From Dehalococcoidia bacterium (GTDB lineage Bacteria; Chloroflexota; Dehalococcoidia; SM23-28-2; HRBIN24), in contig JANXAP010000018.1 in the NCBI GenBank assembly GCA_025062275.1, forward strand, positions 124,001 to 188,000: DNA of 64,000 bases. Direction: 5' to 3'. The notes beneath the pieces are model-generated. The model was not told where the DNA came from and searched no databases. It saw only the letters and a list, made by a program, of their open reading frames with translations. The translations under genes were made by a program, and so were the position numbers. This document shows, piece after piece, positions 1 through 64,000 of this stretch. How positions within the stretch are numbered: position 1 is the stretch's first letter; each line of letters starts with the position of its first letter.

Positions 1-1048
1 TCTTTTGCAGGTCCTCGGCCGACAGCAGGTCTCCCACCGAGACGCCCAGGAAGAAGTCGGCCCCCTCCATGGCGTCCGACAGGCTACCCCGGCGGCCCTC
101 TCGGTTGGTGTTTTCGGCCAGCCAGCGCTTGTAGGGGTCCATGTCCCGGTCGCGCCCCTCGTAGATGATGCCCGCCCTGTCCACTACCAGCATTTCCCGC
201 ACCCCCAGGGAGAGGAGCAGGCGGGCGCAGGCGTAGCCCGCTGCCCCGGCGCCGGAGATGACCACCCGCAGGTCCTCCAGCCGCTTGCCCACCAGCTTGA
301 GGGCGTTGCGCAGGCCCGCCAGCACCACCACCGCCGTGCCGTCCTGGTCGTCGTGGAACACGGGGATGTCCAGCGTCTCCTGCAGTCGCTCCTGGACGGC
401 GAAGCAGCGCGGGGCGGCGATGTCCTCCAGGTTGATGCCACCGAAGGCAGGGGCGATCTCCGTCACCGTCCGCACGATCTCGTCCACGTCCTGAGTGGCG
501 AGGCAGATGGGCCAGGCGTCCACGCCGCCGAATTCCTTGAAGAGCATGGCCTTGCCCTCCATCACTGGCAGCGCTGCCTCGGGCCCCAGGTTGCCCAGCC
601 CCAATATCGCCGAGCCGTCGGTGACGATGGCCACCGTGTTGGCCTTGATGGTGTAGTCCCAGACGCTCTCGGGGTGGTGGTGGATGTGGCGACAGACCCT
701 GGCCACCCCCGGAGTGTAGACGGCGGCCAGGTCCTGACGGGTGGCGAGGGCGATCCGGTTGCGCACCATGATCTTGCCGCCCCGGTGCAGGTCCAGGATG
801 CGGTCGGTGACCTGGTGCACCCGGACGTCGGGCAGGGCGGCGATGGCCTGCACCACCAGCCGGGCGTGCTCCTCGTCGGCGACGCGAATGGTGAAGTCGC
901 GGACGATGGTGCTGCCCCCGGCCTGGACGATATCGATGGCGCCGATGTCGCCCCCCGTCTGGCCGACGATGGAGGCCACTTTGCCCAGCATGCCCGGTCG
1001 GTTAGGGTATTCGGCCCGCACGGTGATGGTATAGCCGTCGCTCAGCAT
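1..1048 (-). CDS. ACT-domain NAD(P)-dependent malic enzyme, 3' end cut by window
   Basis: Oxidative decarboxylation of malate to pyruvate in the cytosol. About 349 codons are present and the gene runs off the left edge. The first ~80 residues form an ACT-like regulatory domain (starts MLSDGYTITVRAEYPNRPGM). The malic-enzyme core follows: AVYTPGVARVC near residue 109 (catalytic Tyr), MLFKEFGG near 168 (catalytic Lys), NLEDIAAP near 208 and HDDQDGTAVV near 232 (metal ligands), and a Rossmann glycine motif SGAGAAGYACAR near 266. The ATG is preceded by GGAGGGGGG, which supports the start. An N-terminal ACT domain is known in some bacterial malic enzymes and suggests amino-acid control; the ligand cannot be told from sequence. 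Pyruvate kinase lies at the far end of the window but is not linked. Confidence 0.93.
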   Translation of the reverse strand, partial: MLSDGYTITVRAEYPNRPGMLGKVASIVGQTGGDIGAIDIVQAGGSTIVRDFTIRVADEEHARLVVQAIAALPDVRVHQVTDRILDLHRGGKIMVRNRIALATRQDLAAVYTPGVARVCRHIHHHPESVWDYTIKANTVAIVTDGSAILGLGNLGPEAALPVMEGKAMLFKEFGGVDAWPICLATQDVDEIVRTVTEIAPAFGGINLEDIAAPRCFAVQERLQETLDIPVFHDDQDGTAVVVLAGLRNALKLVGKRLEDLRVVISGAGAAGYACARLLLSLGVREMLVVDRAGIIYEGRDRDMDPYKRWLAENTNREGRRGSLSDAMEGADFFLGVSVGDLLSAEDLQK

Positions 1049-1169
1049 CGCTGCCCCCCTCCATCGACAGCAACAGCATACCACTCAGGGACGTTATATT
1101 GGACGAAGGGGGCAGGAGGGCATCTGGCCGGTGCGTCCGCCCCCGACACCACACGGGAGGTGTTCGCTC

Positions 1170-1742
1170 ATGAGGCCCCCGGCCTATGCCCTGCTGGCCC
1201 TGGTGGCAGCGCTGACGCTGATGGTGGCCTGCGGCGGCGAGGAGTCTCCCTCGCCCACACCTCAGGCGGTGGCTGGCATCACACCCGCCGCCTCCTCGCC
1301 CACGCCCACCGCCACCGTCGCCCCCACGCCGACGCCGACACCCACTCCTCCGACCCCATCGCCGACCCCCACTGCCCCGGCTGCCTGTACCGCCCCGGCC
1401 GCCCCCAGCGGCCCTGCGGGCTGGACGCAGAAGGGGCAGGGCTGCGTCATCCTGCAGGTCCCGCCCGGCGGCGAGGTCGCTGTGGACGCCATGCAGCTTT
1501 CGGGCGCCAACATCGGCTGTGCCGGGGCGGGCAGCACCAACGGCTGGCAGGTGTGGCTGCCGCCCGGGGCCAGCGTGAACATTCGAACGGCCGTCTCCAC
1601 TGGCGGCGGGCCCACCACCATCGCCAGCGGCAACAGCGGCACCGCCGGCGGCTACTGCGGCACCATCTTCGTGCAGAATCCGGGATCGGCCACGGTGACG
1701 GTGCACGTCAACTGGAGGATGTGGTGCGCAGCCCCCTGCTGA
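1170..1742 (+). CDS. Small secreted lipoprotein with Pro/Thr-rich linker, function unknown
   Basis: A 190-residue predicted lipoprotein. The signal peptide (about residues 1-21) ends in the lipobox LMVAC. A low-complexity Pro/Thr/Ser-rich linker follows to about residue 75. The rest is a compact ~110-residue domain rich in Gly, Ala and Cys, containing WTQKGQGCVILQVPPGGEV and ending VNWRMWCAAPC. Several cysteines suggest disulfides outside the membrane. I do not recognise the domain. The ATG at 1170 has GGGAGG 9 bases upstream. A TATATT box at 1095-1100 could be its -10 element. The gene is convergent with the VWA gene, whose stop is 14 bases away. Confidence 0.75.
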   Translation: MRPPAYALLALVAALTLMVACGGEESPSPTPQAVAGITPAASSPTPTATVAPTPTPTPTPPTPSPTPTAPAACTAPAAPSGPAGWTQKGQGCVILQVPPGGEVAVDAMQLSGANIGCAGAGSTNGWQVWLPPGASVNIRTAVSTGGGPTTIASGNSGTAGGYCGTIFVQNPGSATVTVHVNWRMWCAAPC

Positions 1743-1755
1743 AGGGGCCGCGGCC

Positions 1756-4700
1756 CTAGCGCGTCAGCTCGCGGTAGAGCTGGGTGATGCGCGAGGGCAG
1801 CGACTCCACGTCGGGCACGACGGCGTAGCCCACGTCCTGGCACATCTGCTTCAGGTAGTCGTGCCCGTAGCGGTCCACCGTCAGGCAGAAGGGCACCACG
1901 CCCTTGCGCTTGGCCTCCACGAGGGCCATATGGGTGTCGTGGATGGCGTATTCCTTCTCGGTGCGGTCGCGTCCGTAGCCGTGGTCCTGAGGTCGGCCGT
2001 CGGAGACCAGGAACAGGATGCGCACCTTGGCCTCCACCTGCTCCAGCTTGTAGGTGGCGTGGCGGATGGCCGGCCCCATGCGGGTGGAGCGCACCGGCGA
2101 TATCTTGTCGATGCGCCGCTTCACCCGCTCGCCGAAGGGCTCCTCCAGCTCTTTGATGACGTAGAACTCCACGTTCTCCCGCCCGTAGCCCGAGAAGCCG
2201 TAGATGCCGTAGGTGTCACCGATGGTCTCCAGGGCGCGGATGAGTAGGACGATGCTCTCCTTCTCGACGTCGATGATCCGCTTAGGAGGCGAGAGCAGCT
2301 CCTGGGCGCGGCGGGACATCCACCAGGCGAAATACTTGCGCGGGTCATCGTCGAAGTCGTCGGGCGTCAGGCGGCGGGTGTGCTTGACGATCTCCTCGTC
2401 GGTGGAGGCGCTCATGTCCAGGAGGAAGGCCACGGCCACGTCCCGCTCCACCTTGTTGCGCCGCCAGTAGACCTTGCCCGGAGGCGAGACGCCTGCCTCC
2501 CGCTCCACCAGGTAGTCGATGACGGCGTCCATGTCCAGCTCCTCGCCGTCCAGCAGCCGCTTGATCTTGCGGAACAGCTCCGGCTTCAGCAGCTCGAACT
2601 GGCGGCGGGTCTGGCTGACCAGGGCCGAATAGCGGCTGAGGGTCTGGTCGAAGTAGGTAGCGGTGCCCTCGGCCACAGTGTATTCGACGATGCGGCACCA
2701 GCGGGGCTTGTAGTCCCCGGCACGGAAGTCCCACTCGTCGTAATAGTAGTAGCGCGGCTCGGGGGCCAGGGGCTGCTCGCCCGGGTCCGGAGTGCTGAGG
2801 CCCGAGGTGCGCCGACGCTCCCGCTGCTTTTCCTTCTGGGCCTCCTGCTCCTCCTGGGCCAGCTCCCGCTTTAGGTTGGTCAGGAACATGTTGGACGACT
2901 GCTGCAGGTCCTGCTCGCCCCCGTCCTGCAGGTCGATCTCCACGCTCTTCTCGAGAAGGGCCTTGATCTGCTCCGGCGAAAGGGGCGACGGAGGCTGCTG
3001 GCCCTGACGCTCCTGCCGCAGGCGGCCCAGGAGCTGGACCAGCTCTGGCTTGAACTCGCCGCGAAACTCTACCGGCTGGGGGCTATGGTAGGGCTGCTCC
3101 TGCCCCTGCAGCTGCTGGAACTGTTGCTCGCCCTGGCCGGCCCCACTCATGGGCGAGACCTGCGAGGTCTCGTCCTCCTGGGGGCTCTGCCAGTCCTCCT
3201 GGCTCTGGTCCATGGCCATGTTGGGGATGGAGGATACCAGGTCGTAGAGGCGAATGGTGGCCTCGGCGGCGTCCTCCACGGTGGCCTCGGGGCGCTGCAC
3301 GGCCTGCAGGACGGCCAGAGCCTCCTTCAAGATGGGCATGAGCGAGGGCGGCCAGGATAGCCGGTCGTATCCACCCAGGGAGGCCCGCACCAGGTTCTCC
3401 ATGAAGGCCTCCATGAGGGGCAGCTCCTCTACCGGTGGTCGCCGCTCCAGCTCCCGCTCCTGGGTGAGGCGATAGTCGCCACGGATGCCAGCGTACTCGC
3501 GCAGGATGCAGGCATCGATGCGGCTGTCCTCGACGATGGTGAACAGGTCGGCCGCCAGACGGCGGTTGTCGAACAGGTCGAAGAAGCGCTCCATGTCGGT
3601 GAGGGGCTGGCGGTGGCCGTCGTCGCCGTTCCGTTCTCGCAGTCGCTGCTGCTCCCGCTCCAGGCGCAGGGTGGGGAAGACGTTGCCCGGCGCCTCGAAG
3701 CGGAAGAGGAAGCTGCCGAACTCCAGGTGTCCCGCCTGGTGGGTGGAGTAGACCTTGTAAATGCTGAAGTTCCGCTCTTTTTCTTGGAACTCGTCCACCG
3801 CCGGGGGCAGGTAGATGGCTGTGCCCTCGGTGGTGGGGGTTTCGGCGCGCACCCAGCCGATACCCTTCTGGGCCAGCGCCTCGGCCGAGTGGATGGCCAC
3901 GTCGGCCCCTGTCAGGGCCTTGCAGTACATACGCAGCACGTCGCTGACCTTGCTCAGCTCCAGGCGCGAGGACAGGGCGTCCAGCATCTCCTCGGCGCGG
4001 CTGGACTCCAGGCGGAAGTAGGCCTCGCCTCCCTCCTGGTTGGTCTGAAGGACGAAGAGGCCCTCCTGGTGCCAGGCTGCCAGCTCGCTCAGCTTGAGCC
4101 GGGGCAGGACCTTGGGCAGGCTCTTGAGGAACTCCATGGCGGCCACCGGAGAGACGGGGGCCAGCTCCTCGGCCAGCCCCAGCAGGTGGCCGTGCAGCTC
4201 CGTCGGCACCTGGGCCAGGGCCCGACCGGCCTCAGCGAAGTAGGCGAAGGCCTGCCTTCCCTCCTCGCTGATGATCCTCCTGGCGAGGGCGAGGAAGCGG
4301 CTGCGCTGCTCGGGCTCCACCTGGGCCAGCAGTCCTGGTCCGCGCTCCAGGTAGGCCCGGGCGTCGGCCCACCCAGCGGCGGCCAGCTCCTCGGCGAAGC
4401 GGAGGAAGGCTAGCCGGTCGCTGCCCTGGAGGGGGCGAAGCACATGGGGAGCTACCCCCAGGCAGTGGGAGGCCAGGTCATATGACCGGTCGCAGAGGAC
4501 GTCCAGGAACCGGACCAGAACCGTGGCCTCGGGCAGGGAAAGGGTGGCGAAAAGGGCCGGACTGTGCTCGAAGAACTGGACTGCCAGAGAGGCGGAGCGC
4601 CAGGAGCCCTTGTAAAGGTGTCGGCCCAGGGCCACCCACCGGGCCAGACCATCGGCGCCGATGATGGGAATGGTGGCCGGGCTGGAGCGGTAATAGGATG

Positions 4701-5007
4701 CGGCCAGGGCCGAGGAGACGGAGGTCAGCTCCCGTCCGTGCCGCGCCCACTCCCAGAAATCGGCCCGCCCCAGCAATTGCAACATCTGGGGCGAGGCCAG
4801 ATAGAACTCGGCGGAGGCTTCCCAGGCTCGCCAGGCCAGTCGCGCCAGCTCCAGCCCTTCTTGCGCCCAGCGATTCAGCTCATCGGCGTCCATGCCCTCC
4901 GGCATCTTGGCCAGGGCGCGGCGGAAGTCGGCTGCCAGCGAGGGGGAGAGGGCAGCCAGCTCCCTCTCCAGATGGTCGAAGCCCGAGGAGGACACCTTCC
5001 TACTCAA
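1756..5007 (-). CDS. Large VWA-domain protein, NorD/CbbO-like partner of a MoxR ATPase
   Basis: A 1083-residue protein with a C-terminal von Willebrand A domain. The MIDAS motif DMSAST lies near residue 864 and the second motif [11 protein letters not shown] near residue 1000. The N-terminal ~450 residues are helical and Leu/Ala-rich without a recognised domain. The middle carries [17 protein letters not shown] and [15 protein letters not shown], a pattern seen in NorD-type proteins, followed by a charged Gln/Glu-rich linker. The start overlaps the end of the ATPase gene. The longest frame opens with TTG at 5007; a GTG at 4995 is the alternative. NorQ/NorD and CbbQ/CbbO pairs are ATP-driven chaperones that insert metals into or remodel a target enzyme. 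No nitric oxide reductase or RuBisCO gene lies nearby, so the client is unknown. Confidence 0.88.
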
Positions 5008-5881
5008 AGATGGAGTTCACCACCTCTTGGATGCTGCGCTGCACATCCCGATCGTCGGTCAGGGCCCAGACCACCGCCACCTGGCACGCCCGTCGCGGCG
5101 GGATGCCGCTGGCGATGAGCTTGCCGGCGTAGATGAGGAGCCTGGTGCTGACGCCTTCGGCCAGGCCATGCTCCTTCAGGTTGCGCACCTTCTCGCCCAG
5201 CTTGGCCAGGGCTTCGGCTACCTCCTTCGATACGCCGGACTCGTGCTCGATGATCTTGGCCTCCACCTCGCGGGGCGGATAGTTGAACTCGATGGCCATG
5301 AAGCGCTGGCGCGTGCTGTGCTTCAGGTCCTTGAGGGCGCTCTGGTAGCCCGGGTTGTAGGAAATGACCAGCAGGAAGCCGTCGCGGGCCTCCACCACCT
5401 GCCCCAGCTTCTCGATGGGCAGTATGCGACGGTGGTCGGTGAGGGGGTGGATGAGGACGGTGGTGTCCTTCCGCGCCTCCACGATCTCGTCCAGATAGCA
5501 GATGGCGCCGGCCTTGACGGCGCGGGTGAGGGGGCCGTCGATCCAGCGCGTAGTCTCCCCCTCCAGCAGGTAGCGGCCCACCAGGTCGGAGGCGGTGAGG
5601 TCTTCGTGACAGGCCACCGTCACCAGGGGCAGGCCGGTGCGAGCGCCCTCCTTGCCCGTCACGTCGCGGATGATGGTGACCGGCCGCCCCAGACGGTAGG
5701 CCATGTACTCGACGAAGCGGGTCTTGCCGCAGCCGGTGGGGCCCTTCAACAGCACCGGGATCTTCTGCTGATAGGCGGCCGTGAACAGCTCCACCTCGTC
5801 CGCCACCGGGAGGTAGAAAGGCTCCTCCTCCAGGACGTATTCCTCGATGGCGTATTGGCGGTAGGTGGTGCGGTCTTCCAT
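5000..5881 (-). CDS. MoxR-family AAA+ ATPase, NorQ/CbbQ-like
   Basis: A 293-residue AAA+ ATPase. Walker A is GPTGCGKT at residues 47-54, Walker B is ICYLDEI with the acidic pair at 131-132, and the sensor segment is [10 protein letters not shown]. The sequence matches the NorQ/CbbQ branch, including [20 protein letters not shown] and the C-terminal [15 protein letters not shown]. The ATG at 5881 was chosen because GGAGGAAGG lies 11 bases upstream, inside the end of coaE; a longer in-frame extension upstream would overlap coaE further. The stop overlaps the start of the VWA gene by 8 bases, so the two are almost certainly made together and act as one complex. Confidence 0.93.
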
Positions 5882-5889
5882 GTTGTCGT

Positions 5890-6504
5890 TCACCTTCCTC
5901 CGGTGGACAGGCGGGCCTTGAGGCGTGCCCACTCCCGTTCCACCTGTCTGCGCGTGTCCTCCAGGTCGGTGTCAGTGTGGATGATGACCTGCGCCCGCCG
6001 CGCCCGTTCCTCCACGGGCATCTGGGCACGGACGCGGGCCAGGGCCTCTTCCATGCTTATGCCGCTGCGCTGGGCCGCGCGGCGTGCGGCCACCTCCGGC
6101 GGGCAGACGGTGACCCATACTTCGTCCACCAGGTCGTCCCAGCCCGCCTCCAGCAGCAGGGCCGCCTCCAGCACCGCCACCTCCACTCCTCTGGCAGCGA
6201 GCTCCTGCAGACGCTGTCGGATGGCCTCGCGGATGCGGGGGTGGGTGATGGCGTTGAGGCGTTGCAGTGCCTGGGGGTCCTGGAAGACGATGCTGGCCAG
6301 GCGGCGGCGGTCCACAGTGCCGTCGGCGGCCAGCACCTGGGTGCCGAAGGCGTCGATGATGTCCCGGTAGGCGGGGCCACCCGGGGCGTAGACCTGGTGG
6401 CCGATCTGGTCAGCGTTCAGGATCTCCGCCCCCAACTCCCGCAACATCTCCGCTACCGTGCTCTTGCCCGAGCCCAGGCCACCTGTGAGGCCGATGACGA
6501 ACAC
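5890..6504 (-). CDS. coaE: Dephospho-CoA kinase
   Basis: The last step of coenzyme A synthesis, phosphorylating the ribose 3'-OH of dephospho-CoA. The P-loop [12 protein letters not shown] is at the N-terminus, followed by the substrate-binding segment [10 protein letters not shown] and the lid region [11 protein letters not shown]. With the GTG at 6504 the protein is 204 residues and starts MFVIGLTGG, the usual length and register for CoaE. A longer frame from TTG 6564 would add 20 residues that the family does not have. It sits 8 bases upstream of the MoxR gene in the same direction, probably as a shared transcript of convenience. Confidence 0.92.
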
Positions 6505-6603
6505 CCCTTTGGGCCTACCCTTATTGAGATAAACGCCCCGACCGCCGTCGGGGCTCAAGTTCAATTGTAGGGGTGGCCGACAGGCACGTCAAGGCGAAGG
6601 CAG

Positions 6604-7605
6604 CTACCTTCTGGCTTCGGCCTCCTTCATCTCCCGCACCTTCTTGATAAGTAGCGGGACGACCTCCTTCCAGTCGGCCACCACCGCCCAGCGGGAGGCC
6701 TTGAAGATGTTGGCCTCGGGATCCTTGTTGATGGACACGATATTCTTCACCTGCGAGATGCCGGCCATGTGCTGGGACGCGCCCGAGATGCCCACGGCGA
6801 TGTACAGGTCGGGGGTCACCACCTTGCCCGTCAGCCCCACCTGGGCCGAAACGGGATACCAGCCCAGGTCGCAGGCAGCCCGAGAGGCACCCACAGCACC
6901 CCCCAGCAGCTCGGCCAGCTCCTCCAGCATCCGGAAGCCCTCCGGACCGCCCAGGCCGCGGCCGCCGGCCACCACGATGCGGGCGTCTTCCAGGCGCACG
7001 CCCTCCGCCTTCTGCTTGACACGGCCCAGGACGCGGGTTCGCACAGCGCCAGCGTCTATCCCCGCCTGGACCTTCTCCACCTCGCCCTGGCGAGACTCGT
7101 CGCGCTCGATAGGCTCCTGCGACTTGGCCCGCAGGGTGACCACCGCCGGAGAGGTGTTGAAGGAGTACTTAGCGTGGGCGTTGCCGCCATAGCACGGCCG
7201 GGTGACGATGATGCGTCCGTCCTGGACCGCCACGTCGATGGCGTCCATGGTCACGGCGGTGCCGAGGCGGGCGGCCAGCCTCGGCCCCAGCTCGCGGCCC
7301 GCCATCGTCTGGCCCAGGAGCACCAGCGCCGGGTTCTTCTCCCGCACCAGTCGCTCCAGCACCGGCACGAAAGCGTCGCCCTGGTACTCTTGCAGGAGAG
7401 GGTCATCCACCAGAAGGACCGCATCGGCCCCCTGGGCGATGGCGTCTCGGGACTGGCCGTCCAGTCCGGCCCCCAGGATGGCGCAGAGCACCCGGCTGCC
7501 CAGCTGGTCGGCCAGGCGGCGGGCCGCACCCAGAAGCTCGAAGGTGATGGGGGCCAGCCGCCCCTCCTCCGTCAGTTCGCCGAAGACCAGGATATCGTTG
7601 GCCAT
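6604..7605 (-). CDS. etfA: Electron transfer flavoprotein, alpha subunit
   Basis: The FAD-binding subunit of ETF, 333 residues. The C-terminal FAD domain is intact: RIVVAGGRGLGG, then SAQVGLTGKVVTPDLYIAVG and GISGASQHMAGI, which contact FAD. The domain end NKDPEANIFKASRW is also typical. The ATG at 7605 was chosen because AGGAGCAGGGAA lies directly upstream and the protein then begins MANDILVF. It follows etfB after 18 bases and so forms an etfB-etfA operon. The ETF would collect electrons from acyl-CoA dehydrogenases or similar flavoenzymes and pass them to the membrane iron-sulfur protein encoded upstream. Confidence 0.96.
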   Translation of the reverse strand: MANDILVFGELTEEGRLAPITFELLGAARRLADQLGSRVLCAILGAGLDGQSRDAIAQGADAVLLVDDPLLQEYQGDAFVPVLERLVREKNPALVLLGQTMAGRELGPRLAARLGTAVTMDAIDVAVQDGRIIVTRPCYGGNAHAKYSFNTSPAVVTLRAKSQEPIERDESRQGEVEKVQAGIDAGAVRTRVLGRVKQKAEGVRLEDARIVVAGGRGLGGPEGFRMLEELAELLGGAVGASRAACDLGWYPVSAQVGLTGKVVTPDLYIAVGISGASQHMAGISQVKNIVSINKDPEANIFKASRWAVVADWKEVVPLLIKKVREMKEAEARR

Positions 7606-7623
7606 TTCCCTGCTCCTCACCCT

Positions 7624-8424
7624 CTAGATGAGCTTGGCCTCGCGCAGGCGCTGGAGGAGGCGGTCCACCTTCTCCTCCACGGTGTCGCCCTCGATGAACT
7701 CGGTCTCGACCTTGGTCTGGGGCACATACAGGGCCTCGATGTTGACGCGGTTCTTGAGCTGGGAGGGGTCGAGGCCCAGGTCGGCCGCCGTCCATACCGT
7801 CACCTGCTTGCGGGCGGCCATCATGATCTGTCGCAGCTGGGGGTAGCGGGGCTCGCCCAGCTCGTTGGAGACGGTCACCACCGCCGGCAGGGGCGCCTCT
7901 ACCGTCTCGAAGCCGTCCAGCAGCACCCGCTCGGCCACCACCTTGCCATCCTGGACCTTCACGTCCTTGACGATGGTGATGCAGGGGATGCCCAGCAACT
8001 CGGCCAGGGTGGGCCCCACGACACCCATGTCCCAGTCCACCGCCTGACGGCCGGTGATGACCAGGTCATAGGGCGCCAGCTTCTGGATGGCCGCCGCCAG
8101 GACCTGGGCGGTGACCCAGTGGTCGGCTTCGGCCAGCGCCGGGTCGTTGATGAGGACGCCCTCGTCGGCGCCCATGGCCAGGCAGTGCTTGATGGCGTCG
8201 CGGAAGGACTCGGGCCCCAGGGAGAGGACGGTGATCTTGACATCGCCCAGGGCGTCGCGGATGCGCAGGGCCGCCTCGACGCCGATGGTGTCGAACTGGC
8301 TGGGGACGGGGGCTATGCCGGGCGCAGGTATAACCTTCTTGGCCGCCTCGTCCACCCGGAACTGGGAAGCCGGCGTCTCGGGGTCGGGCACCTGCTTCAC
8401 GCAGCAGATGATATGCAGCGACAT
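7624..8424 (-). CDS. etfB: Electron transfer flavoprotein, beta subunit
   Basis: A 266-residue ETF beta subunit. The N-terminus MSLHIICCVKQVPDP, the AMP/FAD-binding stretch DLVITGRQAVDWDMGVVGP and the recognition loop LPAVVTVSNELGEPRYPQLR match the family. The ATG has GAGGGG at suitable spacing. It lies between the membrane oxidoreductase gene (91 bases upstream) and etfA. Whether the ETF is bifurcating cannot be settled here; the absence of a partner dehydrogenase next door and the presence of a quinone-linked oxidoreductase favour a non-bifurcating, respiratory role. Confidence 0.96.
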   Translation of the reverse strand: MSLHIICCVKQVPDPETPASQFRVDEAAKKVIPAPGIAPVPSQFDTIGVEAALRIRDALGDVKITVLSLGPESFRDAIKHCLAMGADEGVLINDPALAEADHWVTAQVLAAAIQKLAPYDLVITGRQAVDWDMGVVGPTLAELLGIPCITIVKDVKVQDGKVVAERVLLDGFETVEAPLPAVVTVSNELGEPRYPQLRQIMMAARKQVTVWTAADLGLDPSQLKNRVNIEALYVPQTKVETEFIEGDTVEEKVDRLLQRLREAKLI

Positions 8425-8514
8425 GGCAGCCCCTCGCTCATGTGAAAAAGTTCACCTTGCAGTATAGCACCTGGCACGGGGGGCGCAAGCCGCCGCGGCC
8501 CGACCCCCAGCGTT

Positions 8515-10764
8515 TCAGCGGACGGAGGCGGCGCGAGAGTAGGCAACGCTGCGCTCCAGCAGTTCGGCCACGTCCAGCACCTGCAAGCCCTGTTTGGCGG
8601 CCTCGGGAACCGACCCGGCCCCCTCCTCGAACATCTGCAGGCAGAAGGGGCAGGCCACGGCTACCACTCGGGCGCCGCTGGCCACCGCCTCGGCGGTGCG
8701 GGTGTGGTTGATGCGCCTGCCCTTGCTCTCCTCCACCCACATATGACCGCCGCCGGCCCCGCAGCAGAAGGTGTGCTTTCGGTGGCGCTCCATCTCGACC
8801 GTTTCCAGGCCCATGGCCTGGAGCACCTGTCGCGGCTCGGCGACGATGTCGTTGTGACGGGCCAGGTAACACGGGTCGTGGTAGGTTACCGGGAAGCCCC
8901 ACAGCTCCTCGATGGTCCCCGGCTGCAAACGCCCCTCGGCCACCAGCTGGGCGAACAGCTGCGTGTGGTGCACCACCTCGAAGTGGCCGTCCAGCTGCGG
9001 ATACTCGTGGCGGATGGTGTTGAAGCAGTGGGGGCAGTTGGCGATGACCTTCCTGACCCCCTTGGCCTTGAAGGTCTCGATGTTCTGCTGGGCCTGCATC
9101 TGGAACAGGTACTCGTTGCCCAGGCGTCGGGCAGGGTCGCCGGAGCAGGTCTCCTCCGCCCCCAGCACGCCGAAGGAGACCCCAGCCTGCAGCAGCAACC
9201 GCACGATGGCCTTGGTGACCTTCACGTTGCGCTCCTGGAGGGCGCCGGTGCAGCCTACCCAGTAGAGGTACTCCTGGGTGCCGTCGAACATGGGCACCTC
9301 GACCCCTTCCCGGGCCAGCTCCTCGATCCAGGTGGTGCGGGTGAGCTGGGTGCCCCGCCAGGGGTGCCCCCTCTGCTCCAGCTGCATGAGGGTGGCCTGC
9401 GCCGTCTCGGGCATGTTGGCCTGCTCCATCACCAGGTAACGACGCATATCCATCAGCTTGGGGATGTGCTCGATGAACAGGGGACACTGGTATTCGCAAG
9501 CCCCGCACGTCACACAGTCCCAGATGGTGTTGAAGGAGACCACGTCTCCAGCCACGGGGCGCTCGTCCTGTACCTCCTCCCCTTTGCGGCGGGCGGCCAG
9601 CAGCCGCGGCCCCATCTCCGTCAGGTAGCGCTTGATGTCCTGCAGGAAGCCCATGGGCGTCAGTTCCTTGCCGGTGTTGTAGGCGGGGCAGTGGGCCTCG
9701 CAACGTCCACAGCGGACGCACACGTCCACGTCCATGAGCTGCTTCCAGGTGAAGTCCCTGAGATAGCCGGCGCCGAAGCGCTCCGCCGTCTCGAAGTCGG
9801 CGATGGGGGGCAGGGCCGTGCCGGCCAGCGCGGCCCCGGTGGGCGAGAGCTTGCGCAGGAAGATGTTGGCCGACCCCAGCAGGATGTGCGATATCTTGCC
9901 GTAGCCTACCCAGGCCACCCAGCCCGTGGCCATGGCCAGGTGCAGCCACCATAGGCTCTTGTGCAGCATTTCCATGAAGCCCTGGCTGGCACCCGACTCC
10001 AGGGCTGCCTTGCCGATTAGGAAGCCGATGGGCGACCAGGGTGCCCAGTCAGGGTCCGACGCTATGCCGCCGTGGACGTCGATGGTGGCCCCCTGCAGCT
10101 CGGTCATGCCCACCCGCATGCCCTCGATGACGAACCCGGTCAGCAGGATGGCCAGCATGAGCCACAACAGGGCGACGTCGTCCCACAGGCTGCCCAGGCG
10201 CAGCTTAGGGTGCTTCCAGAGGTAGCGGCGGTAGAGGGCCATGAGGATGCCTACCGTGGCGGCCACCCCGGCCAGGTCCAGGGCCAGGGAGTAGCCGAGG
10301 TAGACATGCCCCTCCAGGTACTCCACGAAATCGTCGTGGAAGGCCAGCATCACCGTCCCGATGAAGAGGAACGTCCAGCCCCAGAAGATGAGAAGGTGCA
10401 TCAGTCCGGCGTAGAGGTCGTTGGGTAATCGTCCCTGCCCCACGCCGTAGAGGAGGAAGAAGCGGGCCCTCTCCCAGGGGCGGTCCCACCGCTCCTCCTT
10501 TTTGCCCAGTAGCCACAGCCGCAGCCGCGAGAGGGGGCCGTAGGCCAGGACCAACAGGATGACGGCGGTGACGGCGTAGACCAGGATGCGGGCCCACTTG
10601 GCGATGTTGAAGAAGACCTGCCGCGTCGCCTCGCCCATCCCCTCGCTGGCGGCGATGACGGCTATGGCCGCCACCAGCGGTATGAGGGCCACGGCCGTAA
10701 AGAAGCTGAGGGCGGTCAGCAGCTGGCGGACCCGTAGAGAGCGGACTTTGACCTCGATGGCCAT
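8515..10764 (-). CDS. Membrane iron-sulfur ETF:menaquinone oxidoreductase (DUF224/HdrD-like, EMO type)
   Basis: A 749-residue integral membrane protein. The N-terminal ~300 residues hold about six hydrophobic helices of the nitrate reductase gamma/heme b type. Two [4Fe-4S] ferredoxin motifs follow: CVRCGRCEAHC at 349-359 and CVTCGACEYQC at 417-427. Two CCG domains come next, ending in HDPCYLARHND and TFCCGAGGGHMWVEE. Proteins of this layout next to ETF genes are known from syntrophic fatty-acid oxidisers as ETF:menaquinone oxidoreductase. Here the gene is directly upstream of etfB-etfA. The inference is that it takes electrons from reduced ETF and reduces menaquinone. Start ATG follows AGGGGGACAGG. 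Confidence 0.9.
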   Translation of the reverse strand: MAIEVKVRSLRVRQLLTALSFFTAVALIPLVAAIAVIAASEGMGEATRQVFFNIAKWARILVYAVTAVILLVLAYGPLSRLRLWLLGKKEERWDRPWERARFFLLYGVGQGRLPNDLYAGLMHLLIFWGWTFLFIGTVMLAFHDDFVEYLEGHVYLGYSLALDLAGVAATVGILMALYRRYLWKHPKLRLGSLWDDVALLWLMLAILLTGFVIEGMRVGMTELQGATIDVHGGIASDPDWAPWSPIGFLIGKAALESGASQGFMEMLHKSLWWLHLAMATGWVAWVGYGKISHILLGSANIFLRKLSPTGAALAGTALPPIADFETAERFGAGYLRDFTWKQLMDVDVCVRCGRCEAHCPAYNTGKELTPMGFLQDIKRYLTEMGPRLLAARRKGEEVQDERPVAGDVVSFNTIWDCVTCGACEYQCPLFIEHIPKLMDMRRYLVMEQANMPETAQATLMQLEQRGHPWRGTQLTRTTWIEELAREGVEVPMFDGTQEYLYWVGCTGALQERNVKVTKAIVRLLLQAGVSFGVLGAEETCSGDPARRLGNEYLFQMQAQQNIETFKAKGVRKVIANCPHCFNTIRHEYPQLDGHFEVVHHTQLFAQLVAEGRLQPGTIEELWGFPVTYHDPCYLARHNDIVAEPRQVLQAMGLETVEMERHRKHTFCCGAGGGHMWVEESKGRRINHTRTAEAVASGARVVAVACPFCLQMFEEGAGSVPEAAKQGLQVLDVAELLERSVAYSRAASVR

Positions 10765-10851
10765 CCTGTCCCCCTGTGATGGTGTCCCGCGTGGGGCGCG
10801 ATGCCATGTTAAGACGCCGTTAGGGGGCCGTCAAACGCCCCGAAGTTGCGG

Positions 10852-10857
10852 TAAAAT
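10852..10857 (+). promoter_or_regulatory. -10 box TAAAAT of the Eis-like gene, probable leaderless promoter
   Basis: TAAAAT ends 9 bases before the ATG at 10867, so transcription should begin within a few bases of the start codon. No Shine-Dalgarno sequence lies in between. No clear -35 element is visible. Confidence 0.6.
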
Positions 10858-10866
10858 GGCCCCGCC

Positions 10867-12084
10867 ATGGCCCTAGAGCTGCGCGAGGCCACCCCCGAAG
10901 AGTTGCCCGAGGTGGCGCTGGTAACTGCCATCGCCTTCGATGCCGACCGCAGCCCCGATGGCCTTCTGGGCCAGGGCGTGTACGAGCTGTTCACTCCCCT
11001 GGTCTGCCGCGAGGACGGACGGCTGGTAGCCTGCCTGTCGGTTGGGACCATGGCCGCCTTCTACGAGGGCGCCCCGGTGCCCCTGGGGGCGGTGTCCATG
11101 GTCTCTTGCCTGCCGGAGGAGCGGCGGCGAGGCCTGGTGGGCCGCCTGCTGGCCTACTCGCTGCAGTACATGCGCGAACGGGGCCTCTGCCTCTCGGGCC
11201 TGTTCACTCCCCACCCGTCCCTGTACCGCCGCTACGGCTGGGGGGTGGCCCATGCCTATCTGCTCTGCAGCGTGGACCCCAAGGCCGTGGACGTCCGCTG
11301 GCTACCTCGCCCCCAGGGCCGCCCCCGTCGTGTGGACCCCGAGTCTTGGCCCCTGGTGGACGAGTTGCACCGGGAGTGGGCATCCCGCCGCAACGGCCCC
11401 CTGCTGCGCAGCGAGGGCTGGTGGCGGCGGGCCGTCTTCGGCGGCCTTTACTGGCCCCGTCGCCTGCCTCGCGACTGCGCCGTTTGGCAGCGGCCCGACG
11501 GGACGTACGGCGGCTTCATGGTCTACGAAGCCGGGGTGCGCCGCGGCGTACGGGAACAGGAGAACTACTGCCATGTCTTCCAGCTTGCCGCCCTGGACGG
11601 GGACGCCTATGCCGGCCTCCTGCGCCATGCCCTGTCCTTCGACCTGGCGCGGGAGGTGACTATGGTCCTGGACCTGCACGATCCCCTGCCGGCGGCCCTC
11701 GACGAGGCGCAGCGGATTCAGGCCACCCGCCACCTGGGGATGATGCTGCGGCTGGTGGACGTGGCCGAGGCCCTCTCTCGCCGCCCCATCGCCGCTCCCG
11801 ATGGCACCCGCCTGCTGCTGGGCATCGAGGACGCGCATGCCCCCTGGAACCGGGGCGTGTGGCTGCTGGAGGCCGAGGGCGGCAGGCTGCGATTGCACCC
11901 CTCCCGGGAAGCGCCCCAGGTCTCGGCCGACGTCGGCAATCTGGCCCCCATCTACAGCGGCCTGGTGTCGCCGCTGGAGGCAGCTCGCACAGGGCTGCTG
12001 CAGGTGCACGACCCGACGGCAGTGGAGTCGGCCCAGCGACTGCTGGGAGCTACCCTGCCCGTCTCCTGCCCCGAGAGCTTCTAG
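10867..12084 (+). CDS. Eis-family N-acetyltransferase (GNAT plus SCP2-like domain)
   Basis: A 405-residue protein of the Eis/GNAT family, which acetylates amines such as aminoglycosides or lysines using acetyl-CoA. The first GNAT domain includes the acyl-CoA binding loop VSCLPEERRRGLVGRLL and the SGLFTPHPSLYRRYGWG segment typical of Eis. A second degenerate GNAT domain follows. A sterol-carrier-like C-terminal domain ends with the terminal carboxylate region expected of Eis enzymes. Substrate unknown. It stands alone, divergent from the ETF oxidoreductase gene, and its stop is one base from the stop of the convergent acyl-CoA ligase gene. Confidence 0.88.
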   Translation: MALELREATPEELPEVALVTAIAFDADRSPDGLLGQGVYELFTPLVCREDGRLVACLSVGTMAAFYEGAPVPLGAVSMVSCLPEERRRGLVGRLLAYSLQYMRERGLCLSGLFTPHPSLYRRYGWGVAHAYLLCSVDPKAVDVRWLPRPQGRPRRVDPESWPLVDELHREWASRRNGPLLRSEGWWRRAVFGGLYWPRRLPRDCAVWQRPDGTYGGFMVYEAGVRRGVREQENYCHVFQLAALDGDAYAGLLRHALSFDLAREVTMVLDLHDPLPAALDEAQRIQATRHLGMMLRLVDVAEALSRRPIAAPDGTRLLLGIEDAHAPWNRGVWLLEAEGGRLRLHPSREAPQVSADVGNLAPIYSGLVSPLEAARTGLLQVHDPTAVESAQRLLGATLPVSCPESF

Positions 12085-12085
12085 T

Positions 12086-13696
12086 CTACTCGGGGGCCAC
12101 AGCTGCCAGGGACAGCTCGTTCTTGGGCTCCCCCAGGCGCTTGCGCAGCTCCGTCTTCAGGACCTTGCCCAAGTAGTTGCGGGGCAGGTCGCTGACGAAG
12201 GCGTAGTACTTGGGGGCCTTGTAGCTGGCCAGACGCCCCTTGACATAGGCCGTCAGCTCTTCGGGAGTGGGCAGGTCGTTGGGGTCCTTGGGGACGATGA
12301 TGGCCTTCACTTCCTCGCCCCACTCCTCGTCGGGGACGCCAATTACGGCCGCCTCGGCCACCTTGGGGTGCTGCTCCAGCACCGCCTCTATCTCGCCGGG
12401 GGCGATGTTCTCGCCGCCACGGATGATGAGGTCCTTGGTTCGGCCGGTGATGTAGACGTAACCGTCCTCGTCCATGAAGCCCACATCGCCCGTGTGGAGC
12501 CAGCCGTCCTTGAAGGCCTCGGCCGTTTCCTGCTCCCGCTGCCAGTAGCCGGCCATGACCCGCGGCCCCTGGACGACGATCTCGCCCTCGTGGCCGGGGG
12601 GTAGCAGGTTGCCCTGGGGGTCCATGATGGCCACCACGACATCCGGCATGGGGCGGCCGACGGAACGAAGACGACGCAAGGCCTTCTCCCGCTCGGGGCC
12701 CGGCTCGTCGGGGATGCGGTGGTCCTCCGGCCCCAGGAAGGTGAGGGTGGAAGTGCTCTCCGTCTGCCCGTAGGCGTTCATGAAGCCCACGTTGGGCCAC
12801 TTCTTGAAGCGTTCGATGGCCTTGATCAGCACCTCGTAGGGCATGGGGGCGGCGCCGTAGGCCAGCAGCCGCAGGGAGCTGAGGTCGTACTTGTCGAAGT
12901 CGGGGTGCTCGATGACCCGCTTGACCATGGTGGGCACCAGGAAGCTGTGGGTGACGCGATAGCGCTGGACCGCCTCCAGCCAGGCGGTGGGGTCGAACTG
13001 GGGCAACACCACCAGTGTGCGCCCTCCCCAGACCGCCGCCAGCATGGTGGTAGCTCCGGCGATGTGGAAGAAGGGCACCGAGACCAGCTGCACCTCCCAC
13101 TCCTCCGCCGTCGGGTCGGCGGGGGAGACGGTGTTGGTCACGTAGACCGAGAGGGCCAGGTGGGTCAGCACCACCCCCTTGGGCAGGGCGGTGGTGCCGC
13201 TGGTGTACATGAGGATGGCAGGCTCCGAGTCGTCCACGTCCACGAAGACCTCTTCTGGCTGGTGCTGGGCGAGGACGTCCTCGTAATAGGGGATGCCCTC
13301 GGGCCTGGCGTCATAGCAGATGACATGGCGTAGGCCCGGCACCTCCGGCCTCAGGGAGTTGGCCAGCTCCAGGTACCGCTCCCCCACGAAGAGGACCGAG
13401 GCCTGCGAGTTGGTGAGCATGTAGACCAGCTCCTCCCGCTTGGCCCGGTAATTCAGGGGCACGAAGGTGAGGCCGAGCTTCGCGCAGGCGTAGTAGGTCT
13501 CCACATAAGGGATGGAGTTGAGGGAGAGGACGGCCACCTTCTCCCCCTTCTGGACTCCCAGGGCCTGCAGGGCATTGGCCAGCCGCAGCGTCCGCTCCTG
13601 CAACTGGGCGAAGGTCTCCTCCTGTCCCTGGCAGATGATGCCCACCCGGTCGGGCACCATGGAGGCAGCGATGGTCAAGAACTCAGCCGTGTTCAT
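12086..13696 (-). CDS. Acyl-CoA synthetase (AMP-dependent ligase)
   Basis: A 536-residue ANL-superfamily ligase that activates a carboxylic acid to its CoA thioester. The P-loop is MYTSGTTALPKGVVLTH, the adenine motif is AYGQTEST, and the hinge and C-terminal motifs are WLHTGDVGFMDEDGYVYITG and RTKDLIIRGGENIAPGEIE. The catalytic C-terminal Lys region SYKAPKYYAFVSDLPRNYLGK is present. Length fits long- or medium-chain or aryl ligases. It is the last gene of a minus-strand run behind two crotonases, so its product is likely processed by them; chain type is not predictable. Confidence 0.92.
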   Translation of the reverse strand: MNTAEFLTIAASMVPDRVGIICQGQEETFAQLQERTLRLANALQALGVQKGEKVAVLSLNSIPYVETYYACAKLGLTFVPLNYRAKREELVYMLTNSQASVLFVGERYLELANSLRPEVPGLRHVICYDARPEGIPYYEDVLAQHQPEEVFVDVDDSEPAILMYTSGTTALPKGVVLTHLALSVYVTNTVSPADPTAEEWEVQLVSVPFFHIAGATTMLAAVWGGRTLVVLPQFDPTAWLEAVQRYRVTHSFLVPTMVKRVIEHPDFDKYDLSSLRLLAYGAAPMPYEVLIKAIERFKKWPNVGFMNAYGQTESTSTLTFLGPEDHRIPDEPGPEREKALRRLRSVGRPMPDVVVAIMDPQGNLLPPGHEGEIVVQGPRVMAGYWQREQETAEAFKDGWLHTGDVGFMDEDGYVYITGRTKDLIIRGGENIAPGEIEAVLEQHPKVAEAAVIGVPDEEWGEEVKAIIVPKDPNDLPTPEELTAYVKGRLASYKAPKYYAFVSDLPRNYLGKVLKTELRKRLGEPKNELSLAAVAPE

Positions 13697-13752
13697 CCTT
13701 CGACCTCCCTAGGTGGTTCCCTTAGCATTTTGGGCAAAGGCGGCCGTCGCCG

Positions 13753-14508
13753 CTAGCCCTCCCCGGCAAGCGACCGCCGCACGCGGGCGTCCATCTGCAG
13801 GCGACGGGCCAATCGGCCGTCCTGACGGAGGGCCTCCTCCAGGGGCAGGTCCAGGCCGCGCCGCAGGGCCCTCTTGGCCAGGCCCAGGGCCTGCGGCGGC
13901 CGCTCCAGCAGGCGGCGGGCCAGCGCCTCGGCCTCGGCGTAAAGCTGGGCGCGGGGCACTACCCGGTGCACCAGCCCCCAACGTAGCGCCTCCCAGGCGT
14001 CGATGGGGTCGCCGGTCAAAATCATGTGCAGGGCCACCCCCCTGGGCACGGTGCGGGGCATGGTCTGGGTGCCGCCGGCCGACGGGATGTATCCCAGGTT
14101 CACCTCCGGCAGCCCCAGGCGGGCGTCCTCGGAGGCGATACGGATGTCGCAGAAGAGGGGCAGCTCGATGCCCGCACCCAGGGCGTAGCCGTGGATGGCT
14201 GCCAGAAGGGGCTTGGGGTACTCCTCCAGGACGCCCCACAGGTCCCTCTGCTGGCGGGCGCGACGGGCCTCCACGTAGGAAGGGGCGGTCCCGAACTCGG
14301 AGATGTCGGCGCCAGCGCAGAAGGCCCGCTCGCCGGCGCCGCGGAAGATGACTGCCCCCACCTCCGGGTCGTAAAGGGCGGCGTGGACGACCTCCCACAG
14401 CTCGTCCCGCATCTGGAGGTTGATGGCGTTCAGGACGTCGGGCCGGTTGAGGGTGACCCAGGCCAGGCCCCCCTCCTTCTCATAGATGATGGTCTGGAAG
14501 CCGTCCAC
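13753..14508 (-). CDS. Enoyl-CoA hydratase/isomerase (crotonase), copy 1
   Basis: A 251-residue crotonase that hydrates 2-enoyl-CoA. The oxyanion-hole segment is AFCAGADISEF and the second motif is GYALGAGIELPLFCDIRIAS. Both catalytic glutamates expected from mitochondrial hydratase are in place (the E of GIELPLF and the E of RLGLPEVNLG), so a true hydratase is plausible. It lies 18 bases downstream of two small paralogous genes and 56 bases upstream of the acyl-CoA ligase, all on the minus strand. Confidence 0.92.
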   Translation of the reverse strand: MDGFQTIIYEKEGGLAWVTLNRPDVLNAINLQMRDELWEVVHAALYDPEVGAVIFRGAGERAFCAGADISEFGTAPSYVEARRARQQRDLWGVLEEYPKPLLAAIHGYALGAGIELPLFCDIRIASEDARLGLPEVNLGYIPSAGGTQTMPRTVPRGVALHMILTGDPIDAWEALRWGLVHRVVPRAQLYAEAEALARRLLERPPQALGLAKRALRRGLDLPLEEALRQDGRLARRLQMDARVRRSLAGEG

Positions 14509-14526
14509 GTCTTTCCCTTCGCCCCC

Positions 14527-14766
14527 CTACAGCCAGTCGGGGCGGCGCACGGCGCTCTTCTCCTTGTTGCGCAGCGTCCTCTCCAGGTCGGCGTTGATCT
14601 TCTCCGTCAGCTCGCGCATGCCCGCGGAGCCAGTGCGCATCTCGTCGGAGAACCAGCGGCGCAATCGCGCCCGGTCCTCGTCGGGCAGCCCCGCCTCCTG
14701 CACCAGCTTCTCCAGCACCAGGGCCAGCAGCTCGCGCGCCTCGTCCGTGTCCAGCTCGACCCTCAT
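14527..14766 (-). CDS. Tiny acidic helical protein, paralogue of the preceding gene, unknown
   Basis: 79 residues, not recognised. It aligns without gaps over about 70 residues with the product of the gene at 14763-15068: LDTDEAR against LEPDEAW, then RARLRRWFSDEMRTG against RARIRRWRNDRAVGT, then EKINADLERTLRNKE against LEMNRALGNYLDEKT. It is predicted helical, with no membrane segment or signal peptide. Its ATG overlaps the stop of that gene as ATGA, so the two are translationally coupled. Position between two crotonases suggests a structural or regulatory role in acyl-CoA metabolism, but this is only inference. Confidence 0.75.
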   Translation of the reverse strand: MRVELDTDEARELLALVLEKLVQEAGLPDEDRARLRRWFSDEMRTGSAGMRELTEKINADLERTLRNKEKSAVRRPDWL

Positions 14767-15068
14767 GCCTGCACCTCCCCCGTGGAGGCGGGACGGGCGG
14801 CCAGCCGCAGGTCGCGGGTGGTGATGTAGCGGCCGCGCATGCGGATCTGGCGGGTGGTCTTCTCGTCCAGGTAGTTGCCCAGGGCACGGTTCATCTCCAG
14901 GCAGAGCTGGTCCATCTCCACCGTGCCCACCGCGCGGTCGTTGCGCCAGCGGCGTATCCTGGCCCGCGCCTCCCCCGAGATGCCGCTGTGGTCGACGATG
15001 TAGGAGGTGATGACCAGCATCAGCGACCAGGCCTCGTCAGGCTCCAGCAGCACCTGCACGGCTGTCAC
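14763..15068 (-). CDS. Small helical protein, paralogue of the following gene, unknown
   Basis: 101 residues. The core (residues ~5-75) is the same small domain as in the downstream 79-residue protein, here with a 25-residue basic C-terminal tail containing RMRGRYITTRDLRLAARP. Begins MTAVQVLLEPDEAWSLMLV. Its ATG has GGAGGTGAC a few bases upstream. It lies 10 bases downstream of the second crotonase gene and overlaps the next gene by 4 bases. No family is recognised. Coding potential is supported by coupling, ribosome site and conservation between the two copies. Confidence 0.75.
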   Translation of the reverse strand: MTAVQVLLEPDEAWSLMLVITSYIVDHSGISGEARARIRRWRNDRAVGTVEMDQLCLEMNRALGNYLDEKTTRQIRMRGRYITTRDLRLAARPASTGEVQA

Positions 15069-15078
15069 CTCCTTCGGG

Positions 15079-15843
15079 TCATGTGCCGGTGAACCGGGGC
15101 GGCCTCTTCTCCAGGAAGGCCCTCACCCCCTCGGCCCGGTCCTGGGTGGTCTGGAGGATGATGGTCAGGTCCGTCTCGTAGCGCAGGGCCTGCTCTAGGG
15201 GCATCTCGCAGCCGCGCTGGACGGCCTCCTTGGCGTAGCGCACGGCCAGAGGCCCCCGCTGGGCGATGCGCTGACAGATGGCGTCGGCCTCCTCCAGCAG
15301 GCGCGCCCTGGGCACCACCCGGCTCACCAGCCCCAGGGCGAGAGCCTCCTGGGCGCCTATCTCCTGGCCGGTGAGGACCATGTAGGTGGCCCAGGCGCGA
15401 CCCACGGTCCGCGCCAGCCGCTGGATGCCGCCGGCCAGAGGTATGAGGCCCAGGCCCGTCTCGGGCAGGGCGAAGCGGGCGTCATCGGAGCAGATGCGCA
15501 CGTCGCAGGCCAGGGCTAGCTCCAGGCCAGCGCTGATGCACTCGCCGCCGATGGCGCAGACCACCGGGCGCGGCAGCTGGGCCAGCGGCTCGAAGGCGCG
15601 GCTGAGGCCGCCCCAGTCCAGCCCTTCGTCGGCCGCGAGGGAGGGCCAGTCCCAGCCACGGCTGAAGTGGGGGGCGTCGCCGGCCGAGAGGAGCACGACA
15701 CGCACCCCCTGATCCGGCTCGATGGCCTCGCAGGCGTCGGCCAGCTCGGCCAGCAGCAGGGGGTCGACGGGATTGCCCCGCTCCGGCCGGGCGAGGGTCA
15801 GGTAGGCGATGGGGCCTCGCAGCTCCAGGCGAAGGGTCTGCAA
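15079..15843 (-). CDS. Crotonase-family protein, copy 2, with unusual oxyanion segment
   Basis: 254 residues of crotonase fold. It starts at TTG 15843, which is supported by GGAGGAAC 7 bases upstream. Both glutamate positions are kept (GLELALACDVRI and FALPETGLG). The first oxyanion segment, normally FCAGADI-like, reads HFSRGWDWPSL, so activity may differ from ordinary hydration. About 30% identical by eye to copy 1. First gene after ubiE in the same direction; followed by the two small paralogues. Confidence 0.9.
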   Translation of the reverse strand: MQTLRLELRGPIAYLTLARPERGNPVDPLLLAELADACEAIEPDQGVRVVLLSAGDAPHFSRGWDWPSLAADEGLDWGGLSRAFEPLAQLPRPVVCAIGGECISAGLELALACDVRICSDDARFALPETGLGLIPLAGGIQRLARTVGRAWATYMVLTGQEIGAQEALALGLVSRVVPRARLLEEADAICQRIAQRGPLAVRYAKEAVQRGCEMPLEQALRYETDLTIILQTTQDRAEGVRAFLEKRPPRFTGT

Positions 15844-15876
15844 GGGGCGTTCCTCCGCGGCGTCGTCGCCCGCATT

Positions 15877-16617
15877 TTAGCCGAAGCTGCCAGGCCTGCT
15901 CAAGGAAGGCTTGCGGGCCAGGTGCAAGGCCACCGTCCCACCGCCCAGGGGCCATTCGCCCTCCAACCGCAGCCCCGCCCGTTCCAGGGCCGTCGACAGC
16001 TCTCCCCGTGTCAGGAAGCCCCGAGCGGAGTTGGGCAGGTAGCGGTAGGCGGCCAGGTCGCCGCTGACGGCGCCGCCCAGCAGCGGCACCAGCCGCTGCA
16101 GGTAGAAGCGCAGGGGCGCCTGCAGGAGGCCGCCCTCGGGGCGGACCAGCTCCAGGGAGAGGAAGAGGCCGCCCGGTCTGAGGACGCGGGCCATCTCGGC
16201 CAGGCCGGACGGCAGGTCGGCCAGGTTGCGCAGGACGAAGGCGCTGGCCACGCAGTCGAAGGCGTCGTCGGCGAAGGGCAGGTGTAGGGCATCGGCGATG
16301 GCCAGGGCCAACGGCCAGCGTTCCCCCGCCTTGGCCCGCGCCCGCAGCAGCATGGCCGGGGCGAAGTCCACCCCCACCACGGCGCGGGCGCCCTGGCGCA
16401 GGAAGGCGAGGGCCAGGTCGCCGGTGCCGGTGCCCACGTCCAGCACCAGCGCCCCCTGGGGACGGGCCAGGGCTGCGGCCCGGGCCCGCCAGCGCAGGTC
16501 CAGCCCCAGGGTCATGAGGCGGTTGAGGAGGTCGTAGCGCGGGACGATGCGCTGGAACATGGCCCGCACCGACCGCGCCCGCTCGTCTGCAGAGGCCAAC
16601 TGCTCCTCCCGCCCCAT
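15877..16617 (-). CDS. ubiE: Demethylmenaquinone methyltransferase, UbiE/MenG
   Basis: A SAM-dependent class I methyltransferase of 246 residues. The SAM motif is LVLDVGTGTGDLAL. The N-terminal FQRIVPRYDLLNRLMTLGLDLRWR and the FDCVASAFVLRNLADL segment are characteristic of the UbiE/MenG branch, which carries out the last step of menaquinone synthesis. The C-terminus is slightly shortened and lacks the most conserved tail. The ATG at 16617 was chosen because GGAGG lies 5 bases before it. The menaquinone made would be the acceptor for the ETF oxidoreductase in this window. First gene of the minus-strand crotonase/ligase run. Confidence 0.88.
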   Translation of the reverse strand: MGREEQLASADERARSVRAMFQRIVPRYDLLNRLMTLGLDLRWRARAAALARPQGALVLDVGTGTGDLALAFLRQGARAVVGVDFAPAMLLRARAKAGERWPLALAIADALHLPFADDAFDCVASAFVLRNLADLPSGLAEMARVLRPGGLFLSLELVRPEGGLLQAPLRFYLQRLVPLLGGAVSGDLAAYRYLPNSARGFLTRGELSTALERAGLRLEGEWPLGGGTVALHLARKPSLSRPGSFG

Positions 16618-16717
16618 GATAACCTCCGCCCCCACCCGATACCGACGCTGCGGGGAGGAGGACGGCTACCCTGGGAGGGGCGCGCCCGCGGCCGAAGGGG
16701 CGCCCCTCCGATGCCTG

Positions 16718-16737
16718 TGTGGATAAATTGTGGACAA
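16718..16737 (+). promoter_or_regulatory. Pair of DnaA-box-like repeats
   Basis: TGTGGATAA at 16718-16726 is a perfect DnaA box in reverse orientation. TGTGGACAA at 16729-16737 follows 11 bases on with one difference. The second box also lies within an AATTGT-GG-ACAATT inverted repeat. They sit between ubiE and the export module, about 50 bases upstream of a strong promoter. A similar pair occurs at 31902. DnaA or another regulator could bind; this is inference. Confidence 0.5.
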
Positions 16738-16789
16738 TTGGCGTAACGGCCATATGGCCAGCCATGTCTAAACTTGTGGCTATGACCCA

Positions 16790-16818
16790 TTGACCACGTG
16801 GCTACACATTGCTATACT
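16790..16818 (+). promoter_or_regulatory. Sigma-70-type promoter of the small exported-protein gene
   Basis: TTGACC (16790-16795), a 17-base spacer, and TATACT (16813-16818). This is among the best promoters in the window. CCACGTGG, a palindrome, overlaps the -35 end, and GGCCATATGGCC lies at 16748-16759, so regulation is likely. The leader to the ATG at 16869 is about 45 bases and carries GGAGGTG. Confidence 0.8.
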
Positions 16819-16868
16819 GGCCCAAGTGACAGCGGTAACAAACGCAGACCGAAGGAGGTGCTCTCAGC

Positions 16869-17216
16869 ATGCGGTTCCTGATCGCCCTCATCGCGGGGTT
16901 GTCGGTGGCGGGAGCGGTATTCGGCTTCGCCGCCACCAACACGGTGCCGGCCACTAGGGCTGGCGACGGCGCCAATACCATCAGCGGCTACACCGTCACC
17001 AATGTGGTCTACACACTCGACTCCACCAACCCCCAGAACATAGCCAGTGTAAGCTTCGACTTGGACGCTGCGGCCAATGAGGTGAGGGTCAGGCTTCAGA
17101 CTGGCGGCACCTGGTTCAACTGTACCTCCGGCGGCGACAACAACTGGAGCTGCACCACTACTGGTCAGACGGTCGCCGGAGCTAACGAACTGCGGGTGGT
17201 GGCCAAGAGCAACTAG
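16869..17216 (+). CDS. Small exported protein with shared NxVPxTR leader, copy 1
   Basis: 115 residues. Signal peptide about residues 1-22 (MRFLIALIAGLSVAGAVFGF) followed by AATNTVPATRAGDG. The mature part is Ser/Thr/Asn-rich and predicted beta, with YTVTNVVYTLDS, a FDLD motif, and two cysteines spaced C-x9-C (85 and 95) that could form a disulfide. It ends NELRVVAKSN. Strong ribosome site AAGGAGGTG. A near-identical layout is seen in the frameshifted copy at 17306, and the N-terminal motif recurs in the RTX protein at 19214. The SipW-type peptidase encoded next door is the likely processing enzyme. I know no named family for it; it could be a fibre or surface subunit, but this is inference. 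Confidence 0.8.
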   Translation: MRFLIALIAGLSVAGAVFGFAATNTVPATRAGDGANTISGYTVTNVVYTLDSTNPQNIASVSFDLDAAANEVRVRLQTGGTWFNCTSGGDNNWSCTTTGQTVAGANELRVVAKSN

Positions 17217-17226
17217 CTAGCCTGTG

Positions 17227-17266
17227 TAGGCCCGGCCGGCTGCTCCCTTTCCGCCGGCCGGGCCTA
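17227..17266 (+). terminator. Perfect 14-bp hairpin after the small exported-protein gene
   Basis: Arms at 17227-17240 and 17253-17266 pair perfectly with a 12-base loop. No T-run follows, so termination may be factor-assisted or the hairpin may act as an mRNA stabiliser, lowering but not preventing read-through to the peptidase gene. Confidence 0.6.
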
Positions 17267-17305
17267 ATCATCGCAGGGGGTATGGAGTCGTGACAGGAGG
17301 TGCGG

Positions 17306-17649
17306 GTGAGGTTGGTCTCGGCGCTGGCCGCCGTCCTGGCCGTGACGGGGTCCGTGTCGGGAATGGCGGCCTGCAATGTCGTGCCGCCCACCAGACTGGG
17401 CGATGGAGCTAGCGCCATCTCGGGCTATACCGTAAGCAATATCACCTACACCCTCGATTCCGACGACCCTCGACTGCTGTACGAGGTGGCCTTCGATCTC
17501 GATGGCTTCGCTAGCGACGTCTGGGCCCGTATCGACCCGCAGGTTCGTGGGTCCAGTGCGCCCATTCCGGCGGCAACAGGTGGTCCTGCAAGGTCATCGG
17601 CCAGAGCGTCCAGTCGGCCACCGAGCTGAGGGTCGTCGCGGCGCAGTAG
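17306..17649 (+). pseudogene. Small exported protein, copy 2, broken by a one-base deletion
   Basis: Starts at GTG 17306, with AGGAGG 5 bases upstream. The first ~78 residues align gap-free with copy 1, including the signal peptide, AACNVVPPTRLGDG and SGYTVSNITYTLDS. After the codons for RIDPQVR (about 17545-17547) the frame is wrong and reading stops at TGA 17627. In the next frame the copy-1 C-terminus continues: WVQCAHSGGNRWSC, then GQSV and ELRVVAAQ, to TAG 17649. Adding one base there makes the two proteins align without any gap and keeps the C-x9-C spacing. It is therefore either a recent mutation or a sequencing error. Residue 23 is Cys where copy 1 has Thr. Confidence 0.8.
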
Positions 17650-17687
17650 GGCGGGCCGGGGCTGTACTATGGGAGCGGGACGGGCAC

Positions 17688-19217
17688 ATGTCGCTGGGCA
17701 GGCTGGCGGTCTTCCTCGTCACGGCGGCTACCTTGGCCGCCACCTGGCTGGTGTTGCCGCCGCCGGTGGGCCTGGGGCTCCGCCTGGTGGCCGTCCAGGG
17801 GTCGTCCATGGTGCCCACCCTGCAGCCGGGCGACCTGGTGGTGGTGATGCCCAGCGAATCCTATCTGCCCGGCCAGGTAGTGGCCTACCGGTCGGACATG
17901 CTGGGCGGTGTCGTGCTGTTGCACCGCATCCAGGGCTACGACGCGGGGGGCAGGCTCATCACCCGTGGGGACGCCAATGGGTTCGATGACAGCGACCGGC
18001 CCCGTCCGCAGCAGGTGATGGGCGTCATGAAGATGCGGCTGCCCCTGGTGGGCAAGTACCTGCAGGCGGTGCCCCAGCCGCCCGTTGCCGCCTCCATCGC
18101 CGGCGGGGCCATCGCCGCCGCCGTGGCCATGGGCAGCGGGCGGAAGCGGCGGCAGCTGGTGATGCGTCCCGGGCCGGTGCTGGGTGGACTGGCAGCGGGC
18201 GCCCTCGCCCTGGCGGCCGGCGTCGCCCTGGTGGTGGCCCAGCAGGTGCTGCCGCCCACGGCCGAGGTCAACCGGCCTGTCGCCTACCAGCACCAGGGGC
18301 AGTGGGAATACAGCGCCCCCTCCCTCGCCCCCATCTACGATTCCGGCGCTCAGGCCCGCACCGGCGATCCCCTGTTCTGGCGTCTGAGTCGGCCTCTCCA
18401 GGTCTCCTTCACCTACCGCCCGCCGCCGGAGCTGGAGGGGGCCAACGGCACCCTCCTCCTTTACGCCCGCTTGGGCGACTACCTGCCCACCGGCTGGCGC
18501 CGCACCCTGCCCGTGGCCGGGCCGGTGGCCGTGCAGGGGGGCGAGGCCACGGTGGAGGGCGTCCTCGACCTGGCCCTCGTCCAGCAGACCTGGCGCGAGG
18601 TGATGGCGGCCATCGGCCAGGAGAACCCCACCCCTGTGCGGCTGGAGCTGGTGGCGGCGGTGACGCTGAACGGCAGCGTGTTGGGCGAGCCCTTCCGTGA
18701 CGAGGCCACCTTCTCCCTTCCCTTCCGCCTCGACCAGATCGGGGCTGCCTTGGAGCCGCCCCAGAGCGGCTCGCCGGCCCAGTTGCTCTCGCCCGTGGTG
18801 GACAAGACGGCTGTGGTGCGGACGGTGGAGGAGCGCCGACTGGAGCTGGGGCCCATCGACCCCACCCTGGAGCAGGCGAGGAATGTGGGCCTTTACGCCA
18901 TCTGGGGCGGCGGTGCGCTCCTGGTCCTGACCGCCGTCCTCTGCCTCCTGGCCGTCCGCTCGCCGGCGGGCCTGGCCTCCCTCATGGGCGCCCAGGTGGT
19001 GCGGGTGGCCCGCCTGCCCGAGGACGTCCGCGAGGCGGCGGTGGTCACCGGCGTGGGCGACATCGTTCAGGCGGCCAAGATCACCGGGAGCCCTGTCCTG
19101 GCCGACCCCGAGGGGGCCCTGATGGTGGTCTCTTCCAGCGGCTCTTACCTGCTGCCGGTGCCGGCCGGCAACGGGCGGCGGCTCCCCTGGAACGGCCGCA
19201 GGGGGCGCGGGCCATGA
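17688..19217 (+). CDS. SipW-type (S26B) signal peptidase fused to DUF5305-like membrane domain
   Basis: 509 residues. The N-terminal half is a signal peptidase I fold: membrane helix 1-25, VQGSSMVPTLQPGDLVVVMP with catalytic Ser40, LLHRIQGYD with His79 in place of the Lys of ordinary bacterial enzymes, and ITRGDANGFDDSD with the conserved Asp. The Ser-His arrangement marks the SipW/archaeal/ER S26B group. After a helix (~132-150) and a basic linker comes a second membrane helix (~163-185), an extracellular beta domain with PLFWRLSRPLQVSFTYRPP, and a final helix near 400 with a ~100-residue cytoplasmic tail. That second half resembles archaeal DUF5305 proteins, which are often encoded beside such peptidases. 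The ATG at 17688 follows the broken copy-2 gene by 38 bases; the stop overlaps the RTX gene. Confidence 0.85.
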   Translation: MSLGRLAVFLVTAATLAATWLVLPPPVGLGLRLVAVQGSSMVPTLQPGDLVVVMPSESYLPGQVVAYRSDMLGGVVLLHRIQGYDAGGRLITRGDANGFDDSDRPRPQQVMGVMKMRLPLVGKYLQAVPQPPVAASIAGGAIAAAVAMGSGRKRRQLVMRPGPVLGGLAAGALALAAGVALVVAQQVLPPTAEVNRPVAYQHQGQWEYSAPSLAPIYDSGAQARTGDPLFWRLSRPLQVSFTYRPPPELEGANGTLLLYARLGDYLPTGWRRTLPVAGPVAVQGGEATVEGVLDLALVQQTWREVMAAIGQENPTPVRLELVAAVTLNGSVLGEPFRDEATFSLPFRLDQIGAALEPPQSGSPAQLLSPVVDKTAVVRTVEERRLELGPIDPTLEQARNVGLYAIWGGGALLVLTAVLCLLAVRSPAGLASLMGAQVVRVARLPEDVREAAVVTGVGDIVQAAKITGSPVLADPEGALMVVSSSGSYLLPVPAGNGRRLPWNGRRGRGP

Positions 19218-19675
19218 TGCGGGCCGTGTTCGTCCTGCTGGCGGGCGGCCTGCTGGTGCTGGCGGCGGGATACGCCGCCGCCAACAGCGTGCCGGCCACC
19301 AGGCTGGCCAATGTCCAGGTCCGCAATTACGCCGGCAATGCGGCCCTCAAGGCCCAGGACATGGCGCCGCCCCAGTGCAACTCCATCCGCAGCAGCCTGC
19401 AGCGCATCGTCTACATCGACGGCAGCCCTGGCAGCCCCGGCATCCAGAGCGAGCTGGTCCTGGGCACGTCCGGCAACAACATTATCAGCGCCGGCGGCGG
19501 CAACGACTGTGTCCTGGGAGGGGGCGGCAACGACAGCCTGTCGGGCGGCAACGTCAACGATGTCCTCATCGGCGGGCCCGGCACGGATACGGTCAACGGC
19601 GGCGCAGGGACCAACGACATCTGTTACGGCGAAACCCACACCGGCGGCTGCGAGATCTTTTTCAACCCAGGCTGA
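19214..19675 (+). CDS. Exported RTX-repeat protein with shared NxVPxTR leader
   Basis: 153 residues. Signal peptide (MMRAVFVLLAGGLLVLAAGY) followed by AAANSVPATRLAN, the same motif as in the two small exported proteins upstream. The C-terminal half carries Gly/Asp-rich nonapeptides of the RTX type (GGGNDCVLGGGGNDSLSGG, then GGPGTDTVNGGAGTND) that bind calcium in beta-rolls. Unlike type I-secreted RTX proteins it has an N-terminal signal peptide. ATG overlaps the peptidase stop as ATGA, so it is translationally coupled to its probable processing enzyme. Confidence 0.82.
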   Translation: MMRAVFVLLAGGLLVLAAGYAAANSVPATRLANVQVRNYAGNAALKAQDMAPPQCNSIRSSLQRIVYIDGSPGSPGIQSELVLGTSGNNIISAGGGNDCVLGGGGNDSLSGGNVNDVLIGGPGTDTVNGGAGTNDICYGETHTGGCEIFFNPG

Positions 19676-19738
19676 CGCCCTGTCCCCCTCGCCCGAACGG
19701 CATCCAAGACGACTAGCCCCTGACCCGACCCCGGCGGC

Positions 19739-19744
19739 TATACT
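19739..19744 (+). promoter_or_regulatory. -10 box TATACT of the PQQ-type dehydrogenase gene
   Basis: TATACT ends 12 bases before the ATG at 19757. The transcript leader would be only about 6 bases. No convincing -35 element. Confidence 0.55.
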
Positions 19745-19756
19745 GATGGGGCGTCG

Positions 19757-20914
19757 ATGCGCTGGCCCGTCGCTCTGCTGCTCTCGCTGGCCGTGGCTGT
19801 CGCCTGCGGCGGGGAGGCAGCCCGTCCCGATGATGGCGCCTCGCCCCCGCCCAGCCCTGCCGGGGGCCTGAGCTCCCCCGTCGTCACTCCCACGCCGCGT
19901 CCCGTGGCGGGCCCGCCCGTGCTGGAGACGGTGGTCGAGGGCGCGCGGTTCCCGGTGGCCCTGGCGCCGAGCCCCGACGGCCGCCTCTTCTATGCCGAGC
20001 TGGAGACGGGCCAGGTGCGGGTGGTGCGGGACGGCCGCCTGCTGCCGGAGCCATTCGCTGCCTTCCGGGTGGCCCGTCCGCCCGGCTACTCGGAGCACGG
20101 GCTGCTGGGCATCGCCCTCCACCCTGACTTCCCCCGCCAGCCCTACGTCTACGTGTTCTACACCGTCCCCGATGCGCAGGGGCGTCCCCAGCAGCAGCGG
20201 GTGGTGCGGCTGCGGGCCGAGGGAGACCGGGGGGTGGAGCCGCTGACCATAGTGGACGGTCTGCCGGCGGGCCCCACCTGCTGTCACAATGGTGGCCGGC
20301 TGGCCTTCGGCCCCGATGGCATGCTGTATGTGTCGCTGGGGGACGCCCAGGCCGCCGCCCTGGCCCAGGACCCCCAGCTCCCCAACGGCAAGGTGCTGCG
20401 CCTGGCTCCCGACGGCTCTCTGCCGCCCGACAATCCCTTCCCCGGCTCGCCTGCCTATGCCCTGGGCTTCCGCAACATATTCGGACTGGCCTTCCATCCG
20501 GGGACGGGCGAGCTGTTCCTGACGGACAACGGCCCCAGCGGGCGCGACGAGCTGAACATCGTGCGGCGGGGCGCCAACTACGGCTGGCCCATCGTCATGG
20601 GGCGCGCCGGGGACGGTCGCTTCGTAGACCCCATCTGGGAATCGGGGAGCAGGAGCACCGCCCCCACAGGGCTGGCCGTCTACTGGGCCGATGCCCTACC
20701 CTTCCGCGGCGACCTCTTCTTCTGCACCTATCTGGGCCGGAGGCTTCTGCGGGTGCCTGCCCGCCAGCTGGAGGAGGTGCGGGCAGGCGCGCGGGAGACG
20801 GTCGAGCCCCAGGACGCGGGCTACCCCTGCCAGCTAGACGTGAAGCAGGCGCCCGACGGCTCCCTCTACTTCAGCGACACGGAGAACATCTACCGTCTGC
20901 GCCCGGGCCCCTAG
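19757..20914 (+). CDS. PQQ-dependent sugar/aldose dehydrogenase-like lipoprotein
   Basis: 385 residues of the soluble glucose dehydrogenase/YliI beta-propeller family, which oxidise aldoses with PQQ outside the cytoplasm. Lipoprotein signal ends LAVAC; a short Pro-rich spacer follows. Family motifs: ALAPSPDGRLFYAELETGQV, SEHGLLGIALHPDFP, HNGGRLAFGPDGMLYVSLGD, RDELNIVRRGANYGWPIVMG and the end DGSLYFSDTENIYRL. No PQQ synthesis genes are in the window. Its stop codon shares the bases CTAG with the stop of the convergent YHS gene. Confidence 0.9.
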   Translation: MRWPVALLLSLAVAVACGGEAARPDDGASPPPSPAGGLSSPVVTPTPRPVAGPPVLETVVEGARFPVALAPSPDGRLFYAELETGQVRVVRDGRLLPEPFAAFRVARPPGYSEHGLLGIALHPDFPRQPYVYVFYTVPDAQGRPQQQRVVRLRAEGDRGVEPLTIVDGLPAGPTCCHNGGRLAFGPDGMLYVSLGDAQAAALAQDPQLPNGKVLRLAPDGSLPPDNPFPGSPAYALGFRNIFGLAFHPGTGELFLTDNGPSGRDELNIVRRGANYGWPIVMGRAGDGRFVDPIWESGSRSTAPTGLAVYWADALPFRGDLFFCTYLGRRLLRVPARQLEEVRAGARETVEPQDAGYPCQLDVKQAPDGSLYFSDTENIYRLRPGP

Positions 20915-21075
20915 GCCTGGCCGAAGGCCTTCCAGAGATACCGCCCCGGCTCCTTCTCGAAGGCGTCCTTGCAACCCTGGGCGCAGAAGTAGAAGATGTG
21001 CCCGGCGTAGGTAACGCTGGCAGCGGCATGGGCGGGGTGGTCTATCTCCATGCCGCACACGGGGTCCCTGACCAT
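20911..21075 (-). CDS. YHS-domain protein
   Basis: 54 residues, one complete YHS domain: MVRDPVCGMEID at the start and YAGHIFYFCAQGCKDAFEKEP, with the three Cys usual for metal-binding YHS domains. Such domains occur with copper and other metal ATPases and can act as small metal chaperones. The ATG has GGGAGGTGAGG upstream. Last gene of the copper operon, 32 bases after the SHOCT gene. Its stop overlaps the opposing dehydrogenase stop. Confidence 0.88.
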   Translation of the reverse strand: MVRDPVCGMEIDHPAHAAASVTYAGHIFYFCAQGCKDAFEKEPGRYLWKAFGQA

Positions 21076-21107
21076 GTCCTCACCTCCCGGAAGAAGGTGC
21101 TGACGCG

Positions 21108-21353
21108 TCAGGTCAGAATGAGCCGGCGGATCTCCTCGTACTCTTCCTTGGTGATCTCGCCTCTGGCCAGCCGCTCCTTGGCCAGGGCCAGGGCACGGGC
21201 ATTGGCGTCGTCGGCCGGACGAGGCCGTCGCGTCAGGCGGTCCACCGCCCAGACGACGAGGGCGATGATGCCGCCCCAGAACAGTGCGAACCACAGCCAG
21301 CCGAAGAGCATCCACCAGCCCCAGCCTTCGTGCATGCCCCACATGAGGGTCAC
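21108..21353 (-). CDS. Small membrane protein with SHOCT domain
   Basis: 81 residues. A Trp-rich N-terminal helix (WGWWMLFGWLWFALFWGGII) crosses the membrane. A C-terminal SHOCT motif follows, LAKERLARGEITKEEYEEIRRLI, here noted as residues ~57-79. GTG start chosen because it overlaps the upstream stop as GTGA; ATG codons 9 and 18 bases on are alternatives. SHOCT proteins usually aid oligomerisation; its role beside CopA is unknown. Confidence 0.82.
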   Translation of the reverse strand: MTLMWGMHEGWGWWMLFGWLWFALFWGGIIALVVWAVDRLTRRPRPADDANARALALAKERLARGEITKEEYEEIRRLILT

Positions 21354-21571
21354 CCCGATTCCATTTTATGGCCTTTCGCTCCCTCTCGCGCCAATGACAC
21401 CGTGATGGGGAGCAGGACGATGAGCATCAGGAAGAAGGTCCAGAGGCCGGCGCCGACCAGGGTGCCGCCGCCATAGCCACCCTCGAGCCAGGCGGCCAGC
21501 ACTAGCAATGCCGCTGCCAGGGCCGCCCCTGCCACGGCGCCGCCGATGCCCAGCCAGGCCATGCCCCTCAT
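21350..21571 (-). CDS. Small two-helix membrane protein in the copper operon
   Basis: 73 residues with two predicted membrane helices (about 4-28 and 38-60) and a basic C-terminus. ATG overlaps the copA stop as ATGA and its own stop overlaps the SHOCT gene start, so three genes are translationally chained. No family recognised. May be a copA accessory subunit. Confidence 0.75.
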
Positions 21572-24114
21572 GCCGCGGCCTCCCGCCTGGCCGGCGGCCG
21601 CCAGCCGTTCATGGCTGCCGAGTTGAGGCTCACCGAGAGGGAGCTGAGGGCCATGAGCAGGGCGGCCAGCTCCGGGCTCACCACCTGGTAGGTGAGGGGA
21701 TACAGGACGCCGGCGGCGATGGGCAGGGCCAGGACATTGTAGCCGAAGGCCCAGGCCAGGTTCTGCTTCACCTTGCGCATGGTGAAGCGGGCCGTCTCCA
21801 CGGCGACGGCCACGTCCATGGGGTCGTCGCGCACCAGGAGGACGTGGCCGGCCTCCTTGGCGATGTCGGTGCCGGCGCCCATGGCGATGCCCACGTCGGC
21901 CTGGGCCAGAGCGGGAGCGTCGTTTATGCCGTCGCCCACCATCGCCACCCGCAGCCCCTGCTGCTGCAACTCCCGCACGGCGGCGGCCTTGTCCTGGGGC
22001 AGCACCTCGGCCAGCACCCGCTCGATGCCCAGCCGTCGGGCTATGGCCTCGGCGGTGCGGCGGTTGTCGCCGGTGAGCATGGCCACCTCCAGTCCCAGGG
22101 ACTTGAGGGCGGCCACCGCCTGAGGGGCGCTCTCCTTCAGGGTATCGGCCACCGCCAGCAACCCCGCAGGCAGGCCGTCCACCGCCAGAAAGACGGCCGT
22201 CTTGCCCTCGGCCTCCAGGCGCTCCGCCTCGGGCAGGAGACCGTCCAGGGGCACGCCGCGCTGGGACATCAGGAGGCGGTTGCCCAGCAGCACCGTTGCC
22301 CCGTCCACCCTCGCCTCCACCCCCAGACCGGGCAGGGCCTGGAACGCGAGAGGCCGCGGCACCTGCAGCCCTGCATCCTGAGCGGCAGCCAGCACCGCTT
22401 CGGCCAGGGGGTGCTCAGAGTCGCGCTCGGCGGCGGCGGCCAGGGCGAGCACCTCCTCGCGGGTGCGGCCGGGGGCGGGCACCACGTCCGTCACCGAGGG
22501 GCGGCCGCGGGTGAGGGTGCCCGTCTTGTCCAGGACCACGGCCTGTACCTGGGCCAGGGCCTCCATGGCCTCGGCCCCCTTGAAGAGGACGCCGTGGCGG
22601 GCGGCGATGCCCGAGCCGGCCATGATGGCCGCCGGCGTGGCCAGGCCCACGGCGCAGGGGCAGGAGATGACCAGCACCGCCACCGACATGAGGAGGGCGA
22701 AGCCGAAGGCGCCCATTTCGGCCAGGGTGTAAGGGCTCATGAGCAGGCGCGTGTCGGGGCTGAACCAGCGCTCGTAGCCGGCGAAGAACCAGAAGGCGAA
22801 GACGCCCAGGGCGAGCAGGTGTACGCCGAGAATGAAGTGCCCTGCCACCCAGTCGGCCAGGCGCTGGATGGGCGCTCGGCTGGCCTGGGCCTCCTCCACC
22901 AGGCGCACGATCTGGGCCAGCATCGTGTCCCTGCCCACTCGGGTGGCCCGGACCCGAAGCGAACCGCTGCGGTTGACGCTGCCACCGATGACGGTGTCGC
23001 CAGGGCCCTTCTCCACCGGCAGCGATTCCCCCGTTACCAGGGACTCGTCCACTGCCGAGTGTCCTTCCACGACCACACCGTCCACCGGCACCGCCTCTCC
23101 AGGCCGCACCAGGCAGATGTCGCCCACCGCCACCTCGTCGGCAGGCACCTCCATCTCCACTCCGTCGCGGACGATGCGGGCCCGTCGAGGCTGGAGCTGC
23201 AGCAGGCGGCGGATGGCATCCGAGGCGCGTCCACGGATCTGGGCCTCGAGGAAGCGCCCCAGGACTACGAAGGCCGTGAGCAGGGCGGCTGCCTCGTAGA
23301 AGGTGGCCCGCTCGCCGCCGAAGCCGGCCTCGGGCCAGAAGGTGTTCACCACGGCGATGAGGTAGGCGGCGCCGATGCCGGTCGCGTAGAGGAGGTTCAT
23401 GTCGGTGACGCCGTGCAGCAGTCCCCGCAGGCTGTTGACGAAGAACTGGCGCGCCGGCCCCAGCACGATGGGCGTGGTCAGGGCGAACAGGAAGAGCTTG
23501 TGCCCCATGACCTCGGGGACCACGTGGGGCAGCAGCCAGTAGTCCCGGAAGGTGCCCAGCATCACCAGCAGGCCCAGGGGCCAGGCGACGAGCAGGTTGA
23601 GGAGCTGGCGCCTGATCTCGGCGCGACGGGCGGCCCGCTCCCGCTCCAGGGCGTCCTCAGCCTCTGGGCCTCCCTCCACTCGGAAGCCCAGGGCCTCCAG
23701 GTGTCCGCGGATGCGGGCGGCCGAAAGGGCCTCGGGCAGGTAGTGGACGGTCAGGGTGCCGGAGGCGGTGTCCGCCTGGGCCTGGACTACGCCCTCCAGG
23801 GCCAGCAGGGACGGGGCCAGGTCCTCCAAGGGGGGCGCCCCGCGGGCGGGCCGCAGGCGAAAGGTGGCCGTGGCGTGGGGCACCTGATAGCCCGCGTCCT
23901 CCACGGCGCGAGCGATTTCGGCCAGGGTGGGGCCATCGGCTGCCAGCTCCAGGCCGGCACGGGCCGAGGCCAGATTGACGCGGGCGTCCACTACGCCGGG
24001 CAGGCGCTTGATGGCCCTCTCCACACGGGCGACACAGGCGGCGCAGGTCATTCCCTGCACGGGGACGACTATCTTCCGGGTCTGCCCTTGCCTCTCGGTG
24101 GTCGCCTCGGCCAT
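21568..24114 (-). CDS. copA: Copper-exporting P1B-type ATPase
   Basis: 848 residues. An N-terminal heavy-metal domain carries GMTCAAC (Cys24, Cys27). A second HMA-like domain (about 75-145) lacks the CxxC pair. Core motifs: [11 protein letters not shown] in the metal-transport helix, DKTGTLT phosphorylation site, SEHPL, and [20 protein letters not shown]. The last helix contains [12 protein letters not shown], the Met-Ser-Ser signature of P1B-1 Cu(I) pumps. It should export Cu(I) from the cytosol. First gene of a coupled operon with two small membrane proteins and a YHS protein; no CsoR-type regulator is adjacent. Confidence 0.95.
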
Positions 24115-24188
24115 CGCTCCTGCCTCCTCGCCACCATTTTAGCGCAAAACCCTACCCCTTGGGAAGGGGTCTACCCAGCCCGGATGTA

Positions 24189-24218
24189 AACAGCCCGCCC
24201 CACCCGGGGCGGGCTGTT
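24189..24218 (-). terminator. Hairpin terminator after the LLM oxidoreductase gene
   Basis: Perfect 13-bp stem (24189-24201 with 24206-24218) and 4-base loop, followed on the minus strand by TTTA. It separates the LLM gene from copA. Confidence 0.8.
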
Positions 24219-24241
24219 GCGAGGGCCGAAGGCGCGTCCTC

Positions 24242-25183
24242 TCAGCCCAGGCGGGCCACCACTTCCTGCGAGAACTCCAGGAACGGCTCGGGCCGCAGAC
24301 GGATGAAGGGTTGCAGGTACAGCTCCTGTACTCCTGCCTCGGCGTAGGCCTCCACGTGGCCCCTCATGTCGCCTATGCGGCCCGCCAGCACCCAGCGCCG
24401 CGCATCGTCGGGTGAGACGCCGCGGCTGGCGGCGAAGCCCGTCAGGAAGCGCTGTACTCGCCCCTCGTCTTCGGTGGGGAGGAAGGGAACCGTCACCGTG
24501 ATGCGGACCTGGGACGGGTCGCGCCCGACCGCCTCGCAGTGGCGACGCAGGACGTCTATCTTGTGACGCACCACCTCCGGGGAGCCGAAGACGTTCATAG
24601 CGTCGGCATACTTTGCGGCGATGCGCAGGGTCCGTCGCTCGCCCCCTCCCCCCACGAAGATGGGTGGGTGGGGCTGCTGCACGTTCTGGGGCGCGTAGGG
24701 GGCGTCCTCCAGCCGGTAGTGCTTGCCCTGCCAGGAGACGGGGCCGGTGGACGTCCACAGCAGCTTGATCAGGTGCAACGCCTCCTCCAGCCGCTCCATG
24801 CGCTCCCTGAGGGGCGGGAAGGGGATGCCGTAGCAGCGATGCTCGAACTCGTGCCAGGCGGCGCCGATGCCGAAGTTGAGCCTGCCGCCGGAGATGTGGT
24901 CCACGGTGGTGGCCATCTTGGCCAGCACCGCCGGCTCGCGGTAGGTCACCCCGGACACCAGCACGCCGATGCGCACACGGCTGGTGACCATGGCCAGCCC
25001 TGCCAGGAGCGTCCAGCCCTCCAGATGGGGGCCGCCCGCATCGAAGGCAGTGCCGAAGCCGGTGACGAAGTGGTCCACCACCCACAGGGAATCGAAGCGG
25101 GAGTTGCGGTCCAGCTCCGCCCACAGGTCGCGCATCTGCTCCCAGGTGGCGTGGGCCTGGCTGGTCTGGATGCCGAACTGCAT
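24242..25183 (-). CDS. LLM-class (luciferase-like) F420/flavin oxidoreductase, copy 1
   Basis: 313 residues of the bacterial luciferase-like TIM barrel. Motifs: FDSLWVVDHF, VTSRVRIGVLVSGVTYREPAVLAKMATTVD, GGRLNFGIGAAWHEFEH and PPIFVGGGGERRTLRIAAKYADA. These are typical of the F420-dependent subgroup; whether F420 or FMN is used cannot be proven here. Substrate unknown. ATG follows GGGAGGTGGAC. It stands alone, with its own terminator, divergent from a small hypothetical gene. Confidence 0.88.
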   Translation of the reverse strand: MQFGIQTSQAHATWEQMRDLWAELDRNSRFDSLWVVDHFVTGFGTAFDAGGPHLEGWTLLAGLAMVTSRVRIGVLVSGVTYREPAVLAKMATTVDHISGGRLNFGIGAAWHEFEHRCYGIPFPPLRERMERLEEALHLIKLLWTSTGPVSWQGKHYRLEDAPYAPQNVQQPHPPIFVGGGGERRTLRIAAKYADAMNVFGSPEVVRHKIDVLRRHCEAVGRDPSQVRITVTVPFLPTEDEGRVQRFLTGFAASRGVSPDDARRWVLAGRIGDMRGHVEAYAEAGVQELYLQPFIRLRPEPFLEFSQEVVARLG

Positions 25184-25266
25184 TGTCCACCTCCCGTTAA
25201 CGTCAGGTCGCCTGCGTCGCCTATAGCATAGCTAAGGGGCCGTATGGGCGGCAAACGGCCCTGTGC

Positions 25267-25272
25267 TATAAT
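25267..25272 (+). promoter_or_regulatory. -10 box TATAAT of a small hypothetical gene, probable leaderless promoter
   Basis: Consensus TATAAT ends 10 bases before the GTG at 25283. There is no Shine-Dalgarno site. No clear -35 element is seen. Confidence 0.6.
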
Positions 25273-25282
25273 CCCTGGCGCT

Positions 25283-25570
25283 GTGCCCGAGGCCCAGCAG
25301 GTGCTGGAGGTGGCCCGCCGCATCGCCGAGGCAGTGCAGCGGGAGTTTCCGCGCGCCCGCCTCGAGATAGACCTGGAGACGCCCCGGGACGAGCACGAGG
25401 ACGCCTACCTGTGGCTGGATCCAGGCACCGAAGACGAAGAGGAGCTGCACGAGCTCTGGGCCTATCTCATCAAGCTGGTGCAGGACGCCTACGACCGGGA
25501 GGACGTCTACCTGGTGGCGCGGGTGCGGGGCGCCGTCATCCTGCGCGACCGCCCCACCGACAAGGAGTGA
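25283..25570 (+). CDS. Small acidic protein of unknown function
   Basis: 95 residues, starting at GTG 25283, directly after a consensus -10 box. It is acidic and looks alpha/beta, with EARRIAEAVQREFP-like helix, ARLEIDLETPRDEHEDAYLW and a final strand VARVRGAVILRDRP. No membrane part. No family recognised. Its stop is 3 bases from the stop of the convergent LLM gene. Confidence 0.65.
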   Translation: MPEAQQVLEVARRIAEAVQREFPRARLEIDLETPRDEHEDAYLWLDPGTEDEEELHELWAYLIKLVQDAYDREDVYLVARVRGAVILRDRPTDKE

Positions 25571-25573
25571 GCA

Positions 25574-26500
25574 TCAGCGCCCCTCCAGTGGGGCAATGAC
25601 CTCGGCCGCCGCCAGCTCCAGCTGGAAGAGGGCTTCCTGGGGTGGGCAGGCCAGCAGCAACACGAACTTGGTGGCCCCAGCCTCCACGTAGCGTCGCAGC
25701 AGGGCCAGGCAGTCCTCGGGTGGGCCAAAGGCGGCGTATTCCGTCAGGGGGACGTCGGCGCGCAGAGCGGCCAGCCGGTCGCCGGCCATCGCCAGCGCTC
25801 TCTCCCGGTCGGGGTGCAGGTAGACAGGGACGATGACCCCCACATGGTCGCGCTCGAAGTCTCGCTCCGCCTCCTCCAGGTATTGCCAGAGCCGGGGCAA
25901 GGCGGCAGCCACCTCCGCTGGCGTGATGCGGCTGGCCAGCCAGCCGTCGCCCAGGCGGGCCACTCGTCGCAGGGCAGCGTCGCTGGTGCCCCCCACCCAG
26001 ATGGGCGGGCAGGGCTGCTGGAGAGGCCGCGGCCAGATGCCCACCTCCTCCAGGCGGTAGTGACGGCCGTGGTAGGTGACCCGCTCGTGCGTCCAGAGGA
26101 GGCGCATCACCTCGATGGCCTCGTCGGTGCGGCGGGCCTTCTGGCGGGGGTCGACGCCCAGGGCCGCGGCCTCGCGCGGGTCGTCTCGGCCCAGTCCCAC
26201 TGCCGGCAGCAGCCGTCCGCCGGAGAGGACGTCCAGGGTGGCCAGCTCTCGCGCTAGCAGCACGGGGTTACGCAGTCCGAGGGCCAAGACGCTGGGCCCG
26301 AACTTGATGCGACGGGTACGGGCCGCCACCGCCGCCATCATCACCACCGGCTCGGGGATGGGCGCAGGCCCCACCAGCCGGTCGATGAACCAGAGGGAGT
26401 CCACCCCCAGTTCCTCGGCCCGGTCTACGACCTGCCACAGCAGCCCGGCGCCCTCGCCCAGGGGCCAGACAGCGTAGGCGATGCCGGCGCGGACGCTCAT
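25574..26500 (-). CDS. LLM-class oxidoreductase, copy 2
   Basis: 308 residues. TIM-barrel signatures: LGVDSLWFIDRLVGPAP, RIKFGPSVLALGLRNPVLLARELATLD, GGRLLPAVGLGRDDPREAAALG and PPIWVGGTSDAALRRVARLGDGW. The ATG at 26500 overlaps the stop of the VOC gene as ATGA. Coupling to a VOC-fold dioxygenase-like protein suggests a joint step in breaking down a small organic compound; the substrate is not evident. Confidence 0.88.
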   Translation of the reverse strand: MSVRAGIAYAVWPLGEGAGLLWQVVDRAEELGVDSLWFIDRLVGPAPIPEPVVMMAAVAARTRRIKFGPSVLALGLRNPVLLARELATLDVLSGGRLLPAVGLGRDDPREAAALGVDPRQKARRTDEAIEVMRLLWTHERVTYHGRHYRLEEVGIWPRPLQQPCPPIWVGGTSDAALRRVARLGDGWLASRITPAEVAAALPRLWQYLEEAERDFERDHVGVIVPVYLHPDRERALAMAGDRLAALRADVPLTEYAAFGPPEDCLALLRRYVEAGATKFVLLLACPPQEALFQLELAAAEVIAPLEGR

Positions 26501-26964
26501 ACCTGCAGCCCGGTCCCGCGGGGGAAGGGATAGGGGAACTTGCCGGCGAAGAGGGGGCCCTCCCGGGGCCACTCCTCCGGCGGCAGCTCGTAGAAGACCT
26601 CGATCTCGTTGCCGTCGGGGTCCAGGAAGTATACGCCCACCGAAATGCCGTGGTCGCCGATGCCCACCACCGGTACCCCCAGCTCCTGCAGGCGCGCGTA
26701 GAAGCTCTCCAGCTCGTCCAGGGAGTCCACCTGGAAGGCGATGTGGTACAGGCCAACGCGTCGAGGGTCGGGGCCAGGGGCTTGCGGCCCCAAGGCCAGC
26801 AGCGCCACCTCGTGAGAGACGCCCTCCCGTGCGGCCAGGAAGCTCATGCGGTTGCCCAGGCGGGCCGTGACCCTCATGCCCAGCACGTCACGATAGAAGC
26901 TCTCGGCCCGCTCCAGGTCGCGCACCCGCAGCACCACGTGCCCCAGGCCCTTGACTCCGCTCAT
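26497..26964 (-). CDS. VOC-family (glyoxalase/extradiol dioxygenase-like) protein
   Basis: 155 residues, one VOC module pair. Metal ligands of the extradiol type are visible: His in GLGHVVLRV, His in GLYHIAFQVD and Glu in DPDGNEIEVFYELP. ATG at 26964 is preceded by AGGAGGGG. Divergent from the MFS gene and coupled to the LLM gene downstream. Could be a dioxygenase, a glyoxalase or an isomerase; not resolvable here. Confidence 0.85.
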   Translation of the reverse strand: MSGVKGLGHVVLRVRDLERAESFYRDVLGMRVTARLGNRMSFLAAREGVSHEVALLALGPQAPGPDPRRVGLYHIAFQVDSLDELESFYARLQELGVPVVGIGDHGISVGVYFLDPDGNEIEVFYELPPEEWPREGPLFAGKFPYPFPRGTGLQV

Positions 26965-27039
26965 GGCCCCTCCTGCCCAGATTACCACGCTGTCGCTGAG
27001 GAGGCAGCGGCGCGCTATCGCATTTAGCTTATTCGTCGC

Positions 27040-27045
27040 TAAAAT
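27040..27045 (+). promoter_or_regulatory. -10 box TAAAAT of the MFS gene
   Basis: TAAAAT ends 13 bases before the ATG at 27059. The surrounding bases are AT-rich against the GC-rich background. Little or no leader is expected. Confidence 0.55.
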
Positions 27046-27058
27046 TAGTGGCAGGCCG

Positions 27059-28309
27059 ATGTCGGAAGTCGAGCCTTTATCCCGCTCTGCTGCCCGGACG
27101 ACCGCCGCTGGCCTGCCCACCTTCGCCTCCCTGTCGCTGCCCCAGTTCCGTCTTCTGCTGCTGGGCACCGTCCTCAGTCAGCTCTTCGGCTGGATGGAGG
27201 AGGTGGCCAGGGGATGGCTGGTGTGGAGCCTGAGCCACTCGCCCCTACAGCTGCAGCTGCTGGCGTTCACCAGCGCCTTCAGTCGCTTTCTCTCGGCACC
27301 GGTAGCGGGATTCCTGACGGACCGGCTGGAGCGGCGCTTTCTGGCTGCGGCGACTCAGGCAGGGCAGGCGGTGCTGGCGATGGGGGTAGGAGTACTGGCT
27401 ACCAGCGGGCATATACAGCTCTGGCATCTCTACCTGATCAACCCCTTCTGGGCCTCCATGAACTCCATCAATCTCACCGTCCGTCAGGCGCTGGTCTACG
27501 ACGTGGTAGGCCCCCGCTACCTGACCAATGCCGTGGGCCTCAACTCGGTGGCGGCCAACGTCTGCCGCATCTCTGCCCCAACTCTGGGAGGCGCCATCAT
27601 CGGCACCCTTGGAGTGGAGGCGGCCTATTACTGCCAGGCAGTCCTGCTGCTGGCCTCGGTGCCGGTCACTTTGCTGCTGCGGCTGGTGGTGTCGTCGCAG
27701 CCGGTGCGGGTACCGTTCCTGCAGGGGCTGAGGGAGAGCATCGACCACCTGCGCTCTGACCCGGCCCTCCTCCGTCTCATGGCCATGAACTACGTGCCCA
27801 ACGTCCTCATCTACCCCTATGTCACGTTGTTGCCCGAGTTCGCCGAGCGGGTGCTCAAATCGGGGCCTCAGGGGTACGGCGTGCTGCTGACGGGGGTGGG
27901 CTTCGGCTCCATCCCGGGCGGACTGCTGGTGGCCAGCATGACTGGCTGGCGACGCAAGGGGCTGGCTATGACCCTGGCGGCGGCCCTCTACATGGGAATG
28001 GTGGCGGTCTTCAGTCAGTCCCGCCTCTTCCCCCTCTCCTTCGCTGCCCTGGTGGTGGCGGGTGTGGGCTGGTCCATGATGGTGGGCCTCAACCAGACCC
28101 TGGTTCAGCTACGGTTGCCCGAGGAGATGCGCGGGCGGGGCCTGGGCCTCTACAACCTGGCGCCCGGACTGGGGATGCTGGGCAACCTGGCCATGGGTGG
28201 CGCCGCCCAGTGGCTGGGGGTCCAGACGGCGGTGGCGTCCTTCGCCCTCAGCGGCCTCTGCCTCTCCCTCTTCTTGGGGCTGGGAGGCCGCGAGGTGAGA
28301 CGGCTCTAG
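27059..28309 (+). CDS. MFS transporter (EntS/MFS_3-like)
   Basis: 416 residues with about 12 predicted membrane helices. The loop motif GFLTDRLERRFLAAATQAG after helix 2 is the MFS signature, and the start FASLSLPQFRLLLLGTVLSQLF is typical of the MFS_3 exporters. Substrate unknown. The ATG at 27059 lies directly downstream of a TAAAAT box. A second transporter of the same type is at 61474. Stop is 3 bases from the convergent DUF5666 gene. Confidence 0.88.
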   Translation: MSEVEPLSRSAARTTAAGLPTFASLSLPQFRLLLLGTVLSQLFGWMEEVARGWLVWSLSHSPLQLQLLAFTSAFSRFLSAPVAGFLTDRLERRFLAAATQAGQAVLAMGVGVLATSGHIQLWHLYLINPFWASMNSINLTVRQALVYDVVGPRYLTNAVGLNSVAANVCRISAPTLGGAIIGTLGVEAAYYCQAVLLLASVPVTLLLRLVVSSQPVRVPFLQGLRESIDHLRSDPALLRLMAMNYVPNVLIYPYVTLLPEFAERVLKSGPQGYGVLLTGVGFGSIPGGLLVASMTGWRRKGLAMTLAAALYMGMVAVFSQSRLFPLSFAALVVAGVGWSMMVGLNQTLVQLRLPEEMRGRGLGLYNLAPGLGMLGNLAMGGAAQWLGVQTAVASFALSGLCLSLFLGLGGREVRRL

Positions 28310-28312
28310 GCG

Positions 28313-29404
28313 TCAGTCCCGTCCCCGTCCGCGACGGTCGTTCTCGCCGCGGGCGGGCGTGGGCACACCGTCAGGTCCGCGGCGGTCGTCGCCCGCCCCC
28401 TCCACCTTCACCTCTCGCGCCAGCACCAAGCCGTCGGCCTGGACGGAGCCCTCTACCTTGACCAGCGCCCCTACCCTCACCTCACCCTCCACCTCGGTGC
28501 TGCCGGTTACGCGGATGGTGCGGCCGGCCAGCACGAATCCGCCCGAGGTTGTGGCCTGGACGCTGCCGCGCAGCTCGATCTCCACGGCGACGGGCGTTGT
28601 GGGCGGCGCGGTCGGCGGGGCAACGCCGCCCCCGGGCTGGACGCGGACCTCTATCTCCCTGGCGACGATGGTGCCGTCGGACTGGTGGCTGCCCTCGACC
28701 TTCACCAGTGCGCCCACCGTGAGGGTCCCCTCTATCTGGGTGGTGGCGGTGAGGAGGACGGTGATCCCATTGACCACCAGGCTTCCCTGTCCCTGCTGCT
28801 GAACGGTGCCCACCAGCTCGACATCGTCCCCGGCCGAGGCGGAGCCGGGACCGCTGTTGTCGCTGCCGCGGTCTCTGGCGATGTCGTCGGGGCGGCCGGG
28901 GCCGCTGTTGGCGCTGGGGCCGCTGCGGCCGGGGTTGTCCAGCGCCTCCTGTCGGACCTGCTCGCCGTGGCCGGGGCCTCCGCCCGAGCGAGCTATCTCA
29001 GAGACGTCCTGGCCGTGGTTGTCGCGGGCGACCTCGGAGCGCTCGCTGGCCAGGGGGGCCAGAGGTCCCACGGCCACCGGCTGGGGCAGTCGAGCGCCGG
29101 CTGCCCAGGCCCCGCCCAGGGCCAACAGCCCCAGCACAGCAGCTCCGGCCAGCACCGCGGCTGCCCGGAGGACAGGCAGGCCGTAGGCCCAGGGGAGGCT
29201 GGGGCGGTGGGAGAGGGCCGCCATGAGCCGCTGCCGTCCTCGCTCTAGCTCCTCCTGGCTGGGCTGCTCGTCCGGCAGGGAAGAGATGGCGCTGGCGAGT
29301 TTGGCCAGCTCCGCCAGCTCCTGCGCTGACAGGCCTCCTACCTTTTCGGCGTCCTTGCCCAGTTGGGTGAGGATGTCGTCCCGCTGTCGCCCTTGCTTGG
29401 ACAT
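28313..29404 (-). CDS. Membrane protein with two DUF5666 domains, probable anti-sigma-like partner
   Basis: 363 residues. The cytoplasmic N-terminal ~75 residues are helical and acidic; one membrane helix spans about 80-105. A long Gly/Ser/Asp-rich spacer follows. Then two DUF5666-type beta modules: VELVGTVQQQGQGSLVVNG to EIEVRVQPGG, and IELRGSVQATTSGGFVLAG to EVKVEG. A basic Arg/Gly tail ends the protein. The start lies 5 bases after the ECF sigma gene, so a sigma/membrane-partner pair is likely, in which the N-terminus holds the sigma factor. No zinc-binding anti-sigma motif is visible. Confidence 0.82.
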   Translation of the reverse strand: MSKQGRQRDDILTQLGKDAEKVGGLSAQELAELAKLASAISSLPDEQPSQEELERGRQRLMAALSHRPSLPWAYGLPVLRAAAVLAGAAVLGLLALGGAWAAGARLPQPVAVGPLAPLASERSEVARDNHGQDVSEIARSGGGPGHGEQVRQEALDNPGRSGPSANSGPGRPDDIARDRGSDNSGPGSASAGDDVELVGTVQQQGQGSLVVNGITVLLTATTQIEGTLTVGALVKVEGSHQSDGTIVAREIEVRVQPGGGVAPPTAPPTTPVAVEIELRGSVQATTSGGFVLAGRTIRVTGSTEVEGEVRVGALVKVEGSVQADGLVLAREVKVEGAGDDRRGPDGVPTPARGENDRRGRGRD

Positions 29405-29409
29405 GGCGC

Positions 29410-29991
29410 TTACTCCTCCTCGCTCGTCCCTTCCTCCGTCGCGCCCAGGAGCCTCCGCAGCTGACGCAGGGCCCGGAACTGGAGGGCCCGCACCGCCCCG
29501 GCCGGCTTGCCCAGCACCCTCCCTGTCTCCTCGGCCGAGAGCCCCACGTAGAAGCGCAGCAGGAGCACGGCCTGCTGGTCGCGGGTCAGGCGGGAGAGGG
29601 AGCGGAGCAGGTCGCCCCGCTCGACGTCGCGTTCGCTGGTGTCCTCGGCCGGGTCATGGGACTCCGCTTCCAGGGACACGGCCCGGCGGCGGGCCTGACG
29701 CCGCAGGTGGTCCACGGTGCGGGCGTGGGCCATGCGGAAGAGCCACCCTGCCAGCGACAGGCGGCGGGGGTCATAGCGCCCCACCTCTCGCAGAGCGCGG
29801 ACGAACGTGTCGGATGCCACATCGGCCGCCGCCTCCCGGTCGCCCAGCCGTCGGTAGGCGTAGGTCAGCAGGCGGGGGTACCAGAGCCGATAGCACCGTT
29901 CCCACGCCTGGGGGTCGCCAGCCTTTAGCCGGGCGGCCAGCAGGGCGTCCTCGTTCACGGACCTGGTCAGAACCGACCCGCTTACCGCCAT
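29410..29991 (-). CDS. ECF-type sigma-70 factor
   Basis: 193 residues from ATG 29991; an upstream in-frame extension to TTG 30078 exists and the true start is uncertain. Region 2 is clear: RLGDREAAADVASDTFVRALREVGRYDP and WLFRMAHARTVDHLRRQARR. Region 4: LTRDQQAVLLLRFYVGLSAEETGRVLGK then VRALQFRALRQLRRLL, a helix-turn-helix for -35 recognition. Co-transcribed with the DUF5666 membrane protein. Confidence 0.9.
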   Translation of the reverse strand: MAVSGSVLTRSVNEDALLAARLKAGDPQAWERCYRLWYPRLLTYAYRRLGDREAAADVASDTFVRALREVGRYDPRRLSLAGWLFRMAHARTVDHLRRQARRRAVSLEAESHDPAEDTSERDVERGDLLRSLSRLTRDQQAVLLLRFYVGLSAEETGRVLGKPAGAVRALQFRALRQLRRLLGATEEGTSEEE

Positions 29992-30108
29992 GGGGCGTCC
30001 CTGGCCCGGGCCAGGGCGAGGGCCGTTCCCCTCCTCGCCTTTGCTCACCGCCGTCAGCCCTTCGCGCCTGGCCTCCAATAAAAGATTCCGCTCGGCGAGA
30101 GGGCGGCG

Positions 30109-31839
30109 TTACGCCTGTTGCTCCCGCTGCCACTGACGCGCCCGCGACAGGAACTCGCGGGCGGTGGCGAGCATCCGCTCGCTGGGACGGGGGCCGCCCA
30201 GCATAGCAGCCAGCTCCCGCAGTCGCTCCTCTTCCGAGAGGGCCTGGATGTGGGAGAAGGCCCTGCCCAGCACCACCTCTTTGCTCACCCGGTAGTGGGC
30301 GTCGGCATAGGCAGCGATCTGGGGCAGATGGGTCACGCACAGCACCTGATGGCGCCGGGCCAGCTTCCACAGCTTGCGCCCCACCATCTCGGCGCTGCGC
30401 CCGCCGATGCCGACGTCGATCTCGTCGAAGATGAGGGTGGGCACAGGGTCGGCCGCTGCCAGGGCACCCTTCAAGGCCAGCAGGAAGCGGGACATCTCGC
30501 CACCAGAGGCCACCTTGGCCAGCGGCCGCAGAGGCTCGCCCGGGTTGGTGGCCACCAAGAACTCGACCCTGTCCACCCCGCTTTCGTCGAAGGCCAGGCG
30601 GCGTCCCTGGACGGGCAGGCCGAGGGGATCCTCTTCCTGCTCCAGCCCCACGCGGAAGGCGACATGGCCCATGGCCAGGTCGGCCAGGTCGCGGGCCACC
30701 GCCTCTTCCAGGGCCGCGGCCGCTTCCTTTCGTGCCTGTGACAGGGCCGTGGCCAGGGCGCCCGCCTCCTCCTCGGCCTCCCTCAGCTCCCGTTCCAGGC
30801 GCTGCCGCTCCTCGTCCCCCGAGACCAGGAGGGAAAGGCGCTCCCGTGCCTGACGGGCATAGTCCAGCACCTGCTCGATGCTGTCGCCGTACTTGCGCTT
30901 GAGCCTGGCGATGGCCTCCAGCCGCTCCTCCACCTGCTCCAGGCGGTGGGGGTCGTGCTCGATCCGGGCGGCATAGGCGCGCAGGGCACGGGCGGCCTCT
31001 TCCACTTCGGCCGCCACCGTCTCCAGCGACGACAGCAACTCCCGCAGTCGCTCGTCCAGGTGAGCTACCCCCTGGAGGGCAGCCTGGGCCCGTGCCAGGG
31101 CATCGAAGGCCGAATAGCCCTCGGCAGCGTAGAGGGCGTGATAGGCCGACTGGGCTGCCTCCTGCAGCGCCTGGGCGTGGGCGAGGCGCTTCTGCTCCTC
31201 CCTCAGCTCCTCTTCCTCCCCCGGCCTCAGGTCGGCAGACTCTATCTCCCGCACCTGGAACTCCAGCAGGTCGCGCTCGCGGGCCACCTCGCGCTCGTCT
31301 CGCGACAAGTCCTCCAGCCTGCGGCGCAGGGAGCGGACCCTCGCCACGGCCGTCGCCACCTGCGCTCGCCGGGGCATCAGTCCACCGAAAGCGTCCAGGT
31401 AGTCCAGGTGCTGGCGACGGTCCAGGAGGGACAGGTGTTCCGTCTGCCCGTGCACGTCCACCAGGCTGCGCCCCACCCCCCGCAGCAGCGAGAGGGGGAC
31501 AGTGCGGCCGTTGGCCCGGGCCAGGTTGCGCCCGGCCTGCGACACCTCCCGCACGACCACCAGCTCGTCTTCCAGGGGCACGCCCGCCTCTTGCAGGGCA
31601 GGGGCCAGCTGCATTCTCGCCTCCTCCGACAGGAGGAAGATGCCCTCCACCTGGGCCGAAGTGGCTCCGGCCCGAACCACGTCGGCATCCAGGCGGGAGC
31701 CCAGGAGCGCGCCCACGGCATCGATGATGAGGGATTTGCCCGCCCCCGTCTCGCCGGTGAGGACGTTGAAGCCCGCGGAGAAGGAGACGCGCGCCTCCTC
31801 GATGACGGCGAAGTTGCGCACTACCAGCTCGGCCAGCAC
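30109..31839 (-). CDS. recN: DNA repair ATPase RecN
   Basis: 576 residues, SMC-like. Walker A is LTGETGAGKSLIIDA at the N-terminus, a long coiled coil (about 155-360) with Glu/Arg/Leu heptads is interrupted by a short hinge, and Walker B is PTLIFDEIDVGIGGRSAEMVG after the signature KVASGGEMSRFLLALK. It works in double-strand break repair. GTG 31839 is the only start just before VLAELVVRNFAVIEEA, the normal RecN N-terminus. It has no Shine-Dalgarno but a TAAGTT box 10 bases upstream. No obvious LexA site in the promoter region. Confidence 0.95.
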   Translation of the reverse strand: MLAELVVRNFAVIEEARVSFSAGFNVLTGETGAGKSLIIDAVGALLGSRLDADVVRAGATSAQVEGIFLLSEEARMQLAPALQEAGVPLEDELVVVREVSQAGRNLARANGRTVPLSLLRGVGRSLVDVHGQTEHLSLLDRRQHLDYLDAFGGLMPRRAQVATAVARVRSLRRRLEDLSRDEREVARERDLLEFQVREIESADLRPGEEEELREEQKRLAHAQALQEAAQSAYHALYAAEGYSAFDALARAQAALQGVAHLDERLRELLSSLETVAAEVEEAARALRAYAARIEHDPHRLEQVEERLEAIARLKRKYGDSIEQVLDYARQARERLSLLVSGDEERQRLERELREAEEEAGALATALSQARKEAAAALEEAVARDLADLAMGHVAFRVGLEQEEDPLGLPVQGRRLAFDESGVDRVEFLVATNPGEPLRPLAKVASGGEMSRFLLALKGALAAADPVPTLIFDEIDVGIGGRSAEMVGRKLWKLARRHQVLCVTHLPQIAAYADAHYRVSKEVVLGRAFSHIQALSEEERLRELAAMLGGPRPSERMLATAREFLSRARQWQREQQA

Positions 31840-31849
31840 GGCGCCATGT

Positions 31850-31855
31850 AACTTA
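31850..31855 (-). promoter_or_regulatory. -10 box TAAGTT of recN, probable leaderless promoter
   Basis: On the minus strand TAAGTT ends 10 bases before the GTG of recN. Same geometry as the plus-strand examples. Confidence 0.5.
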
Positions 31856-31901
31856 GCACCGAGGGCGGCCAGGCACAACCGACGTGCCGGGTCCCTCGGC
31901 C

Positions 31902-31920
31902 TGTGGATAAATGTGTAAAA
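31902..31920 (+). promoter_or_regulatory. DnaA-box-like pair between recN and gatB
   Basis: TGTGGATAA at 31902-31910 is a perfect DnaA box; TGTGTAAAA follows at 31912-31920, one helical turn later. The arrangement copies that at 16718. It lies in the divergent recN/gatB control region. Confidence 0.45.
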
Positions 31921-31935
31921 GCTCGGTCCATATCC

Positions 31936-31964
31936 TTGTATAGGGGGCGAAGGGCTGCTATACT
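31936..31964 (+). promoter_or_regulatory. Promoter of gatB
   Basis: TTGTAT (31936-31941), 17-base spacer, TATACT (31959-31964). The -10 ends 14 bases before the ATG, so the leader is about 8 bases. Confidence 0.7.
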
Positions 31965-31978
31965 CGCCCCAGGCCAGC

Positions 31979-33460
31979 ATGACCGCGCCCGCCGCCGTCG
32001 ACTACGAGGTCGTCATAGGGGTGGAGGTGCACGCTCACCTCCTCACTCGCAGCAAGATGTTCTGCTCCTGCCCCGCCGATTACTTCGGCGCTCCGCCCAA
32101 CTCCCACGTCTGCCCCGTCTGCCTGGGTATGCCGGGAGTGCTGCCGGTCATCAATCGTCGGGCGGTGGAGCTGACCATCATGACTGGCCTGGCCCTCAAC
32201 TGTCAGGTGCCTCCCCTGGCCCGCTTCGACCGCAAGAACTACCCCTATCCCGACCTGATGAAGGGCTATCAGATCTCCCAGTACGACCAGCCCCTGTGCA
32301 AGGACGGCTGGCTGGAGATCGAGGTGGAGGGCCAGCGCAAGCGGGTGCGCATCAACCGCGTCCACCTGGAGGAGGACACGGCCCGCCTGGTCCACGTCAC
32401 TTCCCCCGCGGGAGAGTCCTACTCCCTGGTAGACGTGAACCGCTCCGGCATCCCTCTGATGGAGATCGTGTCGGAGCCTGACCTCCGCTCGGCCGAGGAG
32501 GCCCGAGCCTATCTCGTAAAGCTGCGCCAGATCCTGCGCTGGATCGGCGCCAGTCGCGCCAACATGGAAGAGGGCGACATGCGCTGCGAGGCCAACGTCA
32601 GCGTGCGGCCCCGCGGCTCTCGGGACCTGGGCGCCAAGGTGGAGCTGAAGAACATCAACAGCTTCAAGCACGTCTACGAGGCCATACGCTACGAGGTCCA
32701 GCGCCAGATAAGGGTGCTGGAGTCGGGCGGGCGGGTGGTGCAGGAGACGCGGGGCTGGCGGGAGGACATCGGCCAGACGGTCCCCCAGCGCAGCAAGGAG
32801 TACGCCCACGACTACCGCTACTTCCCCGAGCCCGACCTGCCGCCCCTGGTGATCTCCCGCGAGTGGGTGGACGAAATACGCAGGCGCATGCCCGAGCTGC
32901 CCGACGCCCGTCGTCGGAGGCTGCAAGAAGATTACGGGCTGTCGGATTACGACGCCAGGCTGCTGACCGAGTCCCGCGCCAAGGCCGACCTGTTCGAGGG
33001 TGCCCTCTCCTCTCTCTCCGTCAAGGAACGGGCCGCTCGCGCCAAGGCTGCTGCCAACTGGGTCAATTCGGAGCTGGCCGGGCTCCTCAACGCCCGCGAC
33101 CTCGAGTGGGAAGCATGCCCCCTCACCCCCGCGCAGTTGTCGGAGCTGCTGACCATGTTGGAGGAGGGCACCATAAACACCAGCACGGCCAAGGCGGTCC
33201 TGGAGGAGTGCCTGGACACGGGCCGCAGCCCGAGGAGCATTGTCGAAGAAAAGGGGCTGGCCCAGATCAGCGCCGGCGACGAGCTGGCGGCCATCGTGGA
33301 CGGGGTGCTGGAGGCGAATCCCAAGGCGGTGGCCGACTACCGCGCTGGCAAGGAGGGGGCCATCCAGTTCCTGGTAGGCCAGATCATGCGCCAGACGCGG
33401 GGCCGGGCCAACCCGGAGGCTGTGCGGCAACTGCTCAGGGAACGTTTGTCCGGGGCGTAA
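31979..33460 (+). CDS. gatB: Asp-tRNA(Asn)/Glu-tRNA(Gln) amidotransferase subunit B
   Basis: 493 residues. GatB binds and phosphorylates the mischarged Glu-tRNA(Gln) or Asp-tRNA(Asn) before amidation. Motifs: [19 protein letters not shown], the zinc cysteines CSC and [56 protein letters not shown] and the tail domain ending at ~493 with [14 protein letters not shown]. gatA and gatC are not adjacent. First gene of a plus-strand housekeeping run with yvcK next. Confidence 0.97.
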
Positions 33461-33499
33461 CACCTGGGACGTTCCGGGGGCGTTTTAATTAATAGGACG

Positions 33500-34834
33500 A
33501 TGGGGCCTCTGCAGCGCTACGAGTTCATCAAGTGGCTTTACCCGGGCATGCGCATCAAGCGCTGGCTCCTCCTTCTCATGGGGGGAGTCACCCTCGCCGG
33601 CCTGGGCATAGCCTATTTCCTGCGGGAGGTGTACGTCTCCTTCACCTTCCCCAGCGTCTTTTATTACATCACCCTTCAGTTCATACCCCAGTGGGGTCGC
33701 GGCAGCATCTTCATGGGGCTGGCCGTCCTGTCGGTGTCGGTGGCCGTCTGGCAGCTGAACCGCTCGATCCTGAGCGCCCTGGTCCCATACCACAGCAACG
33801 GCCACCGCAGCCTGGTGGACGTCATATACAGCCAGCGCATGCTGCGGCGGGGGCCCAAGGTGGTGGCCATCGGCGGCGGCACCGGCCTGTCCACCCTGCT
33901 GCGAGGCCTCAAGGAGTATACCAGCAACATCACCGCCATCGTCACCGTGGCCGACGACGGCGGCTCGTCGGGACGCCTCAGGCGGGAGCTGGGCATCCTG
34001 CCCCCGGGGGATGTACGCAATTGTATCGTTGCCCTGGCCGATGCCGAGCCGCTGGTGACCAAGCTCTTCCAGTACCGGTTCTCCCAGGGGTCGGGGCTGG
34101 CCGGCCACTCCTTCGGCAACCTGTTCATCGTGGCCATGACAGGGGTGGTGGGCAGCTTCGAGGAGGCCATCCGCCAGACATCGCGGGTGCTGGCGGTGCG
34201 GGGGCAGATCATCCCCTCCACGCCGGCCAACGTGACCCTGTGCGCTCGCACCGCCGACGCCGGCACCATCGAGGGGGAGTCCAGCATCAGCGCCGCCTCG
34301 GCGCGGGGGGGGATACGCGAGGTGTTCCTGAACCCTCCCGATCCCCCGGCCTCGCCCGAGGCGGTGCGGGCCATCCTGGAAGCCGACCTCATCGTGCTGG
34401 GGCCGGGCAGTCTCTACACCAGCATCATTCCCAATGTGCTGGTGAAAGGGATACGGCGGGCCATTCTGGCGTCGCCGGCGCTGAAGGTCTACGTCTGTAA
34501 CGTGGCCACCCAGCCGGGCGAGACCGATGGCTATGGGGTGGCCGAGCACGTGAGGGCCATCGAGGCCCATGTGGGGCGTCCCTTCCTGGACATCGTCCTG
34601 GTCAACTCCAACGCTGAAGGGCCCCTGCCTCCCTCCGCCCATGAGGGGGAACCGGTGCGGCTCAACGGCGACCTCCCCCGCCACCTGACGGTGGTCACCG
34701 CTGACGTAGTGGACGAGGCCAACCGGTACCGCCACGACCCCCACAAGCTGGCTCGCGCTATCCTGCGTCTCTACGAGGAAAGGGAGCAGGTGCTGCAGCG
34801 AGCGGCCGCTCGGGCTTCGGCCGGCGCCTCCTAG
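33500..34834 (+). CDS. yvcK: YvcK/GlmR-type gluconeogenesis factor with N-terminal membrane anchor
   Basis: 444 residues. The C-terminal ~320 residues are a YvcK/CofD-like UDP-sugar-binding domain: KVVAIGGGTGLSTLLRGLK, VTVADDGGSSGRLRRELG, PPGDVRNCIVALA, GPGSLYTSIIPNVLV and NVATQPGETDGY. The N-terminal ~120 residues add two predicted membrane helices (about 20-42 and 68-92) not found in the Bacillus protein. YvcK controls carbon flow to cell-wall precursors in Firmicutes and Actinobacteria. AGGA lies just before the ATG; 39 bases after gatB. Confidence 0.92.
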   Translation: MGPLQRYEFIKWLYPGMRIKRWLLLLMGGVTLAGLGIAYFLREVYVSFTFPSVFYYITLQFIPQWGRGSIFMGLAVLSVSVAVWQLNRSILSALVPYHSNGHRSLVDVIYSQRMLRRGPKVVAIGGGTGLSTLLRGLKEYTSNITAIVTVADDGGSSGRLRRELGILPPGDVRNCIVALADAEPLVTKLFQYRFSQGSGLAGHSFGNLFIVAMTGVVGSFEEAIRQTSRVLAVRGQIIPSTPANVTLCARTADAGTIEGESSISAASARGGIREVFLNPPDPPASPEAVRAILEADLIVLGPGSLYTSIIPNVLVKGIRRAILASPALKVYVCNVATQPGETDGYGVAEHVRAIEAHVGRPFLDIVLVNSNAEGPLPPSAHEGEPVRLNGDLPRHLTVVTADVVDEANRYRHDPHKLARAILRLYEEREQVLQRAAARASAGAS

Positions 34835-34867
34835 GCCCTGCGTCTAGCCATCCCCGCCCGGATGCCT

Positions 34868-34873
34868 TATCCT
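34868..34873 (+). promoter_or_regulatory. -10 box TATCCT of secG
   Basis: TATCCT ends 11 bases before the ATG of secG; no strong Shine-Dalgarno lies between. Confidence 0.45.
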
Positions 34874-34884
34874 AGGGTTCGACC

Positions 34885-35106
34885 ATGGATGCCACCACCG
34901 TCCTCAACGTGGGGATGATCCTCATCTCCCTGGCTCTCATTGCTGTCGTCCTGTTGCAGGTGCGGGGCGAGGGCCTTCGGGCCTTTCAGGGAACGTCCCT
35001 GACGCGAACCCGGCGGGGCCTGGAGAAGGCCCTCTTTCAGTTGACCATCGCCCTGGCCTTCCTGTTCGTGCTGGTAGCTGCCCTGAACGTGACCGCCAGC
35101 CGCTAG
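34885..35106 (+). CDS. secG: Preprotein translocase subunit SecG
   Basis: 73 residues with two membrane helices (about 5-25 and 50-70) joined by a loop containing LQVRGEGLRAFQGTS and RRGLEKALFQLT, the usual SecG plan. It is a SecYEG partner in protein export. It precedes the solute-binding protein gene by 6 bases. Confidence 0.88.
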   Translation: MDATTVLNVGMILISLALIAVVLLQVRGEGLRAFQGTSLTRTRRGLEKALFQLTIALAFLFVLVAALNVTASR

Positions 35107-35112
35107 GCCGTC

Positions 35113-36798
35113 ATGGCCATACGCCCACCCGACAGCCGCCCTGGACGGGGCCAGTGGCCCTTGCTGCTGGCATTGTTGGCCGGCATCGTGGCCTTTGTGG
35201 CCATCTGGGCAGTGAACCCCTTCGCTCGCGGCCAGGACAGGCCCGAGGTGGTGCGCTATGTGGAGGCGGTGGTCGGGGTGCCCAGGGCCGTGAATCCTCT
35301 CCTCTCCTCCCTGAACGAGGCCGACCGCGACCTGACAGCCCTGGTCTTCTCGGGGCTGACGCGCCTCGGCCCCGATGGCGATGTCCTGCCCGACCTGGCA
35401 CACAGTTGGGATATCAGCGAGGACGGGCTGACCTACACCTTCCACCTGCGTTCCGATGTCCTGTGGCAGGACGGGACCCCCTTCACTGCTCGCGATGTCC
35501 TCTTCACCTACTCGCTGCTGGCCGACCCCCAGTTCCCGGGCGACCCTTCCCTGCCCCAGTTCTGGTCTCAGGTGAAATGCGAAGCACCCGACGATTACAC
35601 GGTGCGCTGTCGCCTTCCGGAGCCTTTCTCCCCCTTCCTGGCCTACGCCAGCATCGGCCTGCTGCCAGCCCACCGGCTGGGCGGTATCAGGGCAGCCGAC
35701 CTGGCTAACCTGCCCTTCAACAACGCTCCCGTGGGCACCGGACCCTTCCGCCTGCTGCAGGTGGACAGCCGGCGCGCCCTGCTGGCCCGTAACCCGACCT
35801 ATCACCTCGGGCCGCCGCAGATAGAGCAGCTGGAGCTACGCTTCTTCCCCGACCTCCACGGGGCGCTGACGGCCTTGCACCGGGGCGAGGTCCAGGGCAT
35901 CCTGCTGGGGCCGTTGGTCCCCCGGGATGAGCTGCAGTCGCTGGCCTCTCAGGGCCAGTTCCGTCTGTTGGATGCGCCCCGCACCACCTACACCGCCATC
36001 TTCTTCAACCTGGACTCGCTGTTGCTGAGGGACCCCCGGGTACGGGAGGCCATCTCCCTGCTGCTGGACCGTCGCGTCATCACCGACGAGCTTCTGGGGG
36101 GGCGGGCGGTGCCGGCCGATACGCCCATCCCGCCGCGGACCTGGGCAGCCTCTGCCCCGCCCCGTCCCCTGGAGCCAGACCCGCGTCGCGCCCAGCAGCT
36201 CCTCCAGCAAGCGGGATGGCAGAAGGGAAGCGACGGCCTGTGGCGGCAAGGCGACCGTCCGGTGGTGCTGCCCCTTCTGACCTACGACGACCCGATGCAC
36301 ATGGCGGTGGCGCGGGAGGTGGCCCGTCAGTTGGGCAACCAGGGAGTGCTGACCGAGCTGCAGTTCGTCAGCCCCCAGCGCCTGGTGGACGACTACCTGG
36401 CGCCGCGCCGCTTCACGCTGGCCCTGTTCTCCTTCGACCCTGGGCCCGACCCCGATCCCTACCCAGTATGGCACAGCAGCCAACGTCCGCCGGAAGGCCG
36501 CAACTACAGCGATTACCTTAACCCGGAGGTGGACCGGGTGCTGGAGGAAGCCCGCCGCACCGCCGATCGTGCCCAGAGGCAGGCCCTCTACGCCCGTTTC
36601 CAGGAGCTGTTCCGCCGGGACATGCCGGCGGTGGTGCTCTTCTATCCGCAGTACACGTATGCCGTGGACGAGCGGGTGAAGGGGGTGGCGCTGGGGGCCC
36701 TGTTCGACCCCGCCTCCCGCTTCGCCTCCGTCTGGCAGTGGCAGATGGACCCCAAAGGGCCGCCTTCCCTGCGGCGGCGCCCGGGCGATGCCTCCTAG
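35113..36798 (+). CDS. ABC transporter solute-binding protein, family 5 (peptide/nickel type)
   Basis: 561 residues. N-terminal membrane anchor (about 15-34) without lipobox Cys, then a family 5 binding domain: SGLTRLGPDGDVLPDLAHSW, SEDGLTYTFHLRSDVLWQDG, FTARDVLFTY, APVGTGPFRLLQ, and FFNLDSLLLRDPRVREAISLLLDR. It would bind oligopeptides or similar ligands outside the membrane. No permease or ATPase genes of the transporter are adjacent, so the system is incomplete here. The last 11 bases overlap the next gene. Confidence 0.92.
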   Translation: MAIRPPDSRPGRGQWPLLLALLAGIVAFVAIWAVNPFARGQDRPEVVRYVEAVVGVPRAVNPLLSSLNEADRDLTALVFSGLTRLGPDGDVLPDLAHSWDISEDGLTYTFHLRSDVLWQDGTPFTARDVLFTYSLLADPQFPGDPSLPQFWSQVKCEAPDDYTVRCRLPEPFSPFLAYASIGLLPAHRLGGIRAADLANLPFNNAPVGTGPFRLLQVDSRRALLARNPTYHLGPPQIEQLELRFFPDLHGALTALHRGEVQGILLGPLVPRDELQSLASQGQFRLLDAPRTTYTAIFFNLDSLLLRDPRVREAISLLLDRRVITDELLGGRAVPADTPIPPRTWAASAPPRPLEPDPRRAQQLLQQAGWQKGSDGLWRQGDRPVVLPLLTYDDPMHMAVAREVARQLGNQGVLTELQFVSPQRLVDDYLAPRRFTLALFSFDPGPDPDPYPVWHSSQRPPEGRNYSDYLNPEVDRVLEEARRTADRAQRQALYARFQELFRRDMPAVVLFYPQYTYAVDERVKGVALGALFDPASRFASVWQWQMDPKGPPSLRRRPGDAS

Positions 36799-37612
36799 GC
36801 CCATCATCGCTCTCCTGACAGATTTCGGGCTGGCCGACCCGTATGTGGGGGCCATGAAGGGCGTCGTCCTCTCCCTCAACCCCGACGCCGCACTGGTGGA
36901 CATAAGTCACCAGGTGAGGCCTCAGGCAGTGGAGCAGGGCGCTTTTCTGCTGGAGCAGGCCTATCCTTACTTTCCGCCCTGGACCTTGTTCGTGGCGGTG
37001 GTGGATCCCGGGGTAGGCACCGCTCGCCGCGCCCTGGCCCTGCGCACGCCGCGGGCCTTCCTGGTCGGGCCCGACAACGGCCTCCTCTCGGCTGCTCTTC
37101 CCGAAGCGGTGCGCGAGCGAGCTGGCGAGGGCCCCGCGGCAGTGACCTTGCCGGAGGGATACGTCGCCGTGGCCATCGAGAACGAGCGTTACTTCCGTCA
37201 TCCCGTCAGTTCCACCTTCCACGGGCGCGACATCTTTGCGCCGTCCGCTGCCTACCTGTCGTTGGGCACCCCCCTGGAGTCTCTGGGGCCGGTGGTGAGA
37301 GAGATGGTGGCGCTGCCCCCCTTCCGCGCTCGTCCCAGGCCTGACGGTGCGCTGGCCGGGAAGGTGGTGCACGTGGACCGGTTCGGCAACCTGGTCACCA
37401 ACATCCGCAGCCGAGACCTGCCCGGGGGACGTATCGAGGTGGAGGTGTGCGGACGGCGAGTACCTGGCCTGGTGCGCACCTACGCCGAGGCCGAGGGCCT
37501 CTGCGCCCTCATCGGCAGCGCTGGCTACCTCGAGATAGCCCTGCCCATGGGCTCGGCCGCCGAGGCCCTGGGAGCCGACATCGGTGCCCAGTTGGTGGCG
37601 CGCCCGGTATAA
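36788..37612 (+). CDS. SAM hydroxide adenosyltransferase (DUF62/fluorinase superfamily)
   Basis: 274 residues. Motifs of the duf62 family: LLTDFG at 10-14, VDISHQV, FVAVVDPGVGT, GPDNGLLS, STFHGRDIFAPSAAYLS, HVDRFGNLVTNI and GSAGYLEIA. Characterised members split SAM into adenosine and methionine using hydroxide in place of fluoride. Nothing marks it as a halogenase, although that distinction needs closer comparison. It overlaps the preceding gene. Confidence 0.93.
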   Translation: MPPRPIIALLTDFGLADPYVGAMKGVVLSLNPDAALVDISHQVRPQAVEQGAFLLEQAYPYFPPWTLFVAVVDPGVGTARRALALRTPRAFLVGPDNGLLSAALPEAVRERAGEGPAAVTLPEGYVAVAIENERYFRHPVSSTFHGRDIFAPSAAYLSLGTPLESLGPVVREMVALPPFRARPRPDGALAGKVVHVDRFGNLVTNIRSRDLPGGRIEVEVCGRRVPGLVRTYAEAEGLCALIGSAGYLEIALPMGSAAEALGADIGAQLVARPV

Positions 37613-37887
37613 TGCCGCTCGTGGGGAGGAGCGCCGCAGGCTGGTCTGCGCCGCAGGAGACCCCCTGGACGGCCGCAGCGACTGCGAGCCGGGCTTTTTG
37701 CGGCCATCGACCTGTTGGCCGACTTCTGGGCCGAGGAGGCGGGGAAGGCCGTCTGCCGGCGAGTCCTGTGGGGGATTCTTTCCGGTTGGGGCCCTGTGTG
37801 GCGGGACGGGACACCGTTCTGGCGGGGGACCGCGGCATCTATGACCTGGGACCGGCTGGTGCCCCGGCACAGCGATAAGTAGGGGCC
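37608..37887 (+). other. 275-base gene-free stretch upstream of fmt, starting with a TATAAT box
   Basis: TATAAT at 37608-37613 overlaps the stop of the preceding gene. The stretch then holds several short inverted repeats (GGCCGCA near 37671 with TGCGGCC near 37708; CGCAG with CTGCG near 37637-37652). Open frames cross it, including one from GTG 37621 and one without a start that ends just before fmt, but their codon use is unlike the neighbours. I found no match to tRNA, SRP RNA, tmRNA or RNase P signatures. It may be a long fmt leader, a small RNA or decayed coding sequence. Confidence 0.45.
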
Positions 37888-38874
37888 ATGGCCCTCGTCT
37901 TCATGGGGACTCCCCCGTTCGCCCTGCCCAGCCTGCGGGCGCTGCACGAGGCGGGCTACGAGATAGCTGCCGTCTACACCCGTCCCGACCGGCCAGCAGG
38001 ACGAGGCCTGCGCCCCCGGCCGCCGCCGGTGAAGGAGCTGGCCATGGCCCTGGGGCTGCCGGTCCGCCAGCCTGAGAGCCTGAGGCGGCCAGAGGCCATC
38101 GAAGAGCTGCGGAGCTTCTCGCCGGAGGTCATCGTCGTCTGCGCCTACGGGCAGATATTGCGGCGGCCGGTGCTGGAGATACCGCCCAGGGGCGTCCTCA
38201 ACGTCCATCCCTCGCTGCTGCCCAGGCACCGGGGGCCTTCGCCCATTGCCGGTGCCATCCTGGCGGGCGATGCCGAGACGGGAGTGACCATCATGCTCAT
38301 GGACGAGGGGATGGACACGGGGCCTGTGATCGCCCAGCGGTCCCTTCCCATCTCCCCTTTCGATACGTCAGGGACCCTGACGGAGAGGCTTTCGCACCTG
38401 GCCGCAGAGCTGTTGCTGGAGACGCTGCCCCGCTGGCTGCGTGGCGAGATAACGCCCCGGCCCCAGGACGAGTCCCGTGCGACCGTCACGCGGCTGCTGC
38501 GCAAAGAGGACGGGGCCATCGACTGGACGCTGCCGGCCGAGGAGATATGGCGACGGGTGCGGGCCTTCGACCCCTGGCCCGGCGCCTATACCTACCTGGA
38601 GGGGGAGCAACTGCACATCTGGGCTGCCTGGCCACTGGAGGGAGACAGTGGCATGCCTCCGGGCACTGTGGTGGCGCTGACTCCCGAACAGGCGCGCCAG
38701 GTCCCGGCCGAGGTGGGACGAGCGGCCTTCGCCGTGCAGACGGGCCGGGGTCTCCTGGCAGTGACACGAGTCCAGCGCGCTGGGCGTCGTGCTCTACCGG
38801 CGGAAGAGTTCCTGCGCGGAATGCCCGGCCTGGTGGGGCAACGGCTGGGCGGTGCCCCCGAGGCCGCGACTTAG
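37888..38874 (+). CDS. fmt: Methionyl-tRNA formyltransferase
   Basis: 328 residues. It formylates initiator Met-tRNA. Catalytic residues Asn105, His107 and Asp143 are in NVHPSLLPRHRGPSPI and MDEGMDTGP. The N-terminal FMGTPPFALPSLRAL and the loop DRPAGRGLRPRPPPVKELA are typical, as is the C-terminal OB-fold region. Downstream is the convergent rplY gene, 11 bases off. Confidence 0.96.
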   Translation: MALVFMGTPPFALPSLRALHEAGYEIAAVYTRPDRPAGRGLRPRPPPVKELAMALGLPVRQPESLRRPEAIEELRSFSPEVIVVCAYGQILRRPVLEIPPRGVLNVHPSLLPRHRGPSPIAGAILAGDAETGVTIMLMDEGMDTGPVIAQRSLPISPFDTSGTLTERLSHLAAELLLETLPRWLRGEITPRPQDESRATVTRLLRKEDGAIDWTLPAEEIWRRVRAFDPWPGAYTYLEGEQLHIWAAWPLEGDSGMPPGTVVALTPEQARQVPAEVGRAAFAVQTGRGLLAVTRVQRAGRRALPAEEFLRGMPGLVGQRLGGAPEAAT

Positions 38875-38885
38875 GCCTCGGGGCG

Positions 38886-39551
38886 CTACTCTTCTTCCTC
38901 CTCTTCCTCTTCGCGGCGGGAGCGGACCACTTCTGGCTCGACCGGGGCGGCCTCCTCTTCCACAGCTTCCTCCTCGGCTGGCGCCGCCTCCACCACGGCC
39001 CTGGCCACCACCATCTCCGGGTCGGTGAGGATGGTCACCCCGGGCGGGGGCTGCAGATCGCTCACATGAATGACCGAATCGGGGGCATCCAGCCGCGACA
39101 GGTCCACCTCGATGAAGGGAGGAAGGGCGGTGGGCAGCCCCTCTACCAGGACCACGTCCAGCAGTTGCAGGACCATGGCGCCGTAACGGTCCACGGCGGG
39201 AGCCTCGCCTACCAGGTGCAGGGGCACCTCCAGCCGCACCTTCTCCGTGAGGGAGACCTGCTGGAAGTCCACGTGCAGAAGCTCGTCGGTTATGGGGTCC
39301 TTCTGGACGGCGCGGATGAAGCAGGGGCGCTCTTCTTCCCCGTCCACCTGCAGGTAGACGATCTCATGGCGGCCGGCGTGGCGCAGCAGGTGCCACAGGT
39401 CGTGAGTGGACACCTGGATGGCCAGCGACTGGATGCCCTTGCCGTAGATGTTGGCCGGGGTCAGGCCCTGCCTTCGCAGCCGCTTGACGGCCTTGCCCAG
39501 GACCTGACGTCGGCTGGCCTTCAGCTCCACCCGCTCTCTGGCCTGCACCAT
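38886..39551 (-). CDS. rplY: Ribosomal protein L25/general stress protein Ctc
   Basis: 221 residues of the long (Ctc/TL5) form. The L25 domain has ASRRQVLGKAVKRLRRQGLT at the N-terminus with IYG, then the beta domain (HVDFQQVSLTEKVRLEVPLH, VLVEGLPTALPPFIEVDLS). It binds 5S rRNA. The C-terminus is a 40-residue Glu-rich tail ending in eight Glu. ATG 39551 has GGGAGGAG upstream, so an upstream in-frame extension is unlikely. Divergent from the DUF2905 gene. Confidence 0.93.
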   Translation of the reverse strand: MVQARERVELKASRRQVLGKAVKRLRRQGLTPANIYGKGIQSLAIQVSTHDLWHLLRHAGRHEIVYLQVDGEEERPCFIRAVQKDPITDELLHVDFQQVSLTEKVRLEVPLHLVGEAPAVDRYGAMVLQLLDVVLVEGLPTALPPFIEVDLSRLDAPDSVIHVSDLQPPPGVTILTDPEMVVARAVVEAAPAEEEAVEEEAAPVEPEVVRSRREEEEEEEE

Positions 39552-39651
39552 GGTCTTAACTCCTCCCGATGGGGAAGCATAGGGCGCTGGCGTCCCAGGG
39601 TCAACGGCGCCCTTGTCGGCCCCGGGGGAGTATGGCGAAAATGGTGCTGGG

Positions 39652-39879
39652 ATGGACATGGAGCAGGTGGGCAAGTGGCTCATGGTGGCAGGCGTGGCCC
39701 TGGCGCTGTTGGGGGGCCTGGTGCTTCTGGCCTCGAAGGTTCCCTTTCTGGGGCGGCTGCCCGGCGATATCCTGGTCCAGCGGGACAACTTCACCTTCTA
39801 CTTCCCGCTGGTCACCTCCATCCTCCTAAGCATCTTTCTGACCATCGTCCTCAACCTCGTTCTCCGTTTCTGGCGCTAG
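39652..39879 (+). CDS. DUF2905 small membrane protein
   Basis: 75 residues with two membrane helices. The conserved centre GRLPGDILVQRDNFTFYFPL is the DUF2905 signature. ATG 39652 or ATG 39658 may be the start; a GAAAAT box at 39637-39642 sits 9 bases before the first. Function unknown in the family. Confidence 0.85.
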   Translation: MDMEQVGKWLMVAGVALALLGGLVLLASKVPFLGRLPGDILVQRDNFTFYFPLVTSILLSIFLTIVLNLVLRFWR

Positions 39880-39880
39880 C

Positions 39881-39910
39881 TTGACCCCGTGGGGCTGCCT
39901 GTGTTCATAT
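39881..39910 (+). promoter_or_regulatory. Putative promoter of larE
   Basis: TTGACC (39881-39886) and TCATAT (39905-39910) with an 18-base spacer, ending 26 bases before the GTG of larE. Confidence 0.5.
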
Positions 39911-39936
39911 AGGGGTCGCCCGGGCGGAGGCGGCAG

Positions 39937-40764
39937 GTGCAGGAGAAGCTGGAGCGTCTGAGGAACCTCCTGAGCGAGATGGGCTCGGTGGTGGTGGCCT
40001 ATTCGGGCGGGGTGGACAGCTCCTTCCTGGCGGCAGTGGCGCACGATGTGCTGGAGGAACGGGCGCTGTGCGTTACAGCCCGCTCCCCCTCGGTGCCTGC
40101 CTCGGAGCTGGCCCAGGCCGAGGAGCTGGCCCGGCGACTGGGCCTGCGCCACCGCGTCATTGAGACGCGGGAGATGGAGCGACCCGGCTACGTCCAGAAC
40201 TCGCCCGCCCGTTGCTTTCATTGCAAGGATGAACTCTACTCCGCTCTGCTGGCCCTGGCCCGGGCCGAGGGCTTCGACTGGGTGGCCGACGGCACCAATG
40301 CCGACGACCTGGAGGACTACCGACCGGGCCTGGCTGCCGCCCGTCAGCACGGCGTCCGCAGCCCCCTGCTGGAGGCGGGCCTCACCAAGGTCGAGATCCG
40401 GGAGCTGTCGCGGCAGATGGGTCTACCCACCTGGGACAAGCCGGCCTCCCCTTGCCTCGCCTCGCGCATCCCCTACGGCACGCCGGTGACGGTCGAGGCG
40501 CTGGAGCGCATCGAGCGGGCCGAGGAGTTCATGCGCTCGCTAGGCCTGCGGGTCCTCAGGGTCCGTCACCATGGCACCCTCGCCCGCATCGAGACGGACG
40601 AAGAGGGAATGAGGGTCGTCATGGCCCGCCGTGAGGAGGTAGTGGAGGCTTTACGCTCTCTGGGCTATCTGCACGTGGCCCTGGACCTGGCAGGCTACCG
40701 CCGGGGATCCCTCAATGCGGCCTTGGCCGGAGGAGATCAGCAGGCGCCGTCCAGCGGCAGATAG
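39937..40764 (+). CDS. larE: ATP-dependent sacrificial sulfur transferase, LarE-like
   Basis: 275 residues. PP-loop ATPase motif YSGGVDSSFLAA (22-33), then RCFHCKDELY at 92-101, DGTNADDLEDYRPGL, and KPASPCLASRIPYG, whose Cys173 corresponds to the cysteine that gives up its sulfur in characterised LarE. LarE builds the nickel-pincer cofactor of lactate racemase and related enzymes. larB, larC and a LarA-type racemase are not in the window. GTG start with GGAGG 6 bases upstream. Its end overlaps the convergent PHP gene by 28 bases. Confidence 0.9.
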   Translation: MQEKLERLRNLLSEMGSVVVAYSGGVDSSFLAAVAHDVLEERALCVTARSPSVPASELAQAEELARRLGLRHRVIETREMERPGYVQNSPARCFHCKDELYSALLALARAEGFDWVADGTNADDLEDYRPGLAAARQHGVRSPLLEAGLTKVEIRELSRQMGLPTWDKPASPCLASRIPYGTPVTVEALERIERAEEFMRSLGLRVLRVRHHGTLARIETDEEGMRVVMARREEVVEALRSLGYLHVALDLAGYRRGSLNAALAGGDQQAPSSGR

Positions 40765-41420
40765 AGGCCGTCGGCCCGGCGGGCGGGCGTGAACCGTCCC
40801 GACCGCAGTTCCCGCAGGAGGTCGTCCAGGCCTCTGATGTCCCCTTCGAAGATGGTGACGTAGTGCCCCACCTCCGTGGGCGCGTGGGCATCGCTGGCGC
40901 CCACGATGGGCTTGCCCAGGTAGCGGGCCACCTGAAGGGCCAGCTCGTTCTCGCGGTCTATGCAACCGCCGTTGAGCACCTCGATGGCGTCCACCAGCCC
41001 GAAGACGGGGTGCTTGGCCAGCTCTTCGATGGGCAGTTCGCCGGCGTTGGCCACCCGCCCGAAGAGGATGCTGGAGGGGCCGGGGAAGTAGCGGAAGGGG
41101 TGGGCCAGAATGAGGAAGGCGCCCTCGGCGTCGGCCGCCCTTCGCAGGTCTTCGGCCGTCCGGATACCCGTCGTCCCCTCGAGTCCCAGGGCGATGATGT
41201 GGCCCATGTCCGTGGACCACTCTCGGGCGGGGACTGCCACGATGCCTGTCTCCTCGTAGAACCGTTGGGCCCGCTCCCTCGGCCAGGGAGTGACGTGCTC
41301 GCTGAGGGTGACCACCGTCAGGCCCACCTTTTGGGCGACGTCTCCCAGGCGCTGGGGGGTGATCATCGAGTCGTAGGAGCCGATGGTGGTATGGACGTGC
41401 AAGTCTACTATGCTGGGCAT
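40737..41420 (-). CDS. PHP-domain phosphoesterase
   Basis: 227 residues. PHP metal motifs: DLHVHTTIGSYDS, LSEHVTPW, LILAHPFRY and VGASDAHAPTEVGHY. Close in plan to stand-alone PHP phosphatases such as those acting on nucleotides or histidinol phosphate. Substrate not predictable. ATG has GGAAGGTGCC just before it. Convergent overlap of 28 bases with larE. Confidence 0.9.
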   Translation of the reverse strand: MPSIVDLHVHTTIGSYDSMITPQRLGDVAQKVGLTVVTLSEHVTPWPRERAQRFYEETGIVAVPAREWSTDMGHIIALGLEGTTGIRTAEDLRRAADAEGAFLILAHPFRYFPGPSSILFGRVANAGELPIEELAKHPVFGLVDAIEVLNGGCIDRENELALQVARYLGKPIVGASDAHAPTEVGHYVTIFEGDIRGLDDLLRELRSGRFTPARRADGLYLPLDGAC

Positions 41421-41508
41421 GGCACCTTCCCCGCTTGTTTGTCCACGGGTCAGGATATCATCTGCCGGAGATAGGTTACAGGGCGCTGCCTTTGGACGAT
41501 TCCGTCCG

Positions 41509-41514
41509 TAAAAT
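41509..41514 (+). promoter_or_regulatory. -10 box TAAAAT of hyuA, probable leaderless promoter
   Basis: TAAAAT ends 10 bases before the ATG at 41525. The sequence around it (GTAAAATGGCCCC) is the same as before the Eis-like gene at 10851. Confidence 0.6.
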
Positions 41515-41524
41515 GGCCCCTGGC

Positions 41525-43537
41525 ATGCAGTCGCTGCTGGGCGTGGACGTCGGCGGCACCTTCACCGACTTCTTGCTGTGGCAGGACGGCGTCCTGCATC
41601 TGTTCAAGCGCCCCTCCACTCCGGACGACCCGTCCCGGGGTGTGCTCCTGGGGCTGGACGAGATGGGGTGTCGACCGGAGGCAGTGGTTCACGGTTCCAC
41701 CATCGCCACCAACGCCCTCATCGAGCGGAAGGGGGCGCCCACCGCTCTGGTGACCACCAGAGGCTTTGCCGACGTGCTGGTCATCGGCCGCCAGACGCGT
41801 CCGAAGCTCTATGACCTGGAGCCGTGGCGGCCGCCGCCGCTGGTCCCCGACGGCTGGCGCCTGGAGGCCAACGAGCGCCTGGATGCCTGGGGGCGCGTGC
41901 TCCAGCCTCTGGAGCCGGAAGAGGCGGAGGCCGTGGCCCGACGGGCGGCGGAGCTGGGCGCTCGCTCCCTGGCCGTCTGTTTCCTGTTCTCGTTCCTGGA
42001 TCCGCGCCACGAGGCCATGGTGGCCGAGGCGGCGCGGCGCCTGGGCCTGTTCGTTTCGGCCTCCCACGAGGTGCTGCCCGAGCACCGTGAATACGAGCGA
42101 ACGGTCGTCACGGTAGTCAACGCGTATGTCTCACCGGTGATGAGCAGTTACCTCTCCCGCCTGGAGGAGGGCCTGCGAGAGAGGGGCGTGAGCCGGCTGA
42201 GCGTCCTCTCCTCCTCGGGCGGGGCCATGTCCCCCCGTGCGGCGGGCCGCTTGGCGGTGCGGACAGTGCTCTCCGGGCCTGCAGGAGGAGTGGTAGGTGC
42301 CCTGTGGGCCGCCGCTCAGTCCGGCATCGACCGCATCCTCACCCTGGACATAGGCGGCACCTCGGCCGACGTGGCCCTCTGCCCCGGCCGTCTGCCCGAG
42401 CGGGACGAGATGCTGGTGGGCGACCTGCCGGTGCGGGGCAGCGCTGTGGACGTGGTCAGCGTGGGCGCCGGCGGTGGCTCCATCGCCCGCCTGGACGAGG
42501 GCGGTGCCCTGCGGGTGGGACCGGAGAGCGCCGGCGCCGACCCGGGGCCGGCCTGCTATGGTCGCTCCCTGCTCCCTACGGTCACCGATGCCCACCTGGT
42601 GCTGGGGCGCATCTTGCCGGAGAGATTCCTGGGCGGTCGCATGGCCCTGTATCCGTCGCGGTCGCGCCGCGCCCTGGCCAGCATCGCGCCCTCCTTCGGC
42701 GGCGACGTGGTGCGGGCGGCCGCCGCCGTCCTGCGGGTAGCCAACGCCAGCATGGAGAGGGCGCTGCGGGTGGTGTCGGTAGAGCGGGGACACGACCCCC
42801 GCGACTTTACTCTGGTGGCCTTCGGCGGGGCTGGCCCCCTGCACGCCTGCGAGCTGGCCGAGGCGTTGCGCGTCCGACGGGTACTGGTGCCCCGCTATCC
42901 GGGGGTCCTCTCGGCCCTGGGGATGGCCGTGGCCCGTCCGGCCAAGGAGCTGCGGATGGCTGTGATGCTGGCCCTTCCCCCCGACGATCAGGAGGCGTGG
43001 GACGGGGCTGCCCGCAGTCTGCAGGGGCGCCTGCGCGAGCTGGAGGAGCAGGGACGACGGGAGCTGCTGGAGGAGGGGTTCTCTCTGGAGGGGCTGGAGC
43101 GACAGGTGCTTCTGGACCTCAGGTATCTGGGCCAGTCCTACGAGCTGGCGCTGCTGGCAGAGGAGCCTCATCCCCGCCACTTCCTGCCCCGTTTCCACGC
43201 CCTCCACCGGGAACGCTACGCCCACGCCGACCCATCGCGGACGGTGGAGGTGGTGAACCTGCGCCTGAGGCTGCTCCTCCCCGGCAAAGAGGTATCGCTG
43301 CCGCCGTTGCCCGAGGGCGGCCCCGACCCTTCGCCTGCCCTCCTGGGCCGACGGCCCGTGTGGTTCGGGCGACGCCGCGAGGCCCTCGTCTACGCCCGCG
43401 ATGCCCTGCGGGCCGGCAACCGCATCGTGGGGCCTGCGCTGGTGGTGCAGGACGACTCCACCACAGCTGTGCCGCCGGGCTGGCAGGGGACGGTGGACGG
43501 TAGTGGCAATCTGCTGCTGGAGCCAGCCAGGGCCTAG
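41525..43537 (+). CDS. hyuA: Hydantoinase/oxoprolinase subunit A (HyuA)
   Basis: 670 residues of the ATP-dependent hydantoinase A/5-oxoprolinase N-terminal family. ATPase-fold motifs: GVDVGGTFTDFLLW, HGSTIATNALIERKG, LSGPAGGVVGALW, TLDIGGTSADVALCPG, SVGAGGGSIARLD, GADPGPACYGR and FGGAGPLHACELAE. It pairs with HyuB at 44297 to open hydantoin-type rings with ATP. The two subunits are separated here by an opposed cysteine-hydrolase gene. ATG was chosen because the HyuA N-terminus begins exactly there. Confidence 0.94.
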   Translation: MQSLLGVDVGGTFTDFLLWQDGVLHLFKRPSTPDDPSRGVLLGLDEMGCRPEAVVHGSTIATNALIERKGAPTALVTTRGFADVLVIGRQTRPKLYDLEPWRPPPLVPDGWRLEANERLDAWGRVLQPLEPEEAEAVARRAAELGARSLAVCFLFSFLDPRHEAMVAEAARRLGLFVSASHEVLPEHREYERTVVTVVNAYVSPVMSSYLSRLEEGLRERGVSRLSVLSSSGGAMSPRAAGRLAVRTVLSGPAGGVVGALWAAAQSGIDRILTLDIGGTSADVALCPGRLPERDEMLVGDLPVRGSAVDVVSVGAGGGSIARLDEGGALRVGPESAGADPGPACYGRSLLPTVTDAHLVLGRILPERFLGGRMALYPSRSRRALASIAPSFGGDVVRAAAAVLRVANASMERALRVVSVERGHDPRDFTLVAFGGAGPLHACELAEALRVRRVLVPRYPGVLSALGMAVARPAKELRMAVMLALPPDDQEAWDGAARSLQGRLRELEEQGRRELLEEGFSLEGLERQVLLDLRYLGQSYELALLAEEPHPRHFLPRFHALHRERYAHADPSRTVEVVNLRLRLLLPGKEVSLPPLPEGGPDPSPALLGRRPVWFGRRREALVYARDALRAGNRIVGPALVVQDDSTTAVPPGWQGTVDGSGNLLLEPARA

Positions 43538-43569
43538 GGGCAGCGGCCCTGTCCCCTCGGGCCGTCCCG

Positions 43570-44175
43570 TCAGCTCTTGACGGAGATGCATCCGCTGCCG
43601 GTGATGGTGCCCCGGTAGAGGAAGTGGACCTGACGCAGGGCCGATTCCAGGTCGAACTCCGTCAGCGCCGAGATGGCGTCCCTGGGGACGATGACCTTGA
43701 ACCAGCGCAGGGCGGCGCTCCCGGCCGTGTGCAGCACGCAGATGTTGGCTACGGTGCCGCCGATGATGAGGGTATCGATGCCGCGCACTCGCAGGTCGTG
43801 CTCCAGTGAGGTGCCGTAGAAGCCATCGTAGCGGCGCTTCTGGTAGACCAGCTCTCCGGCCTGAGGCGCGAGCTCTTCGATGACCTCCCAGCCCGGCGTC
43901 CCTACCAGGCAGTGTTCGCCGAACAGCTCGAACTCGGGGTCGCCGGGCAGGTGGGAGTCCTGAGTGTAGGCCACCGTCATGCCCGACTGGCGGGCCAGCT
44001 CCAGCAGGTGGCGCAGGGGAGGTATGGTCAGCTTGGCGGTGGGCACCACCAGCTTGCCTCCCTCCTTCACGAAGTCGTTCTGCATGTCCACGATGAGGAG
44101 AGCTGTGCGGTGCGGGTCCACCGTCACCTGTTCCGCCACCTCGTACTGGGGCACCTCGACGACGCGGTCCGCCAT
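43570..44175 (-). CDS. Isochorismatase-superfamily cysteine hydrolase, possible N-carbamoylsarcosine amidase
   Basis: 201 residues. The catalytic triad of the superfamily is complete: Asp30 (LIVDMQNDF), Lys113 (VYQKRRYDGF) and Cys146 (GTVANICVLHT), with the cis-peptide region before the Cys. The group includes N-carbamoylsarcosine amidase, the enzyme after N-methylhydantoinase in creatinine breakdown. Placement between hyuA and hyuB makes that role attractive, but nicotinamidase-like or other amidase activity is possible. It is on the minus strand, so it is not co-transcribed with either. Confidence 0.88.
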   Translation of the reverse strand: MADRVVEVPQYEVAEQVTVDPHRTALLIVDMQNDFVKEGGKLVVPTAKLTIPPLRHLLELARQSGMTVAYTQDSHLPGDPEFELFGEHCLVGTPGWEVIEELAPQAGELVYQKRRYDGFYGTSLEHDLRVRGIDTLIIGGTVANICVLHTAGSAALRWFKVIVPRDAISALTEFDLESALRQVHFLYRGTITGSGCISVKS

Positions 44176-44296
44176 CTTCCCTCACCCCCGCATAGGTCCT
44201 TCCTGAGGATATTCTGGCACCTCGGGGGCCGGGCCGACTACAGGCGAGGGGGAACTGTCTCGTTCGTCCCTTCCGCCCTATCATGGCGGAGGAATC

Positions 44297-45892
44297 GTGG
44301 CGCAGGAGAGGAAGATGCCTGCCAGGCCAGACCCTGGTGAGCTGGCGATCGCTGCTGCGCTCTTCTCGTCGGTGGCCGAGGAGATGGGCGTGGCCCTGGG
44401 GCGAAGCGCCCACTCGCCTAACATCAAAGAGCGACGCGACTACTCTTGCGCCGTCTTCGACCCCCAGGGGAGGCTGGTGGCGCAGGCCGCTCACATACCG
44501 GTTCATCTGGGGGCCATGCCCGAGTCGGTGCGGGCCGCCCTCTCCTTGGCGCCCTTCCGGCCGGGCGACGTGGTCGTACTCAACGACCCCTACCTGGGAG
44601 GGACTCACCTGCCCGACATCACCATGGTCTCCCCCGTCTTCGTGGGGCGGCGGCTGGCGGGCTTCGTGGCCTGCCGCGCCCATCACGCCGACGTCGGGGG
44701 TATGTCGCCCGGCTCCATGCCTCTGGCCCAGGAGCTGTGGCAGGAAGGCATCGTCATCCCTCCCATCAGGCTCTACGAGGGCGGCAGGCTCGACAGGGGC
44801 GCCTACGAGCTGATCCTTCGCAACGTGCGAACCCCTGAGGAGAGGCGGGCCGATCTGGATGCCCAGATGGCCGCCCAGAGCATCGGCCAAGAGCGGCTGC
44901 GAGAGCTGTGCCAGCGCTACGGCCTGGGCCGGGCCCTGTCCCTCATGGAGGCCCTGCAGGACTACGCCGAGCGAATGACCAGGGCGGCCATCGCCCGCAT
45001 CCCGGACGGCGACTACGAGTTCGAGGACTTTCTGGACGACGATGGCATCGGCCCTGACCCGCTGCCAGTGCGCGTGAGGGTCTCGGTGCGGGGCGAGGAG
45101 ATGGTGGTGGACTTCAGCGGCAGTGCCCCCGAACGCCCCTCCTCCATCAATGCCGTGGCCGCCGTCACCCGTTCGGCCGTCTACTACGTCGTGCGGTGCC
45201 TGCTGGACGAGTCGGTGCCGGCTAACGAAGGGTGCTTCCGACCGGTGCGGGTGGTGCTGCCGGAGGGAAGCATCGTCAACGCCCGTCCGCCGCGGGCGGT
45301 CTCGGCTGGCAACGTGGAGACGTCGCAGCGCATCGTGGACGCGGTGCTGGGGGCGCTGGCCCAGGCCCTGCCCGAGCTGGTGCCGGCGGCGAGCCAGGGG
45401 ACCATGAACAACGTGGCCCTGGGCGGCTGGGACCCCTTCCGAGGACGCCCCTTCGCCTATTACGAGACCCTGGCAGGGGGTGCGGGTGGCGGCCCCCGCC
45501 GGCCGGGCCTCTCGGCCGTCCACACCCACATGACCAACACCATGAACACGCCCGTGGAGGCGCTGGAGATGGCCTACCCCTTCCGGATCGTCGAGTACCG
45601 GGTGCGGCGCGGGTCGGGAGGGGCAGGCCGCCATCCCGGCGGCGACGGCATCGTGCGCACGTGGGAGTTCCTGGTCCCCACCTCAGTGACCATCGTGGCT
45701 GAGCGCCGGCGGTTTGCCCCCTGGGGGCTGCAGGGGGGCAGTCCGGGGGTCGCGGGTCGCGACCGGCTCGTGCGAGCGAACGGGGAGGCTGTGCCCCTGC
45801 CTGGCAAGTGTCAGCTGCAACTGGAGGCGGGCGACCGCCTCACCATAGAGACGCCCGGCGGCGGGGGCTGGGGCGTCCCTAATCCCGCCTGA
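44297..45892 (+). CDS. hyuB: Hydantoinase/oxoprolinase subunit B (HyuB)
   Basis: 531 residues of the hydantoinase B family. Motifs: IKERRDYSCAVFDPQGRLVAQ, HIPVHLGAMPESV, GDVVVLNDPYLGGTHLPDIT, CRAHHADVGGMSPGSMP, DFSGSAPERPSSINA and YETLAGGAGGGPRRPG. GTG 44297 has GGAGG just upstream, and a TATCAT box at 44279-44284. Its 3' end overlaps the convergent mmpL gene by 14 bases. Confidence 0.94.
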   Translation: MAQERKMPARPDPGELAIAAALFSSVAEEMGVALGRSAHSPNIKERRDYSCAVFDPQGRLVAQAAHIPVHLGAMPESVRAALSLAPFRPGDVVVLNDPYLGGTHLPDITMVSPVFVGRRLAGFVACRAHHADVGGMSPGSMPLAQELWQEGIVIPPIRLYEGGRLDRGAYELILRNVRTPEERRADLDAQMAAQSIGQERLRELCQRYGLGRALSLMEALQDYAERMTRAAIARIPDGDYEFEDFLDDDGIGPDPLPVRVRVSVRGEEMVVDFSGSAPERPSSINAVAAVTRSAVYYVVRCLLDESVPANEGCFRPVRVVLPEGSIVNARPPRAVSAGNVETSQRIVDAVLGALAQALPELVPAASQGTMNNVALGGWDPFRGRPFAYYETLAGGAGGGPRRPGLSAVHTHMTNTMNTPVEALEMAYPFRIVEYRVRRGSGGAGRHPGGDGIVRTWEFLVPTSVTIVAERRRFAPWGLQGGSPGVAGRDRLVRANGEAVPLPGKCQLQLEAGDRLTIETPGGGGWGVPNPA

Positions 45893-48092
45893 CGGTGGCG
45901 TAGGCGCGGCGGGCAGGCTCCACACGCAGGTCGGGGAGCCACGACAGCCAGCGGGGCAGGTACCAGTTCCACCGGCCCAGCAGGGCCATTGCGGAGGGCA
46001 CCAGCACCGACCGCACCAGGGTGGCATCCAGCAGCACCGCCACCGCCGCCGAGAAGCCCACCTGCTGGAACATCACCAGCTCGCCGGAGGCAAAGCCGGC
46101 GAACACCACCGCCATTATCAGGGCAGCACCGGTGATGAGCTTGCCGGTGGTGCGGAGGCCGAACGCTACCGCCTCGGCGTTGTCGCCCGTCTCGTCATAG
46201 CGCTCGCGGATGCGACTGAGCAGGAACACGTGATAGTCCATGGACAGGCCGAACAGGACGGCGAACAGGAAGATGGGGATCCAGGCCTCGATGGCCTCCA
46301 CCTGTCGGAAGCCCAGCAGGTCGGCCCCCCATCCCCTCTGGAACACCAGCACCGTCAGCCCGTAGGCTGCCCCCACCGACAGCAGGTTCATGGCCACCGC
46401 CTTGGCCGGCACCACTACCGAGCGGAACGCCAGGGTAAGGAGCAGGAAGCTGAGGCCCAGGACGAAGGCGAACACGATGGGCGTGTAGGTGTCCACCAGG
46501 GCGAAGGAATCGCGGCTGAAGGCCGGCTCCCCGCCCACCAGCACGCGGGCGTCCACCCCCGCGAAGGCCTGGGGTATGTAGCGCTGGCGCAGGGCGTCCA
46601 CCGCCCGCACCGCCTCCCGGCTTCCCGACTCAGCGGCGATAGGCACCGACAGCAGGCCCAGGTCGCCCGCCTCGTTCACCTGCAGTGTCGCCGGCCCGAA
46701 GATGGGGTCGGCGGCCAGCAGCGTGCGCAGTCGCTCGACAGCCGCCTGCACCTCAGGGGAGGACATGTCGCCATCGATGACCACCTCGGCAGGCCCCACC
46801 AGCCCGCTGGGGAAATCGCGCGCCAGCGCCTCGAATCCCTGCTTGGAGGGGAGGTCGTCGGGGAGGGTGCTGGCGCCGTTGAAGCCGGTCCGCATCTGGA
46901 AGTAGGGCACGGCCAGGGCCAGCAGCAGCGCCGTTACCAGGGCCAGGCTCAGGGCGGGGCGGCGCATCACCGAACGGGCCACCCGGTCCCAGAACCCACC
47001 ACGGCCGTCGTCGGCCTCGGCGAAGCGGGCCAGCACGGGCACGCGCAGGGCGTTGATCCGGTCGCCCAGCAGCCCCAACAGGGCCGGCACGAGGGTCAGC
47101 GATGCCAGCACTGCCACTGCCACCACCAGCACCGACCCCAGGGCGAGGCTACGGAATATGGAGGTGGGAACGATCAGGAGGCCCGACATGGCGATGATGA
47201 CCGTCAGGCCGCTGAAGAGGACGGCACGGGTGGCGCTGTCGCCGGTGGCGGCTATGGCCTCAACCCTGCTCAGGCCCCGTGCCCGCTCCTCACGGTATCG
47301 CGAGATGATGAACAGAGAGTAGTCTATGCCTACCGCCAGGCCCATCATGGTGATCATGTTGGTGACGAAGAACGTCAGCGGAAAGGCCTGGCCTATGGCT
47401 GCTGCCAGCCCCACGGCGATGGCGATGGCCACCACCGCCAGCACGATGGGCATCACCGCTGCCACCACTGCTCCGAACACCAGCAACAGCACTACCAGCG
47501 CGGCGGGAATGCCGATCCCCTCCGCCTGCCGCAGGTCTTCCTCGGCCACGTGGCTGGAGTCCAGGGAGACGCTAGCCTGGCCAGTGTGCAGGACCCGGAA
47601 CCCCTGCTGGCCATCGGCCGCCTCTACCAGGGCGCGTATGCGCTTTGCCTTCTCCTCGGCGCCGTCCATCCCTCCTTCCAGGGTCAGGAGGATCAGGGCG
47701 GTGTGACGGTCGGCGGAGACGAGGGTCTCCCCGCCGGGCTGGTAATAGGCCAGGGCGTGGGCCACCACATCGGGGCCGAGGGACACCAGGCGACCGTAAA
47801 GGTCTTCGACGAACGAACGGAAGCCAGGGTCGTCGGCGGTGAGAGTGTCGGAGCGGACGATGACGATCTCCTGCAGCGGTTCGGGGCCGCGCAGCCGCTC
47901 CGCCAGCAGTTCCTCCGCCTGTCGCGACTCGGGGCGGTTGCTGAAGCTGGCCTCGTGGGTGAGGCCGCTGCTCAGGAGGGTAAAGGCGAGAGCGGCAGCG
48001 GCCAGCAGGCCGGCGACCCAGATGCCCACCACCACCCAGCGATGGGTGGCGCACCAGCGGGCCAGTCGGCCGGGGGAGAGGGCCTCGCGCAC
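45879..48092 (-). CDS. MmpL/RND-family exporter
   Basis: 737 residues with about 12 membrane helices in two repeats, each with a periplasmic loop after its first helix. The Asp-Tyr pairs that relay protons in MmpL3 are present: GIDYSLFIISRYREE in the first repeat and SMDYHVFLLSRIRERYDETG in the second. Such pumps export lipids or small hydrophobic compounds. It is the last gene of a tetR operon, following a 73-residue protein after 25 bases, so it is probably induced by a ligand of the TetR regulator. Confidence 0.93.
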   Translation of the reverse strand: MREALSPGRLARWCATHRWVVVGIWVAGLLAAAALAFTLLSSGLTHEASFSNRPESRQAEELLAERLRGPEPLQEIVIVRSDTLTADDPGFRSFVEDLYGRLVSLGPDVVAHALAYYQPGGETLVSADRHTALILLTLEGGMDGAEEKAKRIRALVEAADGQQGFRVLHTGQASVSLDSSHVAEEDLRQAEGIGIPAALVVLLLVFGAVVAAVMPIVLAVVAIAIAVGLAAAIGQAFPLTFFVTNMITMMGLAVGIDYSLFIISRYREERARGLSRVEAIAATGDSATRAVLFSGLTVIIAMSGLLIVPTSIFRSLALGSVLVVAVAVLASLTLVPALLGLLGDRINALRVPVLARFAEADDGRGGFWDRVARSVMRRPALSLALVTALLLALAVPYFQMRTGFNGASTLPDDLPSKQGFEALARDFPSGLVGPAEVVIDGDMSSPEVQAAVERLRTLLAADPIFGPATLQVNEAGDLGLLSVPIAAESGSREAVRAVDALRQRYIPQAFAGVDARVLVGGEPAFSRDSFALVDTYTPIVFAFVLGLSFLLLTLAFRSVVVPAKAVAMNLLSVGAAYGLTVLVFQRGWGADLLGFRQVEAIEAWIPIFLFAVLFGLSMDYHVFLLSRIRERYDETGDNAEAVAFGLRTTGKLITGAALIMAVVFAGFASGELVMFQQVGFSAAVAVLLDATLVRSVLVPSAMALLGRWNWYLPRWLSWLPDLRVEPARRAYATVRRD

Positions 48093-48117
48093 GAGCAGCT
48101 CTCCTGCGCCCGCGATA

Positions 48118-48339
48118 TCAGTGGCCCAGCGTAGGCTGCAGGGCCGTCGGAGCGGCCTCGTCGGCCAGCTCGCGGCGCAGGGCCGGGTCTAGGGCCAGGC
48201 CCAGGCACACCAGCAGTCGCGCCAGAGGTGCCGTCAGCGGCCGCGGCTGACCGACGCCGTCGGGCAGCCGACGGATCTCCTCCTCCCTCTCGGCCATCAT
48301 GGCCCTGGCCAGGTCTTGCAGGATCGGCTCCACCGTCAT
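48118..48339 (-). CDS. Small helical protein between tetR and mmpL, unknown
   Basis: 73 residues, helical, no membrane segment. Begins MTVEPILQDLARAMMAEREE. ATG overlaps the tetR stop as ATGA and GGGGGGAGAAAGAG precedes it. It is therefore likely a real, coupled gene. No family recognised. Confidence 0.65.
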   Translation of the reverse strand: MTVEPILQDLARAMMAEREEEIRRLPDGVGQPRPLTAPLARLLVCLGLALDPALRRELADEAAPTALQPTLGH

Positions 48340-48971
48340 CTCTTTCTCCCCCCTTCATGCGTCGGGCCTCGCGACGGTCTTTCCAGGCCCAACAGAGCGG
48401 CCTCCAGGAAGCTGCTGATGGCGTCTATGTAGCGCTCGACCTCTTGGCCACCTCCCAACACGAAGCACTCGTAGGTGGCCTCCCGCATCATCCACAGGAT
48501 GATGCGGGCCAACATCTCCGGGTCGAGGGCGATACCCTCCCGGGCGGCGTGCTGGCCTATGACCTCCCCCAGCCAGGCCTGCAACTCCTGGTGGGCGGGC
48601 GTGGCCTGCATCTCCCGGCAGGCCTCCATGTCCCGGGCGACGTCCAGGTCCAGCAGTCGCAGCAGGTCGACGTTCTCGGCGCAGACCCGGAAGGCGGCCT
48701 CCACGGTGGGCCGCACCGACTCCACCAGGGGACGGTCTGGCCGATAGGCTGACATCACCGCCTCGGCCAGGCGGCGGTGGAACTCGTCGGCCAGCTGGAC
48801 GACGGCCGCCCGCTTGGAGGGGAAATAGAGATAGAAGGTGCCCTGGGCCACCCCCGCCTCGGCCACGATCTCGGAGACGGTGGCCGCTTCATAGCCCTTG
48901 CTGGCGAAGACGCGTCGGGCCGCCGAGAGCAGGCTCTGGCGGCGGTCGGCGGGCAGCCGCACCTTGGGCAT
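48336..48971 (-). CDS. TetR-family repressor of the MmpL operon
   Basis: 211 residues. The N-terminal helix-turn-helix reads RVFASKGYEAATVSEIVAEA then GVAQGTFYLYFPSK, typical TetR. The C-terminal ligand domain is helical, with DVARDMEACREMQATP. First gene of the operon; a 17-base palindrome overlaps its own transcription start, so it very likely represses itself, the 73-residue gene and mmpL. Confidence 0.92.
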   Translation of the reverse strand: MPKVRLPADRRQSLLSAARRVFASKGYEAATVSEIVAEAGVAQGTFYLYFPSKRAAVVQLADEFHRRLAEAVMSAYRPDRPLVESVRPTVEAAFRVCAENVDLLRLLDLDVARDMEACREMQATPAHQELQAWLGEVIGQHAAREGIALDPEMLARIILWMMREATYECFVLGGGQEVERYIDAISSFLEAALLGLERPSRGPTHEGGRKR

Positions 48972-48990
48972 CCTTCCGCCTCCCGTTTAC

Positions 48991-49007
48991 TGACTGACTG
49001 TCAGTCA
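48991..49007. promoter_or_regulatory. TetR-type operator palindrome
   Basis: TGACTGACTGTCAGTCA: perfect 8-base half sites around one central base. It sits just downstream of the tetR -10 box and 20 bases before the tetR ATG, where a bound repressor would block transcription. Confidence 0.85.
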
Positions 49008-49009
49008 TT

Positions 49010-49039
49010 ATCTTAACCGGAAGGCGAGGGTGCTGTCAA
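49010..49039 (-). promoter_or_regulatory. Promoter of the tetR-mmpL operon
   Basis: On the minus strand TTGACA (49039-49034), 18-base spacer and TAAGAT (49015-49010), followed at once by the operator palindrome. Confidence 0.8.
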
Positions 49040-49109
49040 CGGGCTGCGGGGGCCATCCTGAGCGGCTCGGTGCCGAGCCATCCGGGGGCTGGCGAGGCCT
49101 CGGTATGAG

Positions 49110-49156
49110 GGCGGCGCCCCTGCCCGAAACCGTCCCGGGCAGGGGCGCCGCCTTTT
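49110..49156. terminator. 17-bp hairpin terminator after the alcohol dehydrogenase gene
   Basis: Perfect 17-bp arms at 49110-49126 and 49136-49152, 9-base loop, followed by TTTT on the plus strand. It lies downstream of the alcohol dehydrogenase stop and upstream of the tetR promoter, so it shields that promoter from read-through. The T-run is on the plus side only. Confidence 0.8.
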
Positions 49157-49173
49157 GGCGGGCCTGGCTGCTG

Positions 49174-50223
49174 TTACCAGCGGTCGATGATGTTGAAGCC
49201 GACGGTGCCGAACTCCGTCATGGCGTTCAGCACGTCGTTGACGCCCTCCACAGGTATGGTCTGGCCCACCAGCCGCCGCGGGTCCAGCTTGCCCGAGGCC
49301 ACCAGCGACAGTAGCCCGGGGTAGGAAGTGGCCGGGCAGCCCAGGCTGGTGAGGAAGTCTATCTCCTGCACCACCATGGCGTCGGCGGGAATGGGGATCA
49401 TGCCCTGCTCCTGCTGGCTGGTGAGTCCCACCTGCACGTGCCGGCCACCCTTGCGGATGGACAGTATGGAGGCCTGCGCGGTGGACAGAGAGCCCAGGGC
49501 ATCGATGCCGACGTCAGCACCGCCCTCGGTGAGCTGGCGCACCTGCATGAAGGGGTTGCCCTGGCTGGCGTTGACCACCGCTACAGCCCCCTCCTGGCGG
49601 GCGCGCTGGAGCTTCTCGTCGCTGATGTCCACGGCGATGACCCGCCCGCCCAGGGCAGCGGCGATCTGGACCGCCGACAGGCCCACGCCGCCGACGCCGA
49701 AGACGGCCACCCACTCGCCCGGCCGCACGCGGGCACGGTCGGCCACCGCGTGGTAGGCGGTCATGTAGCGGCAGCCGAGGGCGGCGGCTGTCAGGAAGTC
49801 CACTCCCTCCGGCAGGCGTATGAGGTTCACATCGGCGTTGGGCACCAGGGCCAGGCGGCCGTAGCCCCCGTCGATGCTGAAGCCCAGCATGCCCATGCCG
49901 CACAGGTTGGAGCGCCCCGAGTAGCAGTACTGGCAGCGGCCGCAGGCCAGGTGGAAGGGCACCGTCACCCGGTCGCCGGGGCGGAAGCTGCGCACCTGGT
50001 CGCCCACGGCCTCCACCACTCCGCCGAACTCGTGCCCCATGATGCGCGGCAATGGGGGCTGGAGTCCCAGCCAGGACCAGTCGCCCTGCCAGAAGTGCCA
50101 GTCACTGCGGCAGATGCCACAGGCCTCCACCCTCACCACTGCGTCGGTGGGGCCAGGCTTCGGGTCGGGTACTTCCTTGATCTCCAGGGGGGCCTTGAGC
50201 TGGGTCATGACTGCAGCCTTCAC
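49174..50223 (-). CDS. Zinc-dependent alcohol dehydrogenase (MDR family)
   Basis: 349 residues. Catalytic zinc ligands: Cys in EACGICRSDWHFW, His-Glu in MGHEFGGVVEAVG; structural zinc cysteines in CGRCQYCYSGRSNLC; nucleotide motif VFGVGGVGLSAVQIA with an acidic residue in IAVDISDEKL, favouring NAD over NADP. Substrate unknown. GTG start with AGGAGGAGGAAGC before it and a strong promoter upstream. Single-gene unit. Confidence 0.93.
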   Translation of the reverse strand: MKAAVMTQLKAPLEIKEVPDPKPGPTDAVVRVEACGICRSDWHFWQGDWSWLGLQPPLPRIMGHEFGGVVEAVGDQVRSFRPGDRVTVPFHLACGRCQYCYSGRSNLCGMGMLGFSIDGGYGRLALVPNADVNLIRLPEGVDFLTAAALGCRYMTAYHAVADRARVRPGEWVAVFGVGGVGLSAVQIAAALGGRVIAVDISDEKLQRARQEGAVAVVNASQGNPFMQVRQLTEGGADVGIDALGSLSTAQASILSIRKGGRHVQVGLTSQQEQGMIPIPADAMVVQEIDFLTSLGCPATSYPGLLSLVASGKLDPRRLVGQTIPVEGVNDVLNAMTEFGTVGFNIIDRW

Positions 50224-50258
50224 GCTTCCTCCTCCTTGATGTGGGATAGGACGGCTCC

Positions 50259-50286
50259 ATGATACCCCTAGCTAGCGCCCTGTCAA
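50259..50286 (-). promoter_or_regulatory. Promoter of the alcohol dehydrogenase gene
   Basis: Minus strand TTGACA (50286-50281), 16-base spacer, TATCAT (50264-50259). The spacer contains GCTAGC, a 6-base palindrome. Leader about 30 bases with a good ribosome site. Confidence 0.75.
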
Positions 50287-50297
50287 TGGTGCGGGGG

Positions 50298-51416
50298 CTA
50301 ATGCCCCGGCGGCACGCCCCCCGGTCGCAGACGTTGCCCGTCCCAGTAATAGGGGATGGGCACCGGCTGGCCGGTGGGGCAGCAGTCAGGGTCGCCGGGG
50401 GCGTAGCTCGCGTATATCACCACCACCTCCCCCGGCCTCTCGCCGGGAGTCACGTCCAGGACCAGGCGCGAGGGCCGTTGTGTGTCCGCGCCGAGGTAAC
50501 GGGTGCCCAGGAAGAAGAGCACCTTCTGGCAGTAGCTGTCGGGGGAATCGAGACAGATGCCGTGCAGCCCGTAGAAACGCTCGCTGGCGGCGGTGACGGC
50601 AGCATAGCGGCCGCTCGGGAGGTATCCCTCCCGCAGGACAGTGGCCATATTGGCTGCCAGGGCCGACTCCTCTGGTCCCAGGGAGGGGGTCGGGGTGGCA
50701 GCCAGCCGCTCGACGATGGGGCGCGCGCTGGCCAGGGACAGGGCGGCCTCGCCGCCGTCGCCCAGTCGGGCCAACACCAGGCCTACCAGTCTCCCGCACA
50801 GATCCACCACCGGGCCGCCCGAATAGCCCTCGTTGAGGTCGGTGCCGAGGGAGATGTACTTCTGGCCCGAGGCCTCGACGGGGCGTCTCGCCACTGCGGC
50901 CGTCACTGTCGGCTGGCCTCCCAGCCCGTGCTGGCTGGGGAAGGGATAGCCCAGGGCCAGAAGCTGGTCTCCCGGGACAGGCTCCGCAGGTGCCCACCTC
51001 ACGGTGGGCAGCCCGTCCAGCATGGCTGCCACCAGGGCCAGGTCGCTGGCCTCGTCCCAGGCCACCACCTGCCCCACGGCCTTCCGGCCGTCGGGCAGCA
51101 GCAACGACACGAGGACATGGTCGCGGACGAGGCGGTAGGCCGTGACGACGCGCCCGTGGGGGGCTACGGCCACCCCGGAGCCGGCGGTAGTGCCGGCCAC
51201 AACCTGGACGGTGGCCGGGGCGGCCGCTGCGCGGCCCGCGGCGGGGTCGTTGCAGGCAGGGGTGGGACTGGGCGCTGGGATGACGGTAGGCGAAGGTGGA
51301 GGCACCGTGGGGGTGACGTCCAGGCCTATCAGGAGGGGAGCATTCTGCCCGGCACAGGCCGTGGCCAGGGCCAGCAGGGCTGCCAGGGCCAGGCCCATCC
51401 CCTTGGCGGCCACCAT
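50298..51416 (-). CDS. Trypsin-like (HtrA-type) lipoprotein with a lost catalytic His
   Basis: 372 residues. Lipoprotein signal ends LATAC (Cys21), then a Pro/Thr-rich spacer to about 55. The protease domain has GSGVAVAPHGRVVTAYRLV where HtrA proteins have a TNAHVV-like motif: the catalytic His position is Arg95. Asp125 (ASDLALV) and Ser199 (EGYSGGPVVD) are kept. A His at position 100 is five residues late. The C-terminal ~150 residues are a separate domain with paired cysteines (GICLDSPDSYCQK, DPDCCPTGQP). It may be an inactive protease used for binding; activity through another His is not excluded. Confidence 0.82.
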   Translation of the reverse strand: MVAAKGMGLALAALLALATACAGQNAPLLIGLDVTPTVPPPSPTVIPAPSPTPACNDPAAGRAAAAPATVQVVAGTTAGSGVAVAPHGRVVTAYRLVRDHVLVSLLLPDGRKAVGQVVAWDEASDLALVAAMLDGLPTVRWAPAEPVPGDQLLALGYPFPSQHGLGGQPTVTAAVARRPVEASGQKYISLGTDLNEGYSGGPVVDLCGRLVGLVLARLGDGGEAALSLASARPIVERLAATPTPSLGPEESALAANMATVLREGYLPSGRYAAVTAASERFYGLHGICLDSPDSYCQKVLFFLGTRYLGADTQRPSRLVLDVTPGERPGEVVVIYASYAPGDPDCCPTGQPVPIPYYWDGQRLRPGGVPPGH

Positions 51417-51517
51417 CCCTTCCCCCTCCTCTGCCCCCAGCCCTCGGAGCGCCTAGGAAGCCCAGGGATGGTGACCGCGGACCGCCACGCTACCGCTCAG
51501 GCCCTTCGCGATGCGCA

Positions 51518-52663
51518 TCACAGGGACACGGGGAGGCTGGTCACCCGGCGGACGATGAGGTTGCTCTCGATGCGAGGCTCGCCGGCCAGGCGCAGGTCGG
51601 GGAAGCGTCGGGCGAGGGTGGCTATGGCCACCTCCCCCTCGGCCCGGGCCAGCAACGCCCCCAGGCAGGTATGGACACCGGTCCCGAAGGCCAGATGGTC
51701 CCCCTGGGCACGGCCGATGTCGAAGCGGTCGGGGTCCGGGAACACCTCCGGGTCGCGGTTGGCAGCCGCCAGCAGGCAGAGCACCTTCTCGCCGCGGCGG
51801 ATGGTGCGGCCGCCAACCTCCACGTCGGCCAGGGCACGGCGGCTGACACCGTGGACGGGCGGGTCGTAGCGCAGGGCCTCCTCCACCGCCTGTCGGGCCA
51901 GTCCCGGGTCTCGGCAGAGCCGCTGCCACTGATCGGGATGGCGCAGGAGGGCCAGAAGGCCGTTGCCGATGAGGCCGATGGTCGTCTCCATGCCGGCCAC
52001 ATAGAGGAGGACCAGAGTATCCACCAGCTCCTCGTCGTCATGGAGCAGCCCCTGCTGGCGGGCGGCGATGAGCTGGCAGACCAGGTCTTCGCCAGGGGAG
52101 GCGCGGTGCTCCTCCACCACCGAGCGCCAGTAGGAGTCGTCGGGTGAAGGGGGTGCGGCGTCCCCCATCATGCCAGCCCGCCTCCGTCCCGCCCCCGGAG
52201 CGAAGGCCACCAGCTCCCGCATGAGGACGTCCCGCGCCCGCTCCGAAAGCCCGAGGATGCGGCCGATAATCAGCAGCGGCAGGGGGGTGGCCAGCCGCTC
52301 TGCCAGGTCTACCTGGCCCTCGAGCCCCTCTAGCAAGGAGTCCACTGCCTCCTGTATTGCCGGGCGCATGGCCTCCACGGCCTGATGGTTGAAGGGGGCG
52401 GCAGCGACGCGGCGCAGGCGCGCATGCTCGGGCGGATCGGCGTTCACCATGGTGGTGGGCCGACCCCAACGGCGTTGGGGCGGACGGTTGGCGGCCGAGA
52501 AGCGCCTGTCCCGCAGCACGAAGACCACGTCCCGGTAACGCGTCAGCAGCCAGTGCCCCAGCTCTTCGCTCCAGTGGACGGGGTCTTCCTCTCGCAAACG
52601 GTGGTAGACGGGGTAGGGGTCGTGGAGCCAGCCCTGGCCACCGAGCTGGAGATAGGGCCCCAT
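51518..52663 (-). CDS. Cytochrome P450
   Basis: 381 residues from ATG 52663 (AGGGA upstream); an in-frame ATG exists 42 bases before. I-helix VAGMETTIGLIG, ExxR in EEALRYDPPVHG, PERF-like region DPDRFDIGRAQG, and heme loop LAFGTGVHTCLGALLAR with the Cys ligand near residue 331. Soluble bacterial class. No dedicated ferredoxin or reductase nearby. Substrate unknown. Downstream of the CoA-transferase genes on the same strand, perhaps part of one catabolic set. Confidence 0.94.
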   Translation of the reverse strand: MGPYLQLGGQGWLHDPYPVYHRLREEDPVHWSEELGHWLLTRYRDVVFVLRDRRFSAANRPPQRRWGRPTTMVNADPPEHARLRRVAAAPFNHQAVEAMRPAIQEAVDSLLEGLEGQVDLAERLATPLPLLIIGRILGLSERARDVLMRELVAFAPGAGRRRAGMMGDAAPPSPDDSYWRSVVEEHRASPGEDLVCQLIAARQQGLLHDDEELVDTLVLLYVAGMETTIGLIGNGLLALLRHPDQWQRLCRDPGLARQAVEEALRYDPPVHGVSRRALADVEVGGRTIRRGEKVLCLLAAANRDPEVFPDPDRFDIGRAQGDHLAFGTGVHTCLGALLARAEGEVAIATLARRFPDLRLAGEPRIESNLIVRRVTSLPVSL

Positions 52664-52729
52664 CGTGTTTCCCTGCCGAGCCTCCAGGTGCCTCGATGTT
52701 AGCACAGAGGCCGCACAGGGGGAACCGAT

Positions 52730-55135
52730 TCAGGCGTCGAGGGGCCGCTGGCAGAGGACCCCCGCTCGCTCCAGCCGTTCCAGGTCGGGTTCCGACAGGC
52801 CCAGCACTCGCCTCAGGACGAGGCGGTTGTGCTGCCCCAGGGTGGGAGCGGGGCGACGGCTGGGTGCTCCGTCGCCCAGACGCCAGGGAGGGCCCGGATA
52901 GAGCCTGCGCCCTGCCGAGGGGTGCCGCACAGCCACCCAGAAGCGGCGCCGGCGCAGGTGGGGGTCGGCGAAGAGGCCAGGGCCCTTGTAGGCGGGGCCG
53001 GAGGGAACTCCCGCCTCGCGCAGCCGTCGCCAGGCCTCCGCCCGCGGCAGCGTGCGCGTCCACGAGGACAGCAGGGCGTCTATCTCCTGGCGGCGGGCCA
53101 GGCGTTCGGGGGCGCCGAGGGCCGACAGCGGTTCGAGGGGAGGGGCCAGGCGACAGAGGCGACGCCACTCCGCGTCGTCCCGCACGACTATGGCCAGCCA
53201 GGAGTCGTCCTCGGCGCAGGGGTACAGGCCATGGGGCGCCCAGGAGGGGTGGGCGTTGCCCGCGGGCCGGGCCAGTCGCCCGTTCCACAGGTAGTCCAGC
53301 ACGTAGGGGGCCATGAAGTAGGCGGTGGACTCCCGCTGCGACAGGTCTATGTGGAGGCCGCGGCCGCTGCGGGCCCGATAGTGCAGGGCGGCCATCACCG
53401 CCACGAAGCCGTGGAAGGCGGCCACGGGGTCGCTGACGTTGATGCCTGCGTTCTGTGGGATGCCGTCCTCGTACCCGGTCACGCTGATGAGGCCGCTGGT
53501 CAGGTCGTTGGTGGCGCCGTAGCCCACGTGTCCCCGCTCCGGCCCCGTGAGCCCCTGGGCAGGCATCGAGAGGTAGACGATGTCGGGACGCAGGCGGCGC
53601 AGCGAGTCGTAGTCCAGCCCGAAGCGGCGCAGCGCCCCCGGCGAAAGGTTCTCCACCACCACGTCGCAACGGGCAGCGATGGCGCGGGCCAGCGCCTGCC
53701 CCTCTTCCCGGTCCAGGTCGAGGCAGACGCCCAGCTTGCCGCGGTTGCGGTCGTTGAAGTAGGCGTGACGGTTCCAGGGATCGGGGCCGGGCCGGGCGCG
53801 GGGGTAGACGCCGTCGGCCGGGTGCAGCGGGCGGGCCGGCCCGCGGATAAGGTCTGGGCGTCGGGCCGCCTCCAGCTTGATGACCTCGGCCCCGGCCTCG
53901 GCCAGCAGCCGACCGCACAGCGGCCCCGCCCAGACGACGGCCATCTCCAGCACCCTGACCCCCTGGAGGGGAAGTCCCCTCTCCAGGCCCGTGGGCCTCT
54001 GCGGTCGGGGCGCGAGGCGTCGGGCCAGGGCCCGGTGGGCGTCCAGGGCAGGGGCGGGGGCCAGGCGCCAGCGGACGCCCCGGGCGCGGAAGGGTGCGTA
54101 GGGCACCGTCAACTCCCCCAGGCCGGGCTGCCGGACGATGCGAAAGAAGCGCCGCGCCCGCAACTGGGGGGAGCGCAACAGATCCTCCACGGTGTGCAGG
54201 TAGCCGAAGGGCAGGCGCCGCGCCTGAGCCTCCCTGACCACCTCCTCGCGGCTGCGGTCCTGCAGCCAGGCCAGAATGGCGGCGTGCATCTCGTCGGCCA
54301 GGCGGGTGCGGGCCGATACGCTGGCGAAGCGAGGCTCCGTCAGAGGCGGCCCCACCATCTCCAGGAAGCGCCGGTAGGCGTCTCCGAGGCCGGAGATGAC
54401 GCCCACATAGCCGTCGCGGCAGGGATACAGGCCCCAGCCGGCCAGGGCCCTCAGGTTCCCTCGCCTGTGCCATGACCTGCGCTGGTAGGACCAGGCCATG
54501 GGGGCGTGTTCCATGGCCGTGAGGGCGGCCTCCCAGCAGGAGAGGTCCACGAACCAGCCCCTCCCGCTGTGTCCGCGGCGCCACAGGCAGGCCAGGGCGA
54601 CGCCGGCGGCCAGTTGCCCGGCCATCAGCTCGGCGACGGGCAGTCCCACCTGAAGGGGAGGCCGGTCTGGCTCGCCGGTGATATAGGCGAGGCCCATCAT
54701 CGCCTGCAGCACCAGGTCGCAGGCTGGTAGGTCGCGATAGGGGCCGCTCAGCCCGAAGGGAGAGACGACCACCGCCACAGCGCCGCGGCGGGCCTGGGCG
54801 CGCGCCCTCGTCGCCGCGGCCCAGGCCGCGTCCACCAGCAGGATGTCGGCGGCACGGGCCAGCCTGGCCAGCGAAGGGCGGTGGCCGCGGCGGCCCGGGT
54901 CCAGGGCCAGGCTGCGCTTCCCGGCATCGTAAAAGAGATGGAAGGCGCCCCGTTCGGGGTGGGGGACGTCCCCTGGGAAGGGGCCCAGTGCGCGGATGGG
55001 GTCGCCCTGGGGCGGCTCGACTTTCCAGACGGTGGCCCCGAGGCGGGCCAGAAGGTGGCCCGCGTAGGCGATGGCCAGCCCCTGGCCCGCCTCCAGGACC
55101 TGTACGCCTTCCAGCCAGAGGGGCGCCCGGGGCAT
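52730..55135 (-). CDS. Tandem class III (CaiB/BaiF) CoA-transferase
   Basis: 801 residues, two CaiB/BaiF units in one chain. First unit (about 1-385): VQVLEAGQGLAIAYAGHLL, RLGATVWKVEPPQGDPIR, PFGLSGPYRDLPACDLVLQA. Second unit (about 390-801): VRVLEMAVVWAGPLCGRLL, EAGAEVIKLEAARRPDLIRG, YFNDRNRGKLGVCLDL, MPAQGLTGPERGHVGYGATN. The position near GRGWFVDLS/GRGLHIDLS holds Glu rather than the Asp of formyl-CoA transferase in both halves. Enzymes of this class swap CoA between acids. Usual members are ~400 residues and dimerise, so this is a fusion that could form both protomers. It follows the family I CoA-transferase gene by 5 bases. Confidence 0.92.
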   Translation of the reverse strand: MPRAPLWLEGVQVLEAGQGLAIAYAGHLLARLGATVWKVEPPQGDPIRALGPFPGDVPHPERGAFHLFYDAGKRSLALDPGRRGHRPSLARLARAADILLVDAAWAAATRARAQARRGAVAVVVSPFGLSGPYRDLPACDLVLQAMMGLAYITGEPDRPPLQVGLPVAELMAGQLAAGVALACLWRRGHSGRGWFVDLSCWEAALTAMEHAPMAWSYQRRSWHRRGNLRALAGWGLYPCRDGYVGVISGLGDAYRRFLEMVGPPLTEPRFASVSARTRLADEMHAAILAWLQDRSREEVVREAQARRLPFGYLHTVEDLLRSPQLRARRFFRIVRQPGLGELTVPYAPFRARGVRWRLAPAPALDAHRALARRLAPRPQRPTGLERGLPLQGVRVLEMAVVWAGPLCGRLLAEAGAEVIKLEAARRPDLIRGPARPLHPADGVYPRARPGPDPWNRHAYFNDRNRGKLGVCLDLDREEGQALARAIAARCDVVVENLSPGALRRFGLDYDSLRRLRPDIVYLSMPAQGLTGPERGHVGYGATNDLTSGLISVTGYEDGIPQNAGINVSDPVAAFHGFVAVMAALHYRARSGRGLHIDLSQRESTAYFMAPYVLDYLWNGRLARPAGNAHPSWAPHGLYPCAEDDSWLAIVVRDDAEWRRLCRLAPPLEPLSALGAPERLARRQEIDALLSSWTRTLPRAEAWRRLREAGVPSGPAYKGPGLFADPHLRRRRFWVAVRHPSAGRRLYPGPPWRLGDGAPSRRPAPTLGQHNRLVLRRVLGLSEPDLERLERAGVLCQRPLDA

Positions 55136-55140
55136 GGGCC

Positions 55141-56460
55141 TCAGACGCTGATGCCGTAGAGGCGCTGGGCCTCCTTTTTCAGCTCGCCGCGGAAGTCGGG
55201 GTGGGCCACGGCGATCAGCTCGCCGATGCGCTCCCGCACCGTCTTGCCCCTCAGGGTAGCGATGCCGTGCTCGGTGACCACATAGTCCACGAACGTTCTG
55301 GGGACCGTCACCACCGAGCCCTCGGGCAGGGCGGGCACGATGCGCGTCCGCCGCTCCCCCTGCACCAGGTGGCTGGACGGCAGCACGATGACGGAGCGGC
55401 CGCCGGGCGCATACTGGGCGGCTATCATGAAGGCCGTCTGGCCGCCCACCCCCGTCCAGACGCGGGGGCCGATGGTCTCCGAGGCCACCTGTCCCGTCAG
55501 GTCCACCATCAGGGCGTTGTTGACGCAGACCAGGTTCTGCTGGCGGACCAGCATGCGCACGTCGTCCACATAGCCGAACTCGTATAGCTCGAAGACGGGA
55601 TTGCCGTCCATGATGGCCAGCTCCTCGGGCGGCAGGGCCACACAGGCGCTGCCCACCACCTTGCCCCGGTGCACCGTCTTGTATTTGCCCGTCACCACCC
55701 CTGCCTCCACCAGGCGAGCGATGCCGCCGGTGATGATCTCCGTCTGGATGCCCAGGTCGTGCTTGTCACCCAGGTACATGCCCAGGGCAGCCGACACGGT
55801 GCCGATGCCGATCTGGACCGTGTCCCGGTCCTTGATGATCTCGCTGGCCACCAGAGTGCAGATGACCTCGGTGACTGCCACCTCTTCCTCGCTGCGGGGC
55901 GGGATGGGCGGCGGGGGCGGTGGTTGCCCTTCCACGAAGGTGTCGATGCGCGATATGTGGATGTGGTTCTCGCCGCCGGTACGGATGAAGTTCTCGTGCA
56001 CCTCAGCTATGACCCTCTTGGCCTGGCGGCACCAGGTGGGCGCGAACCAGACGCCAGTGCCGAAGCTGCAGTAGCCATGCTTGTCGGGGGGAGAGACGGG
56101 CACCAGGTAGAAATCCGGGTCGGGAATGGCCCCCGGCGGGATCTCTGCCTCCTTCCACACCCCGATGGGCAGATAGTCCACTAGCCCCCGGTTAACCGCA
56201 TCCCGGTCGGCTGGGGTGGCGTAGTTGTTTATGACGTGGAAGGACTGGAGGTCTGCCTCCTCCCGTATCCAGGGGAAGAGGCCTGCCGGGTGGACGATGG
56301 TCACGTTCTGCAGCTCTCGCCGCCGCTCGTAAAGGGCCTGGCAGAGGGTGAAGGGGGTGGTGGTGAACGGGTGGACCACCACCCGGTCGCCGGAGCGTAT
56401 GGCCCGCACCGCTTCCTGTGGGGTGGTGAGCTTGTCAGCCACCATCTGGCGCCAGCTCAT
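55141..56460 (-). CDS. Family I CoA-transferase (acetyl-CoA hydrolase/4-hydroxybutyrate CoA-transferase type)
   Basis: 439 residues. N-terminal SGDRVVVHPFTTTPFTLCQAL and the domain FYLVPVSPPDKHGYCSFGTG are typical. The catalytic Glu lies in LGIQTEIITGGIARLVEAG, with VQIGIGTVSAAL before it and the CoA-binding GGQTAFMIAAQ after. It moves CoA to or from short acids such as acetate or hydroxybutyrate. A proline run (PPPPPPIPP) near residue 180 is unusual. SD AGGAGGAGGCGGC before ATG. Confidence 0.92.
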   Translation of the reverse strand: MSWRQMVADKLTTPQEAVRAIRSGDRVVVHPFTTTPFTLCQALYERRRELQNVTIVHPAGLFPWIREEADLQSFHVINNYATPADRDAVNRGLVDYLPIGVWKEAEIPPGAIPDPDFYLVPVSPPDKHGYCSFGTGVWFAPTWCRQAKRVIAEVHENFIRTGGENHIHISRIDTFVEGQPPPPPPIPPRSEEEVAVTEVICTLVASEIIKDRDTVQIGIGTVSAALGMYLGDKHDLGIQTEIITGGIARLVEAGVVTGKYKTVHRGKVVGSACVALPPEELAIMDGNPVFELYEFGYVDDVRMLVRQQNLVCVNNALMVDLTGQVASETIGPRVWTGVGGQTAFMIAAQYAPGGRSVIVLPSSHLVQGERRTRIVPALPEGSVVTVPRTFVDYVVTEHGIATLRGKTVRERIGELIAVAHPDFRGELKKEAQRLYGISV

Positions 56461-56499
56461 GCCGCCTCCTCCTGACTTGGCCTAACGCTTGCTTGGCTC

Positions 56500-56529
56500 T
56501 ATCTAGTCCGGACGGGCGCGGGCTGTCAA
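56500..56529 (-). promoter_or_regulatory. Promoter of the CoA-transferase operon
   Basis: Minus strand TTGACA (56529-56524), 18-base spacer, TAGATA (56505-56500). It should drive the family I and tandem class III CoA-transferase genes. Confidence 0.65.
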
Positions 56530-56536
56530 TAGCCCG

Positions 56537-57058
56537 TCAGCGAGGAGGGACGTAGAGGACCTCAACGGTGGCGGTGTTGCCCACCCGCTGGCGAAAGGCC
56601 TGGCCCTCGGCCTCGGTGGCGAACCAGACCACCACATACCAGCCCTGCAAAGTGGGATGGATATCCTCACAGACCAGCTCCTGCTCCCAGCCGAGGATGC
56701 GAAGGCGCGTGCCGAAGGGGGCCAGGGATGGATTGCAGGCAGCGGCGCCGGCGTGCACTCTCCGCCCGCTGGCCATAAGGCCACAGGCGCCGTCGCCCTC
56801 GCAGGTGGTGTACAGGACGCGCACTGACTCGACGACCCTGGCCGGGACGGTGGCAGTGGGGTTGCGGGGCGGGACGGCCGTGGGCGACGGCGCCGGGGAG
56901 GGGCTAGGGGTAGGGGATGCTGGGGCCGGAGACACTGCCGTAGCAGCGACGGTGGGCGAGGGTGAGGTTCCCACCGTGCCCGGAGAAGAAGATGGCCCCT
57001 CGTTCCAGGTGGCCACGGCCCAGACCAGGCCCGCTGCCCCCGCCAGCGTCACCAGCAC
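56537..57058 (-). CDS. Exported protein with a 3D-type double-psi barrel domain
   Basis: 173 residues from GTG 57058. A membrane/signal segment (about 1-19), a Pro/Ser/Thr-rich linker (to ~75), then a 95-residue domain: GLMASGRRVHAGAAACNPSL, PFGTRLRILGWEQELVCED and WYVVVWFATEAEGQAF. This matches the 3D/RlpA-like double-psi barrel, a fold tied to cell-wall enzymes and metal or peptidoglycan binding. The usual Asp after the GTRL motif is partly kept as CEDIHP. The hydrophobic reading frame continues upstream to a CTG at 57100 but has no standard start there. A TATACT box at 57165-57160 may be its promoter. Confidence 0.72.
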   Translation of the reverse strand: MLVTLAGAAGLVWAVATWNEGPSSSPGTVGTSPSPTVAATAVSPAPASPTPSPSPAPSPTAVPPRNPTATVPARVVESVRVLYTTCEGDGACGLMASGRRVHAGAAACNPSLAPFGTRLRILGWEQELVCEDIHPTLQGWYVVVWFATEAEGQAFRQRVGNTATVEVLYVPPR

Positions 57059-57237
57059 CAGCAGCTTGCCAGTGAGCGTCAGGTTCCACCACCAGCGCAG
57101 GCCCGGTCACCCGCCCCTCTACGACGACGTCGCTCCCGTGACACCGTCCGGACGCCAATAGTATAGCGCCGTGGTTTTCGGGCCTCGGGCGCTCCGGGCC
57201 GCGGGTGATGGCTGCAGCTGTGAGCCCCTTGGGGGTG

Positions 57238-58875
57238 CTATGAAGAGAGGAGCGCCTCCAGCTCGGCGTCCTCCCCCTCCCTGGGCAGGTGCACTGCGAT
57301 GCCGCTGCCTTCCAGTCGTTGCCGGAACCACCAGGGGTTGCGGGTATGGAGGGGCACCACCAGTGCCGGCTGGATCCTGTGGATCATCTCCAACAGGTCG
57401 CGGGCAGGGGCGTGGCCGGAGGCGTGCAGGCCCACCTCCTCCTCGGGCACCCGCCACTTCAGCTCCTCCAGGGGCAGCCCCACGTAGCGCATCTGAAAGT
57501 GGTCCAGCCAGTTGCGCAGGCGGCGGAAGTCCATCTGTATCTCTTCGTCGAAGGCCTCGTGGCTGGAGTAGAGATACAGGCTGCCAGGACGGGGGCGGAT
57601 ACTGGGCAGGTCCTTCAGATCGTAGTAGCTGAAGCAGAGCACCAGTTCGTCCTGCCGCCTTCCCACCTCTTCCGGGCCGATGAGCCAGGAGCGATAGCGC
57701 TCATATATCTCCCGCTCCCAGCGGTCGTAGCTGCCCTTGGGCTGGCGGTAGACCAAAACGTCCAGCTCGGGGCCGATCTGGGGCAGAGAGGGGTCGGCCA
57801 GCCGTGCCGCGTCCAGCAGGTAAGCGTCCTTGGCCATGATGACCAGTCGCCGCCCCAGCTCCCTGGCCAGACGGTGGAAGATGGTCAGGCGCTCCAGGTT
57901 GCGGGGGCCGAAGTCGGCGATGATGAGGCCCCGGGCGTCCCGCATGAACTCCAGCGCCCGTTGAGCCACCTGCTCCTCGCTGATGGGGCCGTGGTCGTCG
58001 TCGCTGGCGCGGGTGCCCTCGCACAGGAGCACCAGGGTGCGGCGGCGGGCGGCCTCTGCCAGGGCCTCCACGAAGGCCAGGCTCTGGCTGGCGCTACTGC
58101 CGTGGAAGCGCAGGTCGCCGGTATAGCCGATGGCCATGCCCCCCACCTCTATCAGGAAGCCAGCGGCGCCCGGAATGGAATGGTCGACGGGGAAGCAGCG
58201 CACCCGGAAGGGGCCCAGGCACAGCTCCTGGGCCGCCAGCTGGAAGGGGCGCGGGTCCAGCTGGTGGCTGCCGGGCGTCCTTTGCCAGAAGGCATCGGCC
58301 TCGGGGCCGGGCTGCGGGCCGAAGACCAGGAAGCGGCGCTGGCGGGCAGGCGCCGTCTTGTTGTTGCCGGTCTTCAGCACTCCCGTGTCCGCGTTCAGGA
58401 CCCTGGGTATGGCGTAGACCACCTCGGACTCGATGTCGGCGCGGCTGCAGTCCTGCACAGCCTTCATCACCAGGGCCGACAGCAGGGTCGTGACCACCGG
58501 CACGTCCTCCCGCAGCAGGGAGATGTAGCCCGAGTGGTCCAGGTGGCCGTGGGAGCAGAGGACGCCCTCCACGGCGACGTCCTGCATGTTGCGGTAGGTG
58601 TGGCGGTGGCGGAACAGCTCCCACAGGCTGTCGGGGTCATCGGGCCTGGGATGCAGGTCGGAACGGTAAAGCCCTTCCAGGGGCGGGAGCAGGTCCATCT
58701 CCAGCAGGTCCAGGAGGCCGAAGCCTGCCCTGGGGTTCATGTACTCCTCGTAGTAACGGCCTCGGCGGGAGTAGGACGTGCCGAAGTCCAGGAAGAGGAC
58801 GGAGCCGTCCTCCTCCAGCATCACCTTGTTGCCTCCCACCTCCTCCACCCCGCCCAGCAGGGTCAGACGCGGCAC
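57238..58875 (-). CDS. RNase J-like metallo-beta-lactamase/beta-CASP nuclease
   Basis: 545 residues. MBL motifs: LFLDFGTSYSRRG, VLCSHGHLDHSGYISLL, PVDHSIPGAAGFLIE and IGYTGDLRFHG. The beta-CASP region follows (ALEFMRDARGLIIADFGPRN, RRLVIMAKDAYLLDAARL). The end HASGHAPARDLLEMIHRIQPALVVPLHTRNPWWF matches the RNase J C-terminal MBL motif. There is an insertion near 30-80. A role in RNA processing or turnover is likely. GTG start with GGAGG 7 bases ahead. Confidence 0.87.
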   Translation of the reverse strand: MPRLTLLGGVEEVGGNKVMLEEDGSVLFLDFGTSYSRRGRYYEEYMNPRAGFGLLDLLEMDLLPPLEGLYRSDLHPRPDDPDSLWELFRHRHTYRNMQDVAVEGVLCSHGHLDHSGYISLLREDVPVVTTLLSALVMKAVQDCSRADIESEVVYAIPRVLNADTGVLKTGNNKTAPARQRRFLVFGPQPGPEADAFWQRTPGSHQLDPRPFQLAAQELCLGPFRVRCFPVDHSIPGAAGFLIEVGGMAIGYTGDLRFHGSSASQSLAFVEALAEAARRRTLVLLCEGTRASDDDHGPISEEQVAQRALEFMRDARGLIIADFGPRNLERLTIFHRLARELGRRLVIMAKDAYLLDAARLADPSLPQIGPELDVLVYRQPKGSYDRWEREIYERYRSWLIGPEEVGRRQDELVLCFSYYDLKDLPSIRPRPGSLYLYSSHEAFDEEIQMDFRRLRNWLDHFQMRYVGLPLEELKWRVPEEEVGLHASGHAPARDLLEMIHRIQPALVVPLHTRNPWWFRQRLEGSGIAVHLPREGEDAELEALLSS

Positions 58876-58945
58876 CTCGGGGGCCTCCGATGCTTTTGGC
58901 CCCCATTATAGACGGGAGTGCTCCCCCGCGAGCGCCAGCTTATGT

Positions 58946-59986
58946 TCAGCGCAGGAACAGCGCCTCGTTGAGGGCGCTGGGAGTGCCGCCGCCGGGTGTC
59001 AGGCCGCCGGCCAGCACGTAGATGGTGTCTCCCACGGCTGCCGCCCCGAGCCCGTGACGGGCGGTGGGTAGGGGTGGGCCGGCGGTCCACGTATCGGTCG
59101 CGGGGTCGTAGATCTCGTTCTCGGCAAAGGTGCCGGCAGCCCCCTCGCCGCCGAAGACGTAGATGCGCCCGCCGGCCACCGCGGCGGCCACGCCGCTGCG
59201 GGCGGTAGGCAGGGGAGCGCGGCGCCGCCAGGTATCGGTAGCCGGGTCGTATTCCTCGTTGACGTCCAGGTTCTGACGGAAGTCCAGGCGCAGCCGCCCG
59301 CCGATGGCGTAGAGGCGGTCGCCCACCGCCGCCACGGCCATGTGGTCGCGAGGCACCTGCATGGGCGCCCGTCGCTCCCAGCGGTCGCTGGCGGGGTCGT
59401 AGACCTCGGTGGCGCCCGTGTTGGCCCCGCCCACGGTAACGCCCCCCACTGCGTAGATGCGCCCGCCTATGACGGCCGCCCCCAGGGCACCGCGCGGGGT
59501 GGGCATGGGCGTCCTGCGCGTCCATGAGTTGCTCCGGGGGTCGTATTCGTAGACGCTGGCCACGGGCGAGAAGCCATCGCGGAAGCCGCCGATGACGTAT
59601 ATCTTGCCGCCCAGGGCCACCGCCGCCGGATGGTGCAGGGGCTCGGGCAGGGGCGCTGCCACCGACCAGGAGCCGCTGGCGGGGTCGTATACCTCCACCC
59701 GGCGCCCGGCCTCGGCCGAGCCCAATCCGCCGATGACGTATACGCGTCCTTCCAGGGCCACGGCCGCCACCTCGCTGCGGGGCGTGGGCAGGGGGGCCAA
59801 GGCGCGCCACGTGGGGACCGATGTCGGTGTGGGCGCGGCAGGAATGGGGGCGGGAGCCGGACGGGTCTCCGTGGGGGAGACCGGGGCCGCGGCCGGGGGC
59901 GGTTCCCCGTCCCCGCAGGCCAGGGCGACCCATGCGACCGTCAGGGCGCTGGCCAGGCACAGGCGTTTCCCGACCGCTACGAGCAT
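58946..59986 (-). CDS. Kelch-repeat lipoprotein
   Basis: 346 residues from ATG 59986 (an ATG 30 bases upstream is also open). Lipobox WVALAC. A Pro/Ala/Thr linker follows, then six kelch repeats, each with a hydrophobic-Gly-Gly turn (YVIGG, YVIGG, YAVGG, YAIGG, YVFGG, YVLAGG) and the YDPxxxxW element. Six repeats fit a complete propeller. A surface-exposed binding or sugar-oxidase-like role is possible; no catalytic residues are recognisable. Confidence 0.9.
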   Translation of the reverse strand: MLVAVGKRLCLASALTVAWVALACGDGEPPPAAAPVSPTETRPAPAPIPAAPTPTSVPTWRALAPLPTPRSEVAAVALEGRVYVIGGLGSAEAGRRVEVYDPASGSWSVAAPLPEPLHHPAAVALGGKIYVIGGFRDGFSPVASVYEYDPRSNSWTRRTPMPTPRGALGAAVIGGRIYAVGGVTVGGANTGATEVYDPASDRWERRAPMQVPRDHMAVAAVGDRLYAIGGRLRLDFRQNLDVNEEYDPATDTWRRRAPLPTARSGVAAAVAGGRIYVFGGEGAAGTFAENEIYDPATDTWTAGPPLPTARHGLGAAAVGDTIYVLAGGLTPGGGTPSALNEALFLR

Positions 59987-60059
59987 CGTCGGGCTATGCC
60001 CCTCCCGTGCCGTCATGGTGGCGCCATGGTAGCAGCGGGGCGGGGAGGGCCACAAGCCT

Positions 60060-61448
60060 CTAGCGACGGCCCAGGCGATGCAGGCTGAGGGAGTTCTCCC
60101 AGCCCCGCACTTCGGGCGCCCAGCGCACCAGCACCACCAGGTCGCCCCGATGCAGCAGTCCTTTCCCCACCAGCAGTTGCTCCATGGCCGCCACCATCTG
60201 GCGCATGGTGGCCGGCCGAGGTGCCAGCAGGGGCACCACCCCCCACCAGAGGGCCAGCCGCCGCCAGGTGCTCTCCCGTGGAGTGATGGCGAAGACGGGC
60301 ACAGGCGGCCTCTCCTTGGAGATGGACATGGCCATGCGCCCCCCGCGGGTGAACACCACGATGGCCTTGGCCTTTACATCCTGGGCCAGGTGGCAGGCCG
60401 AACGGGCCAGCGCCCTTCGACGACCGACTCGCGTCCCGTCCAGGTGGGGCGCCCTCACCTCCGGGTCTACCCTGAGGGCGATGGAGGCGATAGTGCGCAC
60501 GGCATCCACCGGATGGCGTCCCACCGCTGTCTCTGCGGACAGCATGAGGGCGTCGGAGCCGTCCAGAATGGCGTTGGCCACATCGGAGACCTCGGCGCGG
60601 GTGGGATGGTCCCGCTCCACCATGCTCTCCAGCATCTGGGTGGCGGTGACGGCCAGTATGCCACGCTGGTTGGCCTGCCGGAGGATGCGCTTCTGGGCCA
60701 GGGGCACCTCCTCCAGGGAGACCTCCAGGCCCAGGTCGCCCCGCGCCACCATCACGCCGTCGGCGGTGGCCAGCACCTCGTCCAGGTGGGCCAGGGCCTC
60801 ACGCCGCTCCAGCTTGGCGATGACCAAAGGGCGTTCGGGGACCGACAGGCGCGCCTTCAGGGCCCGCAGGTCGGCGGCCCTGCGCACGAAGGACATGGCG
60901 ACGTAGTCCACCCCCAGCTCCAGCCCGAGGCGCAGGTCGGCCTCGTCCTTGGGAGTGACGTGGCCGGACACCACCACGCCCCCGGGGAGGTGCACCCCCA
61001 GCCCGGTGCGGACCCAGCCGCCCCGGATGACCCTCGCCCGCGCGCCGTGGGCCAGGGCCTCCTCGACGATCAGCTCCACCTCGCCGTCCCCCAGCAGCAG
61101 CCTCTCCCCAGGCCGTACCGAGAGCTCCAGGCCGGGGTGCTCCACCGGCAACCCTTCGCTCCTGTCCCAGGAGAGGACCACGGCCTCTCCCCGCTCCAGC
61201 AGCCGGGGGCCGTCCAGCGGCCCCAGACGTGCCTTCACCCCCTGGAGGTCCTGGACGATGGCCACCGGCCGCTCCATCTCCCGGGAAAGGCGTCGCACCA
61301 GCCGTGCCAGCCGGGCATGCTCCTCGGGAGTGCCGTAGGAGAAGTTGAGGCGGACGCCGTCCAGGCCGGCGGCGAGCATGGCCCGGAGCACCGCCTCGGA
61401 GGAGGAGGCAGGTCCCAGGGTGGCCAACACCTTCGTCCGCCGCACCAC
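60060..61448 (-). CDS. pyk: Pyruvate kinase
   Basis: 462 residues from GTG 61448, which has GGAGGGG 8 bases upstream and gives the normal N-terminus RRTKVLATLGPASSS; ATG 61484 is an alternative overlapping the MFS gene. Catalytic parts: RLNFSYGTPEEH (usual SHG is SYG), VIAKLERREAL with the essential Lys, DGVMVARGDLGLEV for Mg binding and TATQMLESMVERDHPTRAEV. It makes pyruvate and ATP from PEP. The C-terminal allosteric domain is short and ends WENSLSLHRLGRR. Downstream of an MFS gene on the same strand. Confidence 0.95.
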   Translation of the reverse strand: MVRRTKVLATLGPASSSEAVLRAMLAAGLDGVRLNFSYGTPEEHARLARLVRRLSREMERPVAIVQDLQGVKARLGPLDGPRLLERGEAVVLSWDRSEGLPVEHPGLELSVRPGERLLLGDGEVELIVEEALAHGARARVIRGGWVRTGLGVHLPGGVVVSGHVTPKDEADLRLGLELGVDYVAMSFVRRAADLRALKARLSVPERPLVIAKLERREALAHLDEVLATADGVMVARGDLGLEVSLEEVPLAQKRILRQANQRGILAVTATQMLESMVERDHPTRAEVSDVANAILDGSDALMLSAETAVGRHPVDAVRTIASIALRVDPEVRAPHLDGTRVGRRRALARSACHLAQDVKAKAIVVFTRGGRMAMSISKERPPVPVFAITPRESTWRRLALWWGVVPLLAPRPATMRQMVAAMEQLLVGKGLLHRGDLVVLVRWAPEVRGWENSLSLHRLGRR

Positions 61449-61473
61449 CGCCCTCACCCCTCCCCGGTGCCCC

Positions 61474-62769
61474 TCAGGGGGCATCGCCCATGGCAGCGGC
61501 CGCCGCGCGGCGTCCCAGCCGGTAGAGGAGGGCCAGAGCTACGCCCAGAGCGCACAGGGCGGCAAAGGACAGGACGGCCCCCTGCACCCCTACCGTGTCG
61601 GCCACCAGCCCCAGCGTCATGCTGCCGATGGGGGTGGTGCCGGCGAAGAGGAGGGTGTACAGGCTCATGATGCGTCCGCGCATCTCGGGTGGGGACAGGA
61701 GCTGCAGGCGGGCGTTGGCGCTGGTGGTGAAGGTGATGCCGGCCAGGCCCATGCCTGCCAGGATGAGCAGCGATACACCATACCACTGCGACAGGCCCAG
61801 CAGGGCCAGCATGGCGCTGAAGGCTGCTGCCCCCAGCAGCATCTGCCCCTCGCTGGCCCGTTGGCGGTAGGCTACCACCAGGGCGGCAGCGATGGCCCCC
61901 AGCCCCACCGCCGTGTCCATCAGCCCGAACTCCTGCGATCCCACATGCAGGACCTGCCGCGCCAGCAAGGGCAGCATGGTGCGATAGTTGTAGCCGAAGG
62001 TGCCGATGAAGGCCATCAGGATGACCACCTGGAACACGGCCGGCGTGCGGAAGGCATAGACCACTCCCTCCCACAGCTCGGCCACCATGGGCGCCGACGC
62101 CCGCCGCGGCGGGGAATGCATCTCCCGGTCGCGTATCAGCAACAGGCCCGCCAGCACCGGCACGAAGGAGGCGGCGTTGAGCAAGAAGGCGCTCTCCAGT
62201 CCGATGGTAGCGATGGCCAGCCCCGCCACGGCCGGCCCCAGCACCCGCGCCAGGTTGAATACGGCGCTGTAGAGGGCGACGGCGTTGGGCACCTTTTCGC
62301 TGGGCACCAGCTCCGGGATCAGCGCCTGGCGGGTCGGGTTGGAGAAGGCGTTGACGGTTCCCAGGACGAAGGCCAGCAGGTAGACGTGCCACAGCCGTAC
62401 CGCGTCGGTGGCCACCAGCACGCCGATGGCCGTGGCCTGGGCCATGGCCACCGCCTGCAGGGCCATGAGCAGTCGCTTCTTGGGCAGGCGGTCGACCAGC
62501 ACCCCCGCAGGAAGGGACAGAAGACCGATGGGCAGGAACTGCAGCATCACCGCCGTGCCCAGGGCCACCGGCGAGGACGTGAGACTGGTCACCAGCCAGC
62601 CCTGGGCGGTGTTCTGCATCCAAGTGCCGGTGAGGGATATGGACTGCCCGGCCCAGTAGAGGCGGTAGTTGCGGATCCTCAGGGCAGAGAAGGTGCCGGT
62701 CAGGCCCAGCCCGTCTCCGCGACGGAGAAGGAACAGAGTCCTGCCGGTGCTGCGGCGTTCACCGTCCAT
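61474..62769 (-). CDS. MFS transporter, MFS_3/EntS-like
   Basis: 431 residues, about 12 helices. Start: FSALRIRNYRLYWAGQSISLTGTWMQ, then GVLVDRLPKKRLLMALQ after helix 2 and SNPTRQALIPELVPSEKVPNA, all typical of the MFS_3 group. Substrate unknown. A TATAAT box lies 27 bases before the ATG. Confidence 0.9.
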   Translation of the reverse strand: MDGERRSTGRTLFLLRRGDGLGLTGTFSALRIRNYRLYWAGQSISLTGTWMQNTAQGWLVTSLTSSPVALGTAVMLQFLPIGLLSLPAGVLVDRLPKKRLLMALQAVAMAQATAIGVLVATDAVRLWHVYLLAFVLGTVNAFSNPTRQALIPELVPSEKVPNAVALYSAVFNLARVLGPAVAGLAIATIGLESAFLLNAASFVPVLAGLLLIRDREMHSPPRRASAPMVAELWEGVVYAFRTPAVFQVVILMAFIGTFGYNYRTMLPLLARQVLHVGSQEFGLMDTAVGLGAIAAALVVAYRQRASEGQMLLGAAAFSAMLALLGLSQWYGVSLLILAGMGLAGITFTTSANARLQLLSPPEMRGRIMSLYTLLFAGTTPIGSMTLGLVADTVGVQGAVLSFAALCALGVALALLYRLGRRAAAAAMGDAP

Positions 62770-62796
62770 GTGCCACCCGAGGCGGCGCGCATCCCC

Positions 62797-62802
62797 ATTA
62801 TA
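62797..62802 (-). promoter_or_regulatory. -10 box TATAAT of the MFS gene
   Basis: Consensus TATAAT on the minus strand, 27 bases before the ATG. Transcript leader would be about 20 bases. No good -35. Confidence 0.55.
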
Positions 62803-62844
62803 CGGACGCGAAGGACGGGCGGGCCGTATCGGCCGGGAATCCGC

Positions 62845-63279
62845 CTATCGGGGTCGGCAGGAGGGGCAGAGGGCGTAAATGGCCACCTGCTGGGAAAGGG
62901 GCTGGAAGCCCGTGCGCTGGGAGGCCAGCTCCGCCAGCCTTTCCAGGTAGCCGCCGTCGTCGTGCAGGTCGCACACCTGCCCGCAGCGGATGCAAAGCAC
63001 GTTCACGTGAGGCGTGGGGTCGGTGTCGTAGCGCGTGCCGCCGGGGAAGGGCAAAGGCTGGATGAGCCCCTTGGCCATCAGGACCTCTAGCGTGTTGTAG
63101 ATGGTGCCCATGGTGATGTGGGGCAGGTGCCGGCACACCCGCTGGTAAATCTCCTGCACCGTGAGGTGCTCGGCCGTGCCCAGGATAGCTTCGGCCACGG
63201 CCACCCTCTGAGCGGTGACCCTGATGCCGCGGCGGCGCAGCTCCTGGACGATAGCCTCGCGTTGCACCTTGGTCGTCAT
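62845..63279 (-). CDS. Fur-family metalloregulator, PerR-like
   Basis: 144 residues from ATG 63279. Winged helix with ELRRRGIRVTAQRVAVAEAIL and HITMGTIYNTLEVL. Structural zinc cysteines C96, C99 (CIRC) and C138, C141 (CPSC). A metal site is suggested by TPHVNVLC. Fur, Zur and PerR are not safely separated from this alone; four-Cys zinc plus the short chain favour PerR or Fur-like. Promoter directly upstream. It is divergent from cobD. Confidence 0.9.
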   Translation of the reverse strand: MTTKVQREAIVQELRRRGIRVTAQRVAVAEAILGTAEHLTVQEIYQRVCRHLPHITMGTIYNTLEVLMAKGLIQPLPFPGGTRYDTDPTPHVNVLCIRCGQVCDLHDDGGYLERLAELASQRTGFQPLSQQVAIYALCPSCRPR

Positions 63280-63293
63280 ATCTATCCCAGCCC

Positions 63294-63322
63294 TTTGTAT
63301 CATGTGGGTAAACCAGGGTCAA
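63294..63322 (-). promoter_or_regulatory. Promoter of the Fur-family gene
   Basis: Minus strand TTGACC (63322-63317), 17-base spacer, TACAAA (63299-63294). The leader to ATG 63279 would be about 8 bases, which favours that start over ATG 63303, whose codon lies inside the promoter. Confidence 0.7.
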
Positions 63323-63385
63323 CTTTCTGCCCCGCCTCTCAGATAAGGCCAGGGCCGGTGCCTGGCCGCCCGTCGTTCTGCCATC

Positions 63386-63391
63386 TATGCT
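63386..63391 (+). promoter_or_regulatory. -10 box TATGCT of cobD
   Basis: TATGCT ends 8 bases before the ATG at 63400. Leaderless geometry. Confidence 0.5.
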
Positions 63392-63399
63392 GGGCATTG

Positions 63400-64000
63400 A
63401 TGCGCAGGCTGGTCGTCTTTGCCCTGGCCCTGCTCCTGGACCTCCTGCTGGGGGAGCCGCCCGAGTCGGCCCACCCCACCGTCTGGGCGGGACGGGCTGC
63501 CCAGGCCCTGGAGCCATTGGGCAGGCGACTGGCCCCGCGCAGTCAGTTGCTCTTCGGCGGGGCAGTGGCCCTGGTGCTGCCTATAGCGGCAGCCCTGGCG
63601 GGCCGTCGGGCGCTGCGCGGCGCCGCCAGGCCCGGCTGGGCGGGCCTGCTGGCCGAGGCCGGCCTCTTCAAGAGCACCTTCGCTGTCCGTGCGCTGCTGG
63701 GGGAGGCGCTGGCCCTGCGACGGTTGCTGGAGGAAGGGGACCTGCAGGGCGCCCGACAACGGGCTCGGGCGCTGGTGGGTCGCGATACCTCCCGCCTGGG
63801 GGTCGCCGAGCTGGTGTCGGCCGGCCTCGAATCCCTGGCCGAGAACAGCACCGATGCGTTCATAGCGCCGTGGCTTTACTATGTGGTGGCGGGGACGGAG
63901 GGCGCCCTGGCCTACCGCGTCATCAACACCCTCGATGCCATGTGGGGCTACCATGGGGAGTACGAGCACTTGGGGAAGGCGGCCGCCCGTCTGGACGACC
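63400..64000 (+). CDS. cobD: Adenosylcobinamide-phosphate synthase CobD/CbiB, 3' end cut by window
   Basis: About 200 residues visible. It attaches aminopropanol phosphate in adenosylcobalamin synthesis, in the membrane. Family motifs: LLLDLLLGEPPESAHPTVW at the start, ESLAENSTDAFIAPWLYYV and VINTLDAMWGYHGEYEHLGK. Membrane helices at about 3-15 and 52-70. Divergent from the Fur-family gene; a cobalamin riboswitch is not visible in the 96 bases between them. Confidence 0.92.
   Translation, partial: MRRLVVFALALLLDLLLGEPPESAHPTVWAGRAAQALEPLGRRLAPRSQLLFGGAVALVLPIAAALAGRRALRGAARPGWAGLLAEAGLFKSTFAVRALLGEALALRRLLEEGDLQGARQRARALVGRDTSRLGVAELVSAGLESLAENSTDAFIAPWLYYVVAGTEGALAYRVINTLDAMWGYHGEYEHLGKAAARLDD

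Follow-up and report, generated by a model that had tools for sequence, protein, structure and literature searches.

Crotonases are textbook homo-oligomers, and our search of the literature on heteromeric or pseudoenzyme members of the family recovered only the PaaFG system, BoxC and the enzymes of steroid degradation. The PaaF-PaaG hydratase-isomerase of E. coli (4FZW) unites two different crotonases, encoded in one operon, in one particle (PMC4498308), in which PaaF and PaaG make up separate homotrimers, each with a complete active site, and small subunits are absent. BoxC carries two crotonase domains on a single polypeptide, with an active centre in only one of them (PMC4498308). The steroid side-chain enzymes ChsE1-ChsE2 and ChsH1-ChsH2-Ltp2 are acyl-CoA enzymes of a beta-oxidation-like pathway and contain paired paralogues (PMC6678751). 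In the rat mitochondrial enoyl-CoA hydratase (1DUB, 9RGS), a homohexamer, CoA is bound at the subunit interface, where Phe279 (helix H10) and Lys282 of the other subunit contact it (PMC13126182).

The locus described here was found in a window of 64,000 nucleotides (i.e. the whole stretch of DNA that was analysed) from a Dehalococcoidia bacterium. Two small paralogous genes, A and B, are encoded between two crotonase genes, ECHu upstream and ECHd downstream (Table 1). The original prediction held that the small proteins are two subunits of a heteromer with a role in acyl-CoA metabolism; it had missed that the flanking crotonases are complementary and are probably the very enzyme that A and B serve. 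ECHu and ECHd resemble PaaF and PaaG in being two crotonases of one operon and differ from them in that complementary parts have been lost. BoxC is a single polypeptide, whereas the present locus has a separate gene for each of its two crotonases and, in the middle, genes for two small proteins. The likeness to the steroid side-chain enzymes is that of acyl-CoA enzymes made from paired paralogues; ChsH1-ChsH2 is a MaoC-like hydratase and not a crotonase, and we know of no A/B-like subunit in the heteromeric enzymes of that pathway. ECHu and ECHd belong to the same fold family as the rat homohexamer, but the two contributions that meet at its CoA site appear here to be split over two proteins. 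Our best explanation, to which we give an even chance, is that the two paralogous crotonases make up a heteromeric enoyl-CoA hydratase, of which A and B are the small subunits, probably as a heterodimer.

Table 1. Genes of the A/B operon in the window, and the exceptional B-A pair of locus L103 (positions within that locus; genome G133)
Feature	Position	Strand	Remarks
ECHu, upstream crotonase	15079..15843	-	ECH_1, E 1.6e-60; H10 motif DRAEGVRAFLEKR intact
Gene B	14763..15059	-	98 aa (most likely start), all-helical paralogue of A; ATGA overlap with A
Gene A	14527..14766	-	79 aa, all-helical in model; invariant C-terminal D-W
ECHd, downstream crotonase	13753..14508	-	ECH_1, E 2.4e-61; core intact, C-terminal CoA-gripping helix degenerate
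Acyl-CoA ligase	12086..13696	-	AMP-binding, E 2.8e-90; conserved downstream neighbour
Fe-S protein, 749 aa, probable ETF:menaquinone oxidoreductase	8515..10764	-	two CCG domains and a 4Fe-4S dicluster
EtfB-like gene	7624..8424	-	named from sequence and order; same order in many loci
EtfA-like gene	6604..7620	-	named from sequence and order; same order in many loci
B-A pair of L103 (G133)	6788-7287		flanked by unrelated genes, LytR-CpsA-Psr-like on one side

Both small open reading frames exist on the minus strand at the place originally proposed, and their composition is that of coding sequence (GC by codon position 0.70/0.41/0.97 in A and 0.66/0.48/0.93 in B). In comparison with a genome of the same genus, dN/dS is about 0.12 for each gene (0.062/0.528 for A, 0.044/0.361 for B), which, together with the codon-position composition, implies that A and B are real genes under purifying selection. 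The ATGA overlap between them is real, the RARxRRW core occurs exactly in both proteins (RARLRRW and RARIRRW) and their paralogy is borne out by BLASTP (32% identity over 74 residues, E 2e-10). The size of B, given at first as 101 residues, had to be revised. The GTG at 15068 falls within the Shine-Dalgarno sequence of B, aaggaggtgacagccGTG, which is followed by the GTG at 15059, and the homologues of B begin with MQVxLE, matching a start at the latter position; the start is therefore most likely GTG 15059.

The duplication with divergence that had been proposed turned out to be ancient. A profile-profile comparison relates A to B with a probability of 98.7, and a joint tree separates them into two clades with a support of 1.0. 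Near-invariant positions common to both are Glu9, Trp38 and the Asn at A58/B57, whereas the invariant C-terminal Asp-Trp is found in A alone and B has a basic tail. The two clades and the separate conserved features point to an old duplication with its own constraint on each copy. Modelled singly, A and B reached moderate confidence (pLDDT 76 and 68, respectively), with helices at residues 7-25, 29-42 and 48-73 of A. The original prediction named no family for the pair, and no known family was found to account for it: scans of the window proteins against Pfam and NCBIfam gave no match above a curated cutoff, sequence profile searches of the PDB gave no match, and in Foldseek searches of the two models against the PDB the best E-values were 0.99 and 4.4, i.e. 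none below 0.001. A Pfam scan of 41 A/B members returned weak and scattered matches only. On these searches, A and B are small paired proteins of an undescribed family. A match of A to an aminoglycoside phosphotransferase (15.5 bits at a cutoff of 550, E 0.0059) was taken as chance.

In the host's class (Dehalococcoidia-like Chloroflexota), the profile of A finds matches in 117 of 393 genomes, nearly always two per genome, and a spot check of seven genomes of other classes with the same profile gave no match. The B profile matches 9 of 400 genomes sampled across the phylum, all nine within the host's class, and a scan of 84,980 species with a pattern built from a subset of the B sequences yielded 11 loci, which bear Chloroflexi or Dehalococcoidia titles where a lineage is named and of which that of Bacterium HR24 is the nearest; class and family names here follow such record titles. 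From 85 loci, 84 A and 84 B genes were read. In the 82 pairs of which both members are readable, B always precedes A on the same strand; the two genes have an ATGA-type overlap of 4 bases in 28 of the 82 and a gap no larger than 5 bp in 61. Loci with only one of the two genes are contig ends. The pair is present in two copies in two genomes of the class.

The expectation that homologues always occur as pairs next to crotonases thus stands as regards the pairing, and nearly so as regards the neighbours: ECHu lies upstream of B in 80 of the 85 loci, and four of the other five are at or near a contig edge. The fifth, L103, is a true exception, namely an intact B-A pair without crotonase neighbours in a genome (93% complete) that contains no ECHu, no ECHd and a single generic crotonase. 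It is possible that the operon is missing from this assembly, which at such completeness would be a coincidence. Even this exception is a pair, though in an unrelated setting, so that the outcome named beforehand as refuting the prediction (no homologues, or single ones in unrelated settings) was not encountered. Conversely, ECHu-ECHd pairs without A/B were found in several lineages (seven loci), and in one further locus, L150 (genome G004), ECHu is followed by a remnant of the start of B (5845-5955, MQVILKTGETMRALMSLIVSQV; 17 bits against the B profile), then by unrelated open reading frames and then by ECHd. It follows that A and B can be dispensed with and that at least one loss of them has occurred.

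The identification of the flanks as two crotonases and an acyl-CoA ligase was confirmed by Pfam (ECH_1, AMP-binding), and this acyl-CoA setting is conserved across the A/B loci. The genes are commonly arranged as ECHu, B, A, ECHd, ligase, 749-aa Fe-S protein, EtfB and EtfA; ECHd and the ligase are often separated by genes for one or two membrane-anchored proteins that contain Cys. A downstream ECHd was seen in 70 loci. In several loci ECHu-B-A occurs without an adjacent ECHd, which lies elsewhere in the four genomes that were followed; as ECHu-B-A is kept there, it represents the tightest unit. Among the proteins between ECHd and the ligase, one of L129 (4677-5108) and those of 45 similar open reading frames in 36 loci are membrane-anchored and, read by eye, Rieske-like, with two Cys kept (98% each) and the histidine ligands lost; the one member scanned had no Pfam match. 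In the window, a (GNAT + SCP2-domain) Eis-like acetyltransferase is encoded on the opposite strand within the operon (10867-12084, plus strand), as in a few near relatives. Upstream of ECHu, a penicillin-amidase family gene was observed in eight loci of one group of genomes (PF01804 in L105), and SDR, RDD and small membrane proteins in other groups of genomes.

Both crotonases are members of PF00378 (205.0 bits for ECHu and 207.7 for ECHd, at a cutoff of 27). All 80 upstream copies are nearest to the ECHu of the window and all 70 downstream copies to its ECHd, which identifies the two as old paralogues. They have lost opposite parts of an active hydratase. ECHd has both catalytic Glu in 70 of 70 copies (Glu118 and Glu138 in the window, in a numbering that begins 3 residues before the open reading frame), whereas the DRxEGxxAF motif of helix H10, with its Phe/Lys contacts to CoA, is present in none of the 70 and in all 80 copies of ECHu. 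The first catalytic Glu is found in 54 and the second in 42 of the 80 ECHu; the window copy has both, but many of its homologues have lost them, and one family has little left of the oxyanion-hole region. The same opposition is seen in sequence conservation. Median pairwise identity in ECHu is 62% for the C-terminal part and 24% for the core, with the core the more conserved in 0 of 1500 sampled pairs; in ECHd it is 55% for the core and 28% for the C-terminal part, which is often short, with the core the more conserved in 98% of pairs. Ten generic crotonases of the class, used as a control, do not show such asymmetry (31% against 31%; 26 of 45 pairs). The sequences by themselves establish that the pair exists, is conserved and has a fixed order, that it lies in an operon and that the crotonases' losses are complementary.

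A phmmer alignment of ECHu with the rat enzyme (query 12-251, chain 18-258) places F243 and K246 at Phe279 and Lys282. The opposite losses, combined with the position of the rat CoA site at a subunit interface, are most simply read as an obligate heteromer with composite active sites, and a composite site formed by ECHd and ECHu would be the best reading of the two proteins. The C-terminus of ECHd is already eroded in loci without A/B, which rules out the presence of A/B as the explanation of that loss; nor, given such pairs, are A and B essential to the pairing of the crotonases. Homology of A/B to the crotonase C-terminal region, by which they might replace the lost helix, was likewise rejected (hhalign probability below 1%).

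With a confidence just short of even, we propose a four-component hydratase of Dehalococcoidia-like Chloroflexota, i.e. a split crotonase in which a catalytic ECHd and a CoA-gripping ECHu would share a site and be held by the A/B heterodimer. ECHd would provide the catalytic core, namely the oxyanion hole and the equivalents of Glu144 and Glu164, and ECHu would provide helix H10 in trans, its Phe and Lys gripping the CoA of the neighbouring subunit's site. A and B would clamp or assemble the asymmetric ECHd-ECHu complex and may line the acyl-tail side. The physical association, the contribution of H10 in trans and the role of A and B are what we infer from the gene-level patterns; that A and B are accessory subunits is suggested by their place between the crotonases, their fixed order, the separate constraint on each and their confinement to genomes of which nearly all contain ECHd: a strong match to ECHd was obtained in 114 of the 117 genomes with A against 167 of the 276 others (Fisher p 1e-16, uncorrected for shared ancestry). 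Against this explanation stand the ECHu-ECHd pairs without A/B, the intact B-A pair in the genome of L103, the tree distances given below and the retention of both Glu in the ECHu of the window.

The retention of both Glu would also fit a rather unlikely alternative, in which ECHu and ECHd each work on their own as homomers, on successive or on different substrates, their asymmetry reflects separate specialisation and A and B are passengers of the operon. The occurrence of ECHu-ECHd without A/B and of some ECHd elsewhere in the genome agrees with it as well, but the loss of Glu and oxyanion hole in many ECHu beside an invariant H10 is unexpected for an independent enzyme, ECHd consistently has no H10 motif of its own, and purifying selection on A and B argues against passengers.

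Correlation of tree distances is highest between A and B among the pairs tested (0.87), and neither crotonase is favoured over the ligase as the partner of A (A-ECHu 0.54, A-ECHd 0.66, A-ligase 0.84; B-ligase 0.81). The high values for the ligase would be in keeping with an A/B heterodimer that bound acyl-CoA or free acyl chains and shuttled them between ligase and crotonases like a small acyl-CoA-binding protein, and the size of about 80-98 residues, the all-helical models and the conserved position beside ligase and crotonases are in line with such a carrier. We nevertheless consider it unlikely, as the 41 members scanned had no Pfam match to ACBP or any other carrier, the PDB held no fold match at E < 0.001, and several loci keep ECHu-B-A where ligase and ECHd do not adjoin it. 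We regard it as very unlikely that A and B have no part in catalysis and act as regulators linked to the operon or as proteins that bind nucleic acids. They are small, charged and helical with a conserved RRWR stretch, the pair of L103 stands alone among unrelated genes and 7 of 21 A members match RdfA weakly (best E 7.5e-4); against this, the window proteins match no known DNA-binding family, a place within a coding run between two crotonases would be unusual for a regulator, and A and B are two diverged, co-encoded paralogues whose order is fixed.

A lineage with complementary decay of two crotonase paralogues, and with two small proteins of no described family encoded in the middle, would offer a plain example from nature of an enzyme turned obligately heteromeric, and it provides named genes to test. 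The breakdown of organic matter by the host's class is poorly understood; roughly one in three of its sampled genomes have the operon, and there a role for A/B would annotate an unnamed family. Elsewhere in the window, two adjacent paralogous small exported proteins are encoded on the plus strand (16869-17629; NTVPATR.GDG..ISGYTV.N..YTLDS), adjoined by a signal-peptidase-like open reading frame (17502-19217).
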